Shown piece after piece: positions 1 to 64,000 of a stretch of 64,000 bases of DNA. The DNA is from Pirellula sp. (GTDB lineage Bacteria > Planctomycetota > Planctomycetia > Pirellulales > Pirellulaceae): positions 1-64,000 of the forward strand of contig JAJTID010000051.1 in the NCBI GenBank assembly GCA_021300155.1. Reading direction: 5' to 3'. A program made the translations under genes and the position numbers. Positions within the stretch are counted from its first letter, which is position 1; every line of letters begins with the position of its first letter. The notes below the pieces were generated by a model, which saw nothing but the letters and a program-made list of their open reading frames with translations, searched no databases and had not been told where the DNA came from.

Positions 1-368
1 AAGCCGCAAAAACAACGCCAAAAAGAGCTAAGACATAGTGCATTAGCCATCAAAACTTCAGGACTCAAGTGGCCTTTTTTTCGACTGCCAAAACCAATTT
101 TTGGCTGCCAGACTGGCCTTTTTTTCGACTGCCATTTCCACTAAAGCCACATCGCTCTGCCAAGGCTCGTATTCGACCGTGAAACATGGTATCGAGACGA
201 TAGACGCTCCCAACTGTATCTATGGTAATTTTGCCGAAAACGCGCCAAGATCCATGCCAGCACCGGGCTAAGATAGGTTACCATATAAAGCCTACCAATC
301 TCTCGTGACCCTCTTCACGCGATTGAATCTGGACTTAGCTATCGACAATTTCTTCCAGGAAATAGACC
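1..368. other. Gene-free left edge with short repeats
   Basis: I see no convincing coding sequence here. The stretch contains two identical 20-base copies of a GGCC-T7-CGACTGCCA element (71-90 and 115-134). Between them is a short inverted repeat, GCCAAAA...TTTTGGC (about 87-107). The T-tracts and small stem could belong to the terminator of a gene lying to the left of the window, but this cannot be judged from here. The right-hand part is the upstream region of the TlpA-like gene that starts at 369. Confidence 0.5.
71..134. repeat. Two direct copies of a 20-bp T-tract element
   Basis: The same 20-base sequence, GGCC followed by seven T and CGACTGCCA, occurs at 71-90 and at 115-134, 44 bases apart start to start. 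The spacer carries a related GGCTGCCA. No gene covers it. Function unknown; it may be a duplicated terminator tail or a small dispersed repeat. Confidence 0.6.
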
Positions 369-1670
369 ATGAAATGTCCATTCGTTGGATCTCGTTGGCA
401 ATCGATTCTACTACGCATCGCAGGCGTTCTTGCCATCAGTGCTTCAATCGAAACCCCCATTTACTCGCAGTCACTCGAGAACACCTTTCCCAACGAATGG
501 TATGTACGCGATGGTGAAGGACTCGAGGAGCTTCGCAACCTCGAAGGCAAACCCGCACAAGAGATCTCGATTGCGGAATGGAAAGGGGAAGCCTCGCCAC
601 TAGCACAGCTCAAAGGAAAAGTCGTCGTGCTCGACTTTTGGGCCACGTGGTGCGGTCCATGTATGGCCGCGATCCCAAAGAATATCGAGTTCATCAACAA
701 GTACAAAGACAAAGGTGTAGCTCTCATCGGAATCCATGACGCGAAGTCCGGTTGGGACTCCGTCGACAAAGTGATTAGCGAAAAGGGAATCGAGTACCCG
801 GTCGGTTTGGATGCTGCCGAGGGTGATTCGGCCAAAGCCTATGCATTGAAATTTTGGCCCACGTATTTCGTTATCGATCGAGATGGAATCGTCCGCGGTG
901 CCGGGATCAAGCCGAACAAAATCGAAGAAGCTGTCGAAATAATATTAGGTGGATCTTCGACCATGAGTACTCCAGTTACCAAGATCGCGAGCTTTCCTGA
1001 TCGTTGGTTCCTCGGAGGTGAAAAACGATCGAAAGAATCACAAAGTATTGTTGGCAAGAAGATACCCAAATTCGAAATCAACGACTGGATCGGTTCGAAA
1101 GTGGAACGAGACGATTGGGAGCAACGTGTTCGTGTCGTTCAATTCGTCAGACCCGAACTCTCGCCTTCGATGGATCAATTGGCAAAACTACAGTCGGTAG
1201 CGGAGCGATTTGCAAAACAAGGGGTCGTATTTGTTGCTGTTTGCGATGCTCGGTCCGACAAGTCCCGTATGGAATCCATCGTGGAGGAAAAACGCATCGA
1301 GATTCCGATCGCCATGGATCGACCTTCTGAAAAAGGGGCGAATAGGATAGGAAGTATGGGTGATTCCTTGGGAATCAAATTTGCGCCAACTACACTGGTG
1401 GTGGATCGGTCAGGAGTCCTGCGAGCGTCCGGGGTCAAGCCTGACTTCCTCGATAGTATGCTGAACCAATTGCTGGCAGAGTCGACCCCGATCCTAGAGA
1501 CTGTAGTCGACGAAGCGGACAAAGTAGAAGTACGCAAAGCGGATTCTCCCAAAGAGAAGACCGACAGCAAGGCGACTGACAATCCCCCTCCATCACCTGC
1601 AACTACAACACCTGCCAATCCATCGAAAGAGGATTCACCCGCTCCGTCGTCCGAATCCAAAAAACCATAA
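369..1670 (+). CDS. TlpA-like protein with two thioredoxin-fold domains
   Basis: Exported thiol-disulfide oxidoreductase of the TlpA/ResA type, 433 residues. The N-terminus (about 10-34) is a signal peptide or anchor. The first thioredoxin-fold domain (about 60-195) has a full WCGPC active site at residues 94-98, followed by a typical cis-Pro region (FWPTYFVID). A second thioredoxin-like domain (about 230-375) keeps the fold pattern and the APTTLVVD segment, but has FVRPELSPS where the CxxC should be. It therefore cannot do disulfide chemistry and may only bind partners. The C-terminal 55 residues are Ser/Pro/Lys-rich and probably disordered. The gene ends 34 bases before moxR and probably heads the operon. 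Family assignment is secure; the substrate is unknown. Confidence 0.88.
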   Translation: MKCPFVGSRWQSILLRIAGVLAISASIETPIYSQSLENTFPNEWYVRDGEGLEELRNLEGKPAQEISIAEWKGEASPLAQLKGKVVVLDFWATWCGPCMAAIPKNIEFINKYKDKGVALIGIHDAKSGWDSVDKVISEKGIEYPVGLDAAEGDSAKAYALKFWPTYFVIDRDGIVRGAGIKPNKIEEAVEIILGGSSTMSTPVTKIASFPDRWFLGGEKRSKESQSIVGKKIPKFEINDWIGSKVERDDWEQRVRVVQFVRPELSPSMDQLAKLQSVAERFAKQGVVFVAVCDARSDKSRMESIVEEKRIEIPIAMDRPSEKGANRIGSMGDSLGIKFAPTTLVVDRSGVLRASGVKPDFLDSMLNQLLAESTPILETVVDEADKVEVRKADSPKEKTDSKATDNPPPSPATTTPANPSKEDSPAPSSESKKP

Positions 1671-1704
1671 TCCCAACTCATCTTCGCAAACAAGTAAAGC
1701 ATCC

Positions 1705-2688
1705 ATGATCCAAGCGGAAGAAGTGAAACAGTCGGAGTTTGCCCGTATCGTTCGGGAGCATGTTGCCAAAACAGTTGTTGGCCAACAAGCAGTCGTCGAA
1801 CGGGTGATGATTGCATTGCTGACGGGGGGGCATCTTCTTCTAGAAGGGGTTCCAGGAATTGCAAAAACGTTGTTGGTTCAAACGGTTAGCAAAGCCATTG
1901 ACCTGCAGTTCAAGCGGGTGCAGTTCACGATCGACTTGCTACCCTCCGATATTGTTGGCTCTGAAATCTTGGACCAAAAGTCGAGTGAGTTTCGGATTCA
2001 CAAAGGACCGGTCTTTACGAATCTACTTCTTGCCGACGAAATCAACCGTGCTAGCCCGAAAGTCCAGTCAGCACTCTTGGAAGCAATGCAAGAGCGGAAG
2101 GTGTCGATCGGTGATCAAACGCACGTGCTTCCAGCCCCGTTCCTTGTGATCGCAACCCAAAACCCGGTCGAGCAAGCGGGTACGTTTGAATTGCCCGAAG
2201 CTCAGTTAGATCGCTTTATGCTCTGCCATCGTTTGAGCTATCCTGGTCAAGAAGACGAGACCGAAGTGGTTCGACGAAGTCTGAAGTTGCAATTGATGAG
2301 ACATGGAGCTGGGGCCGTTCCGATGTCGGCGTTTGATGCGATCAAAGAGTCAGGACTGCTTCATATTAGCGACTTGACCGAAGCGATGAGTAAAGTGCAA
2401 GAAGTGCATGTGAGCGAAGTCTTTATCCGCGATTGTGTCGAACTGATTCATCGAACTCGCAATCATCCCAAGATTGAATTGGGTTGCAGTCCGCGCGCGG
2501 CGCTCTCGCTGGTTCAAGCATCCAGGGCCCGCGCATTTCTTTACGGAAGAGACTTCGTCGTGCCCGAGGATTTGTTTGTTCTCGCAGAAGATGTCATTTT
2601 GCACCGCATCCGTCTCACCTACGAAGCGCTCGCGGATGGCCATCGCCCTGCTGCCGTGCTTCAGGAACTCCTCGAGTCGATGACCTAG
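1705..2688 (+). CDS. MoxR-family AAA+ ATPase
   Basis: AAA+ ATPase of the MoxR class, 327 residues, the usual family length. It shows a Walker A motif GVPGIAKT, Walker B LLADEINRASPK and the strongly conserved ATQNPVEQAGTFELPEAQ sensor-1 region with DRF. MoxR proteins act as chaperone-like remodelers that work with VWA-domain proteins, and two VWA genes plus a DUF58 gene follow directly. It is the second gene of the operon; the next gene starts 28 bases downstream. The physiological substrate cannot be read from the sequence. Confidence 0.95.
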   Translation: MIQAEEVKQSEFARIVREHVAKTVVGQQAVVERVMIALLTGGHLLLEGVPGIAKTLLVQTVSKAIDLQFKRVQFTIDLLPSDIVGSEILDQKSSEFRIHKGPVFTNLLLADEINRASPKVQSALLEAMQERKVSIGDQTHVLPAPFLVIATQNPVEQAGTFELPEAQLDRFMLCHRLSYPGQEDETEVVRRSLKLQLMRHGAGAVPMSAFDAIKESGLLHISDLTEAMSKVQEVHVSEVFIRDCVELIHRTRNHPKIELGCSPRAALSLVQASRARAFLYGRDFVVPEDLFVLAEDVILHRIRLTYEALADGHRPAAVLQELLESMT

Positions 2689-2715
2689 AGGATTGAGAGT
2701 GTAGGGGCAAACCGC

Positions 2716-3588
2716 ATGAAGGCGATTGAGCAAAAGGCAAAGCTACGTTCACCTAAGAGGCTTCCGCATGCCGATTTCGAATTGGTAGCTCGACGATTGG
2801 CGGATGAACTTGCTTTCGGTTCCGACACGTCGATGTTTGTTGGTAGCGGACTGGAATATGCCCAGTCTCGTCCTTACGAACCCGGAGACTCCGTCAGGCA
2901 ACTCGATTGGCGATTGACGGCGAAAACGGGAAAGCCATTTGTGAAACAATATGAAACACTTCGCCGCATCTCGATCTACTTGATCGTGGATACATCTTCC
3001 TCGATGAGCGTTTCATCGATCCCATTTTCAAAACAAGATATGGCGATTTGGATTGCATCTGCCCTAGGTTTGGCAGGGCAACGTCGGTTGAGCCCGGTAG
3101 CTGTCGTCGGGGGAGGAGAACGCGAAACGCGATTGGAACCAAGTCTGTCGCAGGGAGACTTCTGGCAATCGCTTGAACCGTTGCGATCGCGAGCACGCGG
3201 CGAGACAACCCAAATGGGATCGCGACTTCAGTCCTTAGAACCACGGCTCCAACGTTCGAGCATTCTCTTTGCCATTACCGATTTGCATGATCCCGAGATC
3301 GGAACGAGCCTCAGACACGCGGCGCAAAAACACGACGTGGTGGTCTTGCATCTTGAAGATCCTGCCGAGCGGACCCGAATGCGTGCAGGCTTCTTTCGAG
3401 GTATCGAAGCTGAAACGGGCAGGATGTTCTTAGGGGGAGGATTGCAACGATGGCGCGGTGAATTGCCCATCGTTCAAGAACTGATCGGAGCAGGTATCAG
3501 TTATCTGCATTTGCGAACCGATCTTCCGTTCATACCTCCGCTTCGTCATTTCTTGGCATCGCGGGCGATGCTGATGAAGGGGAGCTGA
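2716..3588 (+). CDS. DUF58 protein (VWA-like fold)
   Basis: DUF58 family protein of 290 residues. The diagnostic family stretch is RPYEPGDSVRQLDWRLTAKT (about residues 53-72). A VWA-like segment with a MIDAS-type DTSSSMSV motif follows at about residues 93-100. DUF58 proteins sit next to MoxR in nearly all Bat-type operons and are thought to be partners of that ATPase at the membrane. The stop codon overlaps the next start (TGATG at 3586-3590), which implies translational coupling. No transmembrane segment is evident. Confidence 0.93.
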   Translation: MKAIEQKAKLRSPKRLPHADFELVARRLADELAFGSDTSMFVGSGLEYAQSRPYEPGDSVRQLDWRLTAKTGKPFVKQYETLRRISIYLIVDTSSSMSVSSIPFSKQDMAIWIASALGLAGQRRLSPVAVVGGGERETRLEPSLSQGDFWQSLEPLRSRARGETTQMGSRLQSLEPRLQRSSILFAITDLHDPEIGTSLRHAAQKHDVVVLHLEDPAERTRMRAGFFRGIEAETGRMFLGGGLQRWRGELPIVQELIGAGISYLHLRTDLPFIPPLRHFLASRAMLMKGS

Positions 3589-4520
3589 TGAACCGACATC
3601 CATCCGAACGAACCCAAAACCATATTGCGATATTGCTGTCTTGTATCGGTTTTTGCTTAAGTTTGGTTGCATTGCGTTCTTTGTATGGCTTTGATGATTC
3701 TTCTCGAGTGACGCAAGCGGAACGTGGTATAACCCAATCGCTTGAGTTTCGTTACCAAGGGAGAATATTGCACGTTCGCCCTCAACGCGAATTCGATGCT
3801 CCAATAAGTGTTCGGCTGCAACGCGTAAATGAACACGGATCGAATTATGAAGCTCGATTTATTGGCAATCGCGAGGGCCGTTTTGATTTGCGAGAGTATC
3901 TCGAGCATGTAGATGGAACTCCGCCCAACGATTTGCCTTCTATGCCAGTGCAGATCGTGTCGATGCTCCCAAAAGATCAGCGGAGTGATCTATTTGATTC
4001 GACCGTCTACCGCCCCAAAATTGTAGGGGGATATCGTTTCGCGTGGATCATCGGCGGGCTATTGTGGATTTCGATTCCATGCATCCTATGGGGAATCCGA
4101 CACTGGAAAAAACCACCCGTTGCGCCCGTGGCCGCTGAAGTCAAGGAACCAACCGTTGCAGAACAATTGCGACCGCTGATTGAAGCCGCCGCACACCGGC
4201 CATTGTCGACCGTAGAAAAAGGGCGATTGGAGTTACTGCTTTATCACTTCTGGCGAGAACGAGGTGCCCTGACGCACGACAACATGGCCGATTCGATCCG
4301 TAAACTGCGTACACTTCCGGAGGCCGGTGAGTTGTTTCGAGTTGTCGAAACCTGGTTGCATAGCAATCCGGAAGACTCGTCGGTCGATCGATCGCCAGAA
4401 GCAATCCTTGCAATACTCAAGCCTTACCAGTCCTCGGAGGACTCTGCGAATGATGAAGCAAACGTTCCCCATTTCGCAAGGCCAGAGATGCAGCCAACAG
4501 GACAAGGAGTTGCGCGATGA
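3588..4520 (+). CDS. Bat-operon membrane protein, unknown family
   Basis: Protein of 310 residues. A hydrophobic segment lies near the N-terminus (about 12-32), followed by an extracytoplasmic region of about 110 residues, a second hydrophobic helix at about 145-168 and a cytoplasmic tail with helical character. This two-helix layout and its place between the DUF58 and VWA genes match the DUF4381/BatD-like components of MoxR operons, but I see no signature motif. The gene is coupled to both neighbours: TGATG with the DUF58 gene and ATGA with the VWA gene at 4517. Role inferred from context only. Confidence 0.75.
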   Translation: MNRHPSERTQNHIAILLSCIGFCLSLVALRSLYGFDDSSRVTQAERGITQSLEFRYQGRILHVRPQREFDAPISVRLQRVNEHGSNYEARFIGNREGRFDLREYLEHVDGTPPNDLPSMPVQIVSMLPKDQRSDLFDSTVYRPKIVGGYRFAWIIGGLLWISIPCILWGIRHWKKPPVAPVAAEVKEPTVAEQLRPLIEAAAHRPLSTVEKGRLELLLYHFWRERGALTHDNMADSIRKLRTLPEAGELFRVVETWLHSNPEDSSVDRSPEAILAILKPYQSSEDSANDEANVPHFARPEMQPTGQGVAR

Positions 4521-5422
4521 CATTTGCTCATCATTGGGTGTTGCTACTCATTATCGTCCCTGTGGTCCTTTGTGTTTGGATGCTGCAACGAAGGACTTGG
4601 GGGGTTGCTATGCCTTACGATCATGGCGATCACAAACCTCGACGAATGCTTCACGGATTGTTGCGGTTCTTGGAATTGATTCCGATGCTTATCTTGATTG
4701 TTGTGTTAATTGTCATCGCTCGACCGCAAGTTCAGCGAATCCCACGCGAAGAACGGGTGCTCAACAACATCCTCATTTGCATGGACGTGTCTGCGAGCAT
4801 GTCCATCGATAATCGATACGAGATGGCCAGGAAAGCGATGGAAGAATTCATCGATTCGAGAGACGGAGATGCGTTGGGGTTCACCCTTTTCGGCACCCAG
4901 CAGATTCGCTGGACACCGCTGACGAAGGATATTGCAACGATCAAACGAGCGTTACCATTCGCCAACCCGAGAAATCAGCCTCCGTTTATGGGTGGCACCA
5001 TGATCGGTGCGGCGCTCCGTTTTTGCAGGGACAACATGGTGCGAGAAGCACCGGAAGGAGATCGATTGCTATTGTTGGTTTCGGATGGCGTCAGCGCGGA
5101 TGTCAATAGCGGTAACTCGAGCGAGTTTGCTGACGAAATGAAGGCTGCGAACATTACGGTCTACCATATTCACGTAGGCACCGATCCAACACCACCCGAC
5201 GTGATCGATATTGCCAATAGCACCGGCGGGGAGTCTTTTGTAGCAACCGACGCTGGCGGCCTAAAGCGGATTTTTCGACATATCGATCGCATGAAGCCTG
5301 CTCGATTCAAACCCGCAACGGCGATTCCCATGGACTTCTATCAACCCTTCGCTGCGATCGGTCTCTGCCTGCTCGGAGTGCTGGGCGTCAGTGCATTCGG
5401 ATTGAGGTTCACGCCATGGTGA
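4517..5422 (+). CDS. BatA-like VWA-domain membrane protein
   Basis: VWA protein of 301 residues with the Bat layout. There is an N-terminal helix (about 5-25), a second helix at about 53-72, then a VWA domain (about 85-275) and a final helix near the C-terminus (about 277-297). The MIDAS is intact: DVSASMS, a conserved Thr in GGTMIGAAL and a later Asp in LVSDGVSAD. VWA domains bind divalent metal and protein partners. The start overlaps the previous stop by four bases and its stop overlaps the next start by seven (5416-5422). Confidence 0.92.
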   Translation: MTFAHHWVLLLIIVPVVLCVWMLQRRTWGVAMPYDHGDHKPRRMLHGLLRFLELIPMLILIVVLIVIARPQVQRIPREERVLNNILICMDVSASMSIDNRYEMARKAMEEFIDSRDGDALGFTLFGTQQIRWTPLTKDIATIKRALPFANPRNQPPFMGGTMIGAALRFCRDNMVREAPEGDRLLLLVSDGVSADVNSGNSSEFADEMKAANITVYHIHVGTDPTPPDVIDIANSTGGESFVATDAGGLKRIFRHIDRMKPARFKPATAIPMDFYQPFAAIGLCLLGVLGVSAFGLRFTPW

Positions 5423-6501
5423 CACTATTCCAAGGGATGGCGCCGTCGTCAGCCGCACTCGTCATCGCGCTTTTGTTTACCGTTGCTGTAGCGTTGGCGG
5501 AATGGCTTCATCAGCGCCGCGTTGTGCGCGTCGCCTATCTCGCGTTCGGCGACAAGGGAGGCCCTCGTCGTTGGGTGTATTCGGTGCCCGTTCTTCGAAC
5601 GCTCAGTGTCGCTTTGGCTGTTTGGGGAATGGCGGTTTTACTATTCCTGGAACCCTCAGCTGTGGATAAGGAACCAACCAGCGAAGCCTCAAAGCATCTT
5701 CTCGTCTGTTTGGATGCTTCTCCAAGCATGTTCGTAGAAGACTCGGGTCCCGATGGAAAGACGAAACGCGCGATTTGGGCAGGTGAAGTCATACAAGCGA
5801 TCCTGGATCGACTGGATACCGAAACGACACGTGTCACAGTCTTTGCCGTATATACGAAGTCGATTCCGGTGATCGAAGATACCTTTGACATGAATGTCGT
5901 TCGAAATTTGCTCGATGGATTGCCGTTATACGCAGCGTTTGATTCCGGATCGACGAAGCTATCGACAGGAATCAATGATGCTCTGACGTACGCCAAACAA
6001 TGGAAGCCCGATTCGAGCACATTGCTGATCGTCAGTGATGGTGATTCCGACGAACGTCCACAAATACGTTCGATACCTTCATCGATTGCCGACACGATTA
6101 TCGTAGGAGTTGGAGATCCGGTTCGACCGACGGTGATTTCTGGACATCGATCGACTCAGGATGTTGCGTCCCTCAAGTCGCTCGCTAGCAAGATGAAAGG
6201 GGTATATCACCAAGGCAACAACAAACACTTGCCGAGCAATATCCTCAACAAACTAACAATGGTCCGCCCCCGAATCGGTGAGGGAATGGGGCTGCGAGAG
6301 TGGGCCGTTTGGTGCATCGGCATAGGTGGTAGTATTCTCGCTATGCTTGGGCCATCGCTTCTGCTTTTCGGTAAACGTGCATCGGCGCATCCTGTTGTTC
6401 AAACAAATCCGAAGACTGGCATTGCAACGACAGGATGGAGAAAACGGCCAAAGGCTGGATTTGATTTCGCGAAGACATTTGTCGAGAAAGGAGCCTCGTG
6501 A
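5416..6501 (+). CDS. BatB-like VWA-domain membrane protein
   Basis: Second VWA protein, 361 residues, homologous in layout to the gene before it. Helices lie at about 9-25 and 57-77, then a VWA domain (about 92-285) with MIDAS residues DASPSM, the SGSTKLSTGI Thr region and IVSDGDSDE. A terminal helix sits at about 300-320, followed by a basic tail. Paired VWA genes behind moxR are typical of the bacteroidete/planctomycete Bat cluster. Overlaps with both neighbours suggest one transcript and coupled translation. Confidence 0.92.
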   Translation: MVTLFQGMAPSSAALVIALLFTVAVALAEWLHQRRVVRVAYLAFGDKGGPRRWVYSVPVLRTLSVALAVWGMAVLLFLEPSAVDKEPTSEASKHLLVCLDASPSMFVEDSGPDGKTKRAIWAGEVIQAILDRLDTETTRVTVFAVYTKSIPVIEDTFDMNVVRNLLDGLPLYAAFDSGSTKLSTGINDALTYAKQWKPDSSTLLIVSDGDSDERPQIRSIPSSIADTIIVGVGDPVRPTVISGHRSTQDVASLKSLASKMKGVYHQGNNKHLPSNILNKLTMVRPRIGEGMGLREWAVWCIGIGGSILAMLGPSLLLFGKRASAHPVVQTNPKTGIATTGWRKRPKAGFDFAKTFVEKGAS

Positions 6502-7379
6502 TGTTGCGAATTTGGGGTTGGAGTTTGTGGGCAATTGTCCCAGTACTAGCGATGGTATTTCATTTTGGCCCAGGCCAATCGTTGATGAAGCGAGATACGG
6601 CCGTCGATCGATTGGCCATTGCAGAACGTGCAGAATCAATCGCCGAAAAGTTGCAATCCGTAGCCCATGAAGCACAGCTCGCGACGCTTCAAGCTCGCGA
6701 CAAGAATGAACGAGACGACACCGACATCACACGTGCCGCATTGGACAGACTTCTCGCTTCAGAACAAAAGGCATATGCTGCAGCGAGCGACGCATGGAAA
6801 GAGGCTGCAGATCGCTACCACGAAGTAGAAATGCTCCTCGAAGGTAGCAAAATGGCGAACCAAATACGGTGGCTTCGCGGTCGCGCGTTGGTCCGAGCGG
6901 GCGAAGTCTTCAATGGTATCGATGAACTGCAAGCCACGCTGGATGAAGCCCTCAACGACCCATCTTCAAAGGATGCGATTGGCAAAGCAGCTTCGTTGGT
7001 CCAAGCGACTCGCGAAGAGTTGGCCGCTGCGAATTATTACGGTGCGAGACTTCTTCGTGAGGAAGGAAGATCGGCTGATATTTGGCGTCAAGTTTCCGAT
7101 ACATCACGTCAGCAGTTTCGTTACCTTGCCGAGGGTGCTTCGAAAGTAAATCAAACTGAGGCCGCACAAAATCTTCAACGCAATCTGGAACGGGTATTGG
7201 ATTTGGAACAACAAGACCGCTCTGAACTTGTTGGAAAGCCCATTCCTAAGGACTCGCCGAGAGCCAGACGACCTGGCGATGGCGAACCGAAACGAGGTAG
7301 GCCTGGTGTGGGACCGCCGCGTGGCGATCAACCTGCCAATGGTGCTTCAGGAATGATGGAAATAGGCGCAGGCTGGTAA
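6501..7379 (+). CDS. Bat-operon helical protein, unknown
   Basis: About 292 residues, unrecognised. One N-terminal membrane helix (about 5-22) is followed by a long, strongly helical, Ala/Glu/Gln-rich region of coiled-coil or TPR-like appearance (about 30-235) and a Gly/Pro/Arg-rich tail. A GTG at 6498 is in frame, but the AAGGAG at 6488-6493 is seven bases from the ATG at 6501 and only four from the GTG, so I favour the ATG. In other Bat operons this slot holds BatC-like TPR proteins; that comparison is positional only. Confidence 0.72.
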   Translation: MLRIWGWSLWAIVPVLAMVFHFGPGQSLMKRDTAVDRLAIAERAESIAEKLQSVAHEAQLATLQARDKNERDDTDITRAALDRLLASEQKAYAAASDAWKEAADRYHEVEMLLEGSKMANQIRWLRGRALVRAGEVFNGIDELQATLDEALNDPSSKDAIGKAASLVQATREELAAANYYGARLLREEGRSADIWRQVSDTSRQQFRYLAEGASKVNQTEAAQNLQRNLERVLDLEQQDRSELVGKPIPKDSPRARRPGDGEPKRGRPGVGPPRGDQPANGASGMMEIGAGW

Positions 7380-7395
7380 TTTTGCCCGAACCAAG

Positions 7396-10300
7396 ATGAA
7401 AGTAAATGTTATGTCAAGTTATCAAAAATCAGTCGCTCTCTCTTTGTTCATAGCAACTCTCTCATTCGGAGAAGGGGCGCTCTTTGCTCAAATCCCAGCA
7501 GTACCATTGGTTCCCATGCGTCGTACCAACGAGGCATTGCCGAGCGGCGAAGACACCGCGCAAACGGCCAATCGGCTTCGAGCTACTCTCGCGTTGAAAC
7601 CTCCGGCAAAAACATTGAAGGATTCGGAGGTCGCACTGCTGAAGGCGGATTACGAAAAGCTTTCGAAAGAAGATCGCGAGTCGATGGTTGCCGTCTACAA
7701 AGATCTTGGCATCGATTTGATGACCGCTTTGGGGCTTAATACACCAGAGACGGGAATAGACCCGAAAGCCGCCGCCGCAAAAAACGACCTCCTCAAAGCG
7801 ATACGCAAATTGAATTTTGCTCGGACCGCAGATAAAGTGCTGGAAGCGAGAGCGCAAATCGGACTGAAAGCGACTCCGATGCCAAGCGAGAAGGCACCTG
7901 TGGACGAGTTGGCTGGCTGGCTTCATTCCAACGTCCTCGCAGGGGAATGGTCTGCGTTGCAAGTATTTCTAAAGGACCGTGCAGGAAACGATGCTGCAGA
8001 GATTTATGCACACGTTCTTCAATCCACAAATCAAGGGGACCCAGGATTGCTCCCCGAAGAGATCCTTGCAATCTCCGAAGCTTGTCCTGCCGAGTTGACC
8101 GATTGGCAACTGTCGCTCTTAGCACAATTGTTGAAGACAGCAGCCTCTCGTTCCAGTACAGGCCCGTTACTGGAAAAGCTACGAACGGGTACGACCTTTT
8201 TCGGACCGCAAGACGATGGACGAAGAGATCGTACGGCCAAGTTTCTCTCGGAGGCTTCGCTCGCAGTCGATGCATACGGATACTTGCCTATTCTCGAACG
8301 TGCAAGAGAACGCTCCAATACCAACGCGTTGACGTCACACGCAAAGTATCACGAAGCGAGAGCCAAGGAATTGGGTGCTACACCTCAAGCTCAGACCCAT
8401 CAGCGAACCGCTTGGGACCTCTATTGCGAGATTGCTTTGATGGACAAGGCGGATTTTGCTTCGCGGCGAGAAGCGATGGGGCAAGCGATCGAGTTGCTTC
8501 CTAGCATTCCACCTGGTCCTGCAACACAGTGGTTGCAAAACGTTTTTGCCAACAAAGCGCTCGCAGCCACCGGACTGGAAGCGGTAGCTCTCAAAGCGAT
8601 GCGAATTGGTAACGAGAAGATCGGTATCCAAGAGCGAGCGTCGGCTATTTTGATGATGAAGGATTCCGTGGATGCTCTGCTGAACGATGAGACAATCGAG
8701 ATTGAACAGCTTCGGATTCCGCTGCGACTGTTAACGATGAGTTTGGTAGCAGCCGCCGAAGAAACGATTACCAAGCAAGCTGCGAAGGCCGGGGTGGCAC
8801 CGGAAACGACTTTGCTATTAAGAGCCTTGCCCGGAGAAAAATGGCGAGCCTCCATCGAACCTAGCTTAGCGGTGCGTGCCTTCAAGGCCTTTATCGGCAT
8901 TGCGCTTAGTGCAGACAATGTTGACATGGCTCTCGATCTGCTTGCCAAAGGTTTACAGCGAGCACCCGGTCAAAGTATCGAAATGGCTGACGAGTTCTTG
9001 AAGATATGGATGCTTCGATTGAATCCACCACCGGATCCGAGACGAATGCAGTCTCTCATTATTCTGGGGGGACGAACGCAACAAGCTTCAGCACCGCTCA
9101 CCCGAGGGCGGCAAGATCGCAATTTGGAAAAACTACAAACGCTACTCGATATGCTCGACAAAATCGGTGCCAATGGCCGAACGCTCGATAGAGTTGTAAC
9201 CGCTTTCTCCTCCTGCCATGGAAAAGCAGAAACGTTTCGACGCGAGACCGTCGTTGCCGTCTTGGGACCGATTGAGAAATTAGCTCCAGCAGTTTCCGCA
9301 CGTCTAGCGGAATCGATGCGATCTGGTTTGAATGGCGATTGGCGTTCGCGTGATGCGCAGAAGGCGGCAGGCAATCAACGCAGCGCTTCGGAGATTGAGG
9401 CATTGATCGAATCAGGGTATCAACTGGCGCTCGAACTCATCGACTCGGCGATGCAACAGCAACCCGACTCGTGGCGCTATGCGATGACCAAAGCCGCGTT
9501 GGCTTACGATCATATGCAGTTTCGCAAACAAAAGGATCAAGATGCTGCCGCATACAACTTGGCCAGACGTGATCTGTTCAAAGCCTTTGGCGATGCTGCC
9601 AAACAATACCAAGCAGCCGTGATTCGAGGTGAGCTTCGCGAAGATCCAGGTGTTTACATGACTTGGTTTAGTATTGCGCTCGGTTCCAGCGATCTCGATG
9701 CTTTGAAAGCCGATGACTTGCTTACTGAAGGTGCAGAAAACAATGACCAGATGCAGCTCATACGCAACCAGATATTAGAGATGCCGCCAGAGATGGCAGC
9801 ATCCCATCTAGGGGAGTTTGCACGTCGAATAACTGAAAAACTGCCGAACATGACGCCTGAAGTCAAGCCAGGTGTTGTTCGTAGAGCAAATGAAGTCGTC
9901 GGGGACCATCCACAAGGTGCTTTGCTCCGCCAGACACTCGATCTCTACAACGATTTGCTCCGAAACGAACTATATCTCCATGTAGCCATCGACGGAGATG
10001 ATCACGTAGGAACCAAGCCGTTCGGTGCCACAATTTCGCTTCGATACACAGCCGCCATCGGTCGTGAATTGGGCGGATTCAATCAGTATCTGCAGAACAA
10101 TGTTTACACTTACATTTCGGGTAGATACCAGCCCACGAACTTTCGAGATCGTTTTGAAAAGACGTTGACGCAAGCGTTTTCGGATGATCTGGAACTGATT
10201 CACGTTGGATTCTTTGATTCCATGAACCCACCGAAACCAATTCAAGTTGAAGGAAAAAGTGGTTGGGAAGAGAAGCCACTTTGCTACCTTGTGTTGAAAG

Positions 10301-11286
10301 CCAAAGACCCGAGCGTCGATCGATTACCATTGCTGCAAATGGACATCAATACTATGGACGAGTCCGGTATGGTCGTATTGCCAATTCACTCGAACAGCGT
10401 GCTGATCGACGCGACCGATCGATCTGGGAAGAATGGCAGCTCCGATTCCCGACCTGTATTCGATCTCGCCGTCACTCAATCGATCGATACACGCGGGGTG
10501 AGTGCTTCTGGAACCACAGGATCTGCAGCTACAAAGGAGAAAGAGATCAAGATTGAGATTTTTGCGACAGGCCGGGGGGTTCTTCCAGAGCTAGAAGATC
10601 TCATGAAGGACTTGGAGGCATCGATACCCGGCTATACTTGGACTCGAGAAAAAACAGAGTCGGAGCCTCTTCAGGTTGTCGGCGTCAAGACATCAGGCCG
10701 AGTAGGTATACTTGGGAATCAGGATTCCGAGTCGGACGCCTACATAGAAGCAGATGGTGATGGCTTGTTCAGGCTTCCAACGACTCGAAAGTGGACGGTT
10801 CGATTTGAACCCTCCTCGATGGCATCGAAGAACGTGATCAACGTTCCGCAATTGGCATCCGGTTTGGCCGGTAAGCTGACATCCGAGCGATACATCGACA
10901 TGGATCTGGTTCCTGTCGAATCAGAGACGATACCGATTCAGGAAGGTGGCAAAACTAACGTTGCGATGATTCTAGGAATTGTCAGTGCGTGTGTTTTGTT
11001 GCCCGTGTTTGTTCTGTTGTGGCTCCGCGTGGGCAGTTCCATGGCACCTGCCCTGGATGAAACGTTGAAGATTCCTAACGAGATAACACCTTTCTCCGCG
11101 GTCATCACGTTGCAACGATTTGCAAAACATCACTCGGAGAAGATGTCGAACGAGGATCGTGGTCAATTGTTGACAGATATCTCCAATCTAGAGCAAGCCT
11201 ATTTTGGAGCCAACCCAAAATCGGATCCTGTGGACGCCAAGGACACCGTCCTCCGATGGCATCAACATCTGACTCGCCTAGCGTGA
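7396..11286 (+). CDS. Large membrane-anchored protein ending the MoxR operon
   Basis: Unrecognised protein of 1296 residues. A signal peptide (about 1-32) is followed by roughly 850 residues of Ala/Leu-rich helical sequence resembling TPR/solenoid repeats. A more beta-like region with Gly/Asp motifs follows (about 850-1180), then one transmembrane helix at about 1187-1210 and a cytoplasmic tail of about 85 residues. The orientation would place the bulk outside the cytoplasm. It starts 16 bases after the previous gene and is probably the last gene of the operon. I infer a large periplasmic scaffold working with the two VWA proteins; no enzyme motif is visible. Confidence 0.75.
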   Translation: MKVNVMSSYQKSVALSLFIATLSFGEGALFAQIPAVPLVPMRRTNEALPSGEDTAQTANRLRATLALKPPAKTLKDSEVALLKADYEKLSKEDRESMVAVYKDLGIDLMTALGLNTPETGIDPKAAAAKNDLLKAIRKLNFARTADKVLEARAQIGLKATPMPSEKAPVDELAGWLHSNVLAGEWSALQVFLKDRAGNDAAEIYAHVLQSTNQGDPGLLPEEILAISEACPAELTDWQLSLLAQLLKTAASRSSTGPLLEKLRTGTTFFGPQDDGRRDRTAKFLSEASLAVDAYGYLPILERARERSNTNALTSHAKYHEARAKELGATPQAQTHQRTAWDLYCEIALMDKADFASRREAMGQAIELLPSIPPGPATQWLQNVFANKALAATGLEAVALKAMRIGNEKIGIQERASAILMMKDSVDALLNDETIEIEQLRIPLRLLTMSLVAAAEETITKQAAKAGVAPETTLLLRALPGEKWRASIEPSLAVRAFKAFIGIALSADNVDMALDLLAKGLQRAPGQSIEMADEFLKIWMLRLNPPPDPRRMQSLIILGGRTQQASAPLTRGRQDRNLEKLQTLLDMLDKIGANGRTLDRVVTAFSSCHGKAETFRRETVVAVLGPIEKLAPAVSARLAESMRSGLNGDWRSRDAQKAAGNQRSASEIEALIESGYQLALELIDSAMQQQPDSWRYAMTKAALAYDHMQFRKQKDQDAAAYNLARRDLFKAFGDAAKQYQAAVIRGELREDPGVYMTWFSIALGSSDLDALKADDLLTEGAENNDQMQLIRNQILEMPPEMAASHLGEFARRITEKLPNMTPEVKPGVVRRANEVVGDHPQGALLRQTLDLYNDLLRNELYLHVAIDGDDHVGTKPFGATISLRYTAAIGRELGGFNQYLQNNVYTYISGRYQPTNFRDRFEKTLTQAFSDDLELIHVGFFDSMNPPKPIQVEGKSGWEEKPLCYLVLKAKDPSVDRLPLLQMDINTMDESGMVVLPIHSNSVLIDATDRSGKNGSSDSRPVFDLAVTQSIDTRGVSASGTTGSAATKEKEIKIEIFATGRGVLPELEDLMKDLEASIPGYTWTREKTESEPLQVVGVKTSGRVGILGNQDSESDAYIEADGDGLFRLPTTRKWTVRFEPSSMASKNVINVPQLASGLAGKLTSERYIDMDLVPVESETIPIQEGGKTNVAMILGIVSACVLLPVFVLLWLRVGSSMAPALDETLKIPNEITPFSAVITLQRFAKHHSEKMSNEDRGQLLTDISNLEQAYFGANPKSDPVDAKDTVLRWHQHLTRLA

Positions 11287-11386
11287 TAGGTACCGGGCTC
11301 AATGAGGCGCTTGCGAAGAGAATTGACATCTAGACTGCGAATTCACCGTAGTCTATCGCAGTCGTCGATCCATGATGGCCGTGATA

Positions 11387-13111
11387 TCAAATCTCAGGCT
11401 CTAAATCAGCGTCGTTGCCGTGCAAAAAGTCAAAGTCACAACCCTGATTCGCTTGGGTTATATGTTCAGAAAACATCTTGAGATACCCTCGTTGCCATCG
11501 AACAATTGGTTTCTTCCAAGCTCTCCGCCGTTCCTCGAGTGTCTCCGGATCGACCAAAAGGTTCAGCGAGCGTGATTCCACATCGAGTTCGATAAGGTCA
11601 CCATCTTGAACGAGCGCCAATGGACCTCCGATGTGAGACTCTGGAGCAACGTGCAAGACACATGTTCCATAACTCGTGCCACTCATTCTCGCGTCTGAGA
11701 TCCGAACCATGTCACGTACGCCTAGTTTGAGAATTTTATCGGGCAGTGGAAGCATTCCCCATTCAGGGAAACCAGGTGCACCGATGGGGCCAGCGCTTCG
11801 AAGCACGAGCACACTCTCCGGTGTAACGGGTAGTTCAGGAGAATTGATCCTCTGCTTCATGTCGAGATACGAATTGAACACTAGCGCTGGTCCTGTATGT
11901 TTTTGCAATTTCGGATCAGCCGCCACCGTCTTGATGACGCAACCGTCTGGAGCTAAGTTTCCACGTAATACACACGTACCACCAGTCAGCCACAAAGGGT
12001 TCGATCGATCGCGAATCACAAGTGGGTCGATGACAGTCGCGTTTTGGATTTGCTCACCGAGCGTCATTCCGTTTACTGTTTTGGCATCCAAGTGAAGAAC
12101 GTCTCTCAGTTGCTGAAGCAGTGCAGCCAGTCCGCCGGCATTGTAAAAGTCTTCCATCAAGTACTTACCACTCGGCCTCAAATCAGCCAAGACAGGAACC
12201 TTCTTAGAAATAGCATCGTAATCATCAAGTGTTAGTCGATGTCCAGCTCGACCAGCCATGGCAATCATGTGGACAATCGCGTTCGTTGAACCACTCAGAG
12301 TCAATTGAGTGATCAACGCGTTGAGGAAGCTTTCGCGAGTCAATAGTTGCAATGGTTTCAAACGCTGTACAGCTAAATCGACAGCGAGTCTTCCGCTTGC
12401 AACGGCCAGCCGGCTGTGCTCCGATACAACTGCGGGGATACTGCCAGCATTGGGCAATGTAACGCCCAGTGACTCTGCGATACAAGCCATAGTCGATGCG
12501 GTCCCCATCGTCATGCATGTGCCAGCGGAACGAGCGATGCAATTCTCAATTTCCTTCCATTCTCCTTCACAGAGATTTCCCGCACAACGCTCTGCCCAAA
12601 ACTTCCACGCGTCGGTGCCGCTTCCGAGTGTCTGGTCTTTCCAACGCGCTTTCAGCATCGGGCCAGCTGGAAAAAAGAGAAATGGAATATTCGCCGAAAG
12701 GGCGCCCATGATCAACGCAGGCACTGTTTTGTCACATCCTCCCATGAGCACTGCTGCATCAATCGGATGGCATCGCAACGATTCCTCAGCTTCCATCGCC
12801 AGTAGATTGCGATAAAGCATCGTCGTCGGCTTCATCAGCATTTCGCCGAGACTCATGACTGGCACTTCGACAGGAAATCCGCCGGCTTGCAGCACGCCAC
12901 GCTTGATCTCTTCCACTCGATTTTTGAAATGTGAGTGACAAGTATTCAGATCACTCCACGTGTTCAAAATACCTATGACGGGCTTTCCCATGTAGTCTTC
13001 GTCATCGAATCCCATCCCCTTGAGTCTCGATCGATGCCCAAAACTGCGGAGGTCATCCTTTGCAAACCAACGTGCGGATCGGAGTTCTTCTGAAGGGGTT
13101 CGGTCATTCAT
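11387..13111 (-). CDS. IlvD/Edd family sugar-acid dehydratase
   Basis: Dehydratase of the IlvD/Edd superfamily, 574 residues, full length. Iron-sulfur cysteines are visible in NTCHSH (C58), GGCDKT (C126) and AGTCMTMGT (C199). The catalytic DARMSGTSYG stretch is intact. Cysteine spacing is close to that reported for [2Fe-2S] L-arabinonate dehydratases, and the sequence resembles that aldonate-dehydrating group more than biosynthetic dihydroxy-acid dehydratase. It should convert an aldonic acid to a 2-keto-3-deoxy acid in the cytoplasm. It stands alone, convergent with the MoxR operon, with no branched-chain amino acid genes nearby. Exact substrate uncertain. Confidence 0.88.
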   Translation of the reverse strand: MNDRTPSEELRSARWFAKDDLRSFGHRSRLKGMGFDDEDYMGKPVIGILNTWSDLNTCHSHFKNRVEEIKRGVLQAGGFPVEVPVMSLGEMLMKPTTMLYRNLLAMEAEESLRCHPIDAAVLMGGCDKTVPALIMGALSANIPFLFFPAGPMLKARWKDQTLGSGTDAWKFWAERCAGNLCEGEWKEIENCIARSAGTCMTMGTASTMACIAESLGVTLPNAGSIPAVVSEHSRLAVASGRLAVDLAVQRLKPLQLLTRESFLNALITQLTLSGSTNAIVHMIAMAGRAGHRLTLDDYDAISKKVPVLADLRPSGKYLMEDFYNAGGLAALLQQLRDVLHLDAKTVNGMTLGEQIQNATVIDPLVIRDRSNPLWLTGGTCVLRGNLAPDGCVIKTVAADPKLQKHTGPALVFNSYLDMKQRINSPELPVTPESVLVLRSAGPIGAPGFPEWGMLPLPDKILKLGVRDMVRISDARMSGTSYGTCVLHVAPESHIGGPLALVQDGDLIELDVESRSLNLLVDPETLEERRRAWKKPIVRWQRGYLKMFSEHITQANQGCDFDFLHGNDADLEPEI

Positions 13112-13416
13112 AGTTAGAAATCTTGAGGACAGGATGTGACGATTGGAACGAAAGGCCTAAACCGACCTTTAGCGAATCTCTACCAAGTTGGCACAGGATA
13201 TCATGTGGGATTCAAGTGTTGAACTCGAACTCACAAGAAAGATCTGTATAACATTTGTGAAATTGCAAAGCGAATTCACTTCGTTCCAAGCTACGCTGCC
13301 AATTCATCCAAGTTCCTGGCCCATGGCTCGTCGCGGGGGGCCAGGGGCCAGTGCAAAGTTCTCGTTTCTAATCAATCCAAATCCAATCAGTCCAAACGCA
13401 CTCTTGGAATTCGTTT
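13112..13416. other. Intergenic, no feature recognised
   Basis: Gap of about 305 bases between the dehydratase start and the stop of the transglutaminase-like gene, both on the minus strand. It contains a G-rich patch near 13333-13352 and several ATCCAA-type words, but no ORF, hairpin or promoter I can defend. It should hold the dehydratase promoter. Confidence 0.5.
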
Positions 13417-14679
13417 CTATTCGTCTTCACTGTCGTTTCCATCACTGTCGTTTCCATCATTGTCTTCATCTTCCTCGGTGGATTCTGCCATTTCGTCTGT
13501 ATCCATCGAATGATCGAAGCTGACAAAAGTCTCTTGGCTTCGGTGTGGGATGGGCAATACTCCCGCTCGGCGTGCTTTGGCGATGTCGATGATACGGAAC
13601 TGATTTTCCTCGGGATTGGAAAATGCTTCTCTATTATCCTCCAGTCCTTTTGTTCCGATGCCGAGTGCATTGACAAAACTTGCCCACGATTGCTCTTCCC
13701 GTAACTCTTCGGGGACTGCATCGTCCAGATTTTGAGCGATTTCCGCATTTGTTTCCATATCGGCACCGATGAGTGTCGTTTCCAAACCGAGTTGCTTGGT
13801 TTGTTCTTTATCCAAGAAAAAAGTTACATAGCAGTGCCCTGGTACCAAGACGAGACTTGCCTCAATATCAATCTTTCGAAGCATCGATACGAACAGGACC
13901 GATCCATCGACGCAATTCGCTTGCTGATTGTTGATCGTCTCTTCGAGCAAGCGAACATGCTGGCTACCGATCTCGCTTGAGTCGGCTGCTGTCGTCGTCA
14001 CACTGCTATATCGAACATCTCTTTCAACCAGCAGATCCCATAAGGCGTATACCTGCCGAAGTACATCTTCTTCGGTTCCAGACTGATAGCCTGCGAATGC
14101 ATCTACAACTCCGATATCGAGCGCTTCGCGTAAAAGTTTGTCTATGAAGGGATGCTGCTCATTGACATACGAGGCAAAAATGAAATTGGTACTGACGAGC
14201 GTATCTCCATCTTGAAAACAGAGAGGGCAATCGTTGATCGATCGAAACGTTACCGTAACCGATTTTTCTTGAGTCGTTTCTCCTACCGTGACTCGGTAAG
14301 TCATCGTGGCCGGAGTCGCTTGCGTGCATTGACTAAGGCGGTCAAATTTGTATTTCACTTTGGGATAAACAAAGTAGGTGGTCCCTTGATCGCCGAGGCT
14401 ACCCGAAAAGCTGCTTGGTTCGAGAAAACCATCGCATTCAATCGAAACTTCGATGGGAGTATCATCTCCAGGAGCTTCAATGGCGATTCCCAGCAATCCG
14501 TCGGATTCTCCCAGTCGGGTTTCGTCATCAGGCTTATCTGTTTTAATTGATGATGTTCCGATAATGAACGAAGGGAATAGCTGTCGATCCCAGCCAGCGA
14601 TCACATCAAATTCCGCCTTTACCGGAACGGCTGTGAGTGTAAGCAATAAAAGACAGCAGGAACTGAAAAAAGGTCTCAT
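13417..14679 (-). CDS. Secreted transglutaminase-like protein with acidic tail
   Basis: Exported protein of 420 residues. The signal peptide is residues 1-22. A beta-rich N-terminal part (about 25-150) contains a CPLC pair. A transglutaminase/protease-like core follows, with Cys256 in NCVDGSVLF and His282 in VPGHCYVTF, the order and spacing expected for the Cys-His pair of that fold. The last 25 residues are extremely acidic and partly repetitive (DGNDSDGNDSEDE), so possibly calcium-binding or simply disordered. It lies 47 bases after the FHA-GGDEF gene and may share its transcript. Enzymatic activity is inferred only. Confidence 0.7.
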   Translation of the reverse strand: MRPFFSSCCLLLLTLTAVPVKAEFDVIAGWDRQLFPSFIIGTSSIKTDKPDDETRLGESDGLLGIAIEAPGDDTPIEVSIECDGFLEPSSFSGSLGDQGTTYFVYPKVKYKFDRLSQCTQATPATMTYRVTVGETTQEKSVTVTFRSINDCPLCFQDGDTLVSTNFIFASYVNEQHPFIDKLLREALDIGVVDAFAGYQSGTEEDVLRQVYALWDLLVERDVRYSSVTTTAADSSEIGSQHVRLLEETINNQQANCVDGSVLFVSMLRKIDIEASLVLVPGHCYVTFFLDKEQTKQLGLETTLIGADMETNAEIAQNLDDAVPEELREEQSWASFVNALGIGTKGLEDNREAFSNPEENQFRIIDIAKARRAGVLPIPHRSQETFVSFDHSMDTDEMAESTEEDEDNDGNDSDGNDSEDE

Positions 14680-14726
14680 TGTGAATCTCTTGGAAAAAGT
14701 GATGAAGTAAAGTAGTGATTAGTAGC

Positions 14727-15617
14727 TTAGATGGCGAATTGAACTTGGTTCCGCCCGTTTTGCTTGGCTCGATACAATTGTGCGTCGGCTTGGCCGAGCA
14801 AATCATCGGCGTCCAGTTCCCCTTCTCCGCAATAACATGCCATACCGATGCTAACGGTCATGGGGATCTCAACGGATTCGGTTATTACGGGTGCTGATGC
14901 CGTAATAGCTCTTACCCTTTCCGCTGCAAGCTTGGATTGTTCGAGGGTTGCTGGTGCACAAAGAATGGAAAATTCTTCACCACCGTAACGGGCCAAGAGT
15001 TCGCCGCCCCGTAGAACGGAAGAGGCTCGCTTCGCAAACTCTGCAAGCACGGCGTCACCTGCGAGATGCCCATACGTATCGTTAACTGATTTGAACTTAT
15101 CAAGGTCGAGCATCATGACGCAGATGGATTGCTTTCCGCGTTGTGATTGACGAATCTCACGGTCGAGCGAATCGAGAAAGAATCGTTTGTTGTAAACCTG
15201 AGTCAATCCGTCCGTAGTCATCATCTTGAATATGACTTCGTGGTACTGCGATTCAATTCCATCCGTTGTAAGAAATTTGAAGATTTGGTCACCGAATCGA
15301 ATTCGATCTCCAGGCGATAATGAGACGGGTGTGTTGACGCGTACTTCATTGACAAACGTGCCGTTGGTGCTGCCTAAGTCATGTAAAAAGAACTCGCCGT
15401 TTCGATGTTCGATGAGGGCATGACGACGAGAAATCGAATCCTGCGCCAGTGTTAGCGATGAAGATTCATCGCGGCCTATACTTGTTTCGTTTTGTAACTC
15501 CAAAGGGCGATCCAACGGGCTTGCAGGGTGAATCTTCACCAACAATCCACCTGCTGAACTCGGCAGGGAAGCTGGGACACAAAACGAATTGGAGAATCGA
15601 GTCGCTAACATAATCAC
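14727..15617 (-). CDS. FHA-GGDEF diguanylate cyclase
   Basis: Cytoplasmic protein of 296 residues. The N-terminal FHA domain (about 25-115) has the phosphothreonine-binding landmarks GR (48-49), SRRH (63-66) and STNG (83-86). The C-terminal GGDEF domain (about 130-294) has an intact GGEEF signature at 212-216 and a DLDKFKSVND motif, so it should make c-di-GMP from two GTP. The inhibitory I-site position has RGGE (203-206) rather than RxxD. The start is GTG 15617 or ATG 15611; the kinase stop (15614-15616) overlaps, so the two are coupled. I infer that the adjacent kinase phosphorylates the FHA ligand. Confidence 0.92.
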   Translation of the reverse strand: MIMLATRFSNSFCVPASLPSSAGGLLVKIHPASPLDRPLELQNETSIGRDESSSLTLAQDSISRRHALIEHRNGEFFLHDLGSTNGTFVNEVRVNTPVSLSPGDRIRFGDQIFKFLTTDGIESQYHEVIFKMMTTDGLTQVYNKRFFLDSLDREIRQSQRGKQSICVMMLDLDKFKSVNDTYGHLAGDAVLAEFAKRASSVLRGGELLARYGGEEFSILCAPATLEQSKLAAERVRAITASAPVITESVEIPMTVSIGMACYCGEGELDADDLLGQADAQLYRAKQNGRNQVQFAI

Positions 15618-16927
15618 CGTTCCATATTTGAAGTGTTGATTGAAGTGTTAGTAATGGTCGTATCCATAACCGACTTTGAAACCGGCAACGCATTGCCATG
15701 TGCATTCCTTACGCGACCAGCGTGAAGCGACTCTTGTCTTCTCTCCAGCGTCGTCGATGGCGAAGATGACGGCGTGCTACTCCGTGTCAGTGAAACGTCT
15801 CTAGAGAATTCCGGTTTCATGTTCTCTACATGACAGTTCACAGCCCAACCAAAACTGCAAACCAACAACAGAATAGGAGTCGCTACCAGCCAAAACAAAG
15901 ACGCGCGGCTTGGTTTACGAGTGGGTTTTGTGGTGATCGCCGCGCAAGGCGAAGTGTGCGAAGAACTCTCGACCAGGAATTTCTCCTGGCTGTCGAAAGA
16001 TTGAATTACTTCTAAGATAGCTTCGATTGAATCCGGACGATCCGTTGGTTGCTTCGCGACCATACGACGAAGGGTATCAAGAAGCTCAGCGGGTGCTTGC
16101 GGATGTGACGCCAGAAGCCAAGATGGAACATCCATCATATGCCCCTTGAGCTTGGCAACAACACTAGGGTAGTGCGAGTCTGGAAAGGGTGCAGATCCAC
16201 TGAGCAGATAAATCCAAGTACAACCAAGACTGTAGATGTCACTACGATAATTAGTGTTGCGAGGATCATTCGCTTGTTCTGGGGATAAAAAATCTACCGA
16301 CCCGAGCAACTGCCCCGCTTGAGTTAACTCCGATTCATTGCTAGAGCAGCGAACAAGTCCAAAATCGATCAGCTTCAGCGAACCGTCCTCACACAAAAAA
16401 AGATTCGACGGTTTGATATCGCGATGAACGAACCCGCTTTGGTGCGCAAACTGAAGCCCACTTGCTGCTTGCGCAAGAAACGCACAAGTATCTGCAAGTG
16501 CCATCGGGCCTTCGGCAGCCACGATAGAGTGCAAATCGCGACCGCGAAGGAGTTCGGTTACTAGATAAGGTCGACCGTTGTATTCACCTGCATCGATAGG
16601 TTGAACAATGTTGGGATGTTCAAGTTTCCCAAGGGCTAGAGTCTCCTGGTGAAAGCGATTACGGAGCACCATATTGTCGACTAAGGATGCGTCCAAGAAT
16701 TTGACGGCAAACGATCGTTGAAGCACCTCGTGATGTGCTTCGAAGACTACTCCCATTCCACCCGAACCGATTTTGCGGACCAACCTGAGGCTTCCAAGTT
16801 TGTGCCCGACGCCAGGTGCGCATTGATAGAGCGATGAAGGGAACGAAGGTCGCGACGCTTCGGCTTTATGTATTGGGCCTAGGGTACGCGTTTTGTCGCT
16901 CGGCATAATCGCTCGGCAATGTTCCAA
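15614..16927 (-). CDS. Transmembrane Ser/Thr protein kinase (PknB type)
   Basis: Hanks-type Ser/Thr kinase of 437 residues. The kinase domain (about 45-312) has the glycine loop GSGGMG, Lys76 in FAVKF, the HRDIKPSN catalytic loop (168-175), DFG (188-190) and SPE, all intact. A transmembrane helix lies at about 343-363, followed by a 74-residue Ser/Thr-rich extracytoplasmic tail with no recognisable sensor domain. It is the first gene of a coupled pair with the FHA-GGDEF cyclase, an arrangement that suggests phosphorylation-controlled c-di-GMP output. Confidence 0.93.
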   Translation of the reverse strand: MEHCRAIMPSDKTRTLGPIHKAEASRPSFPSSLYQCAPGVGHKLGSLRLVRKIGSGGMGVVFEAHHEVLQRSFAVKFLDASLVDNMVLRNRFHQETLALGKLEHPNIVQPIDAGEYNGRPYLVTELLRGRDLHSIVAAEGPMALADTCAFLAQAASGLQFAHQSGFVHRDIKPSNLFLCEDGSLKLIDFGLVRCSSNESELTQAGQLLGSVDFLSPEQANDPRNTNYRSDIYSLGCTWIYLLSGSAPFPDSHYPSVVAKLKGHMMDVPSWLLASHPQAPAELLDTLRRMVAKQPTDRPDSIEAILEVIQSFDSQEKFLVESSSHTSPCAAITTKPTRKPSRASLFWLVATPILLLVCSFGWAVNCHVENMKPEFSRDVSLTRSSTPSSSPSTTLERRQESLHAGRVRNAHGNALPVSKSVMDTTITNTSINTSNMER

Positions 16928-17432
16928 AGTTGCTTAGAATGGGAAGGTGACTGCTCGCAAACTTAGGTTGGCTTCCTTCCAAAGCCTCGCGATGTCAACC
17001 ATTAACGCCGGATTCGTGAACGATGAATTTCCGTTCTTTCTGTGCGTAGGGGTTATTCGCTTTAACTGGTCTGAATCGCCTCCCCTAAAAAGGACACGTA
17101 TATAATTGGCTCTAGAAAGATAGGCTTAAAAGCAAAGCCTGTCTTTCTAGAGTTTCGAGAAATCAGCGAAAAAAATTGTGCTGGTATGGTCCGACTCGGG
17201 TTCGTTCAACCGTATCTTAGGACTCTCAATTTCAGCGTTTAGAAACAGAGCCGAGTATCCAGCACGATCGAGTTGAACCAAGCGGAGCAGGCAGTCGCGG
17301 CTGCCGAATCGGAACTCCGGCAGATGGAGTTGCTTCTCGAATTCTACGATAGAATCGGTAGAGACTAAAGAGAACAAGCCACTCGTGGTTGATACCACGA
17401 GAGTACCTGCTTTACCTCTACCGCACGACACC
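16928..17432. other. Spacer with doubtful 94-codon ORF
   Basis: About 500 bases between the kinase start and the stop of the ThuA/PVC gene. A minus-strand ORF of 94 codons (17431 down to 17147) begins with GTG two bases after the upstream stop. It has no recognisable domain and its stop lies inside the strong hairpin at 17110-17152. It might be a coupled small gene, but I regard it as doubtful. The rest should contain the kinase promoter. Confidence 0.35.
17110..17152 (-). terminator. Strong 18-bp hairpin, possible terminator
   Basis: The 18-base arms 17110-17127 and 17135-17152 are complementary with a single G-T wobble and a 7-base A-rich loop. It sits downstream of the ThuA/PVC gene on the minus strand. 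The U-tract is poor: a TTTTT occurs only about 15 bases beyond the stem. Termination, mRNA-end protection or a short repeat element are all possible. Confidence 0.6.
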
Positions 17433-20400
17433 CTACTCGGTGGTTTGAATGGTCATTGCCATCACTATCGGTGCGGAAGAATCGCTGCCCTTGACCAACT
17501 CAATCTTGGCGAGCGGGTCTCGAGACTGAGGTTTGACCGACAGGTACCGCAACTGACGACCACTCATGTTGAACGCGAACTCACTCTTTGGCACATCCAC
17601 ACGCGAGATATAGTCCGCAAAGTGTTCGCCGTTGATCAGTTCGTGATCCTCGGTCTTGCCGTTGGCATAGGTCAATCGAACGATCATGGATACCGAGCCC
17701 TTTCGGGACGCCGGGAATGACCATCCGCCGATTCCACTTAGAAAATGGATCGCAACCGCAGAAGTCCTGCATGGCAACTCCACTTGCTTTGGCATCTTCG
17801 GAGCCTTTATGCCGTTCGGTCCGTACAACATGATCGCATTCGGAACTTGACCATTGGATGGGTCGATCAACATAAATGGAATCTCATTAAAGGTCTTCAC
17901 GCCCCATTCTCGAAACACCAATCGTTCGGCCGTCCCACTATCTTCGAAGAACATACCTTTGGTCGTGATCGACGTGGCAACGGAGTTGATCATGAGTGGA
18001 ACGTACTTGCCTTTGCTCGTTAAGAACTCCAGCAAATCCCGCATCTCATCCCGGTTCATTTGGTTTTCAAAGCCCTCGGGCATCAAACTCTTTTGAGAAG
18101 CAATTAACTCGTCGATATCTTCACGCAACACTACTTCCTTTTTGGCTAGTGAGTTGATGATCTCCAGCGACGTTTTGCTTTCACTCGCGAGCATTCCGGT
18201 CACAATCGTATCGTCTGTCTTTCGGATGCTATAGGTTCGGAAGTTTCCTTCGACGCTACGGCTCGGATCCAAAATGTGAACGAGTAATTCCTCTTTCGGA
18301 TGGACAGCCATTCCGGTCAAGTTTGGGCCGATCTGAACACCCATCGTGCCGTGCACGTGGCAAAGTGCACAATGCTTTTGATACATTACTTTGCCGTTGT
18401 TCACATCACCATCCAAATGAGTCAAATCCATCCAAGAATTGACAACCTTTTGTCGGTCTGCGTTCAAGGCTAGACCCTTCGACTTCAGCAACTCCAAAGC
18501 ACGCTTGCGAATCGCTTCGTTCGGATGCTCGCGCAACGCTTGTTTCTGATCCAGCTGAACATCGTTCCAAGAGACTTTGCCCGACTCGATCAGATCGAGT
18601 AACTCGTTTGTCGTTTGCGGTCGGGAGATCAGCATTCGAATCGCATTACGACGGAACTCGGGGGGCAATCGATTGCTGCGTTCGATCAGTTTGCCTCCTA
18701 ATCCTTCAACGCGAGCACTCCCGATCCCTAGCAAGACACCGGTATACAATTCCGGACTGCTTTGTCCGCCGAGTTGCCCGAGAAGTTGATCCACTAGTTC
18801 TGCGTTGCTAGGTTGAAGCAAAATGGCTTGCTTGGCTGCGGCGATACGAGCTTCGACCGAGGCATTGCCATCTGCGAACACCGTTGCCAACTCTGCAACG
18901 ATCTTGTTCAGTGCTTCTGCCATAGACGGGAGTCCCGCATAGTTGGCCAATATCAGTACCTGACTTTTGGTATCCACCGACGTGCTACCTTTGAGCCAAA
19001 TCTGAGTGATCTTTTCTCCCAAAGCTTCAGGTGCTTTGATCGTGAAATCTTTTGGCCAACCTTTGGCAAGCCCCTGAACGATCGCGTCTGCAATCCCTTG
19101 TTGCCCAGGCTCTATGCCAAGTATCTCAAAGTCCGCAGGGGTTAACCGGCTTCGCGATGCATGTTCCGCAACGATCGCAATACGCTGAAGTGCTTCCGGC
19201 GACTGGGCAGTTTTGCATTTCATCAAGCGAGGCAAAACGTTTTTCCAATGCTTGCTCGCAGCTGAGGTCCAAGCGTCGAGCAACCATCGATCCGACGCCA
19301 CACCTTCCGCGGTTGCAATCGCAGTTGGATCGGCCAATGCAGTTTCAGTCGCTTCATCAGCACCGGTACTGTCTGCGACTTTGAGCAATGCAGCCAATCT
19401 CACTTGGGCATCGCTATCGAGTAGCAGCCCACTTTGCGCGATAGCCTTCATCGAAACCAAAGTACCTGCAGCTGTTTGGATCGCATTTCGTCGAACTCCT
19501 GGACTCGGATGCTGGAGACCTGCGGGGGAATCAGAAACGATATTCAATCCGGCTAAAACCCACAACGCATGAATAGCACCTGTATTCAATCCTGCTTCGT
19601 CGACTGTTTTGTCGGCGATCAACGCCTTTAGGCTATCGATCGATGCCGAACTCAATTTTCCTTTCTCGAGCAACAAGCGCTGAGCCGTTCGACGCCACAA
19701 GAAATTCGGATGCTTGAGGGCCGCAATCAACTGCGACTCATTGTTCGGATCCAACCCCTTGCCGATGAGACGCTTCGCTTCTTCCAGAGTTTGTTGGCTG
19801 GCACCGTCTTTGCCTTCATAAACAACGCGGTAAATGCGGGCATGTTTCTTGTCACGGAGTTCGCTTTCATACGCGTTTCCTTTACCCGTCTTGAAGCCTT
19901 GAGGCGTTGGATTGTGCTGGACGATAAAGTTATACCAATCGATCATCCAAACGTTTCCATCGGGGCCGACTTCAGCCATCGTCGGAGCAGTCCATTCGTC
20001 AATGCTCGCAACTAGATTGAACGGGCTCGTGCTTCTGTAGCCTCCACCCACTCGGTCGAGTACGTACGAACCAACAATGTGGCCGGTCGGTTCACAAACA
20101 AAAGCCAATCGGTTCCACCATTCTTTCGGATAGTTTCTTGCGGTATAGAGTGCGTGACCAGCAGCGGCGGTATATGCGCCGAACTGGTCCACTTGGCGAA
20201 CCTTTTTCGTGATTGCAGTGAAGTAAGGATTGTCAGCGATGGGTGGCAAAACTTCAGGTGACCATCCATTCACTTGCTCATAATAGCGATTCGAAATCGG
20301 CATAAAGTTGCTGGGGTTGTTGTTCGCTGTCGAACCAAAGATTAGCCCCTCTTCGCTGAGGCCAATCCCCCATGTGTTGTTGTTGGTGGATCGCATGAAT

Positions 20401-22034
20401 TCCAACTTCGTTACTCGAATCGAATGCGCATCGAATTTGGAAGTCACCTCTTGCGTGTTCTTGCCATCGTTCATCGCAAAAACGGGTGCTGTTTTGTCCG
20501 ACGGCCCTGGCTGAACAGCGAATCGCCAAAAACCTTGACGGAACCTTTGTTGCGTTTGACCGTTGATCACTGGGCGCGAGTCGTTATATCCCTGCATGCC
20601 CCAAATCCAGTTATCCAAACCGTATTGGAAATTGCTCACTCCGCCGTGTGTGTCACCCATCGCCCACCCAGTGATCAGCTCTTGTCGGAAATCCGCGACA
20701 TCATCACCATCCGTATCCTTTAAATAGACAGTCGTTGTCCCGTCCTGGATGATGGCCCCGCCTCGGTAGCAAACCAACGCAGTCGGAATGCTCAAGCCGC
20801 TCGCAAAGACCGTGAACTTGTCAGCAACTCCATCCGCGTCTGTATCCTCGCAAATTCGAATGTGATCACGCCCTTGTCCGACAGGTTGAAGTTCGTTCGG
20901 ATAGTCGATCGTTTCGCAAAGCCATAGTCGGCCGCGGTGGTCCCAATTCATAGCCAAAGGTTTGCCTGCCAAACCTGCGAATGAAGACTTGGGTTTTCCA
21001 ACCAAGGAGTCGTCTTCACTCGCCCAAAGCCTCATCGAAAAGTCGACCGGCGTTGAGAAGTGCTTGATCGAGTCCACTGCCAGCAATGGGTTTTGCATCT
21101 CGCTCATCGGCTTACCTTGCACGCCCCATCGATCGCCCGGCGTGTAATTTGGAATCTGCCCGCCCACGTCGACGAAGGTGAATGGTGGTAGATCCTTTGG
21201 AATGGCCGTCATTTTTGGCGCTGGGAATCGCTTGGATTCTGCGAATGTAGCAACTGTATTCAATGGTTTTTTCGCGGCCCATCGAATGCCTCGTTCTAGC
21301 AGATTTTGGAACCCCCTTTGTCCCCACGTATCCATGTTATGGCCCCAAGCTGTGTAGAAAACTCGGCCGTTCCCTTGGGTGCGAATCCAAGTCCACGGTT
21401 CCGCATCCACTCCCTCTGGAAGTTTGCCTTCGCGGCGCACTTCGAGAACGATGCGATCGACTGTGTTGTGTTTGTCATGCGTGTAAGTTTCATCCCAGCT
21501 TTCGAATCCTTTGAAGCCTTGCATGATTTCATGTTCGGGCTCAACGATCTCCGTAGCGAATCGCTCCCCACCATGCGATTTGAATTGTGCACCGGTCAGG
21601 GCGATCAACTTCGGTGAATTTTGGAAGCAAAACGAGGCACAATGCACGGGAACGAAGCCACCGCCATTCTCAACGTAGTTGAGCAATGCCGACTCTTGTT
21701 CTGGCTCTATCTTGTCGATGTTCGCGTAGACAAGCAAAGCATCTGCCTTTGCCAATACTTCGGGTTGCAAGAGCTTCTTGATATCATCGCCATACTCCAG
21801 TTCGATCCCAACCTGCCGAAGTGGCTCGCGGATAGCTCGATAAAGATCGGACGGTTTGTGGTGCCCGTTGTCTCCGAGCATGAGGACGCGAATCGGATCC
21901 TGTCCAAAGGAAGGTGTCATCGTCGCAAACAAACTAACAAACGCGCAACAAAGAAGTTGCCAAAAAGAGCGCAGCCATGTGTTTTGCATGATTGGTCCGA
22001 AAATCGCTCGGTGGGAGATCTGGCGAGTCTTCAT
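17433..22034 (-). CDS. ThuA + PVC dehydrogenase + HEAT + cytochrome c fusion
   Basis: Exported fusion protein of 1533 residues. After a signal peptide (cleavage near 45) there is a ThuA/trehalose-utilization glutamine-amidotransferase-like domain (about 47-260). A PVC-type membrane-bound dehydrogenase beta-propeller follows (about 330-740) with the typical MNWDHRGRLWLCETIDYPNE stretch, then HEAT-like helical repeats (about 760-1190). A cytochrome c domain has CALCH at 1222-1226 and a terminal beta-rich domain follows (about 1345-1533). Met16 (21989) is an alternative start that gives a cleaner signal peptide. These proteins are thought to oxidise sugars at the cell surface. The divergent XylR-type regulator supports a sugar role; substrate unknown. 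Confidence 0.9.
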   Translation of the reverse strand: MKTRQISHRAIFGPIMQNTWLRSFWQLLCCAFVSLFATMTPSFGQDPIRVLMLGDNGHHKPSDLYRAIREPLRQVGIELEYGDDIKKLLQPEVLAKADALLVYANIDKIEPEQESALLNYVENGGGFVPVHCASFCFQNSPKLIALTGAQFKSHGGERFATEIVEPEHEIMQGFKGFESWDETYTHDKHNTVDRIVLEVRREGKLPEGVDAEPWTWIRTQGNGRVFYTAWGHNMDTWGQRGFQNLLERGIRWAAKKPLNTVATFAESKRFPAPKMTAIPKDLPPFTFVDVGGQIPNYTPGDRWGVQGKPMSEMQNPLLAVDSIKHFSTPVDFSMRLWASEDDSLVGKPKSSFAGLAGKPLAMNWDHRGRLWLCETIDYPNELQPVGQGRDHIRICEDTDADGVADKFTVFASGLSIPTALVCYRGGAIIQDGTTTVYLKDTDGDDVADFRQELITGWAMGDTHGGVSNFQYGLDNWIWGMQGYNDSRPVINGQTQQRFRQGFWRFAVQPGPSDKTAPVFAMNDGKNTQEVTSKFDAHSIRVTKLEFMRSTNNNTWGIGLSEEGLIFGSTANNNPSNFMPISNRYYEQVNGWSPEVLPPIADNPYFTAITKKVRQVDQFGAYTAAAGHALYTARNYPKEWWNRLAFVCEPTGHIVGSYVLDRVGGGYRSTSPFNLVASIDEWTAPTMAEVGPDGNVWMIDWYNFIVQHNPTPQGFKTGKGNAYESELRDKKHARIYRVVYEGKDGASQQTLEEAKRLIGKGLDPNNESQLIAALKHPNFLWRRTAQRLLLEKGKLSSASIDSLKALIADKTVDEAGLNTGAIHALWVLAGLNIVSDSPAGLQHPSPGVRRNAIQTAAGTLVSMKAIAQSGLLLDSDAQVRLAALLKVADSTGADEATETALADPTAIATAEGVASDRWLLDAWTSAASKHWKNVLPRLMKCKTAQSPEALQRIAIVAEHASRSRLTPADFEILGIEPGQQGIADAIVQGLAKGWPKDFTIKAPEALGEKITQIWLKGSTSVDTKSQVLILANYAGLPSMAEALNKIVAELATVFADGNASVEARIAAAKQAILLQPSNAELVDQLLGQLGGQSSPELYTGVLLGIGSARVEGLGGKLIERSNRLPPEFRRNAIRMLISRPQTTNELLDLIESGKVSWNDVQLDQKQALREHPNEAIRKRALELLKSKGLALNADRQKVVNSWMDLTHLDGDVNNGKVMYQKHCALCHVHGTMGVQIGPNLTGMAVHPKEELLVHILDPSRSVEGNFRTYSIRKTDDTIVTGMLASESKTSLEIINSLAKKEVVLREDIDELIASQKSLMPEGFENQMNRDEMRDLLEFLTSKGKYVPLMINSVATSITTKGMFFEDSGTAERLVFREWGVKTFNEIPFMLIDPSNGQVPNAIMLYGPNGIKAPKMPKQVELPCRTSAVAIHFLSGIGGWSFPASRKGSVSMIVRLTYANGKTEDHELINGEHFADYISRVDVPKSEFAFNMSGRQLRYLSVKPQSRDPLAKIELVKGSDSSAPIVMAMTIQTTE

Positions 22035-22222
22035 AGGATTGGCGGCAACGGGAGAGTGGGGAGGAAACTAGAACGTCGTGAGGTCGTCGTGGTACCGAAG
22101 AAATTCTAGCATGCTAACAATTCGTAGGCAGCGAGCATCACCGAAGTTGCGCGAAGCATCACACGGTTTTTATATGGACGCGGATCTAGCAATCCGTGAA
22201 TCCGAAACACAACCACGCTATC

Positions 22223-22252
22223 TTGAATTACAGTATTAGTTTGTGCTATGAT
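22223..22252 (+). promoter_or_regulatory. Sigma70-like promoter of the XylR-type gene
   Basis: TTGAAT (22223-22228) and TATGAT (22247-22252) are separated by 18 bases and lie about 30 bases before the ATG at 22285. The -10 box is flanked by TTTGTGC (22240-22246) and GCGCAAA (22258-22264), a near-palindrome around the expected start that could be an operator. Motif match only. Confidence 0.4.
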
Positions 22253-22284
22253 AAAATGCGCAAAAAAATTGAGCTTTTTTACAT

Positions 22285-23481
22285 ATGATTCGAAAACGCA
22301 AGTCTGTCGCTTTGTTGATCGAAACTTCGAATGCTTATGCGCGTGGCATTCTGGAAGGAATTGTGGAGTATCAACGATCGAGGGACCACTGGTCCATTTA
22401 CTTGCCCGAATTGGATCGTGGGGCAAACCCACCGAGTTGGTTTCGTCGTTGGAATGGAGACGGCGTGATCGCTCGAATCGAGACGGATGCGATCGCAGCC
22501 CTGGTTTCGTCGCTCCGTGTTCCAACCATCGATGTAAGTGCCGCCAGGCGAGTTCCAAAAATCCCGTGGGTCGAGACTGACGATCGGCGAGTTGCGGACA
22601 TGGCTTACGATCATCTGCGCGAAAAAGGTTTTCGACATTTTGCTTTTTGTGGTCCGAAAGGATTCAATTGGTCCAAGTGGCGAGAGGAATACTTTCGGAA
22701 GCGATGCGACACCGATGGACTGGCTTGTTCAACTTATTGGACTTCGATGTCCCGTCAGACGACATCGAACGCCATGAATTCAACACAGCCACACAAACCA
22801 CAGATGGAAGATTGGCTGCAATCGCTGCCGAAGCCGATGGGTTTGTTTTGCGCATACGATATTCAAGCACAAATTGTATTGGACCAATGCCGCAACCTTG
22901 AAATTCAAGTTCCAGAGCAAATCGCGGTTATCGGCGTGGATAATGATTCTATTCTTTGCAATCTATCGCACCCTCCTCTTTCAAGCGTTATTCCGGATGC
23001 ACGCGGCGCTGGGGTTTATGCGGCCAAACTGCTCGATGATTGGATGAACCTAGGTCGTGCGAAGAAATCGAATTCTGCTTCGCTGTTCTCCAAATCTTCG
23101 AAGCTGCTGGAACCGTTGGGTGTTGAGCAACGGCAGTCCACCGACATCACTGCGGTGACCGATCCCAACGTTGCTTCCGCCGTGAGGTTTATTCGTGATC
23201 ACGCATGCGATGGGATCGATGTAAGTCACGTCTTGCAACATGTGCCTCTGTCTCGTCGAAAACTAGAGTATCAGTTTGTCGAAGCGATTGGCTGCACTCC
23301 ACATGCGATGATCACCCGCATCCGTCTTTCGAGGGTGAGCCAGCTATTGCGTGAATCTGAATTATCTCTCGAAGAGATCGCGAATCGATGCGGATTTGAG
23401 CATCCCGAGTACATGAGCGTGGTCTTCAAGCGGATGACCGGTATATCTCCAGGGCAATTTCGAAGATCGAAACTCGCTTAA
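22285..23481 (+). CDS. XylR-type AraC-family transcription regulator
   Basis: Regulator of 398 residues. The N-terminal two-thirds (about 5-265) is a periplasmic-binding-protein-like (LacI/XylR type) sugar-sensing domain, with the family pattern LLIETSNAYARGILEGIVEY at its start. The C-terminus (about 290-395) carries an AraC double helix-turn-helix, with LSLEEIANRCGFEHPEYMSV and FKRMTGISPGQFR in the second helix-turn-helix. Proteins of this build, like xylose regulator XylR, bind a sugar and activate adjacent genes. It is divergent from the ThuA/PVC gene across 250 bases, so that gene is the natural target. Effector unknown. Confidence 0.9.
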   Translation: MIRKRKSVALLIETSNAYARGILEGIVEYQRSRDHWSIYLPELDRGANPPSWFRRWNGDGVIARIETDAIAALVSSLRVPTIDVSAARRVPKIPWVETDDRRVADMAYDHLREKGFRHFAFCGPKGFNWSKWREEYFRKRCDTDGLACSTYWTSMSRQTTSNAMNSTQPHKPQMEDWLQSLPKPMGLFCAYDIQAQIVLDQCRNLEIQVPEQIAVIGVDNDSILCNLSHPPLSSVIPDARGAGVYAAKLLDDWMNLGRAKKSNSASLFSKSSKLLEPLGVEQRQSTDITAVTDPNVASAVRFIRDHACDGIDVSHVLQHVPLSRRKLEYQFVEAIGCTPHAMITRIRLSRVSQLLRESELSLEEIANRCGFEHPEYMSVVFKRMTGISPGQFRRSKLA

Positions 23482-23484
23482 GGC

Positions 23485-24465
23485 TCAGTCGGTCAATTGT
23501 TGCATGTCATTTTCGATCATGAGCTTTGCCAGGTCCGCAAGTGTCGTCTTGTGCTGCCAACCAAGCACGCGTTTTGCCTTGGATGCATCTCCAAGCAGTC
23601 TTTCGGGGTCGGCAGGCCGGTTGAACCGTGGATCGAGCCTATAGAATTTCTTCCAATCTAAACCCAGTTGTTCAAACGCCAGGCCGAGAAATTCGCGAAC
23701 ACTATGCGTCTTGCCAGTTGCTAAAACAAAGTCGTCGGGCTTGTCTTGCTGAAGCATGGCCCACATTGCTTCTACGAACTCTTGGGCATATCCCCAGTCC
23801 CGCTCTGCATCGATATTGCCCAGCACTAGCTCCGATTGCATCCCCAACTTGATACGAACGGCTGCCAACGTGATCTTGCGTGTAACGAAGTTCTCGGCGC
23901 GACGCGGGCTCTCGTGGTTGTAGCAAATCGCATTGCAAAAAAACAAACCATGTGCCTCGCGGTACACTTTCACCATTTGCGTCGCAAAGGCTTTCGCGCA
24001 ACCGTAAGGCGAATTCGGATTCATCGCTGTCTCTTCGTTCTGAGGGGTCACGATCGGCGTACCAAAAATTTCACGACTGCTCGCGTGCAAGAATTTAGGT
24101 GGCTTGGGCTGGTCTCTCAAAATCTCCATGATTCGAAGCGTACCGATAGCGGTCAGCTCGCATGTGCTCTCAGGAATCTCAAAGCTTAGGCCTACGTGAG
24201 ACTGTCCTGCCAAATGATAAAACTCATCGGGTTCCGTCTTCTGGATGATGCGTCGTATCGAAGTGGAATCCGACAGATCCGCATAATGGAGGAAAAGTCG
24301 TTTGCCGTACACATCCGGATCGTTGTACTGTTGCGAGAGGCGTGGACGGTCTAGCGTGCTACTTCGACGGACAATTCCGTGGACCATGTAGCCTTTCTCA
24401 AGCAACAACTCGGTGAGATAGGATCCGTCTTGGCCTGTAATACCAGTGATCAGTGCTGTTTTCAT
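23485..24465 (-). CDS. gmd: GDP-mannose 4,6-dehydratase
   Basis: Short-chain dehydrogenase/reductase enzyme that turns GDP-mannose into GDP-4-keto-6-deoxymannose, the precursor of GDP-fucose and related surface sugars. The NADP-binding GITGQDGSYL is at residues 7-16 (counting from 24465), with IVRRSSTLDRPRL, a SHVGLSFE motif, a SYK-type YGCAKAF and the RAENFVTRKI stretch. An upstream in-frame ATG at 24495 would overlap the preceding gene by 20 bases, so the MKTALITG start at 24465 is preferred. Last gene of a minus-strand run. Annotation is secure. Confidence 0.94.
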   Translation of the reverse strand: MKTALITGITGQDGSYLTELLLEKGYMVHGIVRRSSTLDRPRLSQQYNDPDVYGKRLFLHYADLSDSTSIRRIIQKTEPDEFYHLAGQSHVGLSFEIPESTCELTAIGTLRIMEILRDQPKPPKFLHASSREIFGTPIVTPQNEETAMNPNSPYGCAKAFATQMVKVYREAHGLFFCNAICYNHESPRRAENFVTRKITLAAVRIKLGMQSELVLGNIDAERDWGYAQEFVEAMWAMLQQDKPDDFVLATGKTHSVREFLGLAFEQLGLDWKKFYRLDPRFNRPADPERLLGDASKAKRVLGWQHKTTLADLAKLMIENDMQQLTD

Positions 24466-24475
24466 TTCCCGCGAA

Positions 24476-25423
24476 CTAACTCGAGGTGAGGCCAAATGCC
24501 TTTTGCATTTGTTGACGAACGATGGTGAGACGCTCTACGTCGCCTCCACCGACTTCTGCTGTGGTCCAACCGGAGAAACCAATCTCCTTCAGGCCTTTCT
24601 GTACTTCTTCCCATGGCAAATCGTCATCGGGTGAAGTGATATCCACAAACTTATTCTTGGCTCTGCTAAAGCCTTTCACGTCTAACTTGACGGCTCGTCG
24701 TCCGAACGCCTTTAACCAATCTCTTGGCTGACCATACTTCCAGTGATTCCCGATGTCGTAATACATGCCAACCCAAGGACTATTGAAGCTATCAACGAAC
24801 TCGATGAAACGATCGGGCGCCTGCTCGGGTGGCTTGTCATGATCGTAGTGAAGCTGATTCCATACGTTTTCGAAAAGAATGGACTGACCTAACGAAGATG
24901 CTAAAGGCAGCAACTTGCGAATCTCAGCGCTAGCCCGCTCGTTACACTCTTTCTCCGTTCCGTCTGCGCCTTTTCCAACTACGATGAGAACAGCAGAACC
25001 ACCGATGGCATGCGAGACTCGGATACAGTGGGCAATATTGGCCACGCCCTTTGCCCGCTTTGCAGGATCAGGATTGGTAAGCGTATCCTGCCAATGTGCA
25101 TGGTTGATGGCATTGTGACAAAAAACGCCAGACTCTTGAACCGCTTGCTTGGCTTGTTCGACCGTTACGGTTCCCGCTTCATCGAAATCAACACCATCAA
25201 AGCCAGCGGCCTTCGCCATTTGCAAACGTTCGACCAACGTGAGCGTTTTGTCTCCAGATTTCTTGGCGATCATCCCGAGCTTGCAAGAAAGCAAAATCGT
25301 TTTCCCTTCGGGCGGAACGATCGTTCCCGAGCTTTGTGGCATCGCGAATGCACGCGATCCAGAAAGTCCCAACGCGAGAGAGGCAGCGGCACCAGATGCG
25401 AGGATAGTTCGGCGGGTTGTCAT
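24476..25423 (-). CDS. Tat-exported sugar isomerase/epimerase-like TIM barrel
   Basis: Protein of 315 residues from the ATG at 25423. It begins with MTTRRTILASGAAASLALG, a Tat-like signal. The mature part is a xylose-isomerase-like AP-endonuclease-2 TIM barrel: a FDGVDFDEAG strand, NVWNQ, and GMYYDIGNHWKYG with metal-ligand-type His/Asp/Glu. Such exported proteins are abundant in planctomycetes and are annotated as hydroxypyruvate isomerase-like; reaction unknown. A longer reading frame back to 25519 would run through a 14-base tandem repeat and overlap purC, so it is rejected. Confidence 0.85.
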   Translation of the reverse strand: MTTRRTILASGAAASLALGLSGSRAFAMPQSSGTIVPPEGKTILLSCKLGMIAKKSGDKTLTLVERLQMAKAAGFDGVDFDEAGTVTVEQAKQAVQESGVFCHNAINHAHWQDTLTNPDPAKRAKGVANIAHCIRVSHAIGGSAVLIVVGKGADGTEKECNERASAEIRKLLPLASSLGQSILFENVWNQLHYDHDKPPEQAPDRFIEFVDSFNSPWVGMYYDIGNHWKYGQPRDWLKAFGRRAVKLDVKGFSRAKNKFVDITSPDDDLPWEEVQKGLKEIGFSGWTTAEVGGGDVERLTIVRQQMQKAFGLTSS

Positions 25424-25427
25424 GTTG

Positions 25428-25455
25428 GAAGGGTGAAGTTTGAAGGGTGAAGTTT
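25428..25455. repeat. Perfect 2 x 14-bp tandem repeat before start codon
   Basis: GAAGGGTGAAGTTT is repeated without interruption at 25428-25441 and 25442-25455. It lies 4 bases upstream of the start codon of the Tat-exported TIM-barrel gene. On the coding strand it is a pyrimidine-rich CTTC/CACC ladder with no Shine-Dalgarno sequence. Confidence 0.75.
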
Positions 25456-25484
25456 GAAAAGGCGGGAACCTACTATGAGGTATT

Positions 25485-26363
25485 CTAGTCGGCAAATGAG
25501 CAGCCTGTGATTCTCTCATAGGCTTCTACGTAACGAGCCCTCGTTTGGGTCACGATAGAGTCTGGCAACACCGGCGGTGGACTGTTGCGGTCCCAGGTTG
25601 TGCTCATGAGAAATTCGCGAACGAACTGTTTGTCAAAGGAAGCTTGCGATCTGCCTGGAGTCCACGTGTCTGCGGGCCAGAATCGAGAACTGTCGGGTGT
25701 TAACACTTCGTCGATCAAGATAATTCTATTGTCGAACCAGCCCCACTCAAGTTTTGTATCTGCAATGATAATGCCCCGCTCTGCGGCAAGCTTTGTACCC
25801 TGCGTGTAAACTGCGAGTGTTTTCTCCCTGAGTTCATTCGCGAGATCTTCGCCAACACTCTGAGCCATTTCAGCAAACGATACATTTTCGTCGTGCCCTT
25901 CTTCGGCTTTCGTTGCAGGAGTAAAGATGGGACTCGGGAGTTGGCTGCATTGCATTAGCCCTTTTGGTAATTCAATGCCACAGATCCGACCTGTCTCTTG
26001 ATAGTCTTTCCATCCACTACCTTCGATATAGCCTCGCACGACGCATTCAAAGGGGACTACCTTTGCTTTGCGTACCACCATGCATCGTCCCTCAAGAGCA
26101 CCGTCTTTGTCGTACGGCTTGACAACATCGGGAACATCCGACGACAAGAGATGGTGCTCCACACCGAGATTCGCGAACCAGAATAGGCTTAGCTTGGTAA
26201 GTAATTTGCCTTTGTCAGGAATGCCATTGGGCATGACCCAGTCGAATGCACTGATGCGATCCGAACTCACGACAAGCAGTGAGTCTCCCAAATCGTAAAC
26301 ATCGCGAACCTTTCCTTGTCTTCGAGGAAAAGGAAGATTCGTCTCCAATACAACTTGGCTCAT
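25485..26363 (-). CDS. purC: SAICAR synthetase
   Basis: Phosphoribosylaminoimidazole-succinocarboxamide synthase, 292 residues, of the longer (yeast-like) form. It couples CAIR and aspartate in purine synthesis. Landmarks are QGKVRDVYDLGDSLLVVSSD near the start, ISAFDWVMPNGIPDKG, the ATP/CAIR site RGYIEGSGWKDYQ and ADTKLEWGW. The start codon overlaps the stop of the DUF3299 gene (26360-26363, ATGA), so the two are translated together. No other purine gene is near. Confidence 0.95.
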   Translation of the reverse strand: MSQVVLETNLPFPRRQGKVRDVYDLGDSLLVVSSDRISAFDWVMPNGIPDKGKLLTKLSLFWFANLGVEHHLLSSDVPDVVKPYDKDGALEGRCMVVRKAKVVPFECVVRGYIEGSGWKDYQETGRICGIELPKGLMQCSQLPSPIFTPATKAEEGHDENVSFAEMAQSVGEDLANELREKTLAVYTQGTKLAAERGIIIADTKLEWGWFDNRIILIDEVLTPDSSRFWPADTWTPGRSQASFDKQFVREFLMSTTWDRNSPPPVLPDSIVTQTRARYVEAYERITGCSFAD

Positions 26364-26965
26364 TTGACCTCTTCGGCAGTCATCTTGTAGACGGCGTAGT
26401 GTCCGCCATTGTCTTCGTATTGAAACTTCTCTGTATCGATTTCCAGTTTGCCTTTAACTGTTACGATGCGTGTTACATAATCGATCGTTTTGCCTGGTGC
26501 CATGGATACCATCACGCAATCGTAAAGTGCGGCACCTGGTCCGAAGCAACACTCTTGATTGTCTCGAACCAAAACAAATTCTTTGATCCCAGTTCTACTA
26601 AACAGCGTCGAAGGAAGAATAAACCCTCGCAACTTCCAAACCTTTCCGTCAATATCTTTATTCGCTTGAGTCAGCATCTGGGGCTTGAACTCAGCCCCTT
26701 TTTCCATCTCAAACTTCAGGTCGTCAAAGGTCAGTTCACCGCGCTTTTTCGCAGCCTCTCTCGCTTTTCGATCTTCGGCTAGCTTTCGTTCGGTAACTGG
26801 TGAGTCGGGAGTCTTTTTCGAGCCAGATGAACCCTTGGCATCTGTCGCCTGAGACTTGTCCGCTTTCGGTGTTGGATCCTCCAGTTGAGCAGGTAGGTCA
26901 ACATGCATATACCAAAAGCTTGTTAAGCAAACTCCTGTCGTAATCAATATGGATCTTATACGCAT
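26360..26965 (-). CDS. Exported DUF3299 protein
   Basis: Protein of 201 residues. A signal peptide or anchor (about 1-27) is followed by a charged low-complexity linker rich in Lys/Ser/Asp (about 30-75) and a DUF3299 domain (about 80-200). Family landmarks are the LRGFILPSTLF strand and FVLVRDNQECCFGPGA with a Cys pair. The function of the family is unknown; it is common in planctomycetes and proteobacteria. Coupled to purC by a four-base overlap, which probably reflects operon packing rather than a purine role. Confidence 0.85.
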   Translation of the reverse strand: MRIRSILITTGVCLTSFWYMHVDLPAQLEDPTPKADKSQATDAKGSSGSKKTPDSPVTERKLAEDRKAREAAKKRGELTFDDLKFEMEKGAEFKPQMLTQANKDIDGKVWKLRGFILPSTLFSRTGIKEFVLVRDNQECCFGPGAALYDCVMVSMAPGKTIDYVTRIVTVKGKLEIDTEKFQYEDNGGHYAVYKMTAEEVK

Positions 26966-27005
26966 TCTGATTCCTTCACTTCATTTGCCATTTAGCAATT
27001 CTCGT

Positions 27006-29069
27006 TTACTTGCCCATTTCGTCAGCCAAATGGGAAGCATCGTAAATGGTCCGCAGCGACTCTAAGACGCCAGCAATGTGAACTGCGACGGCTCGCGACA
27101 CTTTGTCAGTATAGTAGAAGTCTGCCGTCAAGCTTTCGATGTTTCCATCAAAAATAATTCCTACCATAGCTCCGTCGCGCGATACAACAGGAGAACCGGA
27201 GTTTCCTCCGATAATGTCCGCGGTACAAACGAAATTGAAAGGCGTGTTCGATTTCAGTTTATCCTTGGACTTTTTCCAACTTGTTGGCAAAACCCAAGGA
27301 TCTTCTGCCATGTGTTGCTTTTCATGCTCGAACGCTCCTCCGAGCGTAGTCCATGCTGGCACGGAACCATTGCTTTCATAACCTCGAACGGCTCCGTAGG
27401 AAAGTCGAAGCGTAAAGGTCGCATCGGGATACATCGAATCGCCGCCCACAGCAAACTTTGCTTCGGTTATCTTCGAGTAAGCTTGACGCTCTTGCTCTTC
27501 GATACTGTCCATCGCTTCGTGGACCTTTCGGTATTCCGCCTCCAGGCTTCTCGCCAACTGAATCATCGGATCTTTCGAATCCGCGATCCCAGCGAGACCA
27601 CCTGCTGCCAACTTCTTGCGTGTCTCAAGGGAAAAGAGATCCGTCTGATCGATCAATTGATTGGCACGTTCCTTCGGGTTCTTGCCTGCCAATGCCAACG
27701 CAACGATCGGATCGTTCCCTCCTCGATCATCGATCAATCGCGCCAATTCGTCTGCTAATTGCACGCGTTCGAGATCTTCGTACAGCGGTGCTTCGGATAG
27801 CAATTCTTGAAGCAACGATTCCCGATTACTGTCCCGGTATTCTCGAAGCCGCTCAGCGCTAGGCTTCGCATCTTCTTTCGCCATCAGCACGAGTGTTTCG
27901 GCGATCGAGTAAAGTTTCGTTCGCATCGAGACGGGCTTCTTCAACCATTCTTTGCGTTTCTCTTGTGCCTGTTTGATCTGATCCCAAGCGGCAGCGAGTG
28001 GAGCGAGTTTCGGATCGGCTGCGACCTTTTTTCGAAGCGCGTCTTCTTCGGCTTTCTTCGAAGCGGTGAATCCTGGATCTTGCAAACCAAGCAACATACC
28101 GGAAATCGCTTTGCGAGAATTTTGGATCCCGAAAAGATCATCTTTCGAACGTCTCTTTTGCTCGGGGCCAGCGAGCCCGTACTGTTGCATCAAGATTTCT
28201 TTGCGGCGCAAAGTATTCATAGTTCGTGGCATCGCGACATCGCGTTGGTATTCGATCGCATCCTGGGTCAGGATGCGTCGAGTTCGACCGGGATTACCAG
28301 AAACAAAAACAAGGTCGTTCTCTTTGGCCCCGTTCGGATCCATTTTCAGGAAGTGATCAATCTTCGCAGGCTTACCATTCTCATAAACGCGAAAGAGGGT
28401 CACATCTAGACAATAGCGAGGATACTCAAAGTTATCCGCGTCGCCGCCGAAGAAGGCCGAAGCTGCTTCCGGTGCCCACACCAAACGCACGTCAGTATAT
28501 TTTTTGTATCGATAAAGATGGTAGCGACCACCTCCAAACAAGGTGACTACGTCGCTTCGCAGGCCTGTCTTGTCAAGCGATTCCTTTTCAATGGTTGCCA
28601 TTACGGCTTGTCGAGCTTTGGCCGCTTCTTGAGGAGCCAGATCCGCTTTGACGGCAGCGTTCACACGAGCGGTCACATCTTCGATCGAAATCAATTGATT
28701 CAGTTCCAAGTCCGGAGCTTTGATCTCTTCCGATTGAGACTTTGCAAGAAAGCCGTTTTCGTTGTAATTGTTTTCGGCGGTCGACAGCTTGTAGAGAGTG
28801 TCGGAGGCGACGTGATGGTTCGTTAGCACCAAACCGTTGGACGACACGAACGAAGCGGATCCACCGGAGTTGAACCTAACACTCGAGAGCATCACGTGAT
28901 CGAGCCATTCCTGCGTCGGTTCGAATCCGTAGGTTGCCTTCATTTGTGTTTTCGGGACAGCATTGAAGAGCCACATGCCTTCGTCTGCGGTCGATGTCCT
29001 TATCGCAGATGCACCGCTCACTGTCGCTAGCAAGGTTGTCAACCAGTAGAGTTTTCTTCGCTTCATCAT
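27006..29069 (-). CDS. S46-family dipeptidyl-peptidase (DPP7-like)
   Basis: Secreted or periplasmic serine exopeptidase of 687 residues, the normal S46 length. A signal peptide is followed by the mature start DEGMWLFN. The catalytic His is in VLTNHHVAS (85-86) and the catalytic Ser in GGNSGSPV (Ser624). Eighteen residues after the Ser is Gly642 (FDG); in this family Gly marks DPP7-like preference for hydrophobic P1 residues, whereas Arg marks DPP11. It releases dipeptides from peptide N-termini for amino acid uptake. It is 40 bases upstream of the DUF3299 gene. Confidence 0.93.
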   Translation of the reverse strand: MMKRRKLYWLTTLLATVSGASAIRTSTADEGMWLFNAVPKTQMKATYGFEPTQEWLDHVMLSSVRFNSGGSASFVSSNGLVLTNHHVASDTLYKLSTAENNYNENGFLAKSQSEEIKAPDLELNQLISIEDVTARVNAAVKADLAPQEAAKARQAVMATIEKESLDKTGLRSDVVTLFGGGRYHLYRYKKYTDVRLVWAPEAASAFFGGDADNFEYPRYCLDVTLFRVYENGKPAKIDHFLKMDPNGAKENDLVFVSGNPGRTRRILTQDAIEYQRDVAMPRTMNTLRRKEILMQQYGLAGPEQKRRSKDDLFGIQNSRKAISGMLLGLQDPGFTASKKAEEDALRKKVAADPKLAPLAAAWDQIKQAQEKRKEWLKKPVSMRTKLYSIAETLVLMAKEDAKPSAERLREYRDSNRESLLQELLSEAPLYEDLERVQLADELARLIDDRGGNDPIVALALAGKNPKERANQLIDQTDLFSLETRKKLAAGGLAGIADSKDPMIQLARSLEAEYRKVHEAMDSIEEQERQAYSKITEAKFAVGGDSMYPDATFTLRLSYGAVRGYESNGSVPAWTTLGGAFEHEKQHMAEDPWVLPTSWKKSKDKLKSNTPFNFVCTADIIGGNSGSPVVSRDGAMVGIIFDGNIESLTADFYYTDKVSRAVAVHIAGVLESLRTIYDASHLADEMGK

Positions 29070-29152
29070 TTGTTCCTAGTAGTCGATTACTCTTAATGCA
29101 AAATGAATGTTTAGTCTTTAGGGCGAGTCTGCTCGCTAGTTTGTTTGAGTCG

Positions 29153-29235
29153 CAACCCGAAGCGCAAGAGCGCAAGCGAGGGGTCGTGGTAGAGAGATTC
29201 TACATCCCTCGCTTACGCACTTGCACTTCGGGTTG
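29153..29235. repeat. Imperfect 30-bp inverted repeat, REP-like
   Basis: Arms 29153-29182 and 29206-29235 match in inverted orientation at 27 of 30 positions (CAACCCGAAG..CGAGGG and its complement). The 23-base loop contains a smaller palindrome (GTAGA...TCTAC). It lies between the S46 gene start and the stop of the DUF3127 gene. A diverged relative is at 55154-55208, so this looks like a dispersed palindromic element that could also act as a terminator for neither or both strands. Confidence 0.75.
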
Positions 29236-29316
29236 GAATTAAGGAATCAATCCCGCAGCCATTGGATTGTGATACGATCAATCGACCTCGGCGACCAGCC
29301 AACGGACAACTTTTCT

Positions 29317-29694
29317 CTAAAACGGTGCGTCGTCGTCTGCGCCCGCTTGCGAGAATTCATTGTTAATATCTTCCGGATCAAAGCCATCTTTGGAGCTGGC
29401 TGCTCCAGCCTTCGTAAACGCCATCGCTTCGGCGCTCAAGAAGTATTTGACTTCGCTCGAAGGATCTTTCTGCCATTTGCGTCCGGAAAGGCGGTAGGTC
29501 ACATCGATTTCATCACCCAGTCGCAAATCATCCGCCAAATCGCAAGCGTCGTTCGTAAACTCGAGTGGGATAAAGTTAGCAAAACGACCATTTTGTTGTT
29601 CTAAAACGATCATGCGTTTGCGAAAGCCTTTTTGCCCGAAGGATTTGGTATCTTCGATCAAGTGGACGATTCCGCGAACTTTAGCATTGGACAT
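29317..29694 (-). CDS. DUF3127 OB-fold, SSB-like protein
   Basis: Small protein of 125 residues from the MSNAKVRG start (29694); the frame continues upstream to 29754 but without family sequence. The body (about 3-95) matches DUF3127, an OB-fold family related to single-stranded DNA-binding proteins (KVRGIVHLIEDTKSFGQKG, FRKRMIVLEQ). The last residues are ADDDAPF, strikingly like the DDDIPF tip by which bacterial SSB recruits repair and replication enzymes. It precedes no operon partner, but the next gene upstream on the same strand encodes a UvrC/Cho-like nuclease. DNA binding is inferred. Confidence 0.82.
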   Translation of the reverse strand: MSNAKVRGIVHLIEDTKSFGQKGFRKRMIVLEQQNGRFANFIPLEFTNDACDLADDLRLGDEIDVTYRLSGRKWQKDPSSEVKYFLSAEAMAFTKAGAASSKDGFDPEDINNEFSQAGADDDAPF

Positions 29695-29850
29695 TGTTTG
29701 GGCACCTGCGAAAGAAGTCTGTCGGTTACGGGAACGGTCTGTTCCATGCCTCAAAAGTGTACCCGAAGCGATGACTTCCCGAAACTCTTTTCACAATCCG
29801 GTTGGCACGGTACGCCGCATCCGCATACTGCAACATAAATCAACATTTTG

Positions 29851-31119
29851 CTAGGCAGACTCGGCGAGACGGGTGCGATCGGCAAGCCAAAGTTTTGCCA
29901 TCGACCACGTGGTGGGCAGGTCGGCAGCGAGAATCGTCCAACATTTTGCATCGATATTCGAGGGGGCCGCGTCTTTCGTTCGCGTTCCCTTTTTTCGCTT
30001 TTCTAGCCAAGAAGTTACCAATCCGAGGGTGTCCTCTGGATCCAAGAGGCCGAGGCCGATCGGGGGCGAAGGTTTCGTGCAGTCCTGAATTCGCTTCAAA
30101 GTCGGCGTCCATTCGATTTTTGTTTTGGGGGCTGCCATCGCCGTTACAATGCCACCACCGCGAAGCAAGTACCATATCGTTCGTCCGTTGTCCGCTGGGA
30201 CGCAATAAACCGTCGATTCCGAGTCGCGCGCTCGATTGAATTGTGTTAACCGTCGAACGAGCCAGCGAATGATTCGAAGATCTTCTCTCAAGCGAGCGGC
30301 ATGTTCGAAATGCAAATTGCGTGATGCTTCGGCCATCATCTCGGCCAGTTTTTCTTCGAGCGAGTGATCGCCTCCTTGCAAAAACCGCTCCGCTTTCAAT
30401 GTTTGTTCCGCATAGAGACTTTTGCTACAAGTGGAGATGCATGGAGCGATACAATTCCCCAGTTCATGTCGAACGCAGCCAGCTCGTTGCTCCAAGTCGA
30501 ACAACGAGAGTTGCTCCGACAAGTGCATTGCAGTCTTTTGGCTGCAATCACGGAGTTTGAAATGCCGTGCAAGAATTTCGACGGCTCGATTGAGATTGGC
30601 AATACCTGGCAGAGGGCCGTGACTGCATCTGGCGATGTTGTCATGGTATCGACTGAGGTAAAGCGATTCCGCGGGTGGACGCCCCAGGCACAAATAGGCT
30701 TGCTGCTGCCGTTTGGGCATTCCGACAACATTCATTCGCGGTTGCCAACGGCGGATCAAACACTGCTCTCTCAATAGCGCCGCGAACTCGCTGGGTTGTT
30801 GTTCCCAAACGATGGCATGGGCCGACTGCACGATCCTACCCGATTTTTCTTCTTCGTTGTTGGGCAAGAAGTAGCTATAGAGTCGATTGCGAAGGGCCTT
30901 CGATTTGCCGACATATAGAAGTCGACCTGTCGCATCGATCATCCCATAAACGCCAGGAACTCTCGGCGCAGTGCTTCTGATGCTTTTTTTGAAAAACTCA
31001 AGACGTTCCTTTGTGGATGCATTGGTTCCGGAGCGAATCCAACATAGCTTCTCCCTAGAAAACGGGAGGTAGGGGTCGTCCCCAAAATCCTCGAATTGCT
31101 CGGTCCACTTTGCTTCCAT
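29851..31119 (-). CDS. GIY-YIG endonuclease, UvrC/Cho-like
   Basis: Protein of 422 residues. The N-terminal GIY-YIG nuclease domain (about 50-135) has PGVYGMIDATGRLLYVGKSK and the downstream Arg of RNRLYSYF. A Cys cluster (C-X6-C...C-X3-C, about 217-235) is followed by a UVR-like helix pair (LEEKLAEMMAEASRNL, about 255-295). It lacks the RNase H-like endonuclease domain and the tandem HhH of full UvrC (about 600 residues), so it resembles Cho, which makes a 3' incision in nucleotide excision repair, but with an extra C-terminal region. It lies 157 bases upstream of the SSB-like gene. Confidence 0.85.
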   Translation of the reverse strand: MEAKWTEQFEDFGDDPYLPFSREKLCWIRSGTNASTKERLEFFKKSIRSTAPRVPGVYGMIDATGRLLYVGKSKALRNRLYSYFLPNNEEEKSGRIVQSAHAIVWEQQPSEFAALLREQCLIRRWQPRMNVVGMPKRQQQAYLCLGRPPAESLYLSRYHDNIARCSHGPLPGIANLNRAVEILARHFKLRDCSQKTAMHLSEQLSLFDLEQRAGCVRHELGNCIAPCISTCSKSLYAEQTLKAERFLQGGDHSLEEKLAEMMAEASRNLHFEHAARLREDLRIIRWLVRRLTQFNRARDSESTVYCVPADNGRTIWYLLRGGGIVTAMAAPKTKIEWTPTLKRIQDCTKPSPPIGLGLLDPEDTLGLVTSWLEKRKKGTRTKDAAPSNIDAKCWTILAADLPTTWSMAKLWLADRTRLAESA

Positions 31120-31162
31120 GCGATCACTCCTACCCGGATTATCGCATTATTCGAAGCGTGAA

Positions 31163-34100
31163 TCAAGCTTGCTGAGAAACGAGGCTAAATGGAATCCACT
31201 CGACATCAACACGCGACAGGATACGAGGAACTAATTGCCAAGTTTCGTCGGTGGGCATCCAGAGCTTGTCGATCATATCTTCGAGATTTAAATTATTGGA
31301 TTCGCAAAGTAGTGTTGGCACCACATATATTTGACGAATGTCGATATCACATTGTGATGCAATTCTCGTTTGAAACTCCTCAGGAATTTGGGACCACGAA
31401 AGACTAGAGATGATTAGGGTCTTCCGCAGTTGATCTCCAAAATCCACAAGCTGCGGAATTCCATAAGCGATTTTTGCATCAAGATCGTATGGATCGTCAC
31501 TCGATGTTTTTCCTGTTGATTCCGGGCTTTGATTGGAAGTGAAACCAGCGGTTAACGCTCCAAGTGAAGAGATAGATGCCAAGTCAAGGGAAGATGTAAC
31601 ACTCGTTGACTCGTGAATAGCTCCTAATTGTTCGCGACGTTTTGTTTCAATTGTCGTTGTCAAAGACGCTAACAATTCGTCGAGCATCTTGAAAAGATTA
31701 CGATCCAGCGAACGGATTTTGTTATCCATTGTCGTGTTTAGGGAAGATAGGGATTTTGCAAATTCTCCCATTACCAATGATGTAATCTCGGCATTTCTCT
31801 TCCTCAAGGAAGCTTTGTTTTGCAGCGAAGGTTTTGCCTCGAAGAATTTGTCGATCGACCTACCTAGCACCTGCGTCGAAAGCTGCTCACAATAGATTGA
31901 AAAACTTGCTCTAAGTTTGATTGAAACCTGTTGCCATGCAACGCGAAATGGATCGAGATGCATGGCGATGCGAGCTAGAATCCTGCCTCCCACAACGTGA
32001 AAGGTTGATTCGATAGCCAATTTCGATAGCTGAGCATCCAACTCATGGTTTTTCTCATTGGTAGCAACGACCATTTCAATGAGTTCATCATGTTTCTGGC
32101 TCAACTTTTTTGCGACCGTGAATAGAGAGTTTGCATTCAGCTTCAATTGCACTTGGATCGATTCAAGCAAGGAAGGAAAGGCTTCCCAATTTGACGGGGA
32201 GTTCAAACACTTTTCCTTCAGCGTTGATTCCAACTGACTCATGGACTTCTCAAAGAGTAATCTTACTCCTTTCGCAAAATCTGGTGCTGGTATGCCAAGC
32301 TGTTCAGAGATCAATGGCAAGAAGTCTACGAACTCCTTTTCCAAACTATCTACTTCTTCCATGTCTGAAGTGGGCCCAGTTCCATCCGGTTGTTGCGTTG
32401 TAGGAACGATGCTTTTCATGCATTCACAAACCCAAGCCTGAGCATTCCAATTGCACTCTCGGAAGAGATCGGCCACAAGAAATTTGTTCTTCTCAGTTTG
32501 CTTAGCTGAGTTTTTCCCCGAGCTACTCTCGGCGGTTGCGATCGAATTGTTCATCGAAACGATCCACGGAACGACCGCTTGCAAAATCGCAGTTGCAGCC
32601 GAACGCTTGGGATCGCAGAACACATCTATCGGGAAGATGGTGGCGCGAATCGTACTAGCCCAATGGCCACCCGATGAATCTGCGGAGTTTTCTGAATCGG
32701 ACTCCGCCGTTTTTGATCGCGACAATAATAACGCAGCGATTTCTCGAGTTGTATCCGCTCTGTCGGCATCATTCCCCAACTGCCCGCCGTAAATGACTCG
32801 AACTTGATCAAACGGTGGACGATGGATTCCACTCTCTGGAATCGAAGGAAGTGCTGGATGCAACCCACCCGATCGGAAGTAGTGGTTGATCTCCAGTAAA
32901 CTAGCCATCGCAGAGGCCGATGCTAGGTCGCCTAAGGCTGTTGGACTTGGAGAAGCGCATGTGCAAATCAGATCGATATGAACGTTCACTCCCAACGTTT
33001 CTGCAGCCTGCCTTACCATAAACCCGAGTTCAGCCACCATCGCACTCCCCGTCCCACCCATGAGAGATGCGATCAGCTTGACGCGAAGGACTGATCTCTC
33101 ACCACCCTGCTCCATGAGATCGCTCAACGCAATCTGCAATCTCTCAAACACCAAAGCCGCATGGTCGAGAAGGGCCAACATGCCAAGAGGCCGGACCCCT
33201 TCAGTTAATTGAGATCGCGGTACGTTGTATACCCATCTTCTGCTCAGTTGAGTGAATGGCTTCGTTTCTTCGCGATAATAGTTCGGCGTCCTAATCGGTA
33301 GATGTAAGACAGATCCAAAATCCAATCGATGGGGATTGTTTCGGTCGACCAATAGTTCAAACGCTCGAGAATCTGTGTCCAAGACTAAGTATCGATCCGA
33401 CATCTCGCAATATGTAGCCGACGCAGATCGCTGCCTGCGGAGTACGCTCACGGACTCAATTGCAAGACCGCCTATTGCAATAATCAATTCCGATGGCGAT
33501 TCGGACGAAACCTCCGATGGAGCCCCTTCGATATCTTTTGGGTAGATAGCTTTTGCAACAACTGGATTTCTCTGAATTCCTGGCGCAGGAGTTCTCGATT
33601 TGGGCCCATCTTGCAATGTGCGCGCCTTTGGACAACCGGCAGAATTCCGATTTGCAGAGTTGTTTGGTAGAGACCAGTTTTTCTCCTTTGGCAGATTCGG
33701 ATTCCAGCCACGAACTTGCACAATCGGTAACATATCGACCTGCTCAACAGGAATAGCTGCATTCTCAATAGCCTGCACCATTTCTTTGCAGTCATTGAAA
33801 CGCTGTTGCGGCTTCTTGGAGAGCGCCTTGGCGATAACGGCCCGCTCTGCCGCCGGTAAATCATCTAGTGCAGGCGCTTTGTGCAAATGTTCATTAGCTA
33901 ACTGCGCAGTCGTGCGTCCACGAAAGGGCAAACTACCGGTAAGCATTTCCTGATAGACAATGGCAAGCGAGTATTGATCGCTATAACGACCAGGCCTACC
34001 ATCAAACATCTCCGGTGCAGCATATGTCGGCGTGAGACCGCCCATCAGAGACTGAGAATTGGATTGCAAATCCTTTACCAGACCGAAGTCGGCAACTTTA

Positions 34101-34567
34101 ATGCGATCGGAGACCAGCAAAAGATTTCCCGGCTTTACATCGAGGTGTTGCAAGTCATGTTTTTGGCAGAGAAAATCAAGACCTTCTGCGGCATCTTTCA
34201 GGTAGTTTAAGAGACGGTCTCGTGCGATTCCCGAAAAACCTTTTTCACGATAATCTGCATATTGATCCAACAAAGAACACTGAGCCAACTCGGTAACGAT
34301 GATGAGCTGGCTCTCTACGACTTCAATTCGTTCGAGCGACAAGATAAATGGGTGATTCACTTGTCGAATTCGCTGAAGCGACTTCAACTCGCTCACTGCC
34401 CGACTTTCGTCAATGCTACCGTGAACGATCTTGATCGCTTTTTGGAGTCCACCAGGAGCATCAGCAGACCACACGTCCCCATAGCCTCCAGAGCCTAGCT
34501 TCTCCTTGAGAACATACCCAGCGATAGGCTCAAAGCCTGCTTGCATTTTCGCGCTCAACATGCTCAT
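31163..34567 (-). CDS. Ser/Thr kinase fused to bacterial tubulin-like domain
   Basis: Fusion protein of 1134 residues. The kinase domain (about 17-270) has GSGGYG, Lys46, HLDVKPGN (141-148), DFG (160-162) and AAPE, all catalytic residues present. A Pro/Asn-rich linker (about 271-355) leads to a tubulin-like domain starting near 360. It shows IIAIGGLAIESV, a VLDTD strand, the RPLGMLALLDH helix and SLMGGTGSAMVAELGFMVR (502-520), the equivalent of the tubulin GGGTGSG phosphate loop, as in the Tubulin_2 family (PF13809). The rest (about 600-1134) is helical, partly coiled coil, with no transmembrane segment. The phosphate loop ends in SA not SG, so GTP binding is uncertain. It ends a two-gene unit with the AAA+ ATPase 7 bases upstream. 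Confidence 0.85.
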   Translation of the reverse strand: MSMLSAKMQAGFEPIAGYVLKEKLGSGGYGDVWSADAPGGLQKAIKIVHGSIDESRAVSELKSLQRIRQVNHPFILSLERIEVVESQLIIVTELAQCSLLDQYADYREKGFSGIARDRLLNYLKDAAEGLDFLCQKHDLQHLDVKPGNLLLVSDRIKVADFGLVKDLQSNSQSLMGGLTPTYAAPEMFDGRPGRYSDQYSLAIVYQEMLTGSLPFRGRTTAQLANEHLHKAPALDDLPAAERAVIAKALSKKPQQRFNDCKEMVQAIENAAIPVEQVDMLPIVQVRGWNPNLPKEKNWSLPNNSANRNSAGCPKARTLQDGPKSRTPAPGIQRNPVVAKAIYPKDIEGAPSEVSSESPSELIIAIGGLAIESVSVLRRQRSASATYCEMSDRYLVLDTDSRAFELLVDRNNPHRLDFGSVLHLPIRTPNYYREETKPFTQLSRRWVYNVPRSQLTEGVRPLGMLALLDHAALVFERLQIALSDLMEQGGERSVLRVKLIASLMGGTGSAMVAELGFMVRQAAETLGVNVHIDLICTCASPSPTALGDLASASAMASLLEINHYFRSGGLHPALPSIPESGIHRPPFDQVRVIYGGQLGNDADRADTTREIAALLLSRSKTAESDSENSADSSGGHWASTIRATIFPIDVFCDPKRSAATAILQAVVPWIVSMNNSIATAESSSGKNSAKQTEKNKFLVADLFRECNWNAQAWVCECMKSIVPTTQQPDGTGPTSDMEEVDSLEKEFVDFLPLISEQLGIPAPDFAKGVRLLFEKSMSQLESTLKEKCLNSPSNWEAFPSLLESIQVQLKLNANSLFTVAKKLSQKHDELIEMVVATNEKNHELDAQLSKLAIESTFHVVGGRILARIAMHLDPFRVAWQQVSIKLRASFSIYCEQLSTQVLGRSIDKFFEAKPSLQNKASLRKRNAEITSLVMGEFAKSLSSLNTTMDNKIRSLDRNLFKMLDELLASLTTTIETKRREQLGAIHESTSVTSSLDLASISSLGALTAGFTSNQSPESTGKTSSDDPYDLDAKIAYGIPQLVDFGDQLRKTLIISSLSWSQIPEEFQTRIASQCDIDIRQIYVVPTLLCESNNLNLEDMIDKLWMPTDETWQLVPRILSRVDVEWIPFSLVSQQA

Positions 34568-34574
34568 GTTCGCA

Positions 34575-36239
34575 TCATCCGTTCGTTGCTATGTTAGGCG
34601 AGTAAGGAGTATCACGGACCGCAGATTCCGAAGGGTTCGGAAATGGCTTAGGAACCGAGGAAAAGGTCTGTAGATTCTTTGGAATCTGCGCGATTGCCGG
34701 CCCCGTTGGCACAGTTCGTGGCGATTGCGCTCCAAGAGGCATCGGCGGATTCGGGAACAATGTTCGCTGTGCGGACTCAGTATTGGGGCGACCCAGTGAA
34801 ACGGAATTCGCAAGTCTCTGGGTTGCCATCGGTTCGGAGATCGGAGCGGGGGTAGGGGACGGAACCGAAGCAGTCCTCGGTGCATGCAAAAGCTCGGAGC
34901 CCAAAATCGGTGAATTGCCAAAGTAGTTCTTGCAAGCAATCTCCAGAAAATCCGTCCGAAGCTCCATTCGTTCATTTCGATAGGAACATAGGCACTTGAC
35001 CTGATGAAGCAAATCCCGTGGGTGGCACCTTCTGAGCGATCTGCCGGGCTTGCGAAAGTGGTTCTGTATCAATTCTTCAACGATTTCGGGTCTCCACGCA
35101 ATCCCGTAGGTCTCGCATGCACGTCGAAATATTTCCGTGAACTCTTCGATCGATGGATCCCCGATGTGAATCTTGAACGGTACCCTGCGAAGGAAGGCTT
35201 CGTCTACCAAAGATTCAGGTTGAAGATTCGTAGAAAAAAGAATGATCTGTTCGAATGGCACACAGAATTTCTTCCCCGTGGGCAAGTTCAAATAATCATG
35301 GCGATTTTCTAACGGAATGATCCAACGATTGAGAAGTTCCGCTGGTTCCATTTGCTGGCGACCAAAGTCGTCGATCAGCAAACATCCGCAGTTGCTCTTC
35401 ATTTGAATCGGAGCTTCGCAGGTATTGCTGCGTGGATCGTGTCGAATCTCCAAATGGTCCAGCGTAAGCTCGCCGCCGACAACGACGGTCGGTCTCTTCA
35501 CTCTCACCCATCGCCGGTCGTGCTCCTGATCTGCGACCAAACCGGAATGAGTCAATGTTTGCTTCGAGATCTGATGATAGGCAGCATCGAAAAGCTTGAT
35601 AATGATTCCGTCGTCAATAATCGCATGTGGAATCCACACTTCCTCGCCACGACAAGCGGCAAGACACCTTGCAATAGTCGTCTTTCCATTTCCCGGGGGG
35701 CCGTACAAAAAGATTCCGGAATTGCTATTGATAGCAGGACCGATGAAATCAAGCCACGATTTCTCGTAGGTTACGTTTCCTAGCGAGGAGATCAGCCTAT
35801 TCTTCGTTATCGCCTCAAACGTGCTAGCTTGGGCCTCGACACTAAGAATGTAATCCATCAACGGAACCGGAGCTGGGCCCGAATAGGAACAGTTACTCTG
35901 GTAGTTCAGCCCCCGCTTTTGCCCATTCTCCGTCAAACTATAGTAGAAGTCGTTCAGCGCAGCAGGACGTGCATGAACGATCAATTGCCTGACTCTTAAT
36001 TGAGCTAGCATCTGCTCGATAATTCGAAATGGGAGCTTGACTCGGTCCGTCAATCCGCGTCCCGTGATCGTCCCAACGCTTAGAAAGATCTGCAAAACGA
36101 GCGATTCTAGAACCATCTCCGAGATCCCACTCTCCTCGAGGGATTTGGGCTCAAATGGCCAAAATGCGTCCTCGTTCAGTACTGCGGGTAACGCATTACC
36201 GGATATCTGTACTGTGCTCGATCCAATCCTTGATTGCAT
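34575..36239 (-). CDS. AAA+ ATPase with N-terminal winged-helix region
   Basis: Protein of 554 residues. An N-terminal helical or winged-helix-like region (about 40-115) is followed by an AAA+ module (about 150-430) with Walker A GPPGNGKTT (180-188), Walker B CLLIDDFGRQ, sensor 1 ILFSTN and an RRVPFKIH arginine-finger region. The C-terminal 100 residues are Pro/Ser/Thr-rich and likely disordered, a plausible phosphorylation target for the kinase. It lies 7 bases upstream of the kinase-tubulin gene, so the two are almost certainly co-transcribed. Similar ATPases are seen near pilus or secretion genes in planctomycetes, but none are here; role unknown. Confidence 0.8.
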   Translation of the reverse strand: MQSRIGSSTVQISGNALPAVLNEDAFWPFEPKSLEESGISEMVLESLVLQIFLSVGTITGRGLTDRVKLPFRIIEQMLAQLRVRQLIVHARPAALNDFYYSLTENGQKRGLNYQSNCSYSGPAPVPLMDYILSVEAQASTFEAITKNRLISSLGNVTYEKSWLDFIGPAINSNSGIFLYGPPGNGKTTIARCLAACRGEEVWIPHAIIDDGIIIKLFDAAYHQISKQTLTHSGLVADQEHDRRWVRVKRPTVVVGGELTLDHLEIRHDPRSNTCEAPIQMKSNCGCLLIDDFGRQQMEPAELLNRWIIPLENRHDYLNLPTGKKFCVPFEQIILFSTNLQPESLVDEAFLRRVPFKIHIGDPSIEEFTEIFRRACETYGIAWRPEIVEELIQNHFRKPGRSLRRCHPRDLLHQVKCLCSYRNERMELRTDFLEIACKNYFGNSPILGSELLHAPRTASVPSPTPAPISEPMATQRLANSVSLGRPNTESAQRTLFPNPPMPLGAQSPRTVPTGPAIAQIPKNLQTFSSVPKPFPNPSESAVRDTPYSPNIATNG

Positions 36240-36539
36240 TCTTGCAAGCCCTTTTCAATCCAAACAGTCAGCCCAATCGTTAGGATTGCTTTTTACGTGT
36301 GTTTTGACTTTTTGGAGGATCGGCCGAACCAGGGGCGGATGTTGCAAGCATTCCGAAAATCCGCTCCAAGTCGAAAAAAAAATTTCCGTCTGGATCAATA
36401 TTTCTGTCAAGCACTCATTTCATGTCCTACAGTAGGACGATGCATTCTGTGTTCGTGGTCCGCTGTTTCGCCGTCCACAAATAAAGAGTGCTCGGCCCCC
36501 TCGTTAATGAATCTTCCGAGACGATTGAGTCTAGGTACT

Positions 36540-37679
36540 ATGACTGTTGACACCGGTTTCCGAAAAAATCCACTTTCTTCATCGGCTCTGCGCTCGCACG
36601 GATCGATAGAAGTCAAAACGGTTTGGATTCTAGAAGCCATCGGACAGGCAATGTCCGAATCGCTCACGGTGGTGCATCCTGTTCCCTTTTCGATTGGGAG
36701 AAAAGCAGGTTGTAGTCTTCAGCTACAGTCTAGAACTGTTTCCAGTCATCACGCAGACCTTACGGTGCGTGAATCCAATCTCTTGGTGATCGATCGACAA
36801 AGCACAAACGGAACTTATGTTAACGGTGTTCGCGTCAATGGCTTTGCTACACTCAAAACGGAAGATGTCGTCCAGTTTGCTGACGTTGCATTTCGTGTTC
36901 GCTGCGATGACCACGCAACTGCGTCGAATACTGTAGCCGAAGATGTATGCGATCAAGCCCTAGCACTCGTGCAGTTTGATCGCATGATGGAAAAGCGTCT
37001 GGTCACGCCATTCTTTCAACCGATCGTATCGATTGATGGATCCACTATCAAAGGCTACGAAGTACTCGCAAGAAGTAGGATGTTCGGCCTGGAAACAAGC
37101 GCAGCCATGTTCGGTGCAGCTGCGAAATTGAATATGGAAATCGAACTAAGCCAAATGTTGCGATGGGAAGGTATCCGTGAAGGATTAGCCTTGCCCAAGG
37201 GAAGTGAAATCTATGTGAACACTCACCCCCTCGAACTCGGGAGAAGCGATCTTCTCGAGTCGATGCGCAATGTCCGAGCAATGACGCCGGATACACCCAT
37301 CACCTTGGAAGTACATGAGGCCGCCATCACTAGTGCTCCACAAATGTTTGAATTGAGAAAAGGCCTTCGAGACCTAAATATCAAAATAGCTTACGATGAC
37401 TTCGGGGCAGGACAGAACCGACTTGCTGAACTGGGCAATGCAGCACCGGACGTGATGAAGTTTGATATGGGGCTCATTCGCAATATCGACAGCGGTCCCG
37501 TAGAACGCGTCAAAGTACTGCGATCGTTAGTCCAAGTTGTTCTCGATCTCGGTGTCATTCCCTTAGCCGAAGGAATCGAAACTGAAAAAGAAGCCGTCGT
37601 CTGTAGTGAGCTTGGATTCGTTCTCGCCCAAGGCTACTATTTTGGAAGACCTGCACCACCTAGCAAGTTTATCTCCTAA
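36540..37679 (+). CDS. FHA-EAL c-di-GMP phosphodiesterase
   Basis: Protein of 379 residues if started at 36540 (36507 is an alternative; the frame further up overlaps the divergent AAA+ gene and looks non-coding). The FHA domain (about 28-122) has GR (53-54), SSHH (68-71) and STNG (88-91). The EAL domain (about 145-379) keeps the catalytic set: Glu in EVLAR (174), Asn in VNTHP (227), Glu in LEVHE (257), DDFGAG (286-291), Lys in MKFD (307), AEGIE and QGYYFG. It should hydrolyse c-di-GMP. The FHA domain should bind phosphothreonine, made perhaps by the divergent kinase-tubulin protein. Confidence 0.9.
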   Translation: MTVDTGFRKNPLSSSALRSHGSIEVKTVWILEAIGQAMSESLTVVHPVPFSIGRKAGCSLQLQSRTVSSHHADLTVRESNLLVIDRQSTNGTYVNGVRVNGFATLKTEDVVQFADVAFRVRCDDHATASNTVAEDVCDQALALVQFDRMMEKRLVTPFFQPIVSIDGSTIKGYEVLARSRMFGLETSAAMFGAAAKLNMEIELSQMLRWEGIREGLALPKGSEIYVNTHPLELGRSDLLESMRNVRAMTPDTPITLEVHEAAITSAPQMFELRKGLRDLNIKIAYDDFGAGQNRLAELGNAAPDVMKFDMGLIRNIDSGPVERVKVLRSLVQVVLDLGVIPLAEGIETEKEAVVCSELGFVLAQGYYFGRPAPPSKFIS

Positions 37680-37694
37680 ACAATCGCAAAAGAT

Positions 37695-39803
37695 TTACGA
37701 CGGACTCATCGGACTGATCCCAAACCATAGCATCAGATTCCAAATCCATGTCTGAGTCCACGGATTCCATGTTGGATAACTAACCGACACCATCGAGAGT
37801 CCTGCCAGCAAGCTCAATAGGGCGATTCCCAATCGAAAGCGAATCAGCCTTTCCACAGCGGGTACTGATGCCATTAGCCAAAGAGGGTGTAGCCACATCA
37901 ATTGACGGAAGGCAGACGTCGTGCCACCGTAATTGCGTTGTCTCGTATCCAGGAGGAACAAGTAGAAAACGAGACATGCGATCGATGTAATTGTCGTGGC
38001 CGCTACCCATCGTCGTTGCTCCAATCGTGGACTCCAAAACCCGAGAATCAATCCGGGGATCGCAAGGATCAGAACGGGGGTCAGCGATACTATTCCATGA
38101 TGCCCGACCGTCGCATGTATTAAATAGTGACTCGTCGAAGCCTCCCCTTGATCCAGTGGATTGTCTGGCTTGCGCCAATAACTATCGACCTTCTTTCCGT
38201 CAAAGCCACGAATGTAGTCGTAGTCATACCAATTCTCTCTCTGTTTGCTATCCGCGGTGTTGACATCCCCCGCGCCAAAGGAATACGGCGGACTCCAACG
38301 ACCATGGGCTATATAGTTAGTCCCAAAATAAGCTAGTAAAACCAATAGCACTGCTGGTGCGCCCCACTGAAGTGTTGGGCGTGGTGCATGCCAAAGTAGC
38401 AACAACCCCAACATGCCCAATAAGCTCGCCGCAGGCAGTTCGCACGTAAAGGCAAATGCAGCCCAAAAACCGGCGCCGATGAAGTGCCAACGGCACTCTT
38501 TGCTTTGCCAACATCGTGTTGCATGCCATGTAGCTGCAATCGCACTGACCGCCCCCCACAAATGATTATTGAATGCCACCGCAAAGGTCGAAAGGAGTGT
38601 CGCAAAACAAATACATGCCATCAAGGCAACATAGGCGAGGTCATCATCACACCAATCATCTAAAAGCCTAGCACAATACCACCACGCGATCCCAAGTGGA
38701 ACAAGGTTGATCAACAACAAAAGGATGCGTCCGACTTCGAAGGGGTGTGTACCCAAGGTCCAGCCTGTTGCTTTGTTCAGAAGCCAATAGGGACCAGCCG
38801 CTAGAACCGCTTGCATCGGGGGTTTGCTGGAATACAACCGTTGCTCGCCTGATGAATTCATGTGGCTCACGACATCCACGGAGTCCCACGCTGGCTCGTT
38901 CTTCATGATTTGGTCGATTTCAAACGTCCCGAACTCGACAAGCGATCGAACGGTCAGCCATCGACTCCGATCATTGCCACTCAAAAATGGACGTTGCTTG
39001 TTCACTTCTGCAACGACGGCCAACAACAAATCACGCGTGCTCCAGGGTTGCTGAAACCTTTCGATATCCTGTCGGCGAATTGCGATTGGCCAATGATGCG
39101 TGGCACTCGCTTTGGCCGCCTTCACTTGTTCAACAATCTTGGGATCCCGCAAGCTGCTCGGGTCGAATGGATCCGGTGCCTTCAATTCCGATTCCAAAAT
39201 GTCTGGACGTTGCTTCCTGAGTTTTTGATTTTGTTCATCCGCGATTGCCTTCAACACTGGTGGAATCGCTTGTTCGTAAACCGCTTGCTCTTCCGGTTGA
39301 TTCGCTTCGGCAGCCAATATCGCTAGATACTTGAGCTCGGCAACTAGATCTTCACGGCGAAACTTGGTTTCAGCGACCACTTTTTTGACAAGCGAAGCGG
39401 TATCCAAAGCCTTGCCACGACTTACCCAGTTATCGCGTCGCGCCTGGATTGGCCATCGCCGCGTAGCTTTTGCTTTCGTATCCTTTGCCGCTTTGGCTGC
39501 GTCGGTGGATTGCAATTTCGATGCATCAAAAAGAAATTCTCGCTTCAAAAACTCGTTGTAAACCGCCGCCTCCTCTCCCTTGCCCTCCTCGCTCGCGACA
39601 ACCGACAAGTACTTTAACTCTTCCTGGAGGTCGGAACGGACGGTCTGTTCGTAGGTCAGTGTGTTGGTCGAGTTGATGGAAAAAAGACGCCCGACGATCT
39701 GGCCTGTACCGAGCAGAACCAAGATCAATGCGACTCCTGCGCGAAGAGGACTTCGAAAAACGTTAGACTTCGTTGTCAACTTCTCTGCTGGCGTTTGACT
39801 CAT
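37695..39803 (-). CDS. Multi-spanning membrane protein with duplicated module
   Basis: Protein of 702 residues from the ATG at 39803, which has AGGAG 9 bases upstream; the longer frame to 39962 overlaps the GT2 gene. One N-terminal helix (about 20-40) is followed by a soluble region with two copies of a module of about 90-115 residues (about 58-146 and 152-267). Each copy has an ELKYL..A.E....EE.AVY helix and a later WPI..RR plus L..VVAE segment. The C-terminal 400 residues hold about ten hydrophobic helices with the look of a GT-C glycosyltransferase, including a YSSKPPMQAVL motif. It follows a GT2 gene, so glycan assembly is likely; unproven. Confidence 0.75.
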   Translation of the reverse strand: MSQTPAEKLTTKSNVFRSPLRAGVALILVLLGTGQIVGRLFSINSTNTLTYEQTVRSDLQEELKYLSVVASEEGKGEEAAVYNEFLKREFLFDASKLQSTDAAKAAKDTKAKATRRWPIQARRDNWVSRGKALDTASLVKKVVAETKFRREDLVAELKYLAILAAEANQPEEQAVYEQAIPPVLKAIADEQNQKLRKQRPDILESELKAPDPFDPSSLRDPKIVEQVKAAKASATHHWPIAIRRQDIERFQQPWSTRDLLLAVVAEVNKQRPFLSGNDRSRWLTVRSLVEFGTFEIDQIMKNEPAWDSVDVVSHMNSSGEQRLYSSKPPMQAVLAAGPYWLLNKATGWTLGTHPFEVGRILLLLINLVPLGIAWWYCARLLDDWCDDDLAYVALMACICFATLLSTFAVAFNNHLWGAVSAIAATWHATRCWQSKECRWHFIGAGFWAAFAFTCELPAASLLGMLGLLLLWHAPRPTLQWGAPAVLLVLLAYFGTNYIAHGRWSPPYSFGAGDVNTADSKQRENWYDYDYIRGFDGKKVDSYWRKPDNPLDQGEASTSHYLIHATVGHHGIVSLTPVLILAIPGLILGFWSPRLEQRRWVAATTITSIACLVFYLFLLDTRQRNYGGTTSAFRQLMWLHPLWLMASVPAVERLIRFRLGIALLSLLAGLSMVSVSYPTWNPWTQTWIWNLMLWFGISPMSPS

Positions 39804-39879
39804 AGGAGAGGCTCCTGCTCGGTGTCCTTGAAGAGTTCCTTGAGGAGCTCCATGTTCTTGGGAGAGTTCCAAGGGGAAC

Positions 39880-40863
39880 TCAGTTTGGTCCGACGGCCTG
39901 ACCCAGCGATGGATCATTGATTGTTTGGCGAATCGAGTAGGGCGTTTGTTTGTCCGCTGCATTTGCGACCACCAATTCGGCCAATAGTCCCGTACTCAAA
40001 AACTGAAGTCCCGCGATGAAAAGTATCATCGCAAGATAAAACAAGGGTGTAGCCGTCAGATGAAAATCATTCAAACTGTCTGACAACCTCGTAACGACCC
40101 ATAGGAAACAAAGGAAAAACAGTATGGCCGCTGCCGAGCTGCATGCAAAGAAACCGATTCCACCGAGCAAATGTTGAGGTCGATAGCGATAGCGGGTGAG
40201 AAATACGACCGTGAATAAATCAAGGAACCCTTTAAGGATCCGCGATACACCATACTTGGAGACCCCATGGACTCTTGGATGATGCTTCACAGCCAATTCG
40301 GTTACACGGTAGCCTCGCGAGTTGGCGAGCACCGGAATGAATCGATGCATCTCTCCGTACATTTGCACCTCCCCCAAAACTTCTTTGCGGTACGCTTTCA
40401 GGCCGCAGTTGAAATCATGCAAATGCAGTTTTGTCGCCCATCGCAGAATTCCGTTGAACACCAACGAAGGCCATCGCTTGTGCCACGGGTCATAGCGAGT
40501 TTGCTTCCATCCGCTAACAACATCAAAACCCTCGTCTAACTTTTGAATCAAACGCGGAATTTCGGCCGGATCATCTTGGAGGTCGGCATCCATCGTGATA
40601 ACGATCGAACCGAGCGCTCTTTGAAATCCAACATGCAGCGCTGCGGCTTTACCAAAGTTGCGTCGAAATCGTATGCCACGAATATTCGAATGGCGATCCG
40701 CGAGCCTACTGATGGTTTCCCAGGAACTATCCGTCGAACCATCGTCAATAAAGAGTATCTCGAACTCACCAAGTGAATTGGTTTCGATCGAGGTATGAAT
40801 TCGCTGAACTAACTCCTCAAGAGAAGCCTGCTCATTCAAAAGCGGAATAACAAGAGAGATCAT
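39880..40863 (-). CDS. GT2 polyprenyl-phosphate glycosyltransferase
   Basis: Family 2 glycosyltransferase of 327 residues, DPM1/ArnC-like. The catalytic domain (about 1-220) has SLVIPLLNEQASLEELV, the nucleotide-sugar IDDGSTD site, the DADLQDDP metal-binding motif and HHPRVHGVSKYG. Two C-terminal transmembrane helices lie at about 232-257 and 266-290. It probably transfers a sugar from a nucleotide donor to undecaprenyl phosphate at the inner membrane. The next gene downstream is the multi-spanning membrane protein, a possible user of the lipid-linked sugar. Confidence 0.92.
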   Translation of the reverse strand: MISLVIPLLNEQASLEELVQRIHTSIETNSLGEFEILFIDDGSTDSSWETISRLADRHSNIRGIRFRRNFGKAAALHVGFQRALGSIVITMDADLQDDPAEIPRLIQKLDEGFDVVSGWKQTRYDPWHKRWPSLVFNGILRWATKLHLHDFNCGLKAYRKEVLGEVQMYGEMHRFIPVLANSRGYRVTELAVKHHPRVHGVSKYGVSRILKGFLDLFTVVFLTRYRYRPQHLLGGIGFFACSSAAAILFFLCFLWVVTRLSDSLNDFHLTATPLFYLAMILFIAGLQFLSTGLLAELVVANAADKQTPYSIRQTINDPSLGQAVGPN

Positions 40864-41164
40864 GGACTGTGGCTTGGCAGGAAGTGAAATGCCCTATTTT
40901 AATCCATCCACGCTTTCCGTGGCAGTCCTAGCACCCACGTGACGTCAGTGTCGACGAAAACAGCTTAAATTACGGAGATTCCGCAACTGTTCGCTTCAAA
41001 AAACTCCCGTTATTTACGGCGAATGGTCCTTCTATCGTGTGGAAAACGCATCTCTTCGGCGTCTGAGTCGTGTCTGAGTCCACTTTGACGATCATCCACG
41101 TTTTGATACCATCGAACCGCCTCTCATACCCCAAGATTTTTTCGTCGATAGTCAGGATGATTCG
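40864..41164. other. Divergent intergenic region
   Basis: About 300 bases between the divergent GT2 and TPR-glycosyltransferase genes. It should hold promoters for both. I see no ORF, strong hairpin or repeat. Confidence 0.5.
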
Positions 41165-42829
41165 ATGTCCACACCACTACCCTCTGGCGACCTCTCCTCT
41201 CGCTGTGATGCATTTGTGGATGAAGGATTACAGCACCAACAAAATGGAAGGCTGGTCGAGGCTGAATCGCTCTACACACAAGTGTTAACGCTGATGCCCC
41301 AGCATATCGAAGCTTTGCATCTACTCGGATTAATCCATCACCAACGGGGGCAATTCACAGCAGCCGTAGAGTTGATTGCGAACGCGATTGCATTGAAGAG
41401 TACTCCATGCCCCATTCTGCTCACCAATATGGGTGCCGCGTTGCAGCAATGCAAACGCTGGGACGAAGCCGAGGATGCATATCGTCGCGCGATTCAGGCC
41501 AAACCGAACTATTTACCTGCCCACGAAAATCTCTGTAAACTGTTGCCGTCGCGAAGCAAAATACTTGCTGCAACCGATGCATGGAAGGATTACGGCAATC
41601 AACTGTTGGATGCAGACAGAAGCAATGATGCCTACATTCAATTCAGATTGGCGATGGAGTTCAAACCGGAGGATCCATCATTAATCCATGGACTTGCGAC
41701 CACACTGGCCAGCCAGGGACGACTCGAAGAATCTCTTTCCATGTATCGTGCCGCACTTGCACGAGATAAAAATTCTCCTCTATGCATCAACAATCTAGGT
41801 TGGGTCCTTTTTCAATTGGGACGACTAGATCAAGCCATCGCCTGTTTTCGACAAGCCATCGCTATCGCGCCCCATTATGCGGAAGCGCACATGTGTTTGT
41901 CTGCAGCGCTTCTACGAACGGGGCAATTGGAAGAAGGTTGGAAGGAATACGAATGGCGTTGGCGGAGTTCCGCCAAGCAATTCGCACGTGTATCACGTAG
42001 CCAACCTGAATGGCAAGGAGAATCACTCAACGGTCGCACCTTGCTTGTCGAATGCGAACAAGGGTTAGGTGATATTCTGCAGTTTGTTCGTTATGTGGAA
42101 CTATTACTTAAGCGAGGAGAGCGTGTTCTTTTTCGCTGCCCCAAAGTGCTGTATCCTTTGCTGGAGCACTGCTCGATACTTGGCGGTTGCTTGGTTCGTT
42201 CCGAAGAGCCGCTCCCACCATACGATTTCTATGTTCCTTTGTTGTCGCTACCTCGCCATTTTGGAACCACGGTGGAGACAATCCCGCAGAACGTCCCTTA
42301 TCTACGCGTGCCGGAGAGTCGGATCAAAGAATGGAAGGAACAGTTGGGCGATACCAAGCGGTTTCGAATCGGCATCGTTTGGCAAGGGAGTACCGCGTAT
42401 CGGGATGATAGCCAACGCTCGTTTCGGTTAAGTAAATTCGGTCCGTTGGCCTATCTGCCCAATGTGGAGCTTGTCAGTCTTCAAAAAGGCGACGGGTGCG
42501 AACAACTCGACCAAATCTCTTTCCCCGTACGGTCCTTTGGGAGCGCCTTGGACTCGAATGGGCCTTTTCTCGATACGGCTGCGATCATGAAGAACATCGA
42601 TTTGGTCATCGCACCGAACACATCGGTAGCCCACCTTGCAGGAGCATTGCATGTCCCGACATGGGTGATACTTTCCAGCGTAGCGACCGATTGGCGTTGG
42701 ATCGAAAACCGCGACGATACACCATGGTATCCGACGATGCGACTATTTCGACAAGGGATCCAACGAGATTGGGATGACGTATTCAATCGAGTCTATGGAG
42801 AAGTTGCAGCAACACTATCCCTGGCTTGA
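41165..42829 (+). CDS. TPR-repeat glycosyltransferase-like protein
   Basis: Protein of 554 residues. The N-terminal half (about 15-275) is made of 34-residue TPR repeats (for example HIEALHLLGLIHHQRGQF and AEDAYRRAIQAKPNY). The C-terminal half (about 285-550) is a glycosyltransferase-B-like domain close to GT9/GT41, with LLVECEQGLGDILQFVRYV, FRIGIVWQGS and VIAPNTSVAHLAGALHVPTW, the nucleotide-sugar phosphate region. Such TPR-GT proteins are common in planctomycetes and are thought to glycosylate proteins or lipids. Acceptor unknown. No signal peptide, so probably cytoplasmic. Confidence 0.88.
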   Translation: MSTPLPSGDLSSRCDAFVDEGLQHQQNGRLVEAESLYTQVLTLMPQHIEALHLLGLIHHQRGQFTAAVELIANAIALKSTPCPILLTNMGAALQQCKRWDEAEDAYRRAIQAKPNYLPAHENLCKLLPSRSKILAATDAWKDYGNQLLDADRSNDAYIQFRLAMEFKPEDPSLIHGLATTLASQGRLEESLSMYRAALARDKNSPLCINNLGWVLFQLGRLDQAIACFRQAIAIAPHYAEAHMCLSAALLRTGQLEEGWKEYEWRWRSSAKQFARVSRSQPEWQGESLNGRTLLVECEQGLGDILQFVRYVELLLKRGERVLFRCPKVLYPLLEHCSILGGCLVRSEEPLPPYDFYVPLLSLPRHFGTTVETIPQNVPYLRVPESRIKEWKEQLGDTKRFRIGIVWQGSTAYRDDSQRSFRLSKFGPLAYLPNVELVSLQKGDGCEQLDQISFPVRSFGSALDSNGPFLDTAAIMKNIDLVIAPNTSVAHLAGALHVPTWVILSSVATDWRWIENRDDTPWYPTMRLFRQGIQRDWDDVFNRVYGEVAATLSLA

Positions 42830-42832
42830 TCT

Positions 42833-43936
42833 CTAGGAGACTCCCGCAACCAAATTAGAAGCCAGTTGTCGGGGGTGTTCTTTCGTTGCAACTGCGGGGA
42901 GAGAGGTCAGGACGACGCATACTCGTTCTTTGGCTGGGTCGGCCCAGGCGATGGTGCCGGTCGATCCTGTATGACCAAATGTTGTACCCGAGCATCCTGG
43001 GCAACTCAACTCCATCCCAACATCGAACCCAAGCCCACGTGACTCAAGACCCGCTGCGTTGTGATTCCGAATCATTAACTTTGCAATGTCGCTTGGAAAC
43101 AGAACGCCTTTCGGATTGAGAAATGCCTCTAGAAACTTGCCAACATCAGATGCCGACGCATGGGCACCTCCCCACGGCGCACCCAAATCGCGCCAATAGT
43201 CACTGTTCCAATTCCAATTCGCGGCATCAGGCGATCCTCCGCCCGCTTCCGGCGCACCGAATTCAACTTGACTCGGGACGATGAAGTCTCGACGAAGAGA
43301 TTCTCGCCCGAACGCAGAGTGTTTCATGCCGAGCGGTTCGAATATGGACCGTCTCACAAAGGCTTTGAATTCGATTCCCGAAAGTCTTTGTCCAATCTCA
43401 CTCGCCAACAGAATACCCATACTCGAATACTCGTATCGAGTGCCTGGTTGAAAATGAAGCGGGGTGGTCAGTGTCGCTTTGACAAAATCCGATAGTCCGG
43501 CGTGATTTTTTCGAAGTGTCGCATTCTCGCTTACTTGATCGGGTAGACCGGACGTGTGCGTCAACAAATGGCGAATCAAAACAGATTCGCGGTTGTCGTG
43601 TTTGAACTCCGGAATGTACTTGGACACAGGATCGTCGAGTTGAAATAAACCTTTGGCATGCAACGTCATAAAGGCTGCCATTGCCATCGGTTTGGAAATC
43701 GATCCAAGCAAGAAGGAGCTTTGTTTCACACAGTTGCCGAATGCCCATTCGTATTGCTCATCGCCGTCACGGACATACATCGTCGCACTTTCCACTTGGC
43801 GGTTCCTGATCGCATCCTCGAGGACTTGCACAGCGCGTTGAAAGCGATTGGATATCGGCATAGCAGACAGCCTTTGGTTTGGGTTCCATAACGTAACAAT
43901 TGTCAGCCCCAGGAGTTTACGCCTGTCGCTGTGCAT
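42833..43936 (-). CDS. Beta-lactamase-family serine hydrolase
   Basis: Class C beta-lactamase/esterase-type protein of 367 residues. The nucleophile motif is SISK (79-82), the second motif YSS (in RYEYSSMG) and the third HTG (in FGHTGSTG). A weak signal-like N-terminus (DRRKLLGLTIVTLW) precedes the domain; Met26 is another possible start. Members hydrolyse beta-lactams, esters or D-amino-acid peptides, and the substrate cannot be told from sequence. It lies 9 bases after the Gfo/Idh gene, probably in the same operon. Confidence 0.88.
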   Translation of the reverse strand: MHSDRRKLLGLTIVTLWNPNQRLSAMPISNRFQRAVQVLEDAIRNRQVESATMYVRDGDEQYEWAFGNCVKQSSFLLGSISKPMAMAAFMTLHAKGLFQLDDPVSKYIPEFKHDNRESVLIRHLLTHTSGLPDQVSENATLRKNHAGLSDFVKATLTTPLHFQPGTRYEYSSMGILLASEIGQRLSGIEFKAFVRRSIFEPLGMKHSAFGRESLRRDFIVPSQVEFGAPEAGGGSPDAANWNWNSDYWRDLGAPWGGAHASASDVGKFLEAFLNPKGVLFPSDIAKLMIRNHNAAGLESRGLGFDVGMELSCPGCSGTTFGHTGSTGTIAWADPAKERVCVVLTSLPAVATKEHPRQLASNLVAGVS

Positions 43937-43945
43937 GGTTATCTC

Positions 43946-45280
43946 CTATTCTGGCAAGAGCCATGGTTTGCGATACTCCTTTCGACCTCTTAGTTCGTTT
44001 GCTTCTGTATCGCTCACAAAGGACTCCGATGTAGGATCCAGTGTAAGCATTCGACCGACTCGAGCTGAAATATTTCCCGCGTGGCACAACACAGACGCTG
44101 GATGCCCTACCGTTTCAAGGTCGCAGAATGGTTTGGCTCGCGATTTAATGCAATCGATGAAGTTTTGCACGTGCGGTTTCTCGTGGCTATCCCCTTCGGC
44201 CTGCCCGAGCACTTCGCCTCCCCTTCCGTAAGCTACCCATCGATTGTTCCCAATTACCAGGTATCCTCGATCACCGAAGATCGCGGAGCCCTCGGGCTCT
44301 CCCAAATAGGTGTACGGAGCCCAAATACGCATCTCGTAGGTGAGAAGCTTGGAATTCATCCCAGTCCCGAATTGATAGTTCACTTGCATCGTGTCCGGGA
44401 ATTCTTGCGCATCATCGAAATGCCATTTACCTCCATTGGCAAATATTGTGGTCGGCAATCCGATGGGTTTCTCCCCCTGCGCAATACAGGCCGACTGTAG
44501 CAGGGCGACTGCCATATCCAGTCGGTGAACGCCATCGTTTCCCAAATCCCCCGTGCCGAAATCGTAGAGCCACCTCCACTTGCCGTGGAATCGATTGACA
44601 TTGAAAGGACGCTTGGTCGCTGGGCCGATCCACATGTCATAATCAACTCCAGTGGGTGGCTCCGAGTCTTTCGGGAATCCGATCGCGCCTTGTTTGGTGC
44701 TTTCCCATGCCTTCGCAACATGCACTTTCCCAAGCTTGCCACTTTGCACAAATTCCATAGCCGATTGCAATCGAATGGTAGAGCGGTGCTGCGATCCCAT
44801 TTGCACAATTCGATTATGGCGCCGCATGGCTGCCACCATGCGCATTCCTTCGATGATGTTGTGGCTATCGGGCTTCTCGACATAAACATCTTTGCCCGCT
44901 TGGCACGCAAGAATCGTAGGGATCGCATGCCAGTGGTCTGGAGTACCGATGACGAGCGCGTCGATGGTTTTGTCATCAATCAGTCTTCGAAAGTCCTTCT
45001 CCATGCGAGGCTCACTTCCTTGGAGCTTTGCAGCGGCAGTAACCCCAGGTCCAAATTTGCTATCGTCGACATCTGCAATGGCAACGATTTCGACCTCGGT
45101 GTTCGCTGCAAAGGTTTGGATCAACGATAAAGCTCTGCCACCTGCCCCCATGACACCTACGCGAACGCGCTCGCTGGCCACAGCTTTCGAAACCCGTGTG
45201 GCCCCAACAGCAATATGGCTGGCAGCCATTGAAGTCATGGTTTGTTTCAAAAAACTACGTCGTTCAAGGCTCATTTGCAT
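43946..45280 (-). CDS. Exported Gfo/Idh/MocA-family oxidoreductase
   Basis: NAD(P)-dependent sugar oxidoreductase of 444 residues. The N-terminus has a Tat signal (ERRSFLKQ, then a hydrophobic stretch to about 33). A Rossmann domain follows, with VGVMGAGGRALSLI, VAIADVDD and the EKPDSHN catalytic Lys-Pro motif, then the C-terminal alpha/beta domain with WLYDFGTGDLGNDGVHRLDM. Tat export of such enzymes, with their cofactor bound, is widespread in planctomycetes. Substrate unknown, probably a cyclitol or polysaccharide-derived sugar. Confidence 0.92.
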   Translation of the reverse strand: MQMSLERRSFLKQTMTSMAASHIAVGATRVSKAVASERVRVGVMGAGGRALSLIQTFAANTEVEIVAIADVDDSKFGPGVTAAAKLQGSEPRMEKDFRRLIDDKTIDALVIGTPDHWHAIPTILACQAGKDVYVEKPDSHNIIEGMRMVAAMRRHNRIVQMGSQHRSTIRLQSAMEFVQSGKLGKVHVAKAWESTKQGAIGFPKDSEPPTGVDYDMWIGPATKRPFNVNRFHGKWRWLYDFGTGDLGNDGVHRLDMAVALLQSACIAQGEKPIGLPTTIFANGGKWHFDDAQEFPDTMQVNYQFGTGMNSKLLTYEMRIWAPYTYLGEPEGSAIFGDRGYLVIGNNRWVAYGRGGEVLGQAEGDSHEKPHVQNFIDCIKSRAKPFCDLETVGHPASVLCHAGNISARVGRMLTLDPTSESFVSDTEANELRGRKEYRKPWLLPE

Positions 45281-45286
45281 CCTCCC

Positions 45287-45787
45287 TTAGATCATGTCTG
45301 GGTATGAATCATGAAGTAGTTTATTCCATTGATTGCGAAGGCTTTCCATTTGATCATTGCTCCAGCTTTGACCGATAAAGCTGATGCAATAGAGGGCTAG
45401 GATTCCAGCGATCGACAATGGGGCCAAATACCAAATCCAAGTCGATTGCCCCGCATGCCAAGCAGACAACGCGAAAAGTACGGCAAAAAAGCCGGAAAAG
45501 GCGAATGCCAAGTAAGCGATCCAAACCAGAGTCCAAACATTTTGGCGTGGCGAGAATCGTCCGTGAACGCAGGTCATGTTGTTGCGTTCCTCAAAGCTTA
45601 ACGAAAGATAGGGCGACCAATAGCGGATTTCTTTTGGCGGAACATGAAGCTCAATGTAGCCATCGAACTCGTGGCTTTCCCAAATCCATCCCTCCTTGGA
45701 TAGTTGTTCGCTCACATGTTGCAGGACGTCTGATTTGCTGTGGGGTATCGCAATATCGAACGTCGGTCGCATCGAGAGGAAATGCAT
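45287..45787 (-). CDS. Small two-helix membrane protein
   Basis: Unrecognised protein of 166 residues (or 161 from Met6, 45772). An N-terminal soluble part (about 1-80) is followed by two hydrophobic helices (about 84-108 and 116-138) and a short basic-acidic tail. The stop is 7 bases from the start of the Gfo/Idh gene, so the three genes 45787-42833 probably form one operon. No functional motif. Confidence 0.68.
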   Translation of the reverse strand: MHFLSMRPTFDIAIPHSKSDVLQHVSEQLSKEGWIWESHEFDGYIELHVPPKEIRYWSPYLSLSFEERNNMTCVHGRFSPRQNVWTLVWIAYLAFAFSGFFAVLFALSAWHAGQSTWIWYLAPLSIAGILALYCISFIGQSWSNDQMESLRNQWNKLLHDSYPDMI

Positions 45788-46042
45788 ACCGAATCTCCTG
45801 TTGCAGAATAGTTACGGCGGATTCATGATCGTTTGTCCATTGTACACAACGCCTGTGCTGCCAGTGCCCCCTCAGTCCGAACAAGTTCGGTGCATCGAAT
45901 CCGTTGCCCTAATCGCAATCCAAAATGGTTTGTCCGCTAGACGCCCTCATCGAGAATCAAGGTCTCTGTAGCGCGGGTGGCGATACTCGACCTTCGCCGA
46001 CAATCTCGTCCCACCCTATTCTAACGTTGCTCTATTGGAACT

Positions 46043-47458
46043 CTACTTCTTGTCTCGTTTGTCCATGACGATCAAAAGCTCGACAGTCTCATTTGCGAAA
46101 GTGGTATAACTCAATCGACCGTTTTTATCAGCGATGAAGTTGGGAGCCACAAAGTAGTCTGAATGACTAGCGGCAAGCCTCTGTTTTGAGTCACATGGAA
46201 TGTCTCGGAGAGTGACCATCCCTTTTTTGTCAGTTTTCTGGGAGTATCGAGATGAACTATCCTGCGATCTCCAATAGTCGCTTGGGAGAACTCCATTCAT
46301 AAAGGACTTAATCATCTCTGCCATATCCAGCTTACGATCGAGGTTCGTAGTCCCCACACCGATAATCTCTTTATTAGGCCAGGTCGAGATTACGACGCCT
46401 TCGATCGCGGTCCCTTCGGAATCGATCACTTCAACGGTAAGTTCACCGGTCTGCTCCATGGGAAACTCAACTTGCAACTCGACATCTTTCTGCGTGAGGT
46501 CAAACGTTCGTCCGTTGACGCACAAGTTTTTCTCGAAGTCTTCGATCACCCAGCCTCGACATAATGCAATCACTTGAACTTTCCCAGGTCCCGGGACAGA
46601 TAGGACTTCAAAAGAACCATCCTCCTTGATGGGACAATAAGTCTCCCAATAGGCCGAATCCTGCCCAGGCACTGTGCCCTCAAAAAGGACATTGATGGAA
46701 ACAAATCCATCGACAATTGGCCGTGGCACATTGTCGGGCAATTTGCCGAAGATCCGCTTGCCAGGGGCTAACACAACGTCTTTGAGTTCGACTGGTTTTG
46801 TTGGGTCTAAATCGGCGGAAATCAATTGGCTAAAGTAAGTGACATCACCGTGGCTAGGCGCAACGAATAGAAACGAAGACTCGCCAGAAGGTAGTGAATG
46901 GGATGAGGTCTTATTCGTATCAAAAACCCACTTCGGTCTCGAATTGCTAGTTAGAGTCAGTGGAAAGATCTTTTCGATCCTTTTTCCATCATTCCCAAGG
47001 GCTGAAACGCTTAGCGAAGCTCCTTTGGTGAGTGCGATCTTCTCTGGCCATTTGTTCAGTTTGAATTCCGGGTCCTTGCTCACAAACCTGGGGTGAGAGA
47101 TCTTTAGATGCAATGTCGTTGTCGTTCTCCATAGCTCGGGTGACCCGTAGCGAATCGGGTAGGACAGCTCGACTTTTCCCGTTTCATCTGATTTGACTTT
47201 CGACGCAGGCCCAGCGTTTTGGCTTGGCCAATCGTACCAGCTGCTTGGATCTTCAGCACAGCGGACACCAAAGATCTCGACCACTGCTCCTTCAATCGCG
47301 GTCCCATCATCGTCAACCAATAGGCACGATAAAGTTTCCAACTTAACTGGAAATGAGATTTTCGACTCATCGTCGTCGTCTCTCGCTATAGTGATGGTGT
47401 TCGCAAGCAAGGTTGCGACCAAGCAGATTAGGTAGCGGTTCAATAACAACACACGCAT
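46043..47458 (-). CDS. Exported protein with carboxypeptidase-regulatory-like repeats
   Basis: Protein of 471 residues from the ATG at 47458, which begins with a clear signal peptide (MRVLLLNRYLICLVATLLAN). The longer frame to 47530 has no support. The mature protein has at least two carboxypeptidase regulatory-like beta-sandwich units, recognisable by CLLVDDDGTAIEGAVVEIFG (early) and VEVIDSEGTAIEGVVISTWP (late), and a final MVTLRDIPCDSKQRLAAS stretch. Such domains mediate binding at the cell surface. No catalytic residues are seen. Confidence 0.75.
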   Translation of the reverse strand: MRVLLLNRYLICLVATLLANTITIARDDDDESKISFPVKLETLSCLLVDDDGTAIEGAVVEIFGVRCAEDPSSWYDWPSQNAGPASKVKSDETGKVELSYPIRYGSPELWRTTTTLHLKISHPRFVSKDPEFKLNKWPEKIALTKGASLSVSALGNDGKRIEKIFPLTLTSNSRPKWVFDTNKTSSHSLPSGESSFLFVAPSHGDVTYFSQLISADLDPTKPVELKDVVLAPGKRIFGKLPDNVPRPIVDGFVSINVLFEGTVPGQDSAYWETYCPIKEDGSFEVLSVPGPGKVQVIALCRGWVIEDFEKNLCVNGRTFDLTQKDVELQVEFPMEQTGELTVEVIDSEGTAIEGVVISTWPNKEIIGVGTTNLDRKLDMAEMIKSFMNGVLPSDYWRSQDSSSRYSQKTDKKGMVTLRDIPCDSKQRLAASHSDYFVAPNFIADKNGRLSYTTFANETVELLIVMDKRDKK

Positions 47459-48146
47459 CGCCGTACTCCGTCCCGAAGGGCTGAAAATCCTGATCAAGGT
47501 GACCACAATAAAGGTACTTAGCACAGCCATCGGGCGGTACCAACAAGCATAACGCAGTCCGCCTCAAGGCGGTTCAGCAAGCATATCGATTTCGAGACGC
47601 CAACTCCAAGTTGTCTCGATCGGGTTGCCTCCATTTCTGCTTCCCACCCGACGAAAACAGAAATAGAGCGGAATCATGGGTGCGCCCATGGTGGAGATCG
47701 GCGAGAGATATCGAAAACCGTGCTCTCTGCGGCGCGAAGGATTACGGGGCCCCAGAAAACGCCGGGATAAAACTGCGCAACAACTTGTAGTAACATCTTG
47801 GGGATACACCCATTATGAATAACGACAGCGGGCCATCTCTTCAAAAAAACGCCATTCTCGCCTAGTACCTCTTACGAGTATTTCAACAAAGCGCCTTAGA
47901 TAACAGCGTTAGAGAGCTCCGGAAGGGCGGCTTGGATACGGCGGCTCGCGCCGCAGCCTAAGATCTATCACTCCTCCGGAGTTAGGCGTCGCGCGTGGCC
48001 GTATTCTGAAAACAGGGACTACTCCACAACTCTGTGCGTTAGAAAGTCTGGGGTTCAGAGGAACCAATAGGTTCTGTGAAAAAGCTTGCGGTCGTGTAGC
48101 ATACGGAGAAGTCATTGTCATACAAAGAAACAACTCGAGTTGCATC
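47459..48146. other. Long intergenic region with palindromes
   Basis: About 690 bases with no supportable gene. It includes a short hairpin CCGCCT-CAA-GGCGG-type (47559-47572) just upstream of the beta-sandwich protein gene, a small palindrome at about 47679-47694, and the larger imperfect palindrome at 47937-48014. Minus-strand frames here have no recognisable protein sequence. Confidence 0.5.
47937..48014. repeat. Imperfect palindromic element
   Basis: A GC-rich left arm (TACGGCGGCTCGCGCC) and right arm (GCGCGTGGCCGTA) are partly complementary. CCTAA and TTAGG form an inner pair, and a central ACTCCTCCGGAGT-like segment contains the palindrome CTCCGGAG. This resembles dispersed intergenic elements; copy number elsewhere is unknown. 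Confidence 0.5.
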
Positions 48147-48602
48147 CTACTTCAGAAGTTCAACCGCTTGGGCGCGAATCGATTGGATGGTTTGCAAGGT
48201 GCGATTGCAGGCCTCGACTTCGTTGCGTTCCATTTGCTGACGCGCATCGGATTCGAGCAATCGCGCGGCCTTCAGAAGGTTCTCGACCGCATGCCAACGG
48301 TCGTTTGAGTGTAGTTTGGGTTCACTTTGCGAAGGCTGAGATTTCGGCTCACTCGGAGCCTGCAAAAAAGCCTTCTTCAGTTCTTGAAAGACAGGATCCT
48401 TCTCTAGTTGTGCCTGCGATGGCAATGACGATGGCACTTCCTCATTCTGCTCATTCTTTTTGAGCACCTGCTCGAGGCTAGGCGAAATTTGTGGTTGATA
48501 CGGAATCTCTTGAGCGATGAGTTGGTACACCAAAAGAGATCCAAACGTGCTCGCGGTTGAGCACAATACCAACAGTCCGATCGCTCTCTTTCGACTTCCC
48601 AT
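48147..48602 (-). CDS. Small exported or anchored helical protein
   Basis: Unrecognised protein of 151 residues from the MGSRKRAIG start (48602; 48608 is also possible). A basic N-terminus is followed by one hydrophobic helix (about 7-28), which acts as a signal or anchor. A Gln/Ser/Pro-rich linker follows, then a helical C-terminal part (about 95-151) with heptad-like LLKAARLLES and IQSIRAQAVELL. It may form a coiled coil outside the cytoplasm. It stands alone. Confidence 0.65.
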   Translation of the reverse strand: MGSRKRAIGLLVLCSTASTFGSLLVYQLIAQEIPYQPQISPSLEQVLKKNEQNEEVPSSLPSQAQLEKDPVFQELKKAFLQAPSEPKSQPSQSEPKLHSNDRWHAVENLLKAARLLESDARQQMERNEVEACNRTLQTIQSIRAQAVELLK

Positions 48603-48712
48603 TCGCAATCCCTTTCGTATTCGACTAGATGCCCATACTCCGTATGGAACGACAACCTCTATCCCTTACAATGTTCGACACCATTATACTTCTCGAGATA
48701 ACCTTTTGAAAC

Positions 48713-49236
48713 GAGCTTACGATATCCGCAGTCGCTTATCTATTGGATGAACAACTAGACGAAAGTCGCATTCGAGAAATTGCCGTTCCCATTAGGGAAC
48801 GGACGAGTCTCAAGCGAGAGATGCGATCTCGGCAGCTATCCCTGTTCTCATCGGTGAAATGGGGCGGTCTGCCGAGACGCCGGACGGAACAGCCCAAATG
48901 GCATCGCAAATGAATGCGCTCGGGAGCGACAACATTGGCGATTTATTAGGCGGGCTGCTGGCCAGTTCCAAGAACGGATCTCCGTGGAGCGATCCGTTTG
49001 GCAATCATCGCACCACTAGTACTCGGTGCGATGCGATCCAGAGCTAATGCCTCGACGAGATCCAGTGGTTTGTCAACAGGAGACCTGGCGATATGTTTCG
49101 ACGGGAACGAACGTCGGTCGAATCAAGAGCTGGCGGAAGCATTATCGGAAAACTCTTGGATCAAGATGGCGATGGCGACTTTGACCTGTCTGATATGCTC
49201 AAACTGGGGATGCGGATTTTAAGCGGGCGCGGATAA
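48713..49236 (+). pseudogene. Frameshifted DUF937-family gene
   Basis: Pieces of one DUF937-type protein lie in order but in different frames. First comes AYLLDEQLDESRIREIA (48734-48784). Then, after a shift near 48800, GTDESQARDAISAAIPVLIG followed by SDNIGDLLGGLLASS (about 48805-48990). Another frame gives IIAPLVLGAMRS and GLSTGDLA (about 49000-49095), and a last one GKLLDQDGDGDFDLSDML to a TAA at 49236. No start codon is found. At least three frameshifts are needed, so the gene is dead unless the assembly is wrong here. Confidence 0.8.
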
Positions 49237-49438
49237 GCTCTAGCTACAGAGACTCTGAGCAAAGGTTGCATTTTGCGGCCTAGGAAAGAGGTGGTAGTGT
49301 CGTGAGTTTCTAGAATGTTTCAAACTCATGAATGCCGAAACTACAAGAGTTGTTCGGTTGATGGAGTCGGCCGATACCGCCTTAAAATGACGCGATTGTA
49401 GTCCAAGGATGGCTTCCCCTATTTGAAAGGTCCATCCT

Positions 49439-49780
49439 ATGCGACTGTTTGCAATAACATTTCTCATCACCGCGCTGTTCACATCTCTCAGCGCGGTCGC
49501 GCAAGAAAGAGAACCACTCACAGGCGGTTCTCCCTCCGATCGAACCATGACACCTGGTTGGGCTCGGTTTGAACCAACTCCTGCCCAAATCTACTGGACG
49601 GCCAAGGCTCGTGAAAAAGCACAGTATCGTGAATCGATCAAGCGATACTACGACATGATGGGCTTCGACTACGCACGTCCAAACTTGAACTCAAGTCTTT
49701 CGATGATCGTCCCGGTTCAACGAACACACCGATGGGTTGTCTCACCTGCATTCGTTAACTATACGCCCTTCGCGTACTGA
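49439..49780 (+). CDS. Small secreted protein, unknown
   Basis: Protein of 113 residues with a textbook signal peptide (MRLFAITFLITALFTSLSAV, cleavage after AQ near 22). The mature part is about 90 residues, rich in Arg, Tyr and Pro (KRYYDMMGFDYARPNLNSS), with no Cys and no known motif. It is followed by a strong hairpin at 49831-49896. Probably a lineage-specific small exported protein. The composition and signal peptide make it more likely real than chance. Confidence 0.65.
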   Translation: MRLFAITFLITALFTSLSAVAQEREPLTGGSPSDRTMTPGWARFEPTPAQIYWTAKAREKAQYRESIKRYYDMMGFDYARPNLNSSLSMIVPVQRTHRWVVSPAFVNYTPFAY

Positions 49781-49830
49781 TAACACAACAAGTTGTAATC
49801 CTCTTGGCGCGAGACTGCTGATTTAGTGAG

Positions 49831-49896
49831 CCGTTGGGCGCTAGCCCCGGTTGCCGTCTTTGGCGAAGCCACTAAACCGGGGCTAGCGCCCGACGG
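49831..49896. repeat. 22-bp inverted repeat, REP-like or terminator
   Basis: Arms 49831-49852 and 49875-49896 are complementary with one G-T wobble (CCGTTGGGCGCTAGCCCCGGTT and its complement), around a 22-base loop. There is no U-tract. It sits between a small secreted protein gene and the fusA terminator. The GC-rich GGCGCTAGCCCCGG core looks like a dispersed element, and could also stop transcription of 49439-49780. Confidence 0.7.
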
Positions 49897-50010
49897 TTTA
49901 CCATGAACCAACCAGGGCGAAGTGTCAGTTGTAATTGCGTAAGTCAGTTCTCGCTCCCCAGCCTTTGTCCGACCTTCCCGGAGGGAGTCTATGCAAGGAC
50001 GAGGGTGTCT

Positions 50011-50053
50011 CGACAAAAACAAAAAGAGCCGGAGATAAACTTCGACTCTTTTT
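50011..50053 (-). terminator. Intrinsic terminator of fusA
   Basis: On the minus strand, just after the fusA stop, an 11-bp stem (50043-50053 with 50021-50031, one wobble, 11-base loop) ends in CTCTTTTTGTTTTTG, a strong U-rich tail (50011-50025). Confidence 0.8.
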
Positions 50054-50086
50054 CATTCGTAGGAATCGAACTGTAAATAAGATCAA

Positions 50087-52174
50087 CTACGCTCGTGCCG
50101 CAAGTTGCTTCTTACGTTCGCTGATGATGTCATCTTGCAAGTTTCGAGGAACAACCGAGTACTTGGCTAGTTCCATTGAAAACGTACCTTGTCCTTTGGT
50201 CATACTTCGAAGATCGGTTGCATAACCGAATGTATTCGACAATGGAACTTCTGCAGTGATATAGGAGACTCGATCTCGCGTATCGGTTTGAGTTACCAAT
50301 CCACGTCGAGAAATAATATCACCTACCACGGAACCTTGGTCGTTCTCTGGGCACTCGACATCGCATCGCATGATTGGCTCAAGCAATACTGGAGACGCTG
50401 CTCGCATCGTCTCGCGGAAGCAATCACATGCTGCGATGTAGAAGGAGCGTTCGCTAGAGTCTACATCGTGGTAGCTGCCGTCCTTCAAGTCGATCTTCAC
50501 ACCCACTACAGGGAAGTCTGCCAAAGGCCCCTTGACCATTGAGTCTCGGAATCCCTTTTCCACAGGAGCGATAAACTGCTTTGGAATACGACCACCAGTG
50601 ACGTGATCTTCGAAAACGAAAGTTGTTTCCCCTTCAGGATCGATTGGTGTCAAGCTGCCAACGATGTGGGCAAACTGACCAGATCCACCGGTTTGCTTCT
50701 TGTGTTTGTAGTTGAATTCTTGGGCTGCGCCTGGTGATTCGCGATAGCTAACTTTCGGTGCACCCACTTGAACTTCGACCTTGTACTCGCGTCGCATGCG
50801 CTCGACGTAGATGTCTAGGTGCAATTCACCCATTCCGCAGATGATCGTTTCGCTTGTTTCTTCATCGTTGTAGATTTGGAACGTCGGATCTTCTTTACGG
50901 AATCGATTCAATGCTTTGGACATCTTGTCAGCGTCAGCGCGGCTTGCAGGTGTTACCGCCACCTTGATCACAGGTTGCGGAACGAACATGGTTTCCAAGG
51001 TGCAATAGTCACGATCGTTCGAGTAGGTTTCACCACTCGCACAGTCGATGCCCATGATCGCAACGATGTCACCAGCCGATGCAGTATCGACTTCTTCACG
51101 TTTGTCAGCATGCATTCGAACGATTCGGCTGAATCGTTCTTTCTTTCCGGTACGTTGATTGATGTACATTTCCCCTTTGCTGATCTTCCCTTGGTAGATT
51201 CGCATAAAGGTTAGCTGACCGAACGGATCTTCTACGATCTTGAACGCCATGCCGACGAACGGGAGATTTGGGTCAGGCTTCAATTCAAGCTTGATCGATT
51301 CATCCCCAACTTTGCGAGCCTTGATTTCTCGTTCTAGCGGGCTAGGGAGATATCGAAGCACAGCGTCCAAGAGAAGTTGTACACCTTTGTTTTTGTACGC
51401 ACTGCCGCAGAAGACCGGGGTGATCCGGAGTTGTTGTGTCGCACTCTTGCAAACACTGTAAACCAAATCATCAGGAACAGGTTCTTCGCTCAACAATAGT
51501 TCCATCATCTCGTCGCTGTACATCGAGAGCGACTCCAACATCTTTTGTCGCATCTCGGCTGCTTTGGCAACATAGTCGGCTGGAATCGCTTCTTCACGGA
51601 CGTTTTCGCCATCTTTGCCATCAAAGAAGTAGGCCTTTAGTCCAACAAGATCGATAACACCTTCGAATGTTTCGCCTGCACCGATCGGGATCTGCATCAT
51701 GATGGCGTCTGCATTTAGTTTATCGCGAACCATTTGCGCGACTCGGTATGCATCCGCACCGGTTCGGTCCATTTTGTTGACGAACGCCAATCGAGGAACG
51801 CCGTATCGTCTCATTTGACGATCGACAGTTAACGACTGGCTTTGCACGCCACCGACGGAGCAGAGAACTAGAACGGCACCGTCCAACACGCGAAGCGAAC
51901 GTTCGACTTCGATCGTGAAGTCCACGTGGCCCGGGGTGTCGATCAAGTTGATAATGTTGTCTTTCCACGAGAGTTGGGTCGCGGCGCTGGTGATCGTGAT
52001 CCCTCGCTCTTTTTCTAGCTCCATATAATCCATGGTCGCACCGTCGCCGTCTCCCTTGACCTCTTCGATCTTGTGGATTCGACCTGCGTAGAAGAGAACT
52101 CGCTCGCTGAGGGTGGTTTTTCCAGAGTCAATGTGTGCACTGATACCGATGTTACGTAAATTTCTAAGGTCCAT
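50087..52174 (-). CDS. fusA: Elongation factor G, spdEFG1 type
   Basis: Translocation GTPase of 695 residues, complete. The G domain has AHIDSGKTTL (P-loop; Ser where standard EF-G has Ala), the RGITITSAAT switch region, DTPGHVDF and NKMD. Domains II-V follow, with domain IV (GGSGQFAHI) and the C-terminal GYATDLRSMTKGQGTFSME. The IDSGKT variant and overall similarity to mitochondrial EF-G1 fit the spdEFG1 group known from spirochaetes and planctomycetes. It is not in a ribosomal protein operon here; upstream is a hypothetical gene and it ends in its own terminator. Confidence 0.96.
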   Translation of the reverse strand: MDLRNLRNIGISAHIDSGKTTLSERVLFYAGRIHKIEEVKGDGDGATMDYMELEKERGITITSAATQLSWKDNIINLIDTPGHVDFTIEVERSLRVLDGAVLVLCSVGGVQSQSLTVDRQMRRYGVPRLAFVNKMDRTGADAYRVAQMVRDKLNADAIMMQIPIGAGETFEGVIDLVGLKAYFFDGKDGENVREEAIPADYVAKAAEMRQKMLESLSMYSDEMMELLLSEEPVPDDLVYSVCKSATQQLRITPVFCGSAYKNKGVQLLLDAVLRYLPSPLEREIKARKVGDESIKLELKPDPNLPFVGMAFKIVEDPFGQLTFMRIYQGKISKGEMYINQRTGKKERFSRIVRMHADKREEVDTASAGDIVAIMGIDCASGETYSNDRDYCTLETMFVPQPVIKVAVTPASRADADKMSKALNRFRKEDPTFQIYNDEETSETIICGMGELHLDIYVERMRREYKVEVQVGAPKVSYRESPGAAQEFNYKHKKQTGGSGQFAHIVGSLTPIDPEGETTFVFEDHVTGGRIPKQFIAPVEKGFRDSMVKGPLADFPVVGVKIDLKDGSYHDVDSSERSFYIAACDCFRETMRAASPVLLEPIMRCDVECPENDQGSVVGDIISRRGLVTQTDTRDRVSYITAEVPLSNTFGYATDLRSMTKGQGTFSMELAKYSVVPRNLQDDIISERKKQLAARA

Positions 52175-52443
52175 ACTTCACTCAGCGTTGTGTGCTCGGA
52201 ACAACCCAAAAGCACAGCAAAGGAAAACAATTAGCCCGCTCACGGCTCAAACCCCGACAATGGAGCTCGCGTGTACGACGCTTTTACCAGTAAATATCCT
52301 GGAAATTTTACAAAATTATCGCTTTTGCGAAAGGCCAAAAGTCTAGCGACGACCTAGAGATTCCCCTGCAAAATCGCATATCGGAGCTGGCGAGGGCAAG
52401 GAAAAAGCCGCAAAGACCAACCCACAGAGAACTGCCCCCAGCC
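52175..52443. other. Upstream region of fusA
   Basis: About 270 bases between fusA and the stop of the small gene behind it. It should include the fusA promoter; I see no clear SD before the ATG (GAGTGAAGT only) and no strong hairpin. Confidence 0.5.
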
Positions 52444-52737
52444 TTACGAACCGTCTGCCGGGAGATGAAACCGAGGCTTGGGGGCGGGAACAGCGAAGCT
52501 ATGAGAGCTGGCGGGATGGTTTCCCTTCACGTGCACCTGGTTCATCTTCGACGCGGGCATCAACTCGCGAATGCGTTGACTCAAGATCGCAGCGTCATAC
52601 CAAGTGAAACCAAGGTCCGGATCGGCAGCGTAACGACCGAGCGTACGAAGTGTCTCGGTTCGATTCGCTTCATCAAACAAAAAAATATATTGCTCTTCGC
52701 CGCGTACTAACGCAACGACGTTGACTTCGCCGCTCAT
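52444..52737 (-). CDS. Small conserved-looking cytoplasmic protein
   Basis: Protein of 97 residues from the ATG at 52737, which is preceded by a GGAGG 8 bases upstream (52746-52750). This decides the start: the frame runs on to 52920 but would then overlap the lipoprotein gene by 100 bases. The core (about 3-65) reads MSGEVNVVALVRGEEQYIFL then FDEANRTETLRTLGRYA, with predicted beta-alpha character; the tail is Pro/His-rich. Unrecognised. The lipoprotein gene ends 83 bases upstream on the same strand. Confidence 0.72.
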   Translation of the reverse strand: MSGEVNVVALVRGEEQYIFLFDEANRTETLRTLGRYAADPDLGFTWYDAAILSQRIRELMPASKMNQVHVKGNHPASSHSFAVPAPKPRFHLPADGS

Positions 52738-52745
52738 CGAGCGAA

Positions 52746-52750
52746 CCTCC
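52746..52750 (-). promoter_or_regulatory. Strong Shine-Dalgarno site
   Basis: GGAGG on the minus strand, 8 bases before the ATG at 52737. It is unusually good for this window and fixes the start of the 97-residue protein. Confidence 0.7.
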
Positions 52751-52820
52751 GTGCCTTGGTTCCGATCGCTGGTCGCTCTTCGAAGTTCGAAGTCAACCGT
52801 GCCGCTGTGCCTTGTTGCGG

Positions 52821-54296
52821 CTAGCGTTCGTATCGGCCAATAGGCCATCGGAGATTCATTCGACTTTCTAACTGTCCTCCACGCGAACTGAGCGTTTCGA
52901 CGATGTGACGATGGCAGCAAAATCTTATAAAGTCTTCGCTGCGTTGGAGATACGATTGCCAGCCTCCGAAACGCGCGTCGTCACGAAAGTAATAGTACTC
53001 CTGAAGTGATTGCGTGAAATCTTCGTCATTACCGTTATAGGCCTTCATATGTGAAATCACCGGCTCATGCTGTGCTTGCATTGTCGGTCTTTGAACTCCC
53101 GGTCGAGGCGGAATAAACCCACTCGGATCGGGCCAGTCCGGCGGAAGATTGCTAGCCACACTCGCCGTCAATTCAACAACCTCTTCACCCTCCGCTTGTT
53201 CTATCGATAAGGACTCGCCTATGGTTTCGGGCGACTGTGTAAAGCTACCATCTTGGTTCAATACAATAGGTGATTGATTCTGAAGAGAAGTCACCTTGGG
53301 GGGAATCCGCTCCGGTTCTTCCATTTCGACTCCCACCATTTCCTTACCATTGGCTGTTGGAATCGACTCCTCTTCGCTATTTTCTTCGATATTTGGACTT
53401 TCCATCGACTCTTGCCAAGAAGCGGGTATGACGCTCTCGCTTGGCATTATGGGCAATTGAATGCGAGCGAACGCAACTCGGCTTTTGCTTTGCAAAGCAA
53501 CCGTGTCAGATGGGGGCGTCGGTTGCGAATCATAGGGCTCTACCCGTTGTTGTACTTCTCGGCGAATGGGTGGTTCAGTCGAAGGGGCAGTTGATGGATT
53601 CGACGGTGTGGCTTTGACGTCGACTGGACCTGGCGCTGCAGTCGTTTCCTGATCGCTCTGCTCATCCTCAAGCGGAGTTTGTGTCGCGATTTGTTCTCGA
53701 GCTAACGCACGCTCCGATTCAAGACGAATCCAACTTGGGATCTTCTTCTCGGCTTTCGTTCCCCAAGGCAGTCCATAACCGACCGGAATCGGATGCAAGC
53801 CTGGATTGGCAGCATACCAGTTCACCTTCAATGTCATTCGGGGAGGATAGTATTGATCATAATCCGTAATCGCACCCTGAAGCACCGCATCGACGCCGAG
53901 ATGTTTTGCAAACTGCTGAAAGTCCTCAGCAGTCCCTATTGGGCGACGAAGCACTTGCGATTCGAAGAATGCTAGCTGGTTCTCAACCACTCCGAATGGT
54001 ACAACCTCAAAACCCGGTACCGATTGCAACTCGTTGTAATAAGCCATCGAGACGCGGCCACCGCTCAGCGTAGGCTCTTGACTCTGATTGCGAAAGGGCA
54101 TGACCGCCACCCGCGAGAGCTGCGGAAACGGATTATGGAACTGGGGCTTTGTCCGAATATCTGGGACAAGATTGCAGCCCGAAAAAACAGTCGTTAGCAA
54201 GCAAAACCAGAGAAGGGATTTTACTGCGGACCAGCTTCCAACCCGCGAGCACGAATAGACAGCTCTTTTGCTTGGACTCGATTGCTGGAGTTGCAT
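52821..54296 (-). CDS. Outer-surface lipoprotein with TolB-like N-domain
   Basis: Protein of 491 residues. A long basic N-terminus and hydrophobic stretch (about 24-40) end in a lipobox-like VFSGC, with Cys41 as the likely lipidated residue. The next 150 residues resemble the TolB-N/GNA1162-type family (VAVMPFRNQSQEP, VLQGAITDYDQYYPPRMTL), which occurs in lipoproteins of envelope machines. The middle (about 200-400) is low-complexity, rich in Pro/Ser/Glu. The C-terminus is short and Arg-rich. Function unknown; probably attached to the outer membrane. Confidence 0.72.
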   Translation of the reverse strand: MQLQQSSPSKRAVYSCSRVGSWSAVKSLLWFCLLTTVFSGCNLVPDIRTKPQFHNPFPQLSRVAVMPFRNQSQEPTLSGGRVSMAYYNELQSVPGFEVVPFGVVENQLAFFESQVLRRPIGTAEDFQQFAKHLGVDAVLQGAITDYDQYYPPRMTLKVNWYAANPGLHPIPVGYGLPWGTKAEKKIPSWIRLESERALAREQIATQTPLEDEQSDQETTAAPGPVDVKATPSNPSTAPSTEPPIRREVQQRVEPYDSQPTPPSDTVALQSKSRVAFARIQLPIMPSESVIPASWQESMESPNIEENSEEESIPTANGKEMVGVEMEEPERIPPKVTSLQNQSPIVLNQDGSFTQSPETIGESLSIEQAEGEEVVELTASVASNLPPDWPDPSGFIPPRPGVQRPTMQAQHEPVISHMKAYNGNDEDFTQSLQEYYYFRDDARFGGWQSYLQRSEDFIRFCCHRHIVETLSSRGGQLESRMNLRWPIGRYER

Positions 54297-54629
54297 GGAA
54301 CGAAGGGGACTGTTTGATGATGGAAGCTACCCAGCATTCGGTACAGCAAAGGCACGAAGCTGCTTTGATCCGAATGTTGCGTATCTCTTTCCCCCTAGGC
54401 ACATCACGATTTATCGGATTCTTCGTTAGGTCGAATTGAGTTTATGATCCCGTTTCCGCAAATTTTGTAAGGAATTGTCTACCTATCCGGAATTAGTTAA
54501 CAAACCCCATCCAAATTGCCGAGTCAAACGATGTGACACCGTGTTCTTCGACGCGGACATAGACTTCCGATGGTTTCCACTCATTCTCATAAACAGTTAT
54601 GGGCGTCAATCCTTTGAACGAGACCGCGA
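54297..54629. other. Divergent intergenic region
   Basis: About 330 bases between the divergent lipoprotein gene and the small gene at 54630. Likely holds both promoters. I see no ORF or strong repeat. Confidence 0.5.
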
Positions 54630-55121
54630 ATGAATCTTCCTTTCTCATGGTTGGGCGCAGGGATAGCAGCAAGTCCCATAGCTTTTCAAACAATCGGACA
54701 AGCCACCAAGGCGACGAGCCAGCTCTTTGGCGATCTTCTTTCGTCAAAAGAGACCTCAAAAACCAATGGCCACTCGGAACGAACGGCAAGCAGCAACCCG
54801 AAGATTCCAAATAGCAGCACTCGCAGGTCTTCGCTCTTCGAAATCCGTGACTCCATCGCGAGCTGGATTGAGAACGCTAGTAAACAACTGGGCTTAAATC
54901 ACCGTGCAAGCGAATTCACGTTGGAAGTGAATGAGGGCTCCATCGCCATTGACGGGCCAGAACCAGTTCGTTCTCAACTCTCGCAGCATCTTCATGATTC
55001 GCCAGATATCGTCACCTCGATTGTCGATTCGGTGAAACAAACCGAGTCACCTCTGCGTTGGTTGCCTGGCACGCAAGATGTCGCGCCGAGAGGAACACCG
55101 TTCCGGATGAAGCTCGGTTAG
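54630..55121 (+). CDS. Hypothetical protein with signal-like N-terminus
   Basis: Unrecognised protein of 163 residues. A moderately hydrophobic N-terminus (WLGAGIAASPIAFQTIGQA) is followed by a Ser/Thr/Asn-rich linker (about 38-68) and a more ordered C-terminal domain (about 70-160), helical then beta (SEFTLEVNEGSIAIDG). It is flanked by non-coding sequence and a palindromic repeat, and no overlapping frame is better. Function cannot be inferred. Confidence 0.6.
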   Translation: MNLPFSWLGAGIAASPIAFQTIGQATKATSQLFGDLLSSKETSKTNGHSERTASSNPKIPNSSTRRSSLFEIRDSIASWIENASKQLGLNHRASEFTLEVNEGSIAIDGPEPVRSQLSQHLHDSPDIVTSIVDSVKQTESPLRWLPGTQDVAPRGTPFRMKLG

Positions 55122-55153
55122 TCGATAAGAAATCACGGCACGCTGCTCTAATC

Positions 55154-55208
55154 CCAACCCGATGCGTGCGCGAGGGATTCTGTGTCCCTAGCTCACACAG
55201 CAGGTTGG
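55154..55208. repeat. Imperfect 24-bp inverted repeat, REP-like
   Basis: Arms 55154-55177 and 55185-55208 match in inverted orientation at 18 of 24 positions, with a 7-base loop. The left arm (CCAACCCGATGCG..CGAGGGA) is clearly related to the palindrome at 29153-29235. It lies between two convergent genes (hypothetical and cysNC). Confidence 0.65.
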
Positions 55209-55245
55209 CAACCATTTGATCTGCGGAGCGATCAACGACTTTGGG

Positions 55246-57174
55246 TTAGCGGATGATTTGCTTTTGTTTCAGCATCTCGACGACGGCGTCGACACATTCG
55301 GCAATGGATGCTGTCCCAGTATCCAAAACCAAGTCGGGCGAATCTGGTGCTTCGTATTCGCCGAAACTCCTGCGATCAACCGTCGTGGTGTCGGACTCAC
55401 CCGCTACCTTGAGTCTCTGAGACCGGGTGCTTTCTTCGGCTTTGCAATGAATCACGAAGAAGCGATCCTTGCCAATCACCTCTGCAACACGATCACGCAC
55501 CGATTGGCTTGGCGCGACAAACGCAGCCAAACAAATGAGCCCATGATCGTTGAAGAGTTTTGCAACATGCGCAGACCGTCTCAAATTCTCACTGCGTTCC
55601 TCCACAGTGTAACCGAGGTCTTTGTTCACTCCGCGTCGCATTAACTCCCCATCGAGAACTGAGACTGCGCGACCAGCATCGAACAATGCTCGTTCGACCG
55701 CGCTCGCAATGGTAGTCTTGCCCGTCGATGGCAAACCCGTAAACAGCAGTGTTGCTGGCTTCTGCCCAAACCGAGCTGCTCGCTCGACATCGCTAACTTG
55801 GGATACTTCACCTGTAGCAGTGATCTCGGAACCTTCAGTACTCTCCCAAGCGGCCAAGGCTTGGCGGGCGGAATCCCGATCCGAAATCATCCCAGCCCCG
55901 ACGGTCGCATTGGTGATGCGATCAATGATGATAAACGAACCCGTCGTCCGGTTGCGTCGATAAGCATCGAAGTAGATCGGCTGACTCAACGTCACAGAAC
56001 ATCGGCCGATTTCATTCAACTGGAGATCCGGGGCGTTGACGCGGTGCAATGTGTTCACATCGACTCGATACTTGAGTGAGTCGATTTGCCCGGTCACGGT
56101 CTGTGTCGTGTGCTTGAACAAATACGTTTTGCCTGGAACCATTGCATCGGTGCTCATCCATACGATCGTTGCATCGATACTGTTGGCGATCTTCGGGATG
56201 TTGCCTGGTCGAACAATCATGTCGCCGCGCGAGCAGTCGACTTCGTCTTCGAGTACTAGAGTAATCGATTGAGGTGTAAAGGCTTCGGTCACATCGCCGT
56301 CGAACGTAACGATCCGTTTGACTTTGCTCGTGCGTTTTGCAGGCAAGACCATGATCTCGTCTCCCTGCCGAATGATTCCAGAAGCGACGGTACCGCAGAA
56401 ACCTCGGAAGTCCAGGTTCGGTCGATTCACAATTTGAATCGGCAAACGGAAGTCTTCAAAGTTTCGGTCGGACCCGATGTAGACGCTCTCCAAGAAATTC
56501 ATCAACGTGCTTCCCCGATACCAACTCATATTGGCGCTCGGGTCAACCACATTCTCACCGTGCAACGCAGCGAGCGGAATAAAATGCAAATCGGGAAGCT
56601 GAAGCCGCGATGCAAATGCGCGATAGTCATCGCAAATTTCATCGAACCTCTCTTGGCTATAGCCGACCAAGTCCATTTTGTTGATCGTCACAACAACGTG
56701 GCGAATCCCCAACAAAGAAACAATAAAGCTATGTCGCTTGGTCTGTGTCAGAACGCCATGTCGTGCGTCGATAAGAATGATGGCCAAATCCGCCGTCGAA
56801 GCGCCGGTCGCCATGTTGCGAGTGTACTGCTCGTGGCCAGGGGTATCGGCGATAATAAACTTGCGTTTTGCAGTGGAGAAATATCGATACGCTACGTCGA
56901 TCGTAATCCCTTGTTCACGCTCGGCGCGCAAACCGTCGGTTACCAGCGCAGGATCGAATCCACCGCCGGTCGTTCCGTGTACTTTGCTTTCCGACTCGAG
57001 TTGTGCTAATTGATCTTCGTATAGCATCTTGCTATCGTAAAGCAGCCGACCAATCAATGTGCTTTTGCCATCGTCGACGCTGCCGCATGTGATGAAACGC
57101 AAGAGTTCTTTGCGTTCATGCTGTTCCAAGTAAGCCAAGATGTCTTGGGCAATAAGATCGCTCTGGTGCGACAT
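55246..57174 (-). CDS. cysNC: Bifunctional sulfate adenylyltransferase large subunit / APS kinase
   Basis: Fusion of CysN and CysC, 642 residues. The CysN part (about 1-440) is an EF-Tu-like GTPase: [37 protein letters not shown]. The CysC part (476-642) has a P-loop [29 protein letters not shown] and [12 protein letters not shown]. With CysD it activates sulfate to APS and then PAPS, for assimilation or for sulfation of glycans. It starts 2 bases after cysD, so the two form an operon. Details differ slightly from the canonical CysC (DGE for DGD) but all catalytic blocks are present. Confidence 0.94.
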
Positions 57175-57176
57175 GC

Positions 57177-58088
57177 TTAGAAGTATCCTTGAATTTTCTT
57201 AAGTTCCATACCAGCACCGCCACCATCTTTGTCGATCACGCGGCCTTGGCGCTCTGATGTTTTGGTCAAGAGCATTTCTTGAATGATCTGCGGCAGTGTT
57301 GTCGCATCGGACTCCACACCACCCGTCAGTGGATAGCATCCTAATGTTCGGAAGCGAACCATACGCTCCTCGATCACCTCGCCCGGTAGCAGCTTCATGC
57401 GATCGTCATTGACTTGAATCCAGATACCATTGCGAAAAACTACTTTCCGCGGTTTGGCCAGATAAAGATCAGGCAACGGAATCTTCTCTAGGTAGATGTA
57501 TTGCCAAATGTCGAGTTCCGTCCAGTTTGACAACGGGAATACTCGTATACTTTCTCCGGGATTGACCTTTGCATTGTAAAGACTCCACAACTCAGGGCGT
57601 TGATTCTTCGGGTCCCAACGATGGAATTTGTCACGGAATGAAAAGACACGCTCCTTCGCTCGCGACTTTTCTTCATCTCTCCGTGCACCACCGAATGCCG
57701 CATCAAAACCATACTTGTCGAGGGCTGCCTTGAGCGAGTCGGTCTTCATGACCTCCGTGTGCTTTTCGCTGTTCTCAAAAGGGCTAATGCCCAGCTTTAG
57801 TCCTTCGTGATTGATATGGACCAAAAGCTCGATGCCCAACTCGTTCTTTACGTAATTGTCGCGAAACGCGATCATCTCTTTGAACTTCCATGTCGTATCG
57901 ACATGCAAGAATGGAAACGGAGGTTTGGCTGGATAAAATGCCTTGAGAGCCAAATGGGTCATTACGGCGGAGTCTTTACCAACCGAGTACAGCATGACGG
58001 GTTTTTTGAATTCGGCCGCAACCTCCCGAATGATGTGAATGCTCTCTGCCTCAAGTTGCTTGAGGTGGGTCAAATGGTAGGAACTCAT
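57177..58088 (-). CDS. cysD: Sulfate adenylyltransferase small subunit
   Basis: ATP sulfurylase subunit CysD, 303 residues, complete. It is a PAPS-reductase-fold N-type ATP pyrophosphatase: the PP-loop [12 protein letters not shown], then [20 protein letters not shown] and [16 protein letters not shown]. It forms the active enzyme with CysN, whose GTPase drives APS formation. First gene of the cysD-cysNC operon; an SD-like GAGGACGGA precedes the ATG. Confidence 0.96.
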
Positions 58089-58242
58089 TCCGTCCTCTCA
58101 ATGGCGTGTTAGCAATGTATGAGCTTGGAGTGTCGAAATTTTGGACTCTGCGTCAACCCAGGAAGAGGCTTGCCACACTCGAAAAAGAACGAATTCCAAG
58201 GGTTCGCGAAAGCTTGCAATCCCCCATCGGTGAGGACCATTT

Positions 58243-58279
58243 AAAAAAGTAGGCCAGGTTGAAAACCTGGCCTATAACT
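58243..58279 (-). terminator. Intrinsic terminator of tsf
   Basis: A perfect 11-bp stem (58250-58260 with 58264-58274) with a 3-base loop. On the minus strand it is followed by CTTTTTTAAA (58240-58249), a classic U-tract; the plus strand also has TTTTT, so it may work both ways. It lies about 70 bases after the tsf stop. Confidence 0.88.
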
Positions 58280-58343
58280 TTTTCAATTTGTTCAATCTAC
58301 GCACGAATCAGAAATCAAGACAAGCTGGAAGCGTATCCCGCGA

Positions 58344-59324
58344 CTAACCGATGGCGACCCGACGGAACGAAACGATTTCCGCTTGATCGGAAAAGGCTTT
58401 GACCGCATCACCCACGGTCTTGGTTTCATCGAGAACATAGAACTGGTTGAGCAAGCACTTGTCTTGGTCCAACAACGTATTGTCAGCAACAAATCGTTCC
58501 AGCTTGCCCGGTACAATTTTGTCCCAAATCTTCTCAGGCTTGCCTTCGGCCTTGAGTTCAGCCTTGATCGTGTCTTCAGCAGCAGCCATGACTTCTGGAG
58601 TCAATTGAAGACGGCTAACGAACTGAGGCACCGTCTTGAGCGGCTTGCCAAGTCGTGTTCTATCTTCGTTCTCGATTTTGATTTGGCTCTGCATCGACTC
58701 TGTTTCTTTCGCAACATAGTCCGCATCAAACTCGGTGTAGTTGAGAATCGAAGGCTTCATGGCTGCAATGTGCATCGCAACACCACGGAAGAACTCTTCA
58801 GCTCCGGCCTTGCCACCATCTTTGTACGATAGAATGACGCCGATCTTACTTCCCGCGTGAATGTAACTCGCGAGCTTCTCTCCCTTGACCAAAGACAAGT
58901 CGGCAACGACCATCTTCTCGCCGGTCTTGCCCGTTTGCTCAACGAGCTTCTCAGCGACAGTCATGCCATCGATAGACAATGCACTCAGTTGATCCAGGTT
59001 CTCTGCACCGGAATCCAATGCCAATTTCGCTAGTTGGCTAGCGAGACTAGTAAAGCCATCGTTCTTGGCCACGAAGTCTGTTTCGCAGCAAAGACCGAAA
59101 ATGATGCCAGTCGTTTTGGTTGCGTTTAGCATGGCAACGACCGTGCCTTCGGTCACTTCTTTGTCTGCTCGTTTTTCAGCGACCTTTTGACCTTTCTTGC
59201 GGAGGTAGTCGAGCGCACCCTCGTAGTCACCGTTTGATTCTTGCAGGGCTTTCTTGCAGTCCATCAAACCTGCACCAGTTTGCTTGCGAAGATCGGCAAC
59301 ATCGCTTGCTGAAATCGTCGTCAT
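58344..59324 (-). CDS. tsf: Elongation factor Ts
   Basis: Guanine-nucleotide exchange factor for EF-Tu, 326 residues. The N-terminal UBA-like domain has VADLRKQTGAGLMDCKKALQ and DYEGALDYLRKKGQKVAEKR; the core motif CCETDFVAKNDGF is intact. The rest is the duplicated core plus the coiled-coil arm. It is slightly longer than the E. coli protein. It follows rpsB in the standard rpsB-tsf order with a gap of 158 bases that holds a hairpin. Confidence 0.96.
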   Translation of the reverse strand: MTTISASDVADLRKQTGAGLMDCKKALQESNGDYEGALDYLRKKGQKVAEKRADKEVTEGTVVAMLNATKTTGIIFGLCCETDFVAKNDGFTSLASQLAKLALDSGAENLDQLSALSIDGMTVAEKLVEQTGKTGEKMVVADLSLVKGEKLASYIHAGSKIGVILSYKDGGKAGAEEFFRGVAMHIAAMKPSILNYTEFDADYVAKETESMQSQIKIENEDRTRLGKPLKTVPQFVSRLQLTPEVMAAAEDTIKAELKAEGKPEKIWDKIVPGKLERFVADNTLLDQDKCLLNQFYVLDETKTVGDAVKAFSDQAEIVSFRRVAIG

Positions 59325-59374
59325 TGTATTCGTCCCTATAAATGAATTCTGTTGAAAGATTGTTTCATCCGTCG

Positions 59375-59405
59375 GCGCGGATCCTCAAAGAGGAGCAAGC
59401 CGCGC
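59375..59405 (-). other. Hairpin between rpsB and tsf
   Basis: Outer arms GCGCGG (59375-59380) and CCGCGC (59400-59405) enclose an inner CCTC-AAA-GAGG. No U-tract follows on the minus strand, so it is more likely an mRNA processing or attenuation element than a terminator. Confidence 0.5.
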
Positions 59406-59482
59406 GATAAATATATGCTCACTTCGGTATGTTCACTTCTGTCCTGTAGAACGGATTCTGTCGAACGAATTCGGCCGAACGT

Positions 59483-60247
59483 CTAAACCATTGACTCAGC
59501 CTTGGCGACCATCTCTGCTGTTGCATCCGGCTTGGATGACGGGGCAGACTTTTGAAGTTCTGGGTTCTCTGCGCGTCCCGCGAGAACTGCGTCAGCCAGC
59601 TGCTTCATGATCAGGTCGATCGACCGAATACCGTCGTCGTTTCCGGGAATCGGCAGGTCGATTTCGGTTGGATCGCAATCGGTATCAATCAGCGCAACCG
59701 TCGTGATTCCCAACGACTTCGCTTCTCGAACCGCATTTTTTTCCTTCTTCGGATCAACGATCACCAAGCATTCTGGAAGTCGATTCAGGATGCGAAGACC
59801 GTTCAAGTTTCGATAGATCTTGCGATACTCACGATTCAAAGAAGACTGCATCTTCTTCGAATATTCATTGATCTTTTCACTGTTCATGATCAGCTCGAGT
59901 TCATCCAATCGCTTCATCCGATCGCGAACGGTGCGGAAGTTTGTCAACGCTCCACCCAGCCATCGCTCGCTCACGAAAGGCATTCCGCAGCGCAAAGCTT
60001 CGCGTTGAATTACCTCGGAGGCTTGTCGTTTGGTTCCGACGAAAAGAACGAGCGAACCTTGTGTCGCAACTTGATTCAAGTACTTTTTCGCTCGCAACAT
60101 CCCTCGCAATGTTTCGCGAATGTCGATGATGTGAATAAGGTTCTTGCGACCGTAAATGTACGGCTCCATCTTTGGGTTCCACCGACTAACGCGGTGTCCA
60201 AAGTGAGCTCCTGCTTCGATTAATTTCTCTACTAATTCATTGGCCAT
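59483..60247 (-). CDS. rpsB: Small ribosomal subunit protein S2
   Basis: 30S protein uS2, 254 residues. It starts with [20 protein letters not shown] and has [24 protein letters not shown], the [20 protein letters not shown] signature and the [18 protein letters not shown] region. A good SD (AGGAGAAAAGC then ATG) is present. First gene of the rpsB-tsf pair; the 200-base leader carries alternative hairpins. Confidence 0.97.
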
Positions 60248-60309
60248 GCTTTTCTCCTCGAATACGATTCATCCCAACCATGCTTCATCCCCGGGCCAGC
60301 AGGGAGCAC

Positions 60310-60335
60310 AGGCAAAAGCTAAGGCTTTTTGCCTT
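60310..60335 (-). promoter_or_regulatory. Alternative hairpins in rpsB leader
   Basis: In the rpsB leader, 60310-60317 and 60327-60334 form a perfect 8-bp stem (AGGCAAAA and complement). A competing 5-bp stem, AAGGC-AAAAA-GCCTT (60321-60335), shares bases with it, so only one can form. Such an exclusive pair could be an autoregulatory site for S2 or a weak attenuator. A further hairpin is at 60371-60392. Confidence 0.4.
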
Positions 60336-60370
60336 CGGTTTGTTCGGAATGGGCAAAATTGAAATCTGAC

Positions 60371-60392
60371 TCGACACTGTGTCGGAGTCTAT
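60371..60392 (-). terminator. Hairpin downstream of the response regulator gene
   Basis: GACTC-GACAC pairs with GTGTC-GAGTC, with one bulged G and a single-base loop as drawn. It lies about 60 bases after the response-regulator stop on the minus strand. The U-tract is weak, so termination is only possible. Confidence 0.4.
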
Positions 60393-60452
60393 CGGACAGA
60401 GGCTACCCGACTCACCCCTATTTCGTCAATGGAAAATAAGAGTTCCAGGCAA

Positions 60453-61163
60453 TTACGAACGGTCTGAAGAACGAAGATATTCCTGCTGAAGAACCCACCG
60501 CGTGAGAGTCACGTCATTTTCCAAGCCAAGTTTTTCAAGAATTCTTTGTCGATGCCGAGCCACCGCCTGAAAACTGGTCCCGGAGATTGAAGCGATGCTT
60601 TTCATGGAGTTGCCCGCAACTAGAAGATTTAGGACTTCTCGCTCTCGGTCGGTCAGCAGATCAAGCTTTCTTTTGGATGCATTCTGCATCTCCTCGGTTT
60701 GTTTCCGTTTGCAAGCGATTGCGAAACAATCATGAATTCGAGAGAGAAACCGATCCTTTGACACCGGTTTTCTCATATAGTCCGTGACTCCCAGTCCAAA
60801 CGCCCGCGCACAGAACTCGATATTTCCATGCGTTGCCAAAACGACAATGGGGATTTTCCATCCCGCTAACCTGCATCTTTCGAGCAATTCGATCCCGCTA
60901 GTCCTGTCAATGCTCTCCTCTACTACGATACACCCAAACGGTTCGTTTTGGATCAAAGTGCAAAAACGCTCGGCAGAATCAAACGGAACAAATCCGATTC
61001 CTTGGGAAGCCAACATGTCCTCCATCGATTTTCGTGCTTCTGAATCAGAATCGATCAAGTAGACTGTTGGTTCGAAAGTATTCGAAGATGACACAGATTT
61101 GGAAGGCTGCGAGTTGGAAAAGTTCAGTGTGGACTGACTGGAAGACGCAATAGATGACAACAA
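60453..61163 (-). CDS. FixJ/NarL-type regulator with Glu at the phospho-acceptor site
   Basis: Transcription regulator of 236 residues. A Ser-rich N-terminal tail (about 1-30) is followed by a receiver domain (about 32-150) with the acidic pair D38/D40 (VYLIDSD), the switch Thr111 (LATHG) and Lys132 (MRKPVS). The position of the phospho-acceptor Asp is Glu82 (CIVVEES), so it cannot be phosphorylated normally. The C-terminus is a LuxR-type HTH (LTDREREVLNLLVAGNSMKS, about 168-225). It may be constitutively active or controlled by other means. No histidine kinase is adjacent. Confidence 0.9.
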   Translation of the reverse strand: MLSSIASSSQSTLNFSNSQPSKSVSSSNTFEPTVYLIDSDSEARKSMEDMLASQGIGFVPFDSAERFCTLIQNEPFGCIVVEESIDRTSGIELLERCRLAGWKIPIVVLATHGNIEFCARAFGLGVTDYMRKPVSKDRFLSRIHDCFAIACKRKQTEEMQNASKRKLDLLTDREREVLNLLVAGNSMKSIASISGTSFQAVARHRQRILEKLGLENDVTLTRWVLQQEYLRSSDRS

Positions 61164-61363
61164 AATGTCTCCAAGAGGAAAAGGGGCACAATGCTTGTTG
61201 AGCCGTTTCCTTTGAACACGAACCGAACGCGTTAGTTTCGATCGCTTATCAGAAGTCTCGAGGTTAATATTTCAACTGCAGAACAGATGCAAGATCGGCA
61301 TTTAGTCTGTTTTTCTCAGCGATTTCAAATCAAACTCTTCTTCTTTGATCTGTATCTAAAATA
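61164..61363. other. Divergent promoter region
   Basis: About 200 bases between the divergent regulator and methyltransferase genes; AT-rich near 61260-61360. It should hold both promoters. I see no ORF. Confidence 0.5.
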
Positions 61364-62560
61364 ATGCCACCCGACAATTCTGCTGAGATCTCAAAACCCA
61401 TGGAACATGCCGTTCACCACGTTGGCTTGATCGATGAGCAATCCAGCTCTCTACCGATAAAACGTTCGCCGCGAGTCGAAGAGAGAGCCCTGTGCACATT
61501 GTTGCAACAATGGGACTGGAACCTCGTTCGAAAGAAATGCAATCTCGATGAGTGTCAAGAAATTCATATCGTTAGCGTCTCGTCTGGTAGGCACCAGGCA
61601 GCCGAGTTGATCGCGAAAGGCCTCAGCGACGTCGAGATCACGTGTTGGCACATTGACTCGTTTCAGGCGTCTAGAACCTCGGAACAATTCAATCTAGACG
61701 ACACAAACGCCGTCATTCCATCTCCCAAGAATCTTCACGTGATTTGCAGCGCCGATTTGCCAGCCGAATCAAACCATCTCGCGATCTTGTCACTCATCAC
61801 GACGGGCGAAGCCGAGCTCTCCAGAGACTACATCCAACAACTGTACCACCACCTCGTTATCGGGGGGCAACTTATCGTATCGGTGGACAATGCCGACGAC
61901 CGATGGGTGCATGAACAGCTCAAAGGGTACGAAAAAAGTGTCAAGGTTCGTCCGCAGGAAGGTGCAACGGTTTACTGGATCGAAAAAACAGCTCCGCTGA
62001 AAAAGCTCAAGGACTTCTCGTGCGAGCTGGCTTATCGCGATTGCGACGATTTGATTCGACTAGTAACGCGGCCTGGTGTCTTCTCACACCGACAACTCGA
62101 CAACGGAGCTCGACAGCTACTGGATGCGGTCGACGTATACCCAGAAGCGCGGCTTATCGATATCGGCTGCGGGAGTGGTTCCGTTGCCCTCGGTCTAGCG
62201 AAACGAGATCCCAAGGCCACCATTCACGCAGTCGATGCCAACGCTCGAGCCATCGATTGTTTACATCGCGGAATGGTGCTAAACGAAATCACGAACATTA
62301 CCACAGAGGTCAACCCAACAGGCGTCTATGGCCAGCCCGAATCTTACGATATGGCTTTGGCCAATCCGCCCTACTTCGGCGATTTTCGCATTGCTGAAAA
62401 ATTTATCGCTGCTGCACAACGATCATTAAGAGCTGGTGGTCGAATTGTACTGGTCCATAAACAACCAAAATGGTACGAAGAAAACCTACAACGTTGGTTT
62501 GTTGATTGCGAAGTCTTCCCGTCAAAGAGATACTTTATTGCATCGGGTATCAAAGGCTAG
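61364..62560 (+). CDS. RsmC/RlmG-like SAM-dependent methyltransferase
   Basis: Class I methyltransferase of 398 residues. The C-terminal catalytic domain (about 225-395) has the SAM motif LIDIGCGSGSVALGLAKRDP, the acidic VDANARAIDCL and the N6/N2-type NPPYF motif (ANPPYFGDF). The N-terminal half (about 30-210) looks like a degenerate methyltransferase-like domain, the layout of RsmC and RlmG, which methylate guanine N2 in rRNA. Target not determined. It is 28 bases upstream of a small gene. Confidence 0.87.
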   Translation: MPPDNSAEISKPMEHAVHHVGLIDEQSSSLPIKRSPRVEERALCTLLQQWDWNLVRKKCNLDECQEIHIVSVSSGRHQAAELIAKGLSDVEITCWHIDSFQASRTSEQFNLDDTNAVIPSPKNLHVICSADLPAESNHLAILSLITTGEAELSRDYIQQLYHHLVIGGQLIVSVDNADDRWVHEQLKGYEKSVKVRPQEGATVYWIEKTAPLKKLKDFSCELAYRDCDDLIRLVTRPGVFSHRQLDNGARQLLDAVDVYPEARLIDIGCGSGSVALGLAKRDPKATIHAVDANARAIDCLHRGMVLNEITNITTEVNPTGVYGQPESYDMALANPPYFGDFRIAEKFIAAAQRSLRAGGRIVLVHKQPKWYEENLQRWFVDCEVFPSKRYFIASGIKG

Positions 62561-62588
62561 CACTGGCAGCTACTTGGAGTGATTTCCC

Positions 62589-62807
62589 ATGAGTCATTTT
62601 GGAATACTTCCCGATAGCGTAGACCGCATGATCTATTCGCCTGAACATCAGGCGAGATTGATGGAACTACGTCGTGAGATCGAAGCTCGTTACGATCTCG
62701 AACTCCAATCCGCCGGCTATTTTCAAAGGCTTCGAATCAGACGAATGATCGAATTGGAGTTCAGCATCGCTCGAAAAACGATCGAGCCCTCGGACTTAGC
62801 TCTCTAG
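62589..62807 (+). CDS. Small helical protein
   Basis: Protein of 72 residues, unrecognised. It is highly charged and helical from about residue 16 (SPEHQARLMELRREIEARYD) to about 65, with a basic stretch (RLRIRRMIELEF). The start ATG follows ATTTCCC without a clear SD. Probably co-transcribed with the methyltransferase 28 bases upstream. Real rather than chance, judging by spacing and composition, but function unknown. Confidence 0.65.
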   Translation: MSHFGILPDSVDRMIYSPEHQARLMELRREIEARYDLELQSAGYFQRLRIRRMIELEFSIARKTIEPSDLAL

Positions 62808-62855
62808 TTCGAACATGAGCAAGCGATCTACTCCTTCGTGCATCACCATCTAGCA

Positions 62856-63584
62856 TCAAGGCTGAATGGTTTGATATTCCCAGTCCTTGATCTCGCACAC
62901 CGACTGAAAGACGCAGTATCCTAATGGTCGCGAGGCCATGACCTCGGCACGAACCGAGAAAGATTTTCCTTCGCGATCGACACTCACGACTTCTTGATCA
63001 TCGATCCAAGCTTTGATTTGTTTCTTGTCGACTCGAACTCGAAACGAGTACCATTTGTTGTTTTTGAAATCGCGAAAGCCAGAGGTTTCGTTTTCGGATG
63101 CATCGTTGCCGTTGATGCTACTGATTCCGACCAAACCACCTCCCCAGCCGCCACTGATCAGAGAACAAAACTCTTTGCCGACAGGGAACGTGATACCAAC
63201 AAAAAAATCGGAGCCATCGACACGCCGGGCCTTCCAACGCATCTCGTAGTTCTCTTGTGGGAAGTCCTTTTTCTTCGAATGGATACCTGTCATGGGATCG
63301 CCGCGATCCAGCATCAACACGCCTTCGCGGACTTCGACCGCACCCTCGCCACCAAAGTTAGTGATCTCCCAACCGTCGAGAGAATCGGATTTCAGCAGAG
63401 GTCTCCATTTGGATTCCTTTTTGGGATCGTCTTTTTTGCTTTCGCCATTTGCCTCTTGGGTGATCTCGACGGGAGTCCTTGTCGATTTCTTTTCTTGAGC
63501 TAACACAAACGTTGAACCGTAACAACAAACGGACAACGCAAACAACGCACCAATGATCAGGGAGGGGATTCTCATGCTATTCAC
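62856..63584 (-). CDS. Secreted DUF1080 (LamG-like) protein
   Basis: Protein of 242 residues. A signal peptide (about 1-29) is followed by a charged linker with KKDDPKKESKW (about 50-61) and a DUF1080 domain (about 62-240), a concanavalin-like beta-sandwich recently also called 3-keto-disaccharide hydrolase. Family pattern: WRPLLKSDSLDGWEI and VEVREGVLMLDRGD. Such proteins are very numerous in planctomycetes and act on or bind sugars outside the cell. Convergent with the 72-residue gene. Confidence 0.87.
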   Translation of the reverse strand: MNSMRIPSLIIGALFALSVCCYGSTFVLAQEKKSTRTPVEITQEANGESKKDDPKKESKWRPLLKSDSLDGWEITNFGGEGAVEVREGVLMLDRGDPMTGIHSKKKDFPQENYEMRWKARRVDGSDFFVGITFPVGKEFCSLISGGWGGGLVGISSINGNDASENETSGFRDFKNNKWYSFRVRVDKKQIKAWIDDQEVVSVDREGKSFSVRAEVMASRPLGYCVFQSVCEIKDWEYQTIQP

Positions 63585-63871
63585 TTCGAGGGACGAGGAC
63601 CAACAAAGACCGATGCCACTTATTCAACTAGATTGCCGCCAGAATAGCAATCGATGCATCGAAGAAAAGCATAGCTAGACTGACGGATGTTTCTGGCACC
63701 AGATCCCTAATCACACTTGAAGAAAGTGGTTTCGATCGCCGTGTATTCAACGATATTGCCTGGTTCCGCCGTTAGAGGCTAGCGATTCAGACTCGCCAAG
63801 CTCCGCTGTTATGTCTAATGTAGTATTTCGTTACAACCGTCTATTTCGGAACCAAATGGAGATTTCCGCAC
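63585..63871. other. Divergent intergenic region
   Basis: About 290 bases between the divergent DUF1080 and PHP genes. It should contain both promoters. I see nothing else I can support. Confidence 0.5.
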
Positions 63872-64000
63872 GTGTCTCAGCGAATCCTTTATGAGTCACA
63901 TTCACACACAACTCTTTGTAATCATGCGGTTGGCGAGCCGACCGAGTATGCAGCGGTTGCGTACGATCGTGGACTAAAGGGACTGATCGTTACCTGTCAT
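63872..64000 (+). CDS. PHP-domain phosphatase, histidinol-phosphatase-like (partial)
   Basis: The right edge cuts the gene after 43 codons. The start is GTG at 63872, with GGAG 11 bases upstream. The visible N-terminus reads YESHSHTTLCNHAVGEPTEY then LKGLIVTCH: HxHxxxxxH is the first metal-binding motif of PHP phosphoesterases, here HSHTTLCNH, and the TCH the next His. This fits HisK-type histidinol-phosphatase (histidine synthesis), but other PHP members are possible. Confidence 0.7.
   Translation, partial: MSQRILYESHSHTTLCNHAVGEPTEYAAVAYDRGLKGLIVTCH

Follow-up and report, generated by a model that had tools for sequence, protein, structure and literature searches.

The window, a 64,000-nucleotide stretch of a Pirellula sp. 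contig, contains three adjacent genes whose open reading frames lie where an earlier note on this DNA had placed them. The largest encodes a Ser/Thr kinase fused to a tubulin-fold region of the Tubulin_2 (FtsZl1) type, here called KTUB (31163..34567, minus strand, 1134 residues), and the motifs quoted in that note occur in its sequence. An AAA+ ATPase of 554 residues (34575..36239, minus strand) precedes KTUB with a gap of 7 nt and is likely the first gene of a two-gene transcript. The third gene, which encodes a protein with FHA and EAL domains (FHA-EAL), diverges from this pair. Its open reading frame spans 36234-37679 on the plus strand, but homology begins at about residue 101; the start was therefore moved from 36234 to near 36540 (ATG; a TTG lies at 36525), giving a likely gene of 36540..37679. 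The AAA+/FHA-EAL intergenic region (36240..36539) likely holds divergent promoters. It also contains imperfect inverted repeats, which could have arisen by chance. A GIY-YIG gene (UvrC/Cho-like, 29851-31119) adjoins KTUB in the window. It was not counted in the set, since this arrangement is limited to L035-L038 and the duplicates L032-L034.

The KTUB kinase domain (residues 18-264; 33776..34516, minus strand) matches Pfam Pkinase with an E-value of 9.2e-33 (114.2 bits, cut-off 31.7). Lys46, Asp143 (in HLD, thus non-RD), Asn148 and the DFG motif are each kept in 39-40 of 40 rows of the KTUB alignment, which holds L046 and lacks L068 and otherwise has the same rows as the tree. By its sequence the domain is a Ser/Thr protein kinase with intact K, D and DFG positions, which we take to be the catalytic residues, in keeping with the complete kinase described previously. 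The scan for kinase domains excluded Tubulin_2 proteins in L078-L085. A comparison of the window with L032, whose KTUB is 81% identical, gives dN/dS values of 0.04 for the kinase and 0.29 for the weakly conserved linker (residues 273-355; 33503..33751, minus strand).

Tubulin_2 (PF13809) matches KTUB residues 362-596 (E = 8.8e-11, 42.1 bits, cut-off 27), and the proposed fusion is thus seen as two Pfam domains above cut-off in one protein. Pfam returned no PF00091 row for this protein. The middle region is predicted to adopt a tubulin/FtsZ fold with a GTP-binding signature loop. The N-terminal nucleotide-binding part and the first strand of the second domain would occupy residues 357-644 (32636..33499, minus strand), with borders inferred from predicted secondary structure. 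This part includes the GGTG signature of the tubulin T4 loop (residues 504-507; 33047..33058, minus strand), with each of its four residues present in 36-40 of the 40 rows. A long-helix insertion (residues ~653-984; 31616..32611, minus strand) appears, from predicted secondary structure, to lie within the second tubulin domain, and the C-terminal part of the predicted fold follows at residues 1029-1129 (31181..31483, minus strand). The middle domain therefore folds as a tubulin in the model, as the earlier note had supposed, but the fold reaches near the C-terminus instead of being confined to residues 355-700. TM-scores against CetZ are low (0.21 by model, 0.44 by target), partly because of the long-helix insertion. 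A search of solved structures with the tubulin alignment returned no tubulin or FtsZ; most of the proteins it found were helical and aligned to the helical region. The homology therefore rests on Pfam and the fold.

The T1, T2 and T4 loops of the tubulin fold are retained in the alignment and predicted structure. In a filament, the T7 region would supply the remainder of the neighbouring subunit's GTPase site; it is modeled with low confidence and is not conserved (Asp587 in 23 of 40 rows), which makes GTP hydrolysis by a KTUB filament doubtful. The state of T7 is one reason to ask whether the tubulin part instead controls dimerisation of the kinase as a nucleotide-gated switch, the long helices serving as a scaffold, so that the module would be a plain relay from kinase to c-di-GMP with no cytoskeletal polymer. 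The helical insertion inside the second domain is consistent with this, as is the much faster divergence of the tubulin part in sequence comparisons: outside the nearest relative it is 16-37% identical to the window, against 46-72% for the AAA+ protein. We consider such a switch possible but somewhat doubtful, given that the tubulin fold and its three loops are kept and that filaments formed by a novel mechanism have been proposed as possible for Tubulin_2 relatives (PMC2875224).

The AAA+ protein begins with a MarR-like winged-helix head (residues ~30-117; 35889..36152, minus strand), whose best matches include winged helices that bind plasmid centromeres as well as MarR-like regulators (E ~0.006-0.03). 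The core (residues ~166-440; 34920..35744, minus strand) carries the Walker A loop GPPGNGKT and an IDDFGRQ motif. P-loop models give weak matches that stay under cut-off (PF00004, 19.3 bits vs 21.2), and the alignments to PDB profiles (CDC48, Msp1, spastin) cover mostly the P-loop and its surroundings. G.PGNGK.T, IDDFGRQ, FSTN and F.RR do not vary among the 22 aligned members of the family and presumably serve as the Walker A, Walker B and sensor/arginine motifs. The structure model is poor (pLDDT 56). Residues 1-443 have a dN/dS of 0.03 (window vs L032), compared with 0.34 in the variable, probably disordered tail (residues 444-554; 34578..34910, minus strand). This agrees with the winged-helix-like head and disordered tail noted previously, although, of the 22 aligned sequences, only those from the window's genus have a long tail.

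These head matches, together with the divergent promoter region, would suit an AAA+ protein that binds DNA, with the module acting on transcription or chromosome placement and not in a cytoplasmic assembly. Winged helices also bind proteins, however, and no conserved operator was found in the AAA+/FHA-EAL intergenic region among four aligned sequences. The AAA+ paralogues have no neighbour common to more than 4 of 18 fetched regions and so give no clue to function. We regard a DNA-directed role as very unlikely.

In the FHA-EAL open reading frame, Pfam identifies an FHA domain at residues 153-215 (36690..36878, plus strand; E = 1.8e-16, 60.7 bits, cut-off 20.7) and an EAL domain at 248-473 (36975..37652, plus strand; E = 2.3e-32, 112.7 bits, cut-off 31.3). 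The positions G, R, S, H, N and N, which we assume to bind phosphothreonine, are kept in all 37 aligned sequences, and the 10 presumed active-site positions checked in the window EAL are all present. The earlier description of a divergent protein with FHA and intact EAL is therefore upheld. A linker threonine (36930..36932, plus strand), in the same column in 29 of 37 sequences and within two positions in 36 of 37, is a candidate phosphorylation site. The whole protein has a dN/dS of 0.08 between the window and L032.

The proposed link to c-di-GMP fares less uniformly. It is supported by genes of a REC-GGDEF-CBS family, present in some of the KTUB loci, but the EAL residues are degraded in 17 of 37. 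Two locus types, new here, can be told apart: in one, EAL (and GGDEF, where that gene is present) is intact, whereas the second, Type B, has lost both motifs and retains an intact FHA domain. In 7 of the 17 Type B loci the fetched stretch contains no AAA+ gene. In lineages without the EAL and GGDEF motifs, FHA-EAL would keep an adaptor role only.

The tree covers 40 KTUB loci, of which 37 include an FHA-EAL gene and 31 the AAA+ gene. The counts omit the duplicates L032-L034; the tree omits the contig-end fragments L046 and L065 as well as L062 and L067, in which no tubulin was found. Across the window's genome and 59 relatives, every genome with this AAA+ clade (28/28) or a high-scoring FHA-EAL (29/29) also carries KTUB, and the 28 genomes lacking KTUB all lack both partners. 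KTUB occurs without a high-scoring AAA+ (above 680 bits) in G003, G008, G030 and G034, and without FHA-EAL in G003, G030 and G040, the last having a tubulin ORF with no kinase. G055 was not counted as KTUB (Tubulin_2 29.7 bits over 125 positions). The neighbours are thus kept with KTUB in related genomes, as the system idea of the earlier note implied. No supported contrast on the rpoB tree, which has no row for G003 or G012, opposes co-inheritance, though in some the partner does not differ. Supported independent contrasts number 5 for KTUB-AAA+, 5 for KTUB-FHA-EAL and 6 for AAA+-FHA-EAL; they are too few for the median p (0.125, 0.0625 and 0.0625, respectively) to reach significance.

Within the genus, the three genes keep almost the same arrangement, as would be expected if they were adjacent through inherited synteny and had no functional connection. 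Between families, however, their order and orientation vary, the set persists amid different flanking genes, and copies on other contigs still co-occur with KTUB, leaving pure synteny scarcely credible. We are nearly certain that a functional unit exists. Apart from KTUB, FHA-EAL, AAA+ and REC-GGDEF-CBS, a count of gene families by recurrence alone gave none that is shared by more than 6 of the 34 loci. This lends no support to the secretion device suggested earlier, though it is not proof of absence.

KTUB is patchily distributed, being present in 32 of the 60 genomes with 12 changes along the rpoB tree, a pattern that would suit a stress, conflict or phage-defence system in which the kinase-tubulin protein senses an insult and its partners execute the response. 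Tubulin homologues do occur in predicted conflict systems (PMC7159879), the kinase matches the PADLOC models PD-T4-6 (E = 5.6e-41) and mad6 (2.8e-40), and the AAA+ protein matches IetA models (1.2e-8). The kinase matches are to models without a cut-off, however, and general kinase similarity may explain them; the NCBIfam scores are far below cut-off (MAD6 89.7 vs 460, IteA 29.2 vs 510), and FHA-EAL has no PADLOC match. AAA+ relatives were not found in phage records, and none of 24 pattern matches in viral contigs was confirmed. In the one pair tested (window vs L032), strong purifying selection acts on the kinase and on the AAA+ core, and no positive selection was seen. A kinase plus tubulin query matched 459 plasmid records, none over 80% of its length; of the 10 listed, 9 are annotated kinases and 1 has no annotation. 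A defence role is, on balance, unlikely.

The co-inheritance of a kinase-tubulin fusion with its own AAA+ and FHA-EAL partners suggests an unstudied signal-controlled tubulin device. The domains and the conservation of the set are apparent from sequence, and the tubulin fold from the model. We favor a signalling module that is inherited as a set, probably acts in the cytoplasm, centres on KTUB and works by the mechanism below, although our confidence falls just short of even. The tubulin part would bind GTP and assemble into an oligomer or filament, bringing kinase domains together. The kinase could then phosphorylate threonines on itself and its partners, including the FHA-EAL linker threonine; FHA would read this mark and recruit or lock the EAL enzyme at the assembly, allowing local control of c-di-GMP, and the dedicated AAA+ ATPase would remodel or reset the assembly. 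This sequence of steps is tentative. The "cytoskeletal" part of the earlier reading might be extended further, to an FtsZ-independent, signal-carrying planctomycete tubulin cytoskeleton in which a built-in kinase writes phosphothreonine, FHA-EAL reads it into local c-di-GMP and AAA+ resets it, the c-di-GMP enzymes having decayed together into adaptors in several lineages; we put this forward as a speculative possibility. If true, a tubulin-fold protein would be the point at which phosphothreonine and c-di-GMP signalling converge. The absence of FtsZ is reported for Planctomycetota in the accessible text of PMC11032199, and PF00091, the canonical FtsZ/tubulin family, matched 0 of our 60 genomes (13 of 14 controls positive). 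A kinase-tubulin protein with fixed signalling partners in about half of the genomes offers concrete, testable genes for the question of FtsZ-less cell biology.

CetZ, TubZ, BtubA and FtsZ are 8-15% identical to KTUB in the rows shown; KTUB differs in having no PF00091 match, a T7 region that is not conserved and a fused kinase. LapD/RimA-type proteins share the EAL domain, to which the window protein adds FHA in front, and NCBIfam scores are far below cut-off (RimA 84 vs 430, LapD 45 vs 1020). The GAP1-N2 tubulin-containing systems, predicted to be regulated, include tubulin-domain proteins with helical extensions alongside GTPases and vWA, whereas the KTUB locus has a kinase, FHA-EAL and a different AAA+ (PMC7159879); no GTPase or vWA gene was found among the window neighbours scanned.

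The earlier note knew of no described system with this set. The fusion itself was already in print in 2010, 2023 and 2024 (PMC2875224, PMC9871819, PMC11032199). A description of the set was not found in the literature covered, which did not extend to the gene-family supplement of PMC2875224, where the partners may be mentioned. In the accessible text of PMC11032199, a tubulin-like domain is the commonest of those found only in cytoplasmic kinases of Planctomycetota; these kinases, also treated in PMC9871819, have the same fusion as KTUB, and the accessible portions of both papers make no mention of partner genes. The closest precedent is FtsZl1/Tubulin_2, the same family as KTUB by Pfam, for which Makarova and Koonin (2010) described four planctomycete members with an N-terminal kinase (PMC2875224). 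FtsZl1 operons commonly carry vWA, GTPase and OmpA genes, none of which was matched in a Pfam scan of 14 window proteins from 22285 to 45280 (23485 and 25485 excluded). That paper describes a coiled-coil followed by a helical domain and did not place T6-H7 and the C-terminal domain, whereas the KTUB model suggests that the helical region is inserted inside the tubulin fold.

In the 6.46 Mb draft genome, the Ser/Thr kinase-tubulin fusion gene (KTUB) lies on the minus strand at 31163-34567, and Pfam places a Pkinase domain at residues 18-264 and a Tubulin_2 match at 362-596. The AAA+ gene (34575-36239, minus strand) ends 7 nt before KTUB. The FHA-EAL gene runs in the opposite direction to both; because homology within the listed ORF begins near residue 101, translation probably starts from the ATG at 36540. 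All three genes described in the earlier note were recovered as ORFs, with Pfam support for the kinase and Tubulin_2 domains, and a hydropathy scan of their products revealed no obvious membrane segment. Relative to L032, the locus of an uncultured Pirellula sp. MAG that is the closest named relative found (best-segment identity 80%), dN/dS is 0.13 for KTUB (kinase part 0.04), 0.07 for AAA+ (0.03 for residues 1-443, 0.34 for the tail) and 0.08 for FHA-EAL, low values that indicate constrained proteins. A UvrC/Cho-like GIY-YIG protein encoded 43 nt downstream of KTUB (29851-31119) is retained there in close relatives only. A 755-aa protein (37695-39962) has no Pfam match at E 0.001, and its gene adjoins that of a family 2 glycosyltransferase (39880-40863). 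Two partial copies of an AAA+ paralogue appear in this genome, at the ends of contigs (G000:C188 and G000:C226).

Relatives were selected by KTUB similarity or Tubulin_2 only, and their neighbours were compared afterwards. The FHA-EAL gene is found in 37 of the 40 KTUB loci of the tree, adjoining KTUB or, in most loci with an intact EAL domain (Type A), the AAA+ gene. It is missing from L066, L068 and L058; the last is at a contig end, and contig C811 of the same genome holds AAA+, FHA-EAL and a KTUB fragment. AAA+ is present in 31 of the 40 loci: all 20 of Type A, 10 of the 17 with degraded EAL but intact FHA (Type B), and L068. The set persists while flanking genes vary, and the neighbour conservation that the earlier note proposed to check is thus observed.

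The two types were defined by the EAL state of the 37 FHA-EAL proteins. All 10 EAL active-site positions are retained in 19 Type A loci (the window's belongs to Type A), as are all seven readable positions in L044, where the ORF is shortened by a TAG within the match; the 17 Type B loci keep 0 to 5 of 10. FHA binding positions are retained in all 37, and Type B suggests that the adaptor role of FHA outlasts catalysis. In four Type A loci (L064, L075, L076, L077), one strand carries a GGDEF gene, identified by similarity and motif, followed by FHA-EAL, AAA+ and KTUB, with GGDEF and EAL motifs both intact; in the other 16, the examined stretch shows no GGDEF gene. A related REC-GGDEF-CBS gene lies on the strand opposite FHA-EAL in 16 of 17 Type B loci (L047-L049, L051-L056, L061, L069-L074; the exception is L059), with similarity of 21-31% for L069-L074. 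Two of these genes were checked by Pfam: REC, GGDEF and CBS all exceed the cut-off in L048, and CBS exceeds it in L056 with GGDEF below. The GG[DE]EF motif is absent from the KTUB-nearest copy in all 16, beside a degraded EAL, so the two losses go together; two further, more distant genes in L047 do have the motif. On the KTUB tree the types require 3-4 changes, at least two of them forced by supported branches, and one genome (G059) holds a locus of each type (L054, L063). The GGDEF genes present in some of these loci favour the c-di-GMP link suggested earlier, although EAL is degraded in 17 of the 37.

We infer every mechanistic step of the module. The KTUB kinase retains its catalytic residues, with HLD where HRD is usual (H and L in 40/40, D in 39/40). 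A Thr between FHA and EAL occupies the same column in 29 of 37 proteins and lies no more than two positions away in 36; it is proposed as a target that the kinase phosphorylates and FHA recognises, and Type A would couple this phospho-Thr relay to c-di-GMP breakdown. Remodelling is a general role of AAA+ proteins. The AAA+ head is a MarR-like winged helix, and because the structure model is poor, the label of putative remodeller draws on that general knowledge. The kinase also matches PADLOC defence-kinase models (PD-T4-6, E 5.6e-41), which is taken as general kinase similarity and, less probably, as a sign of a defence role.

Co-inheritance was assessed in 60 genomes, namely the window's own and those of 59 relatives: 26 of the same genus, 10 of the same family and 23 of the same order. 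KTUB occurs in 32 of the 60, a count that leaves out G055 and takes in G040 (ORF without kinase) and G008 (contig begins inside the gene), and Tubulin_2 in 33. High-scoring AAA+ is found in 28 genomes (lowest 687.7 bits, next protein 619.7) and FHA-EAL scores above 300 bits in 29 (minimum 319, next 173; G008 has a partial copy without the FHA part). Every one of these 28 and 29 genomes has KTUB, and neither partner reaches these scores in any of the 28 KTUB-less genomes (Fisher p = 4e-13 for AAA+ and 4e-14 for FHA-EAL, uncorrected for kinship). High-scoring AAA+ is missing from four KTUB genomes, G003 (where the end of an AAA+ adjoins KTUB at the contig edge), G034 (a fragment at a contig edge), G008 and G030, and FHA-EAL from G003, G030 and G040. 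AAA+ is present on a different contig in six (G029, G039, G044, G046, G050, G058). Among 392 genomes of the phylum (G000, G048 and G052 shared with the 60), Tubulin_2 exceeds the cut-off in 19, of which 11 belong to the window's class, and all 10 with an AAA+ above 700 bits have Tubulin_2 within 5 kb; G252 is the one genome of the class that has Tubulin_2 without such an AAA+. Mapped onto an rpoB tree with 58 of the 60 genomes, the three traits show 12-13 changes. Supported branches give 5, 5 and 6 independent contrasts for the three trait pairs, too few for significance; the partner changes the same way in an average of 4.2, 4.7 and 4.8, shows no difference in the rest and never goes the opposite way.

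Some relatives of these proteins lie elsewhere. Extra high-scoring FHA-EAL copies occur in eight KTUB genomes (G006, G026, G029, G034, G039, G044, G050, G059), and second Tubulin_2 proteins lie outside the KTUB locus at G006:C1:6020705-6021730 (1067-aa frame) and G034:C123:9314-10354 (1065-aa frame). The winged-helix AAA+ family has a second clade with lower scores that occurs widely across the window's class, KTUB-less genomes included, and no neighbour is common to more than four of the 18 regions compared.

PF00091 (FtsZ/tubulin) matches none of the 60 genomes and 13 of 14 controls, so that, among the two Pfam families searched, Tubulin_2 is the sole tubulin-superfamily match in these genomes. 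This raises the interest of the module, which is not a general FtsZ replacement, since 28 of the 60 genomes live without it.

PMC2875224 names the FtsZl1 family, reports that four planctomycete members carry an additional kinase domain, and proposes that the family remodels membranes together with vWA, GTPase and OmpA partners. PMC9871819 again states the kinase-tubulin fusion in Planctomycetes, PMC11032199 gives the tubulin-like domain as the commonest among cytoplasmic-kinase-only domains, PMC7159879 describes other tubulin-containing systems, and passages of PMC6952346 contain nothing on the set of KTUB, AAA+ and FHA-EAL. None of the titles and abstract openings listed in searches of the open-access literature indicates that set. 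Within this scope, the earlier note's view that no system with this set is described meets no contradiction; the fusion itself is already published. The module is real, conserved and co-inherited, and its function is accessible to testing; it is centred on an already known fusion protein, and neither its set of partners nor the joint decay of its c-di-GMP domains appears to be described in the literature that could be searched.
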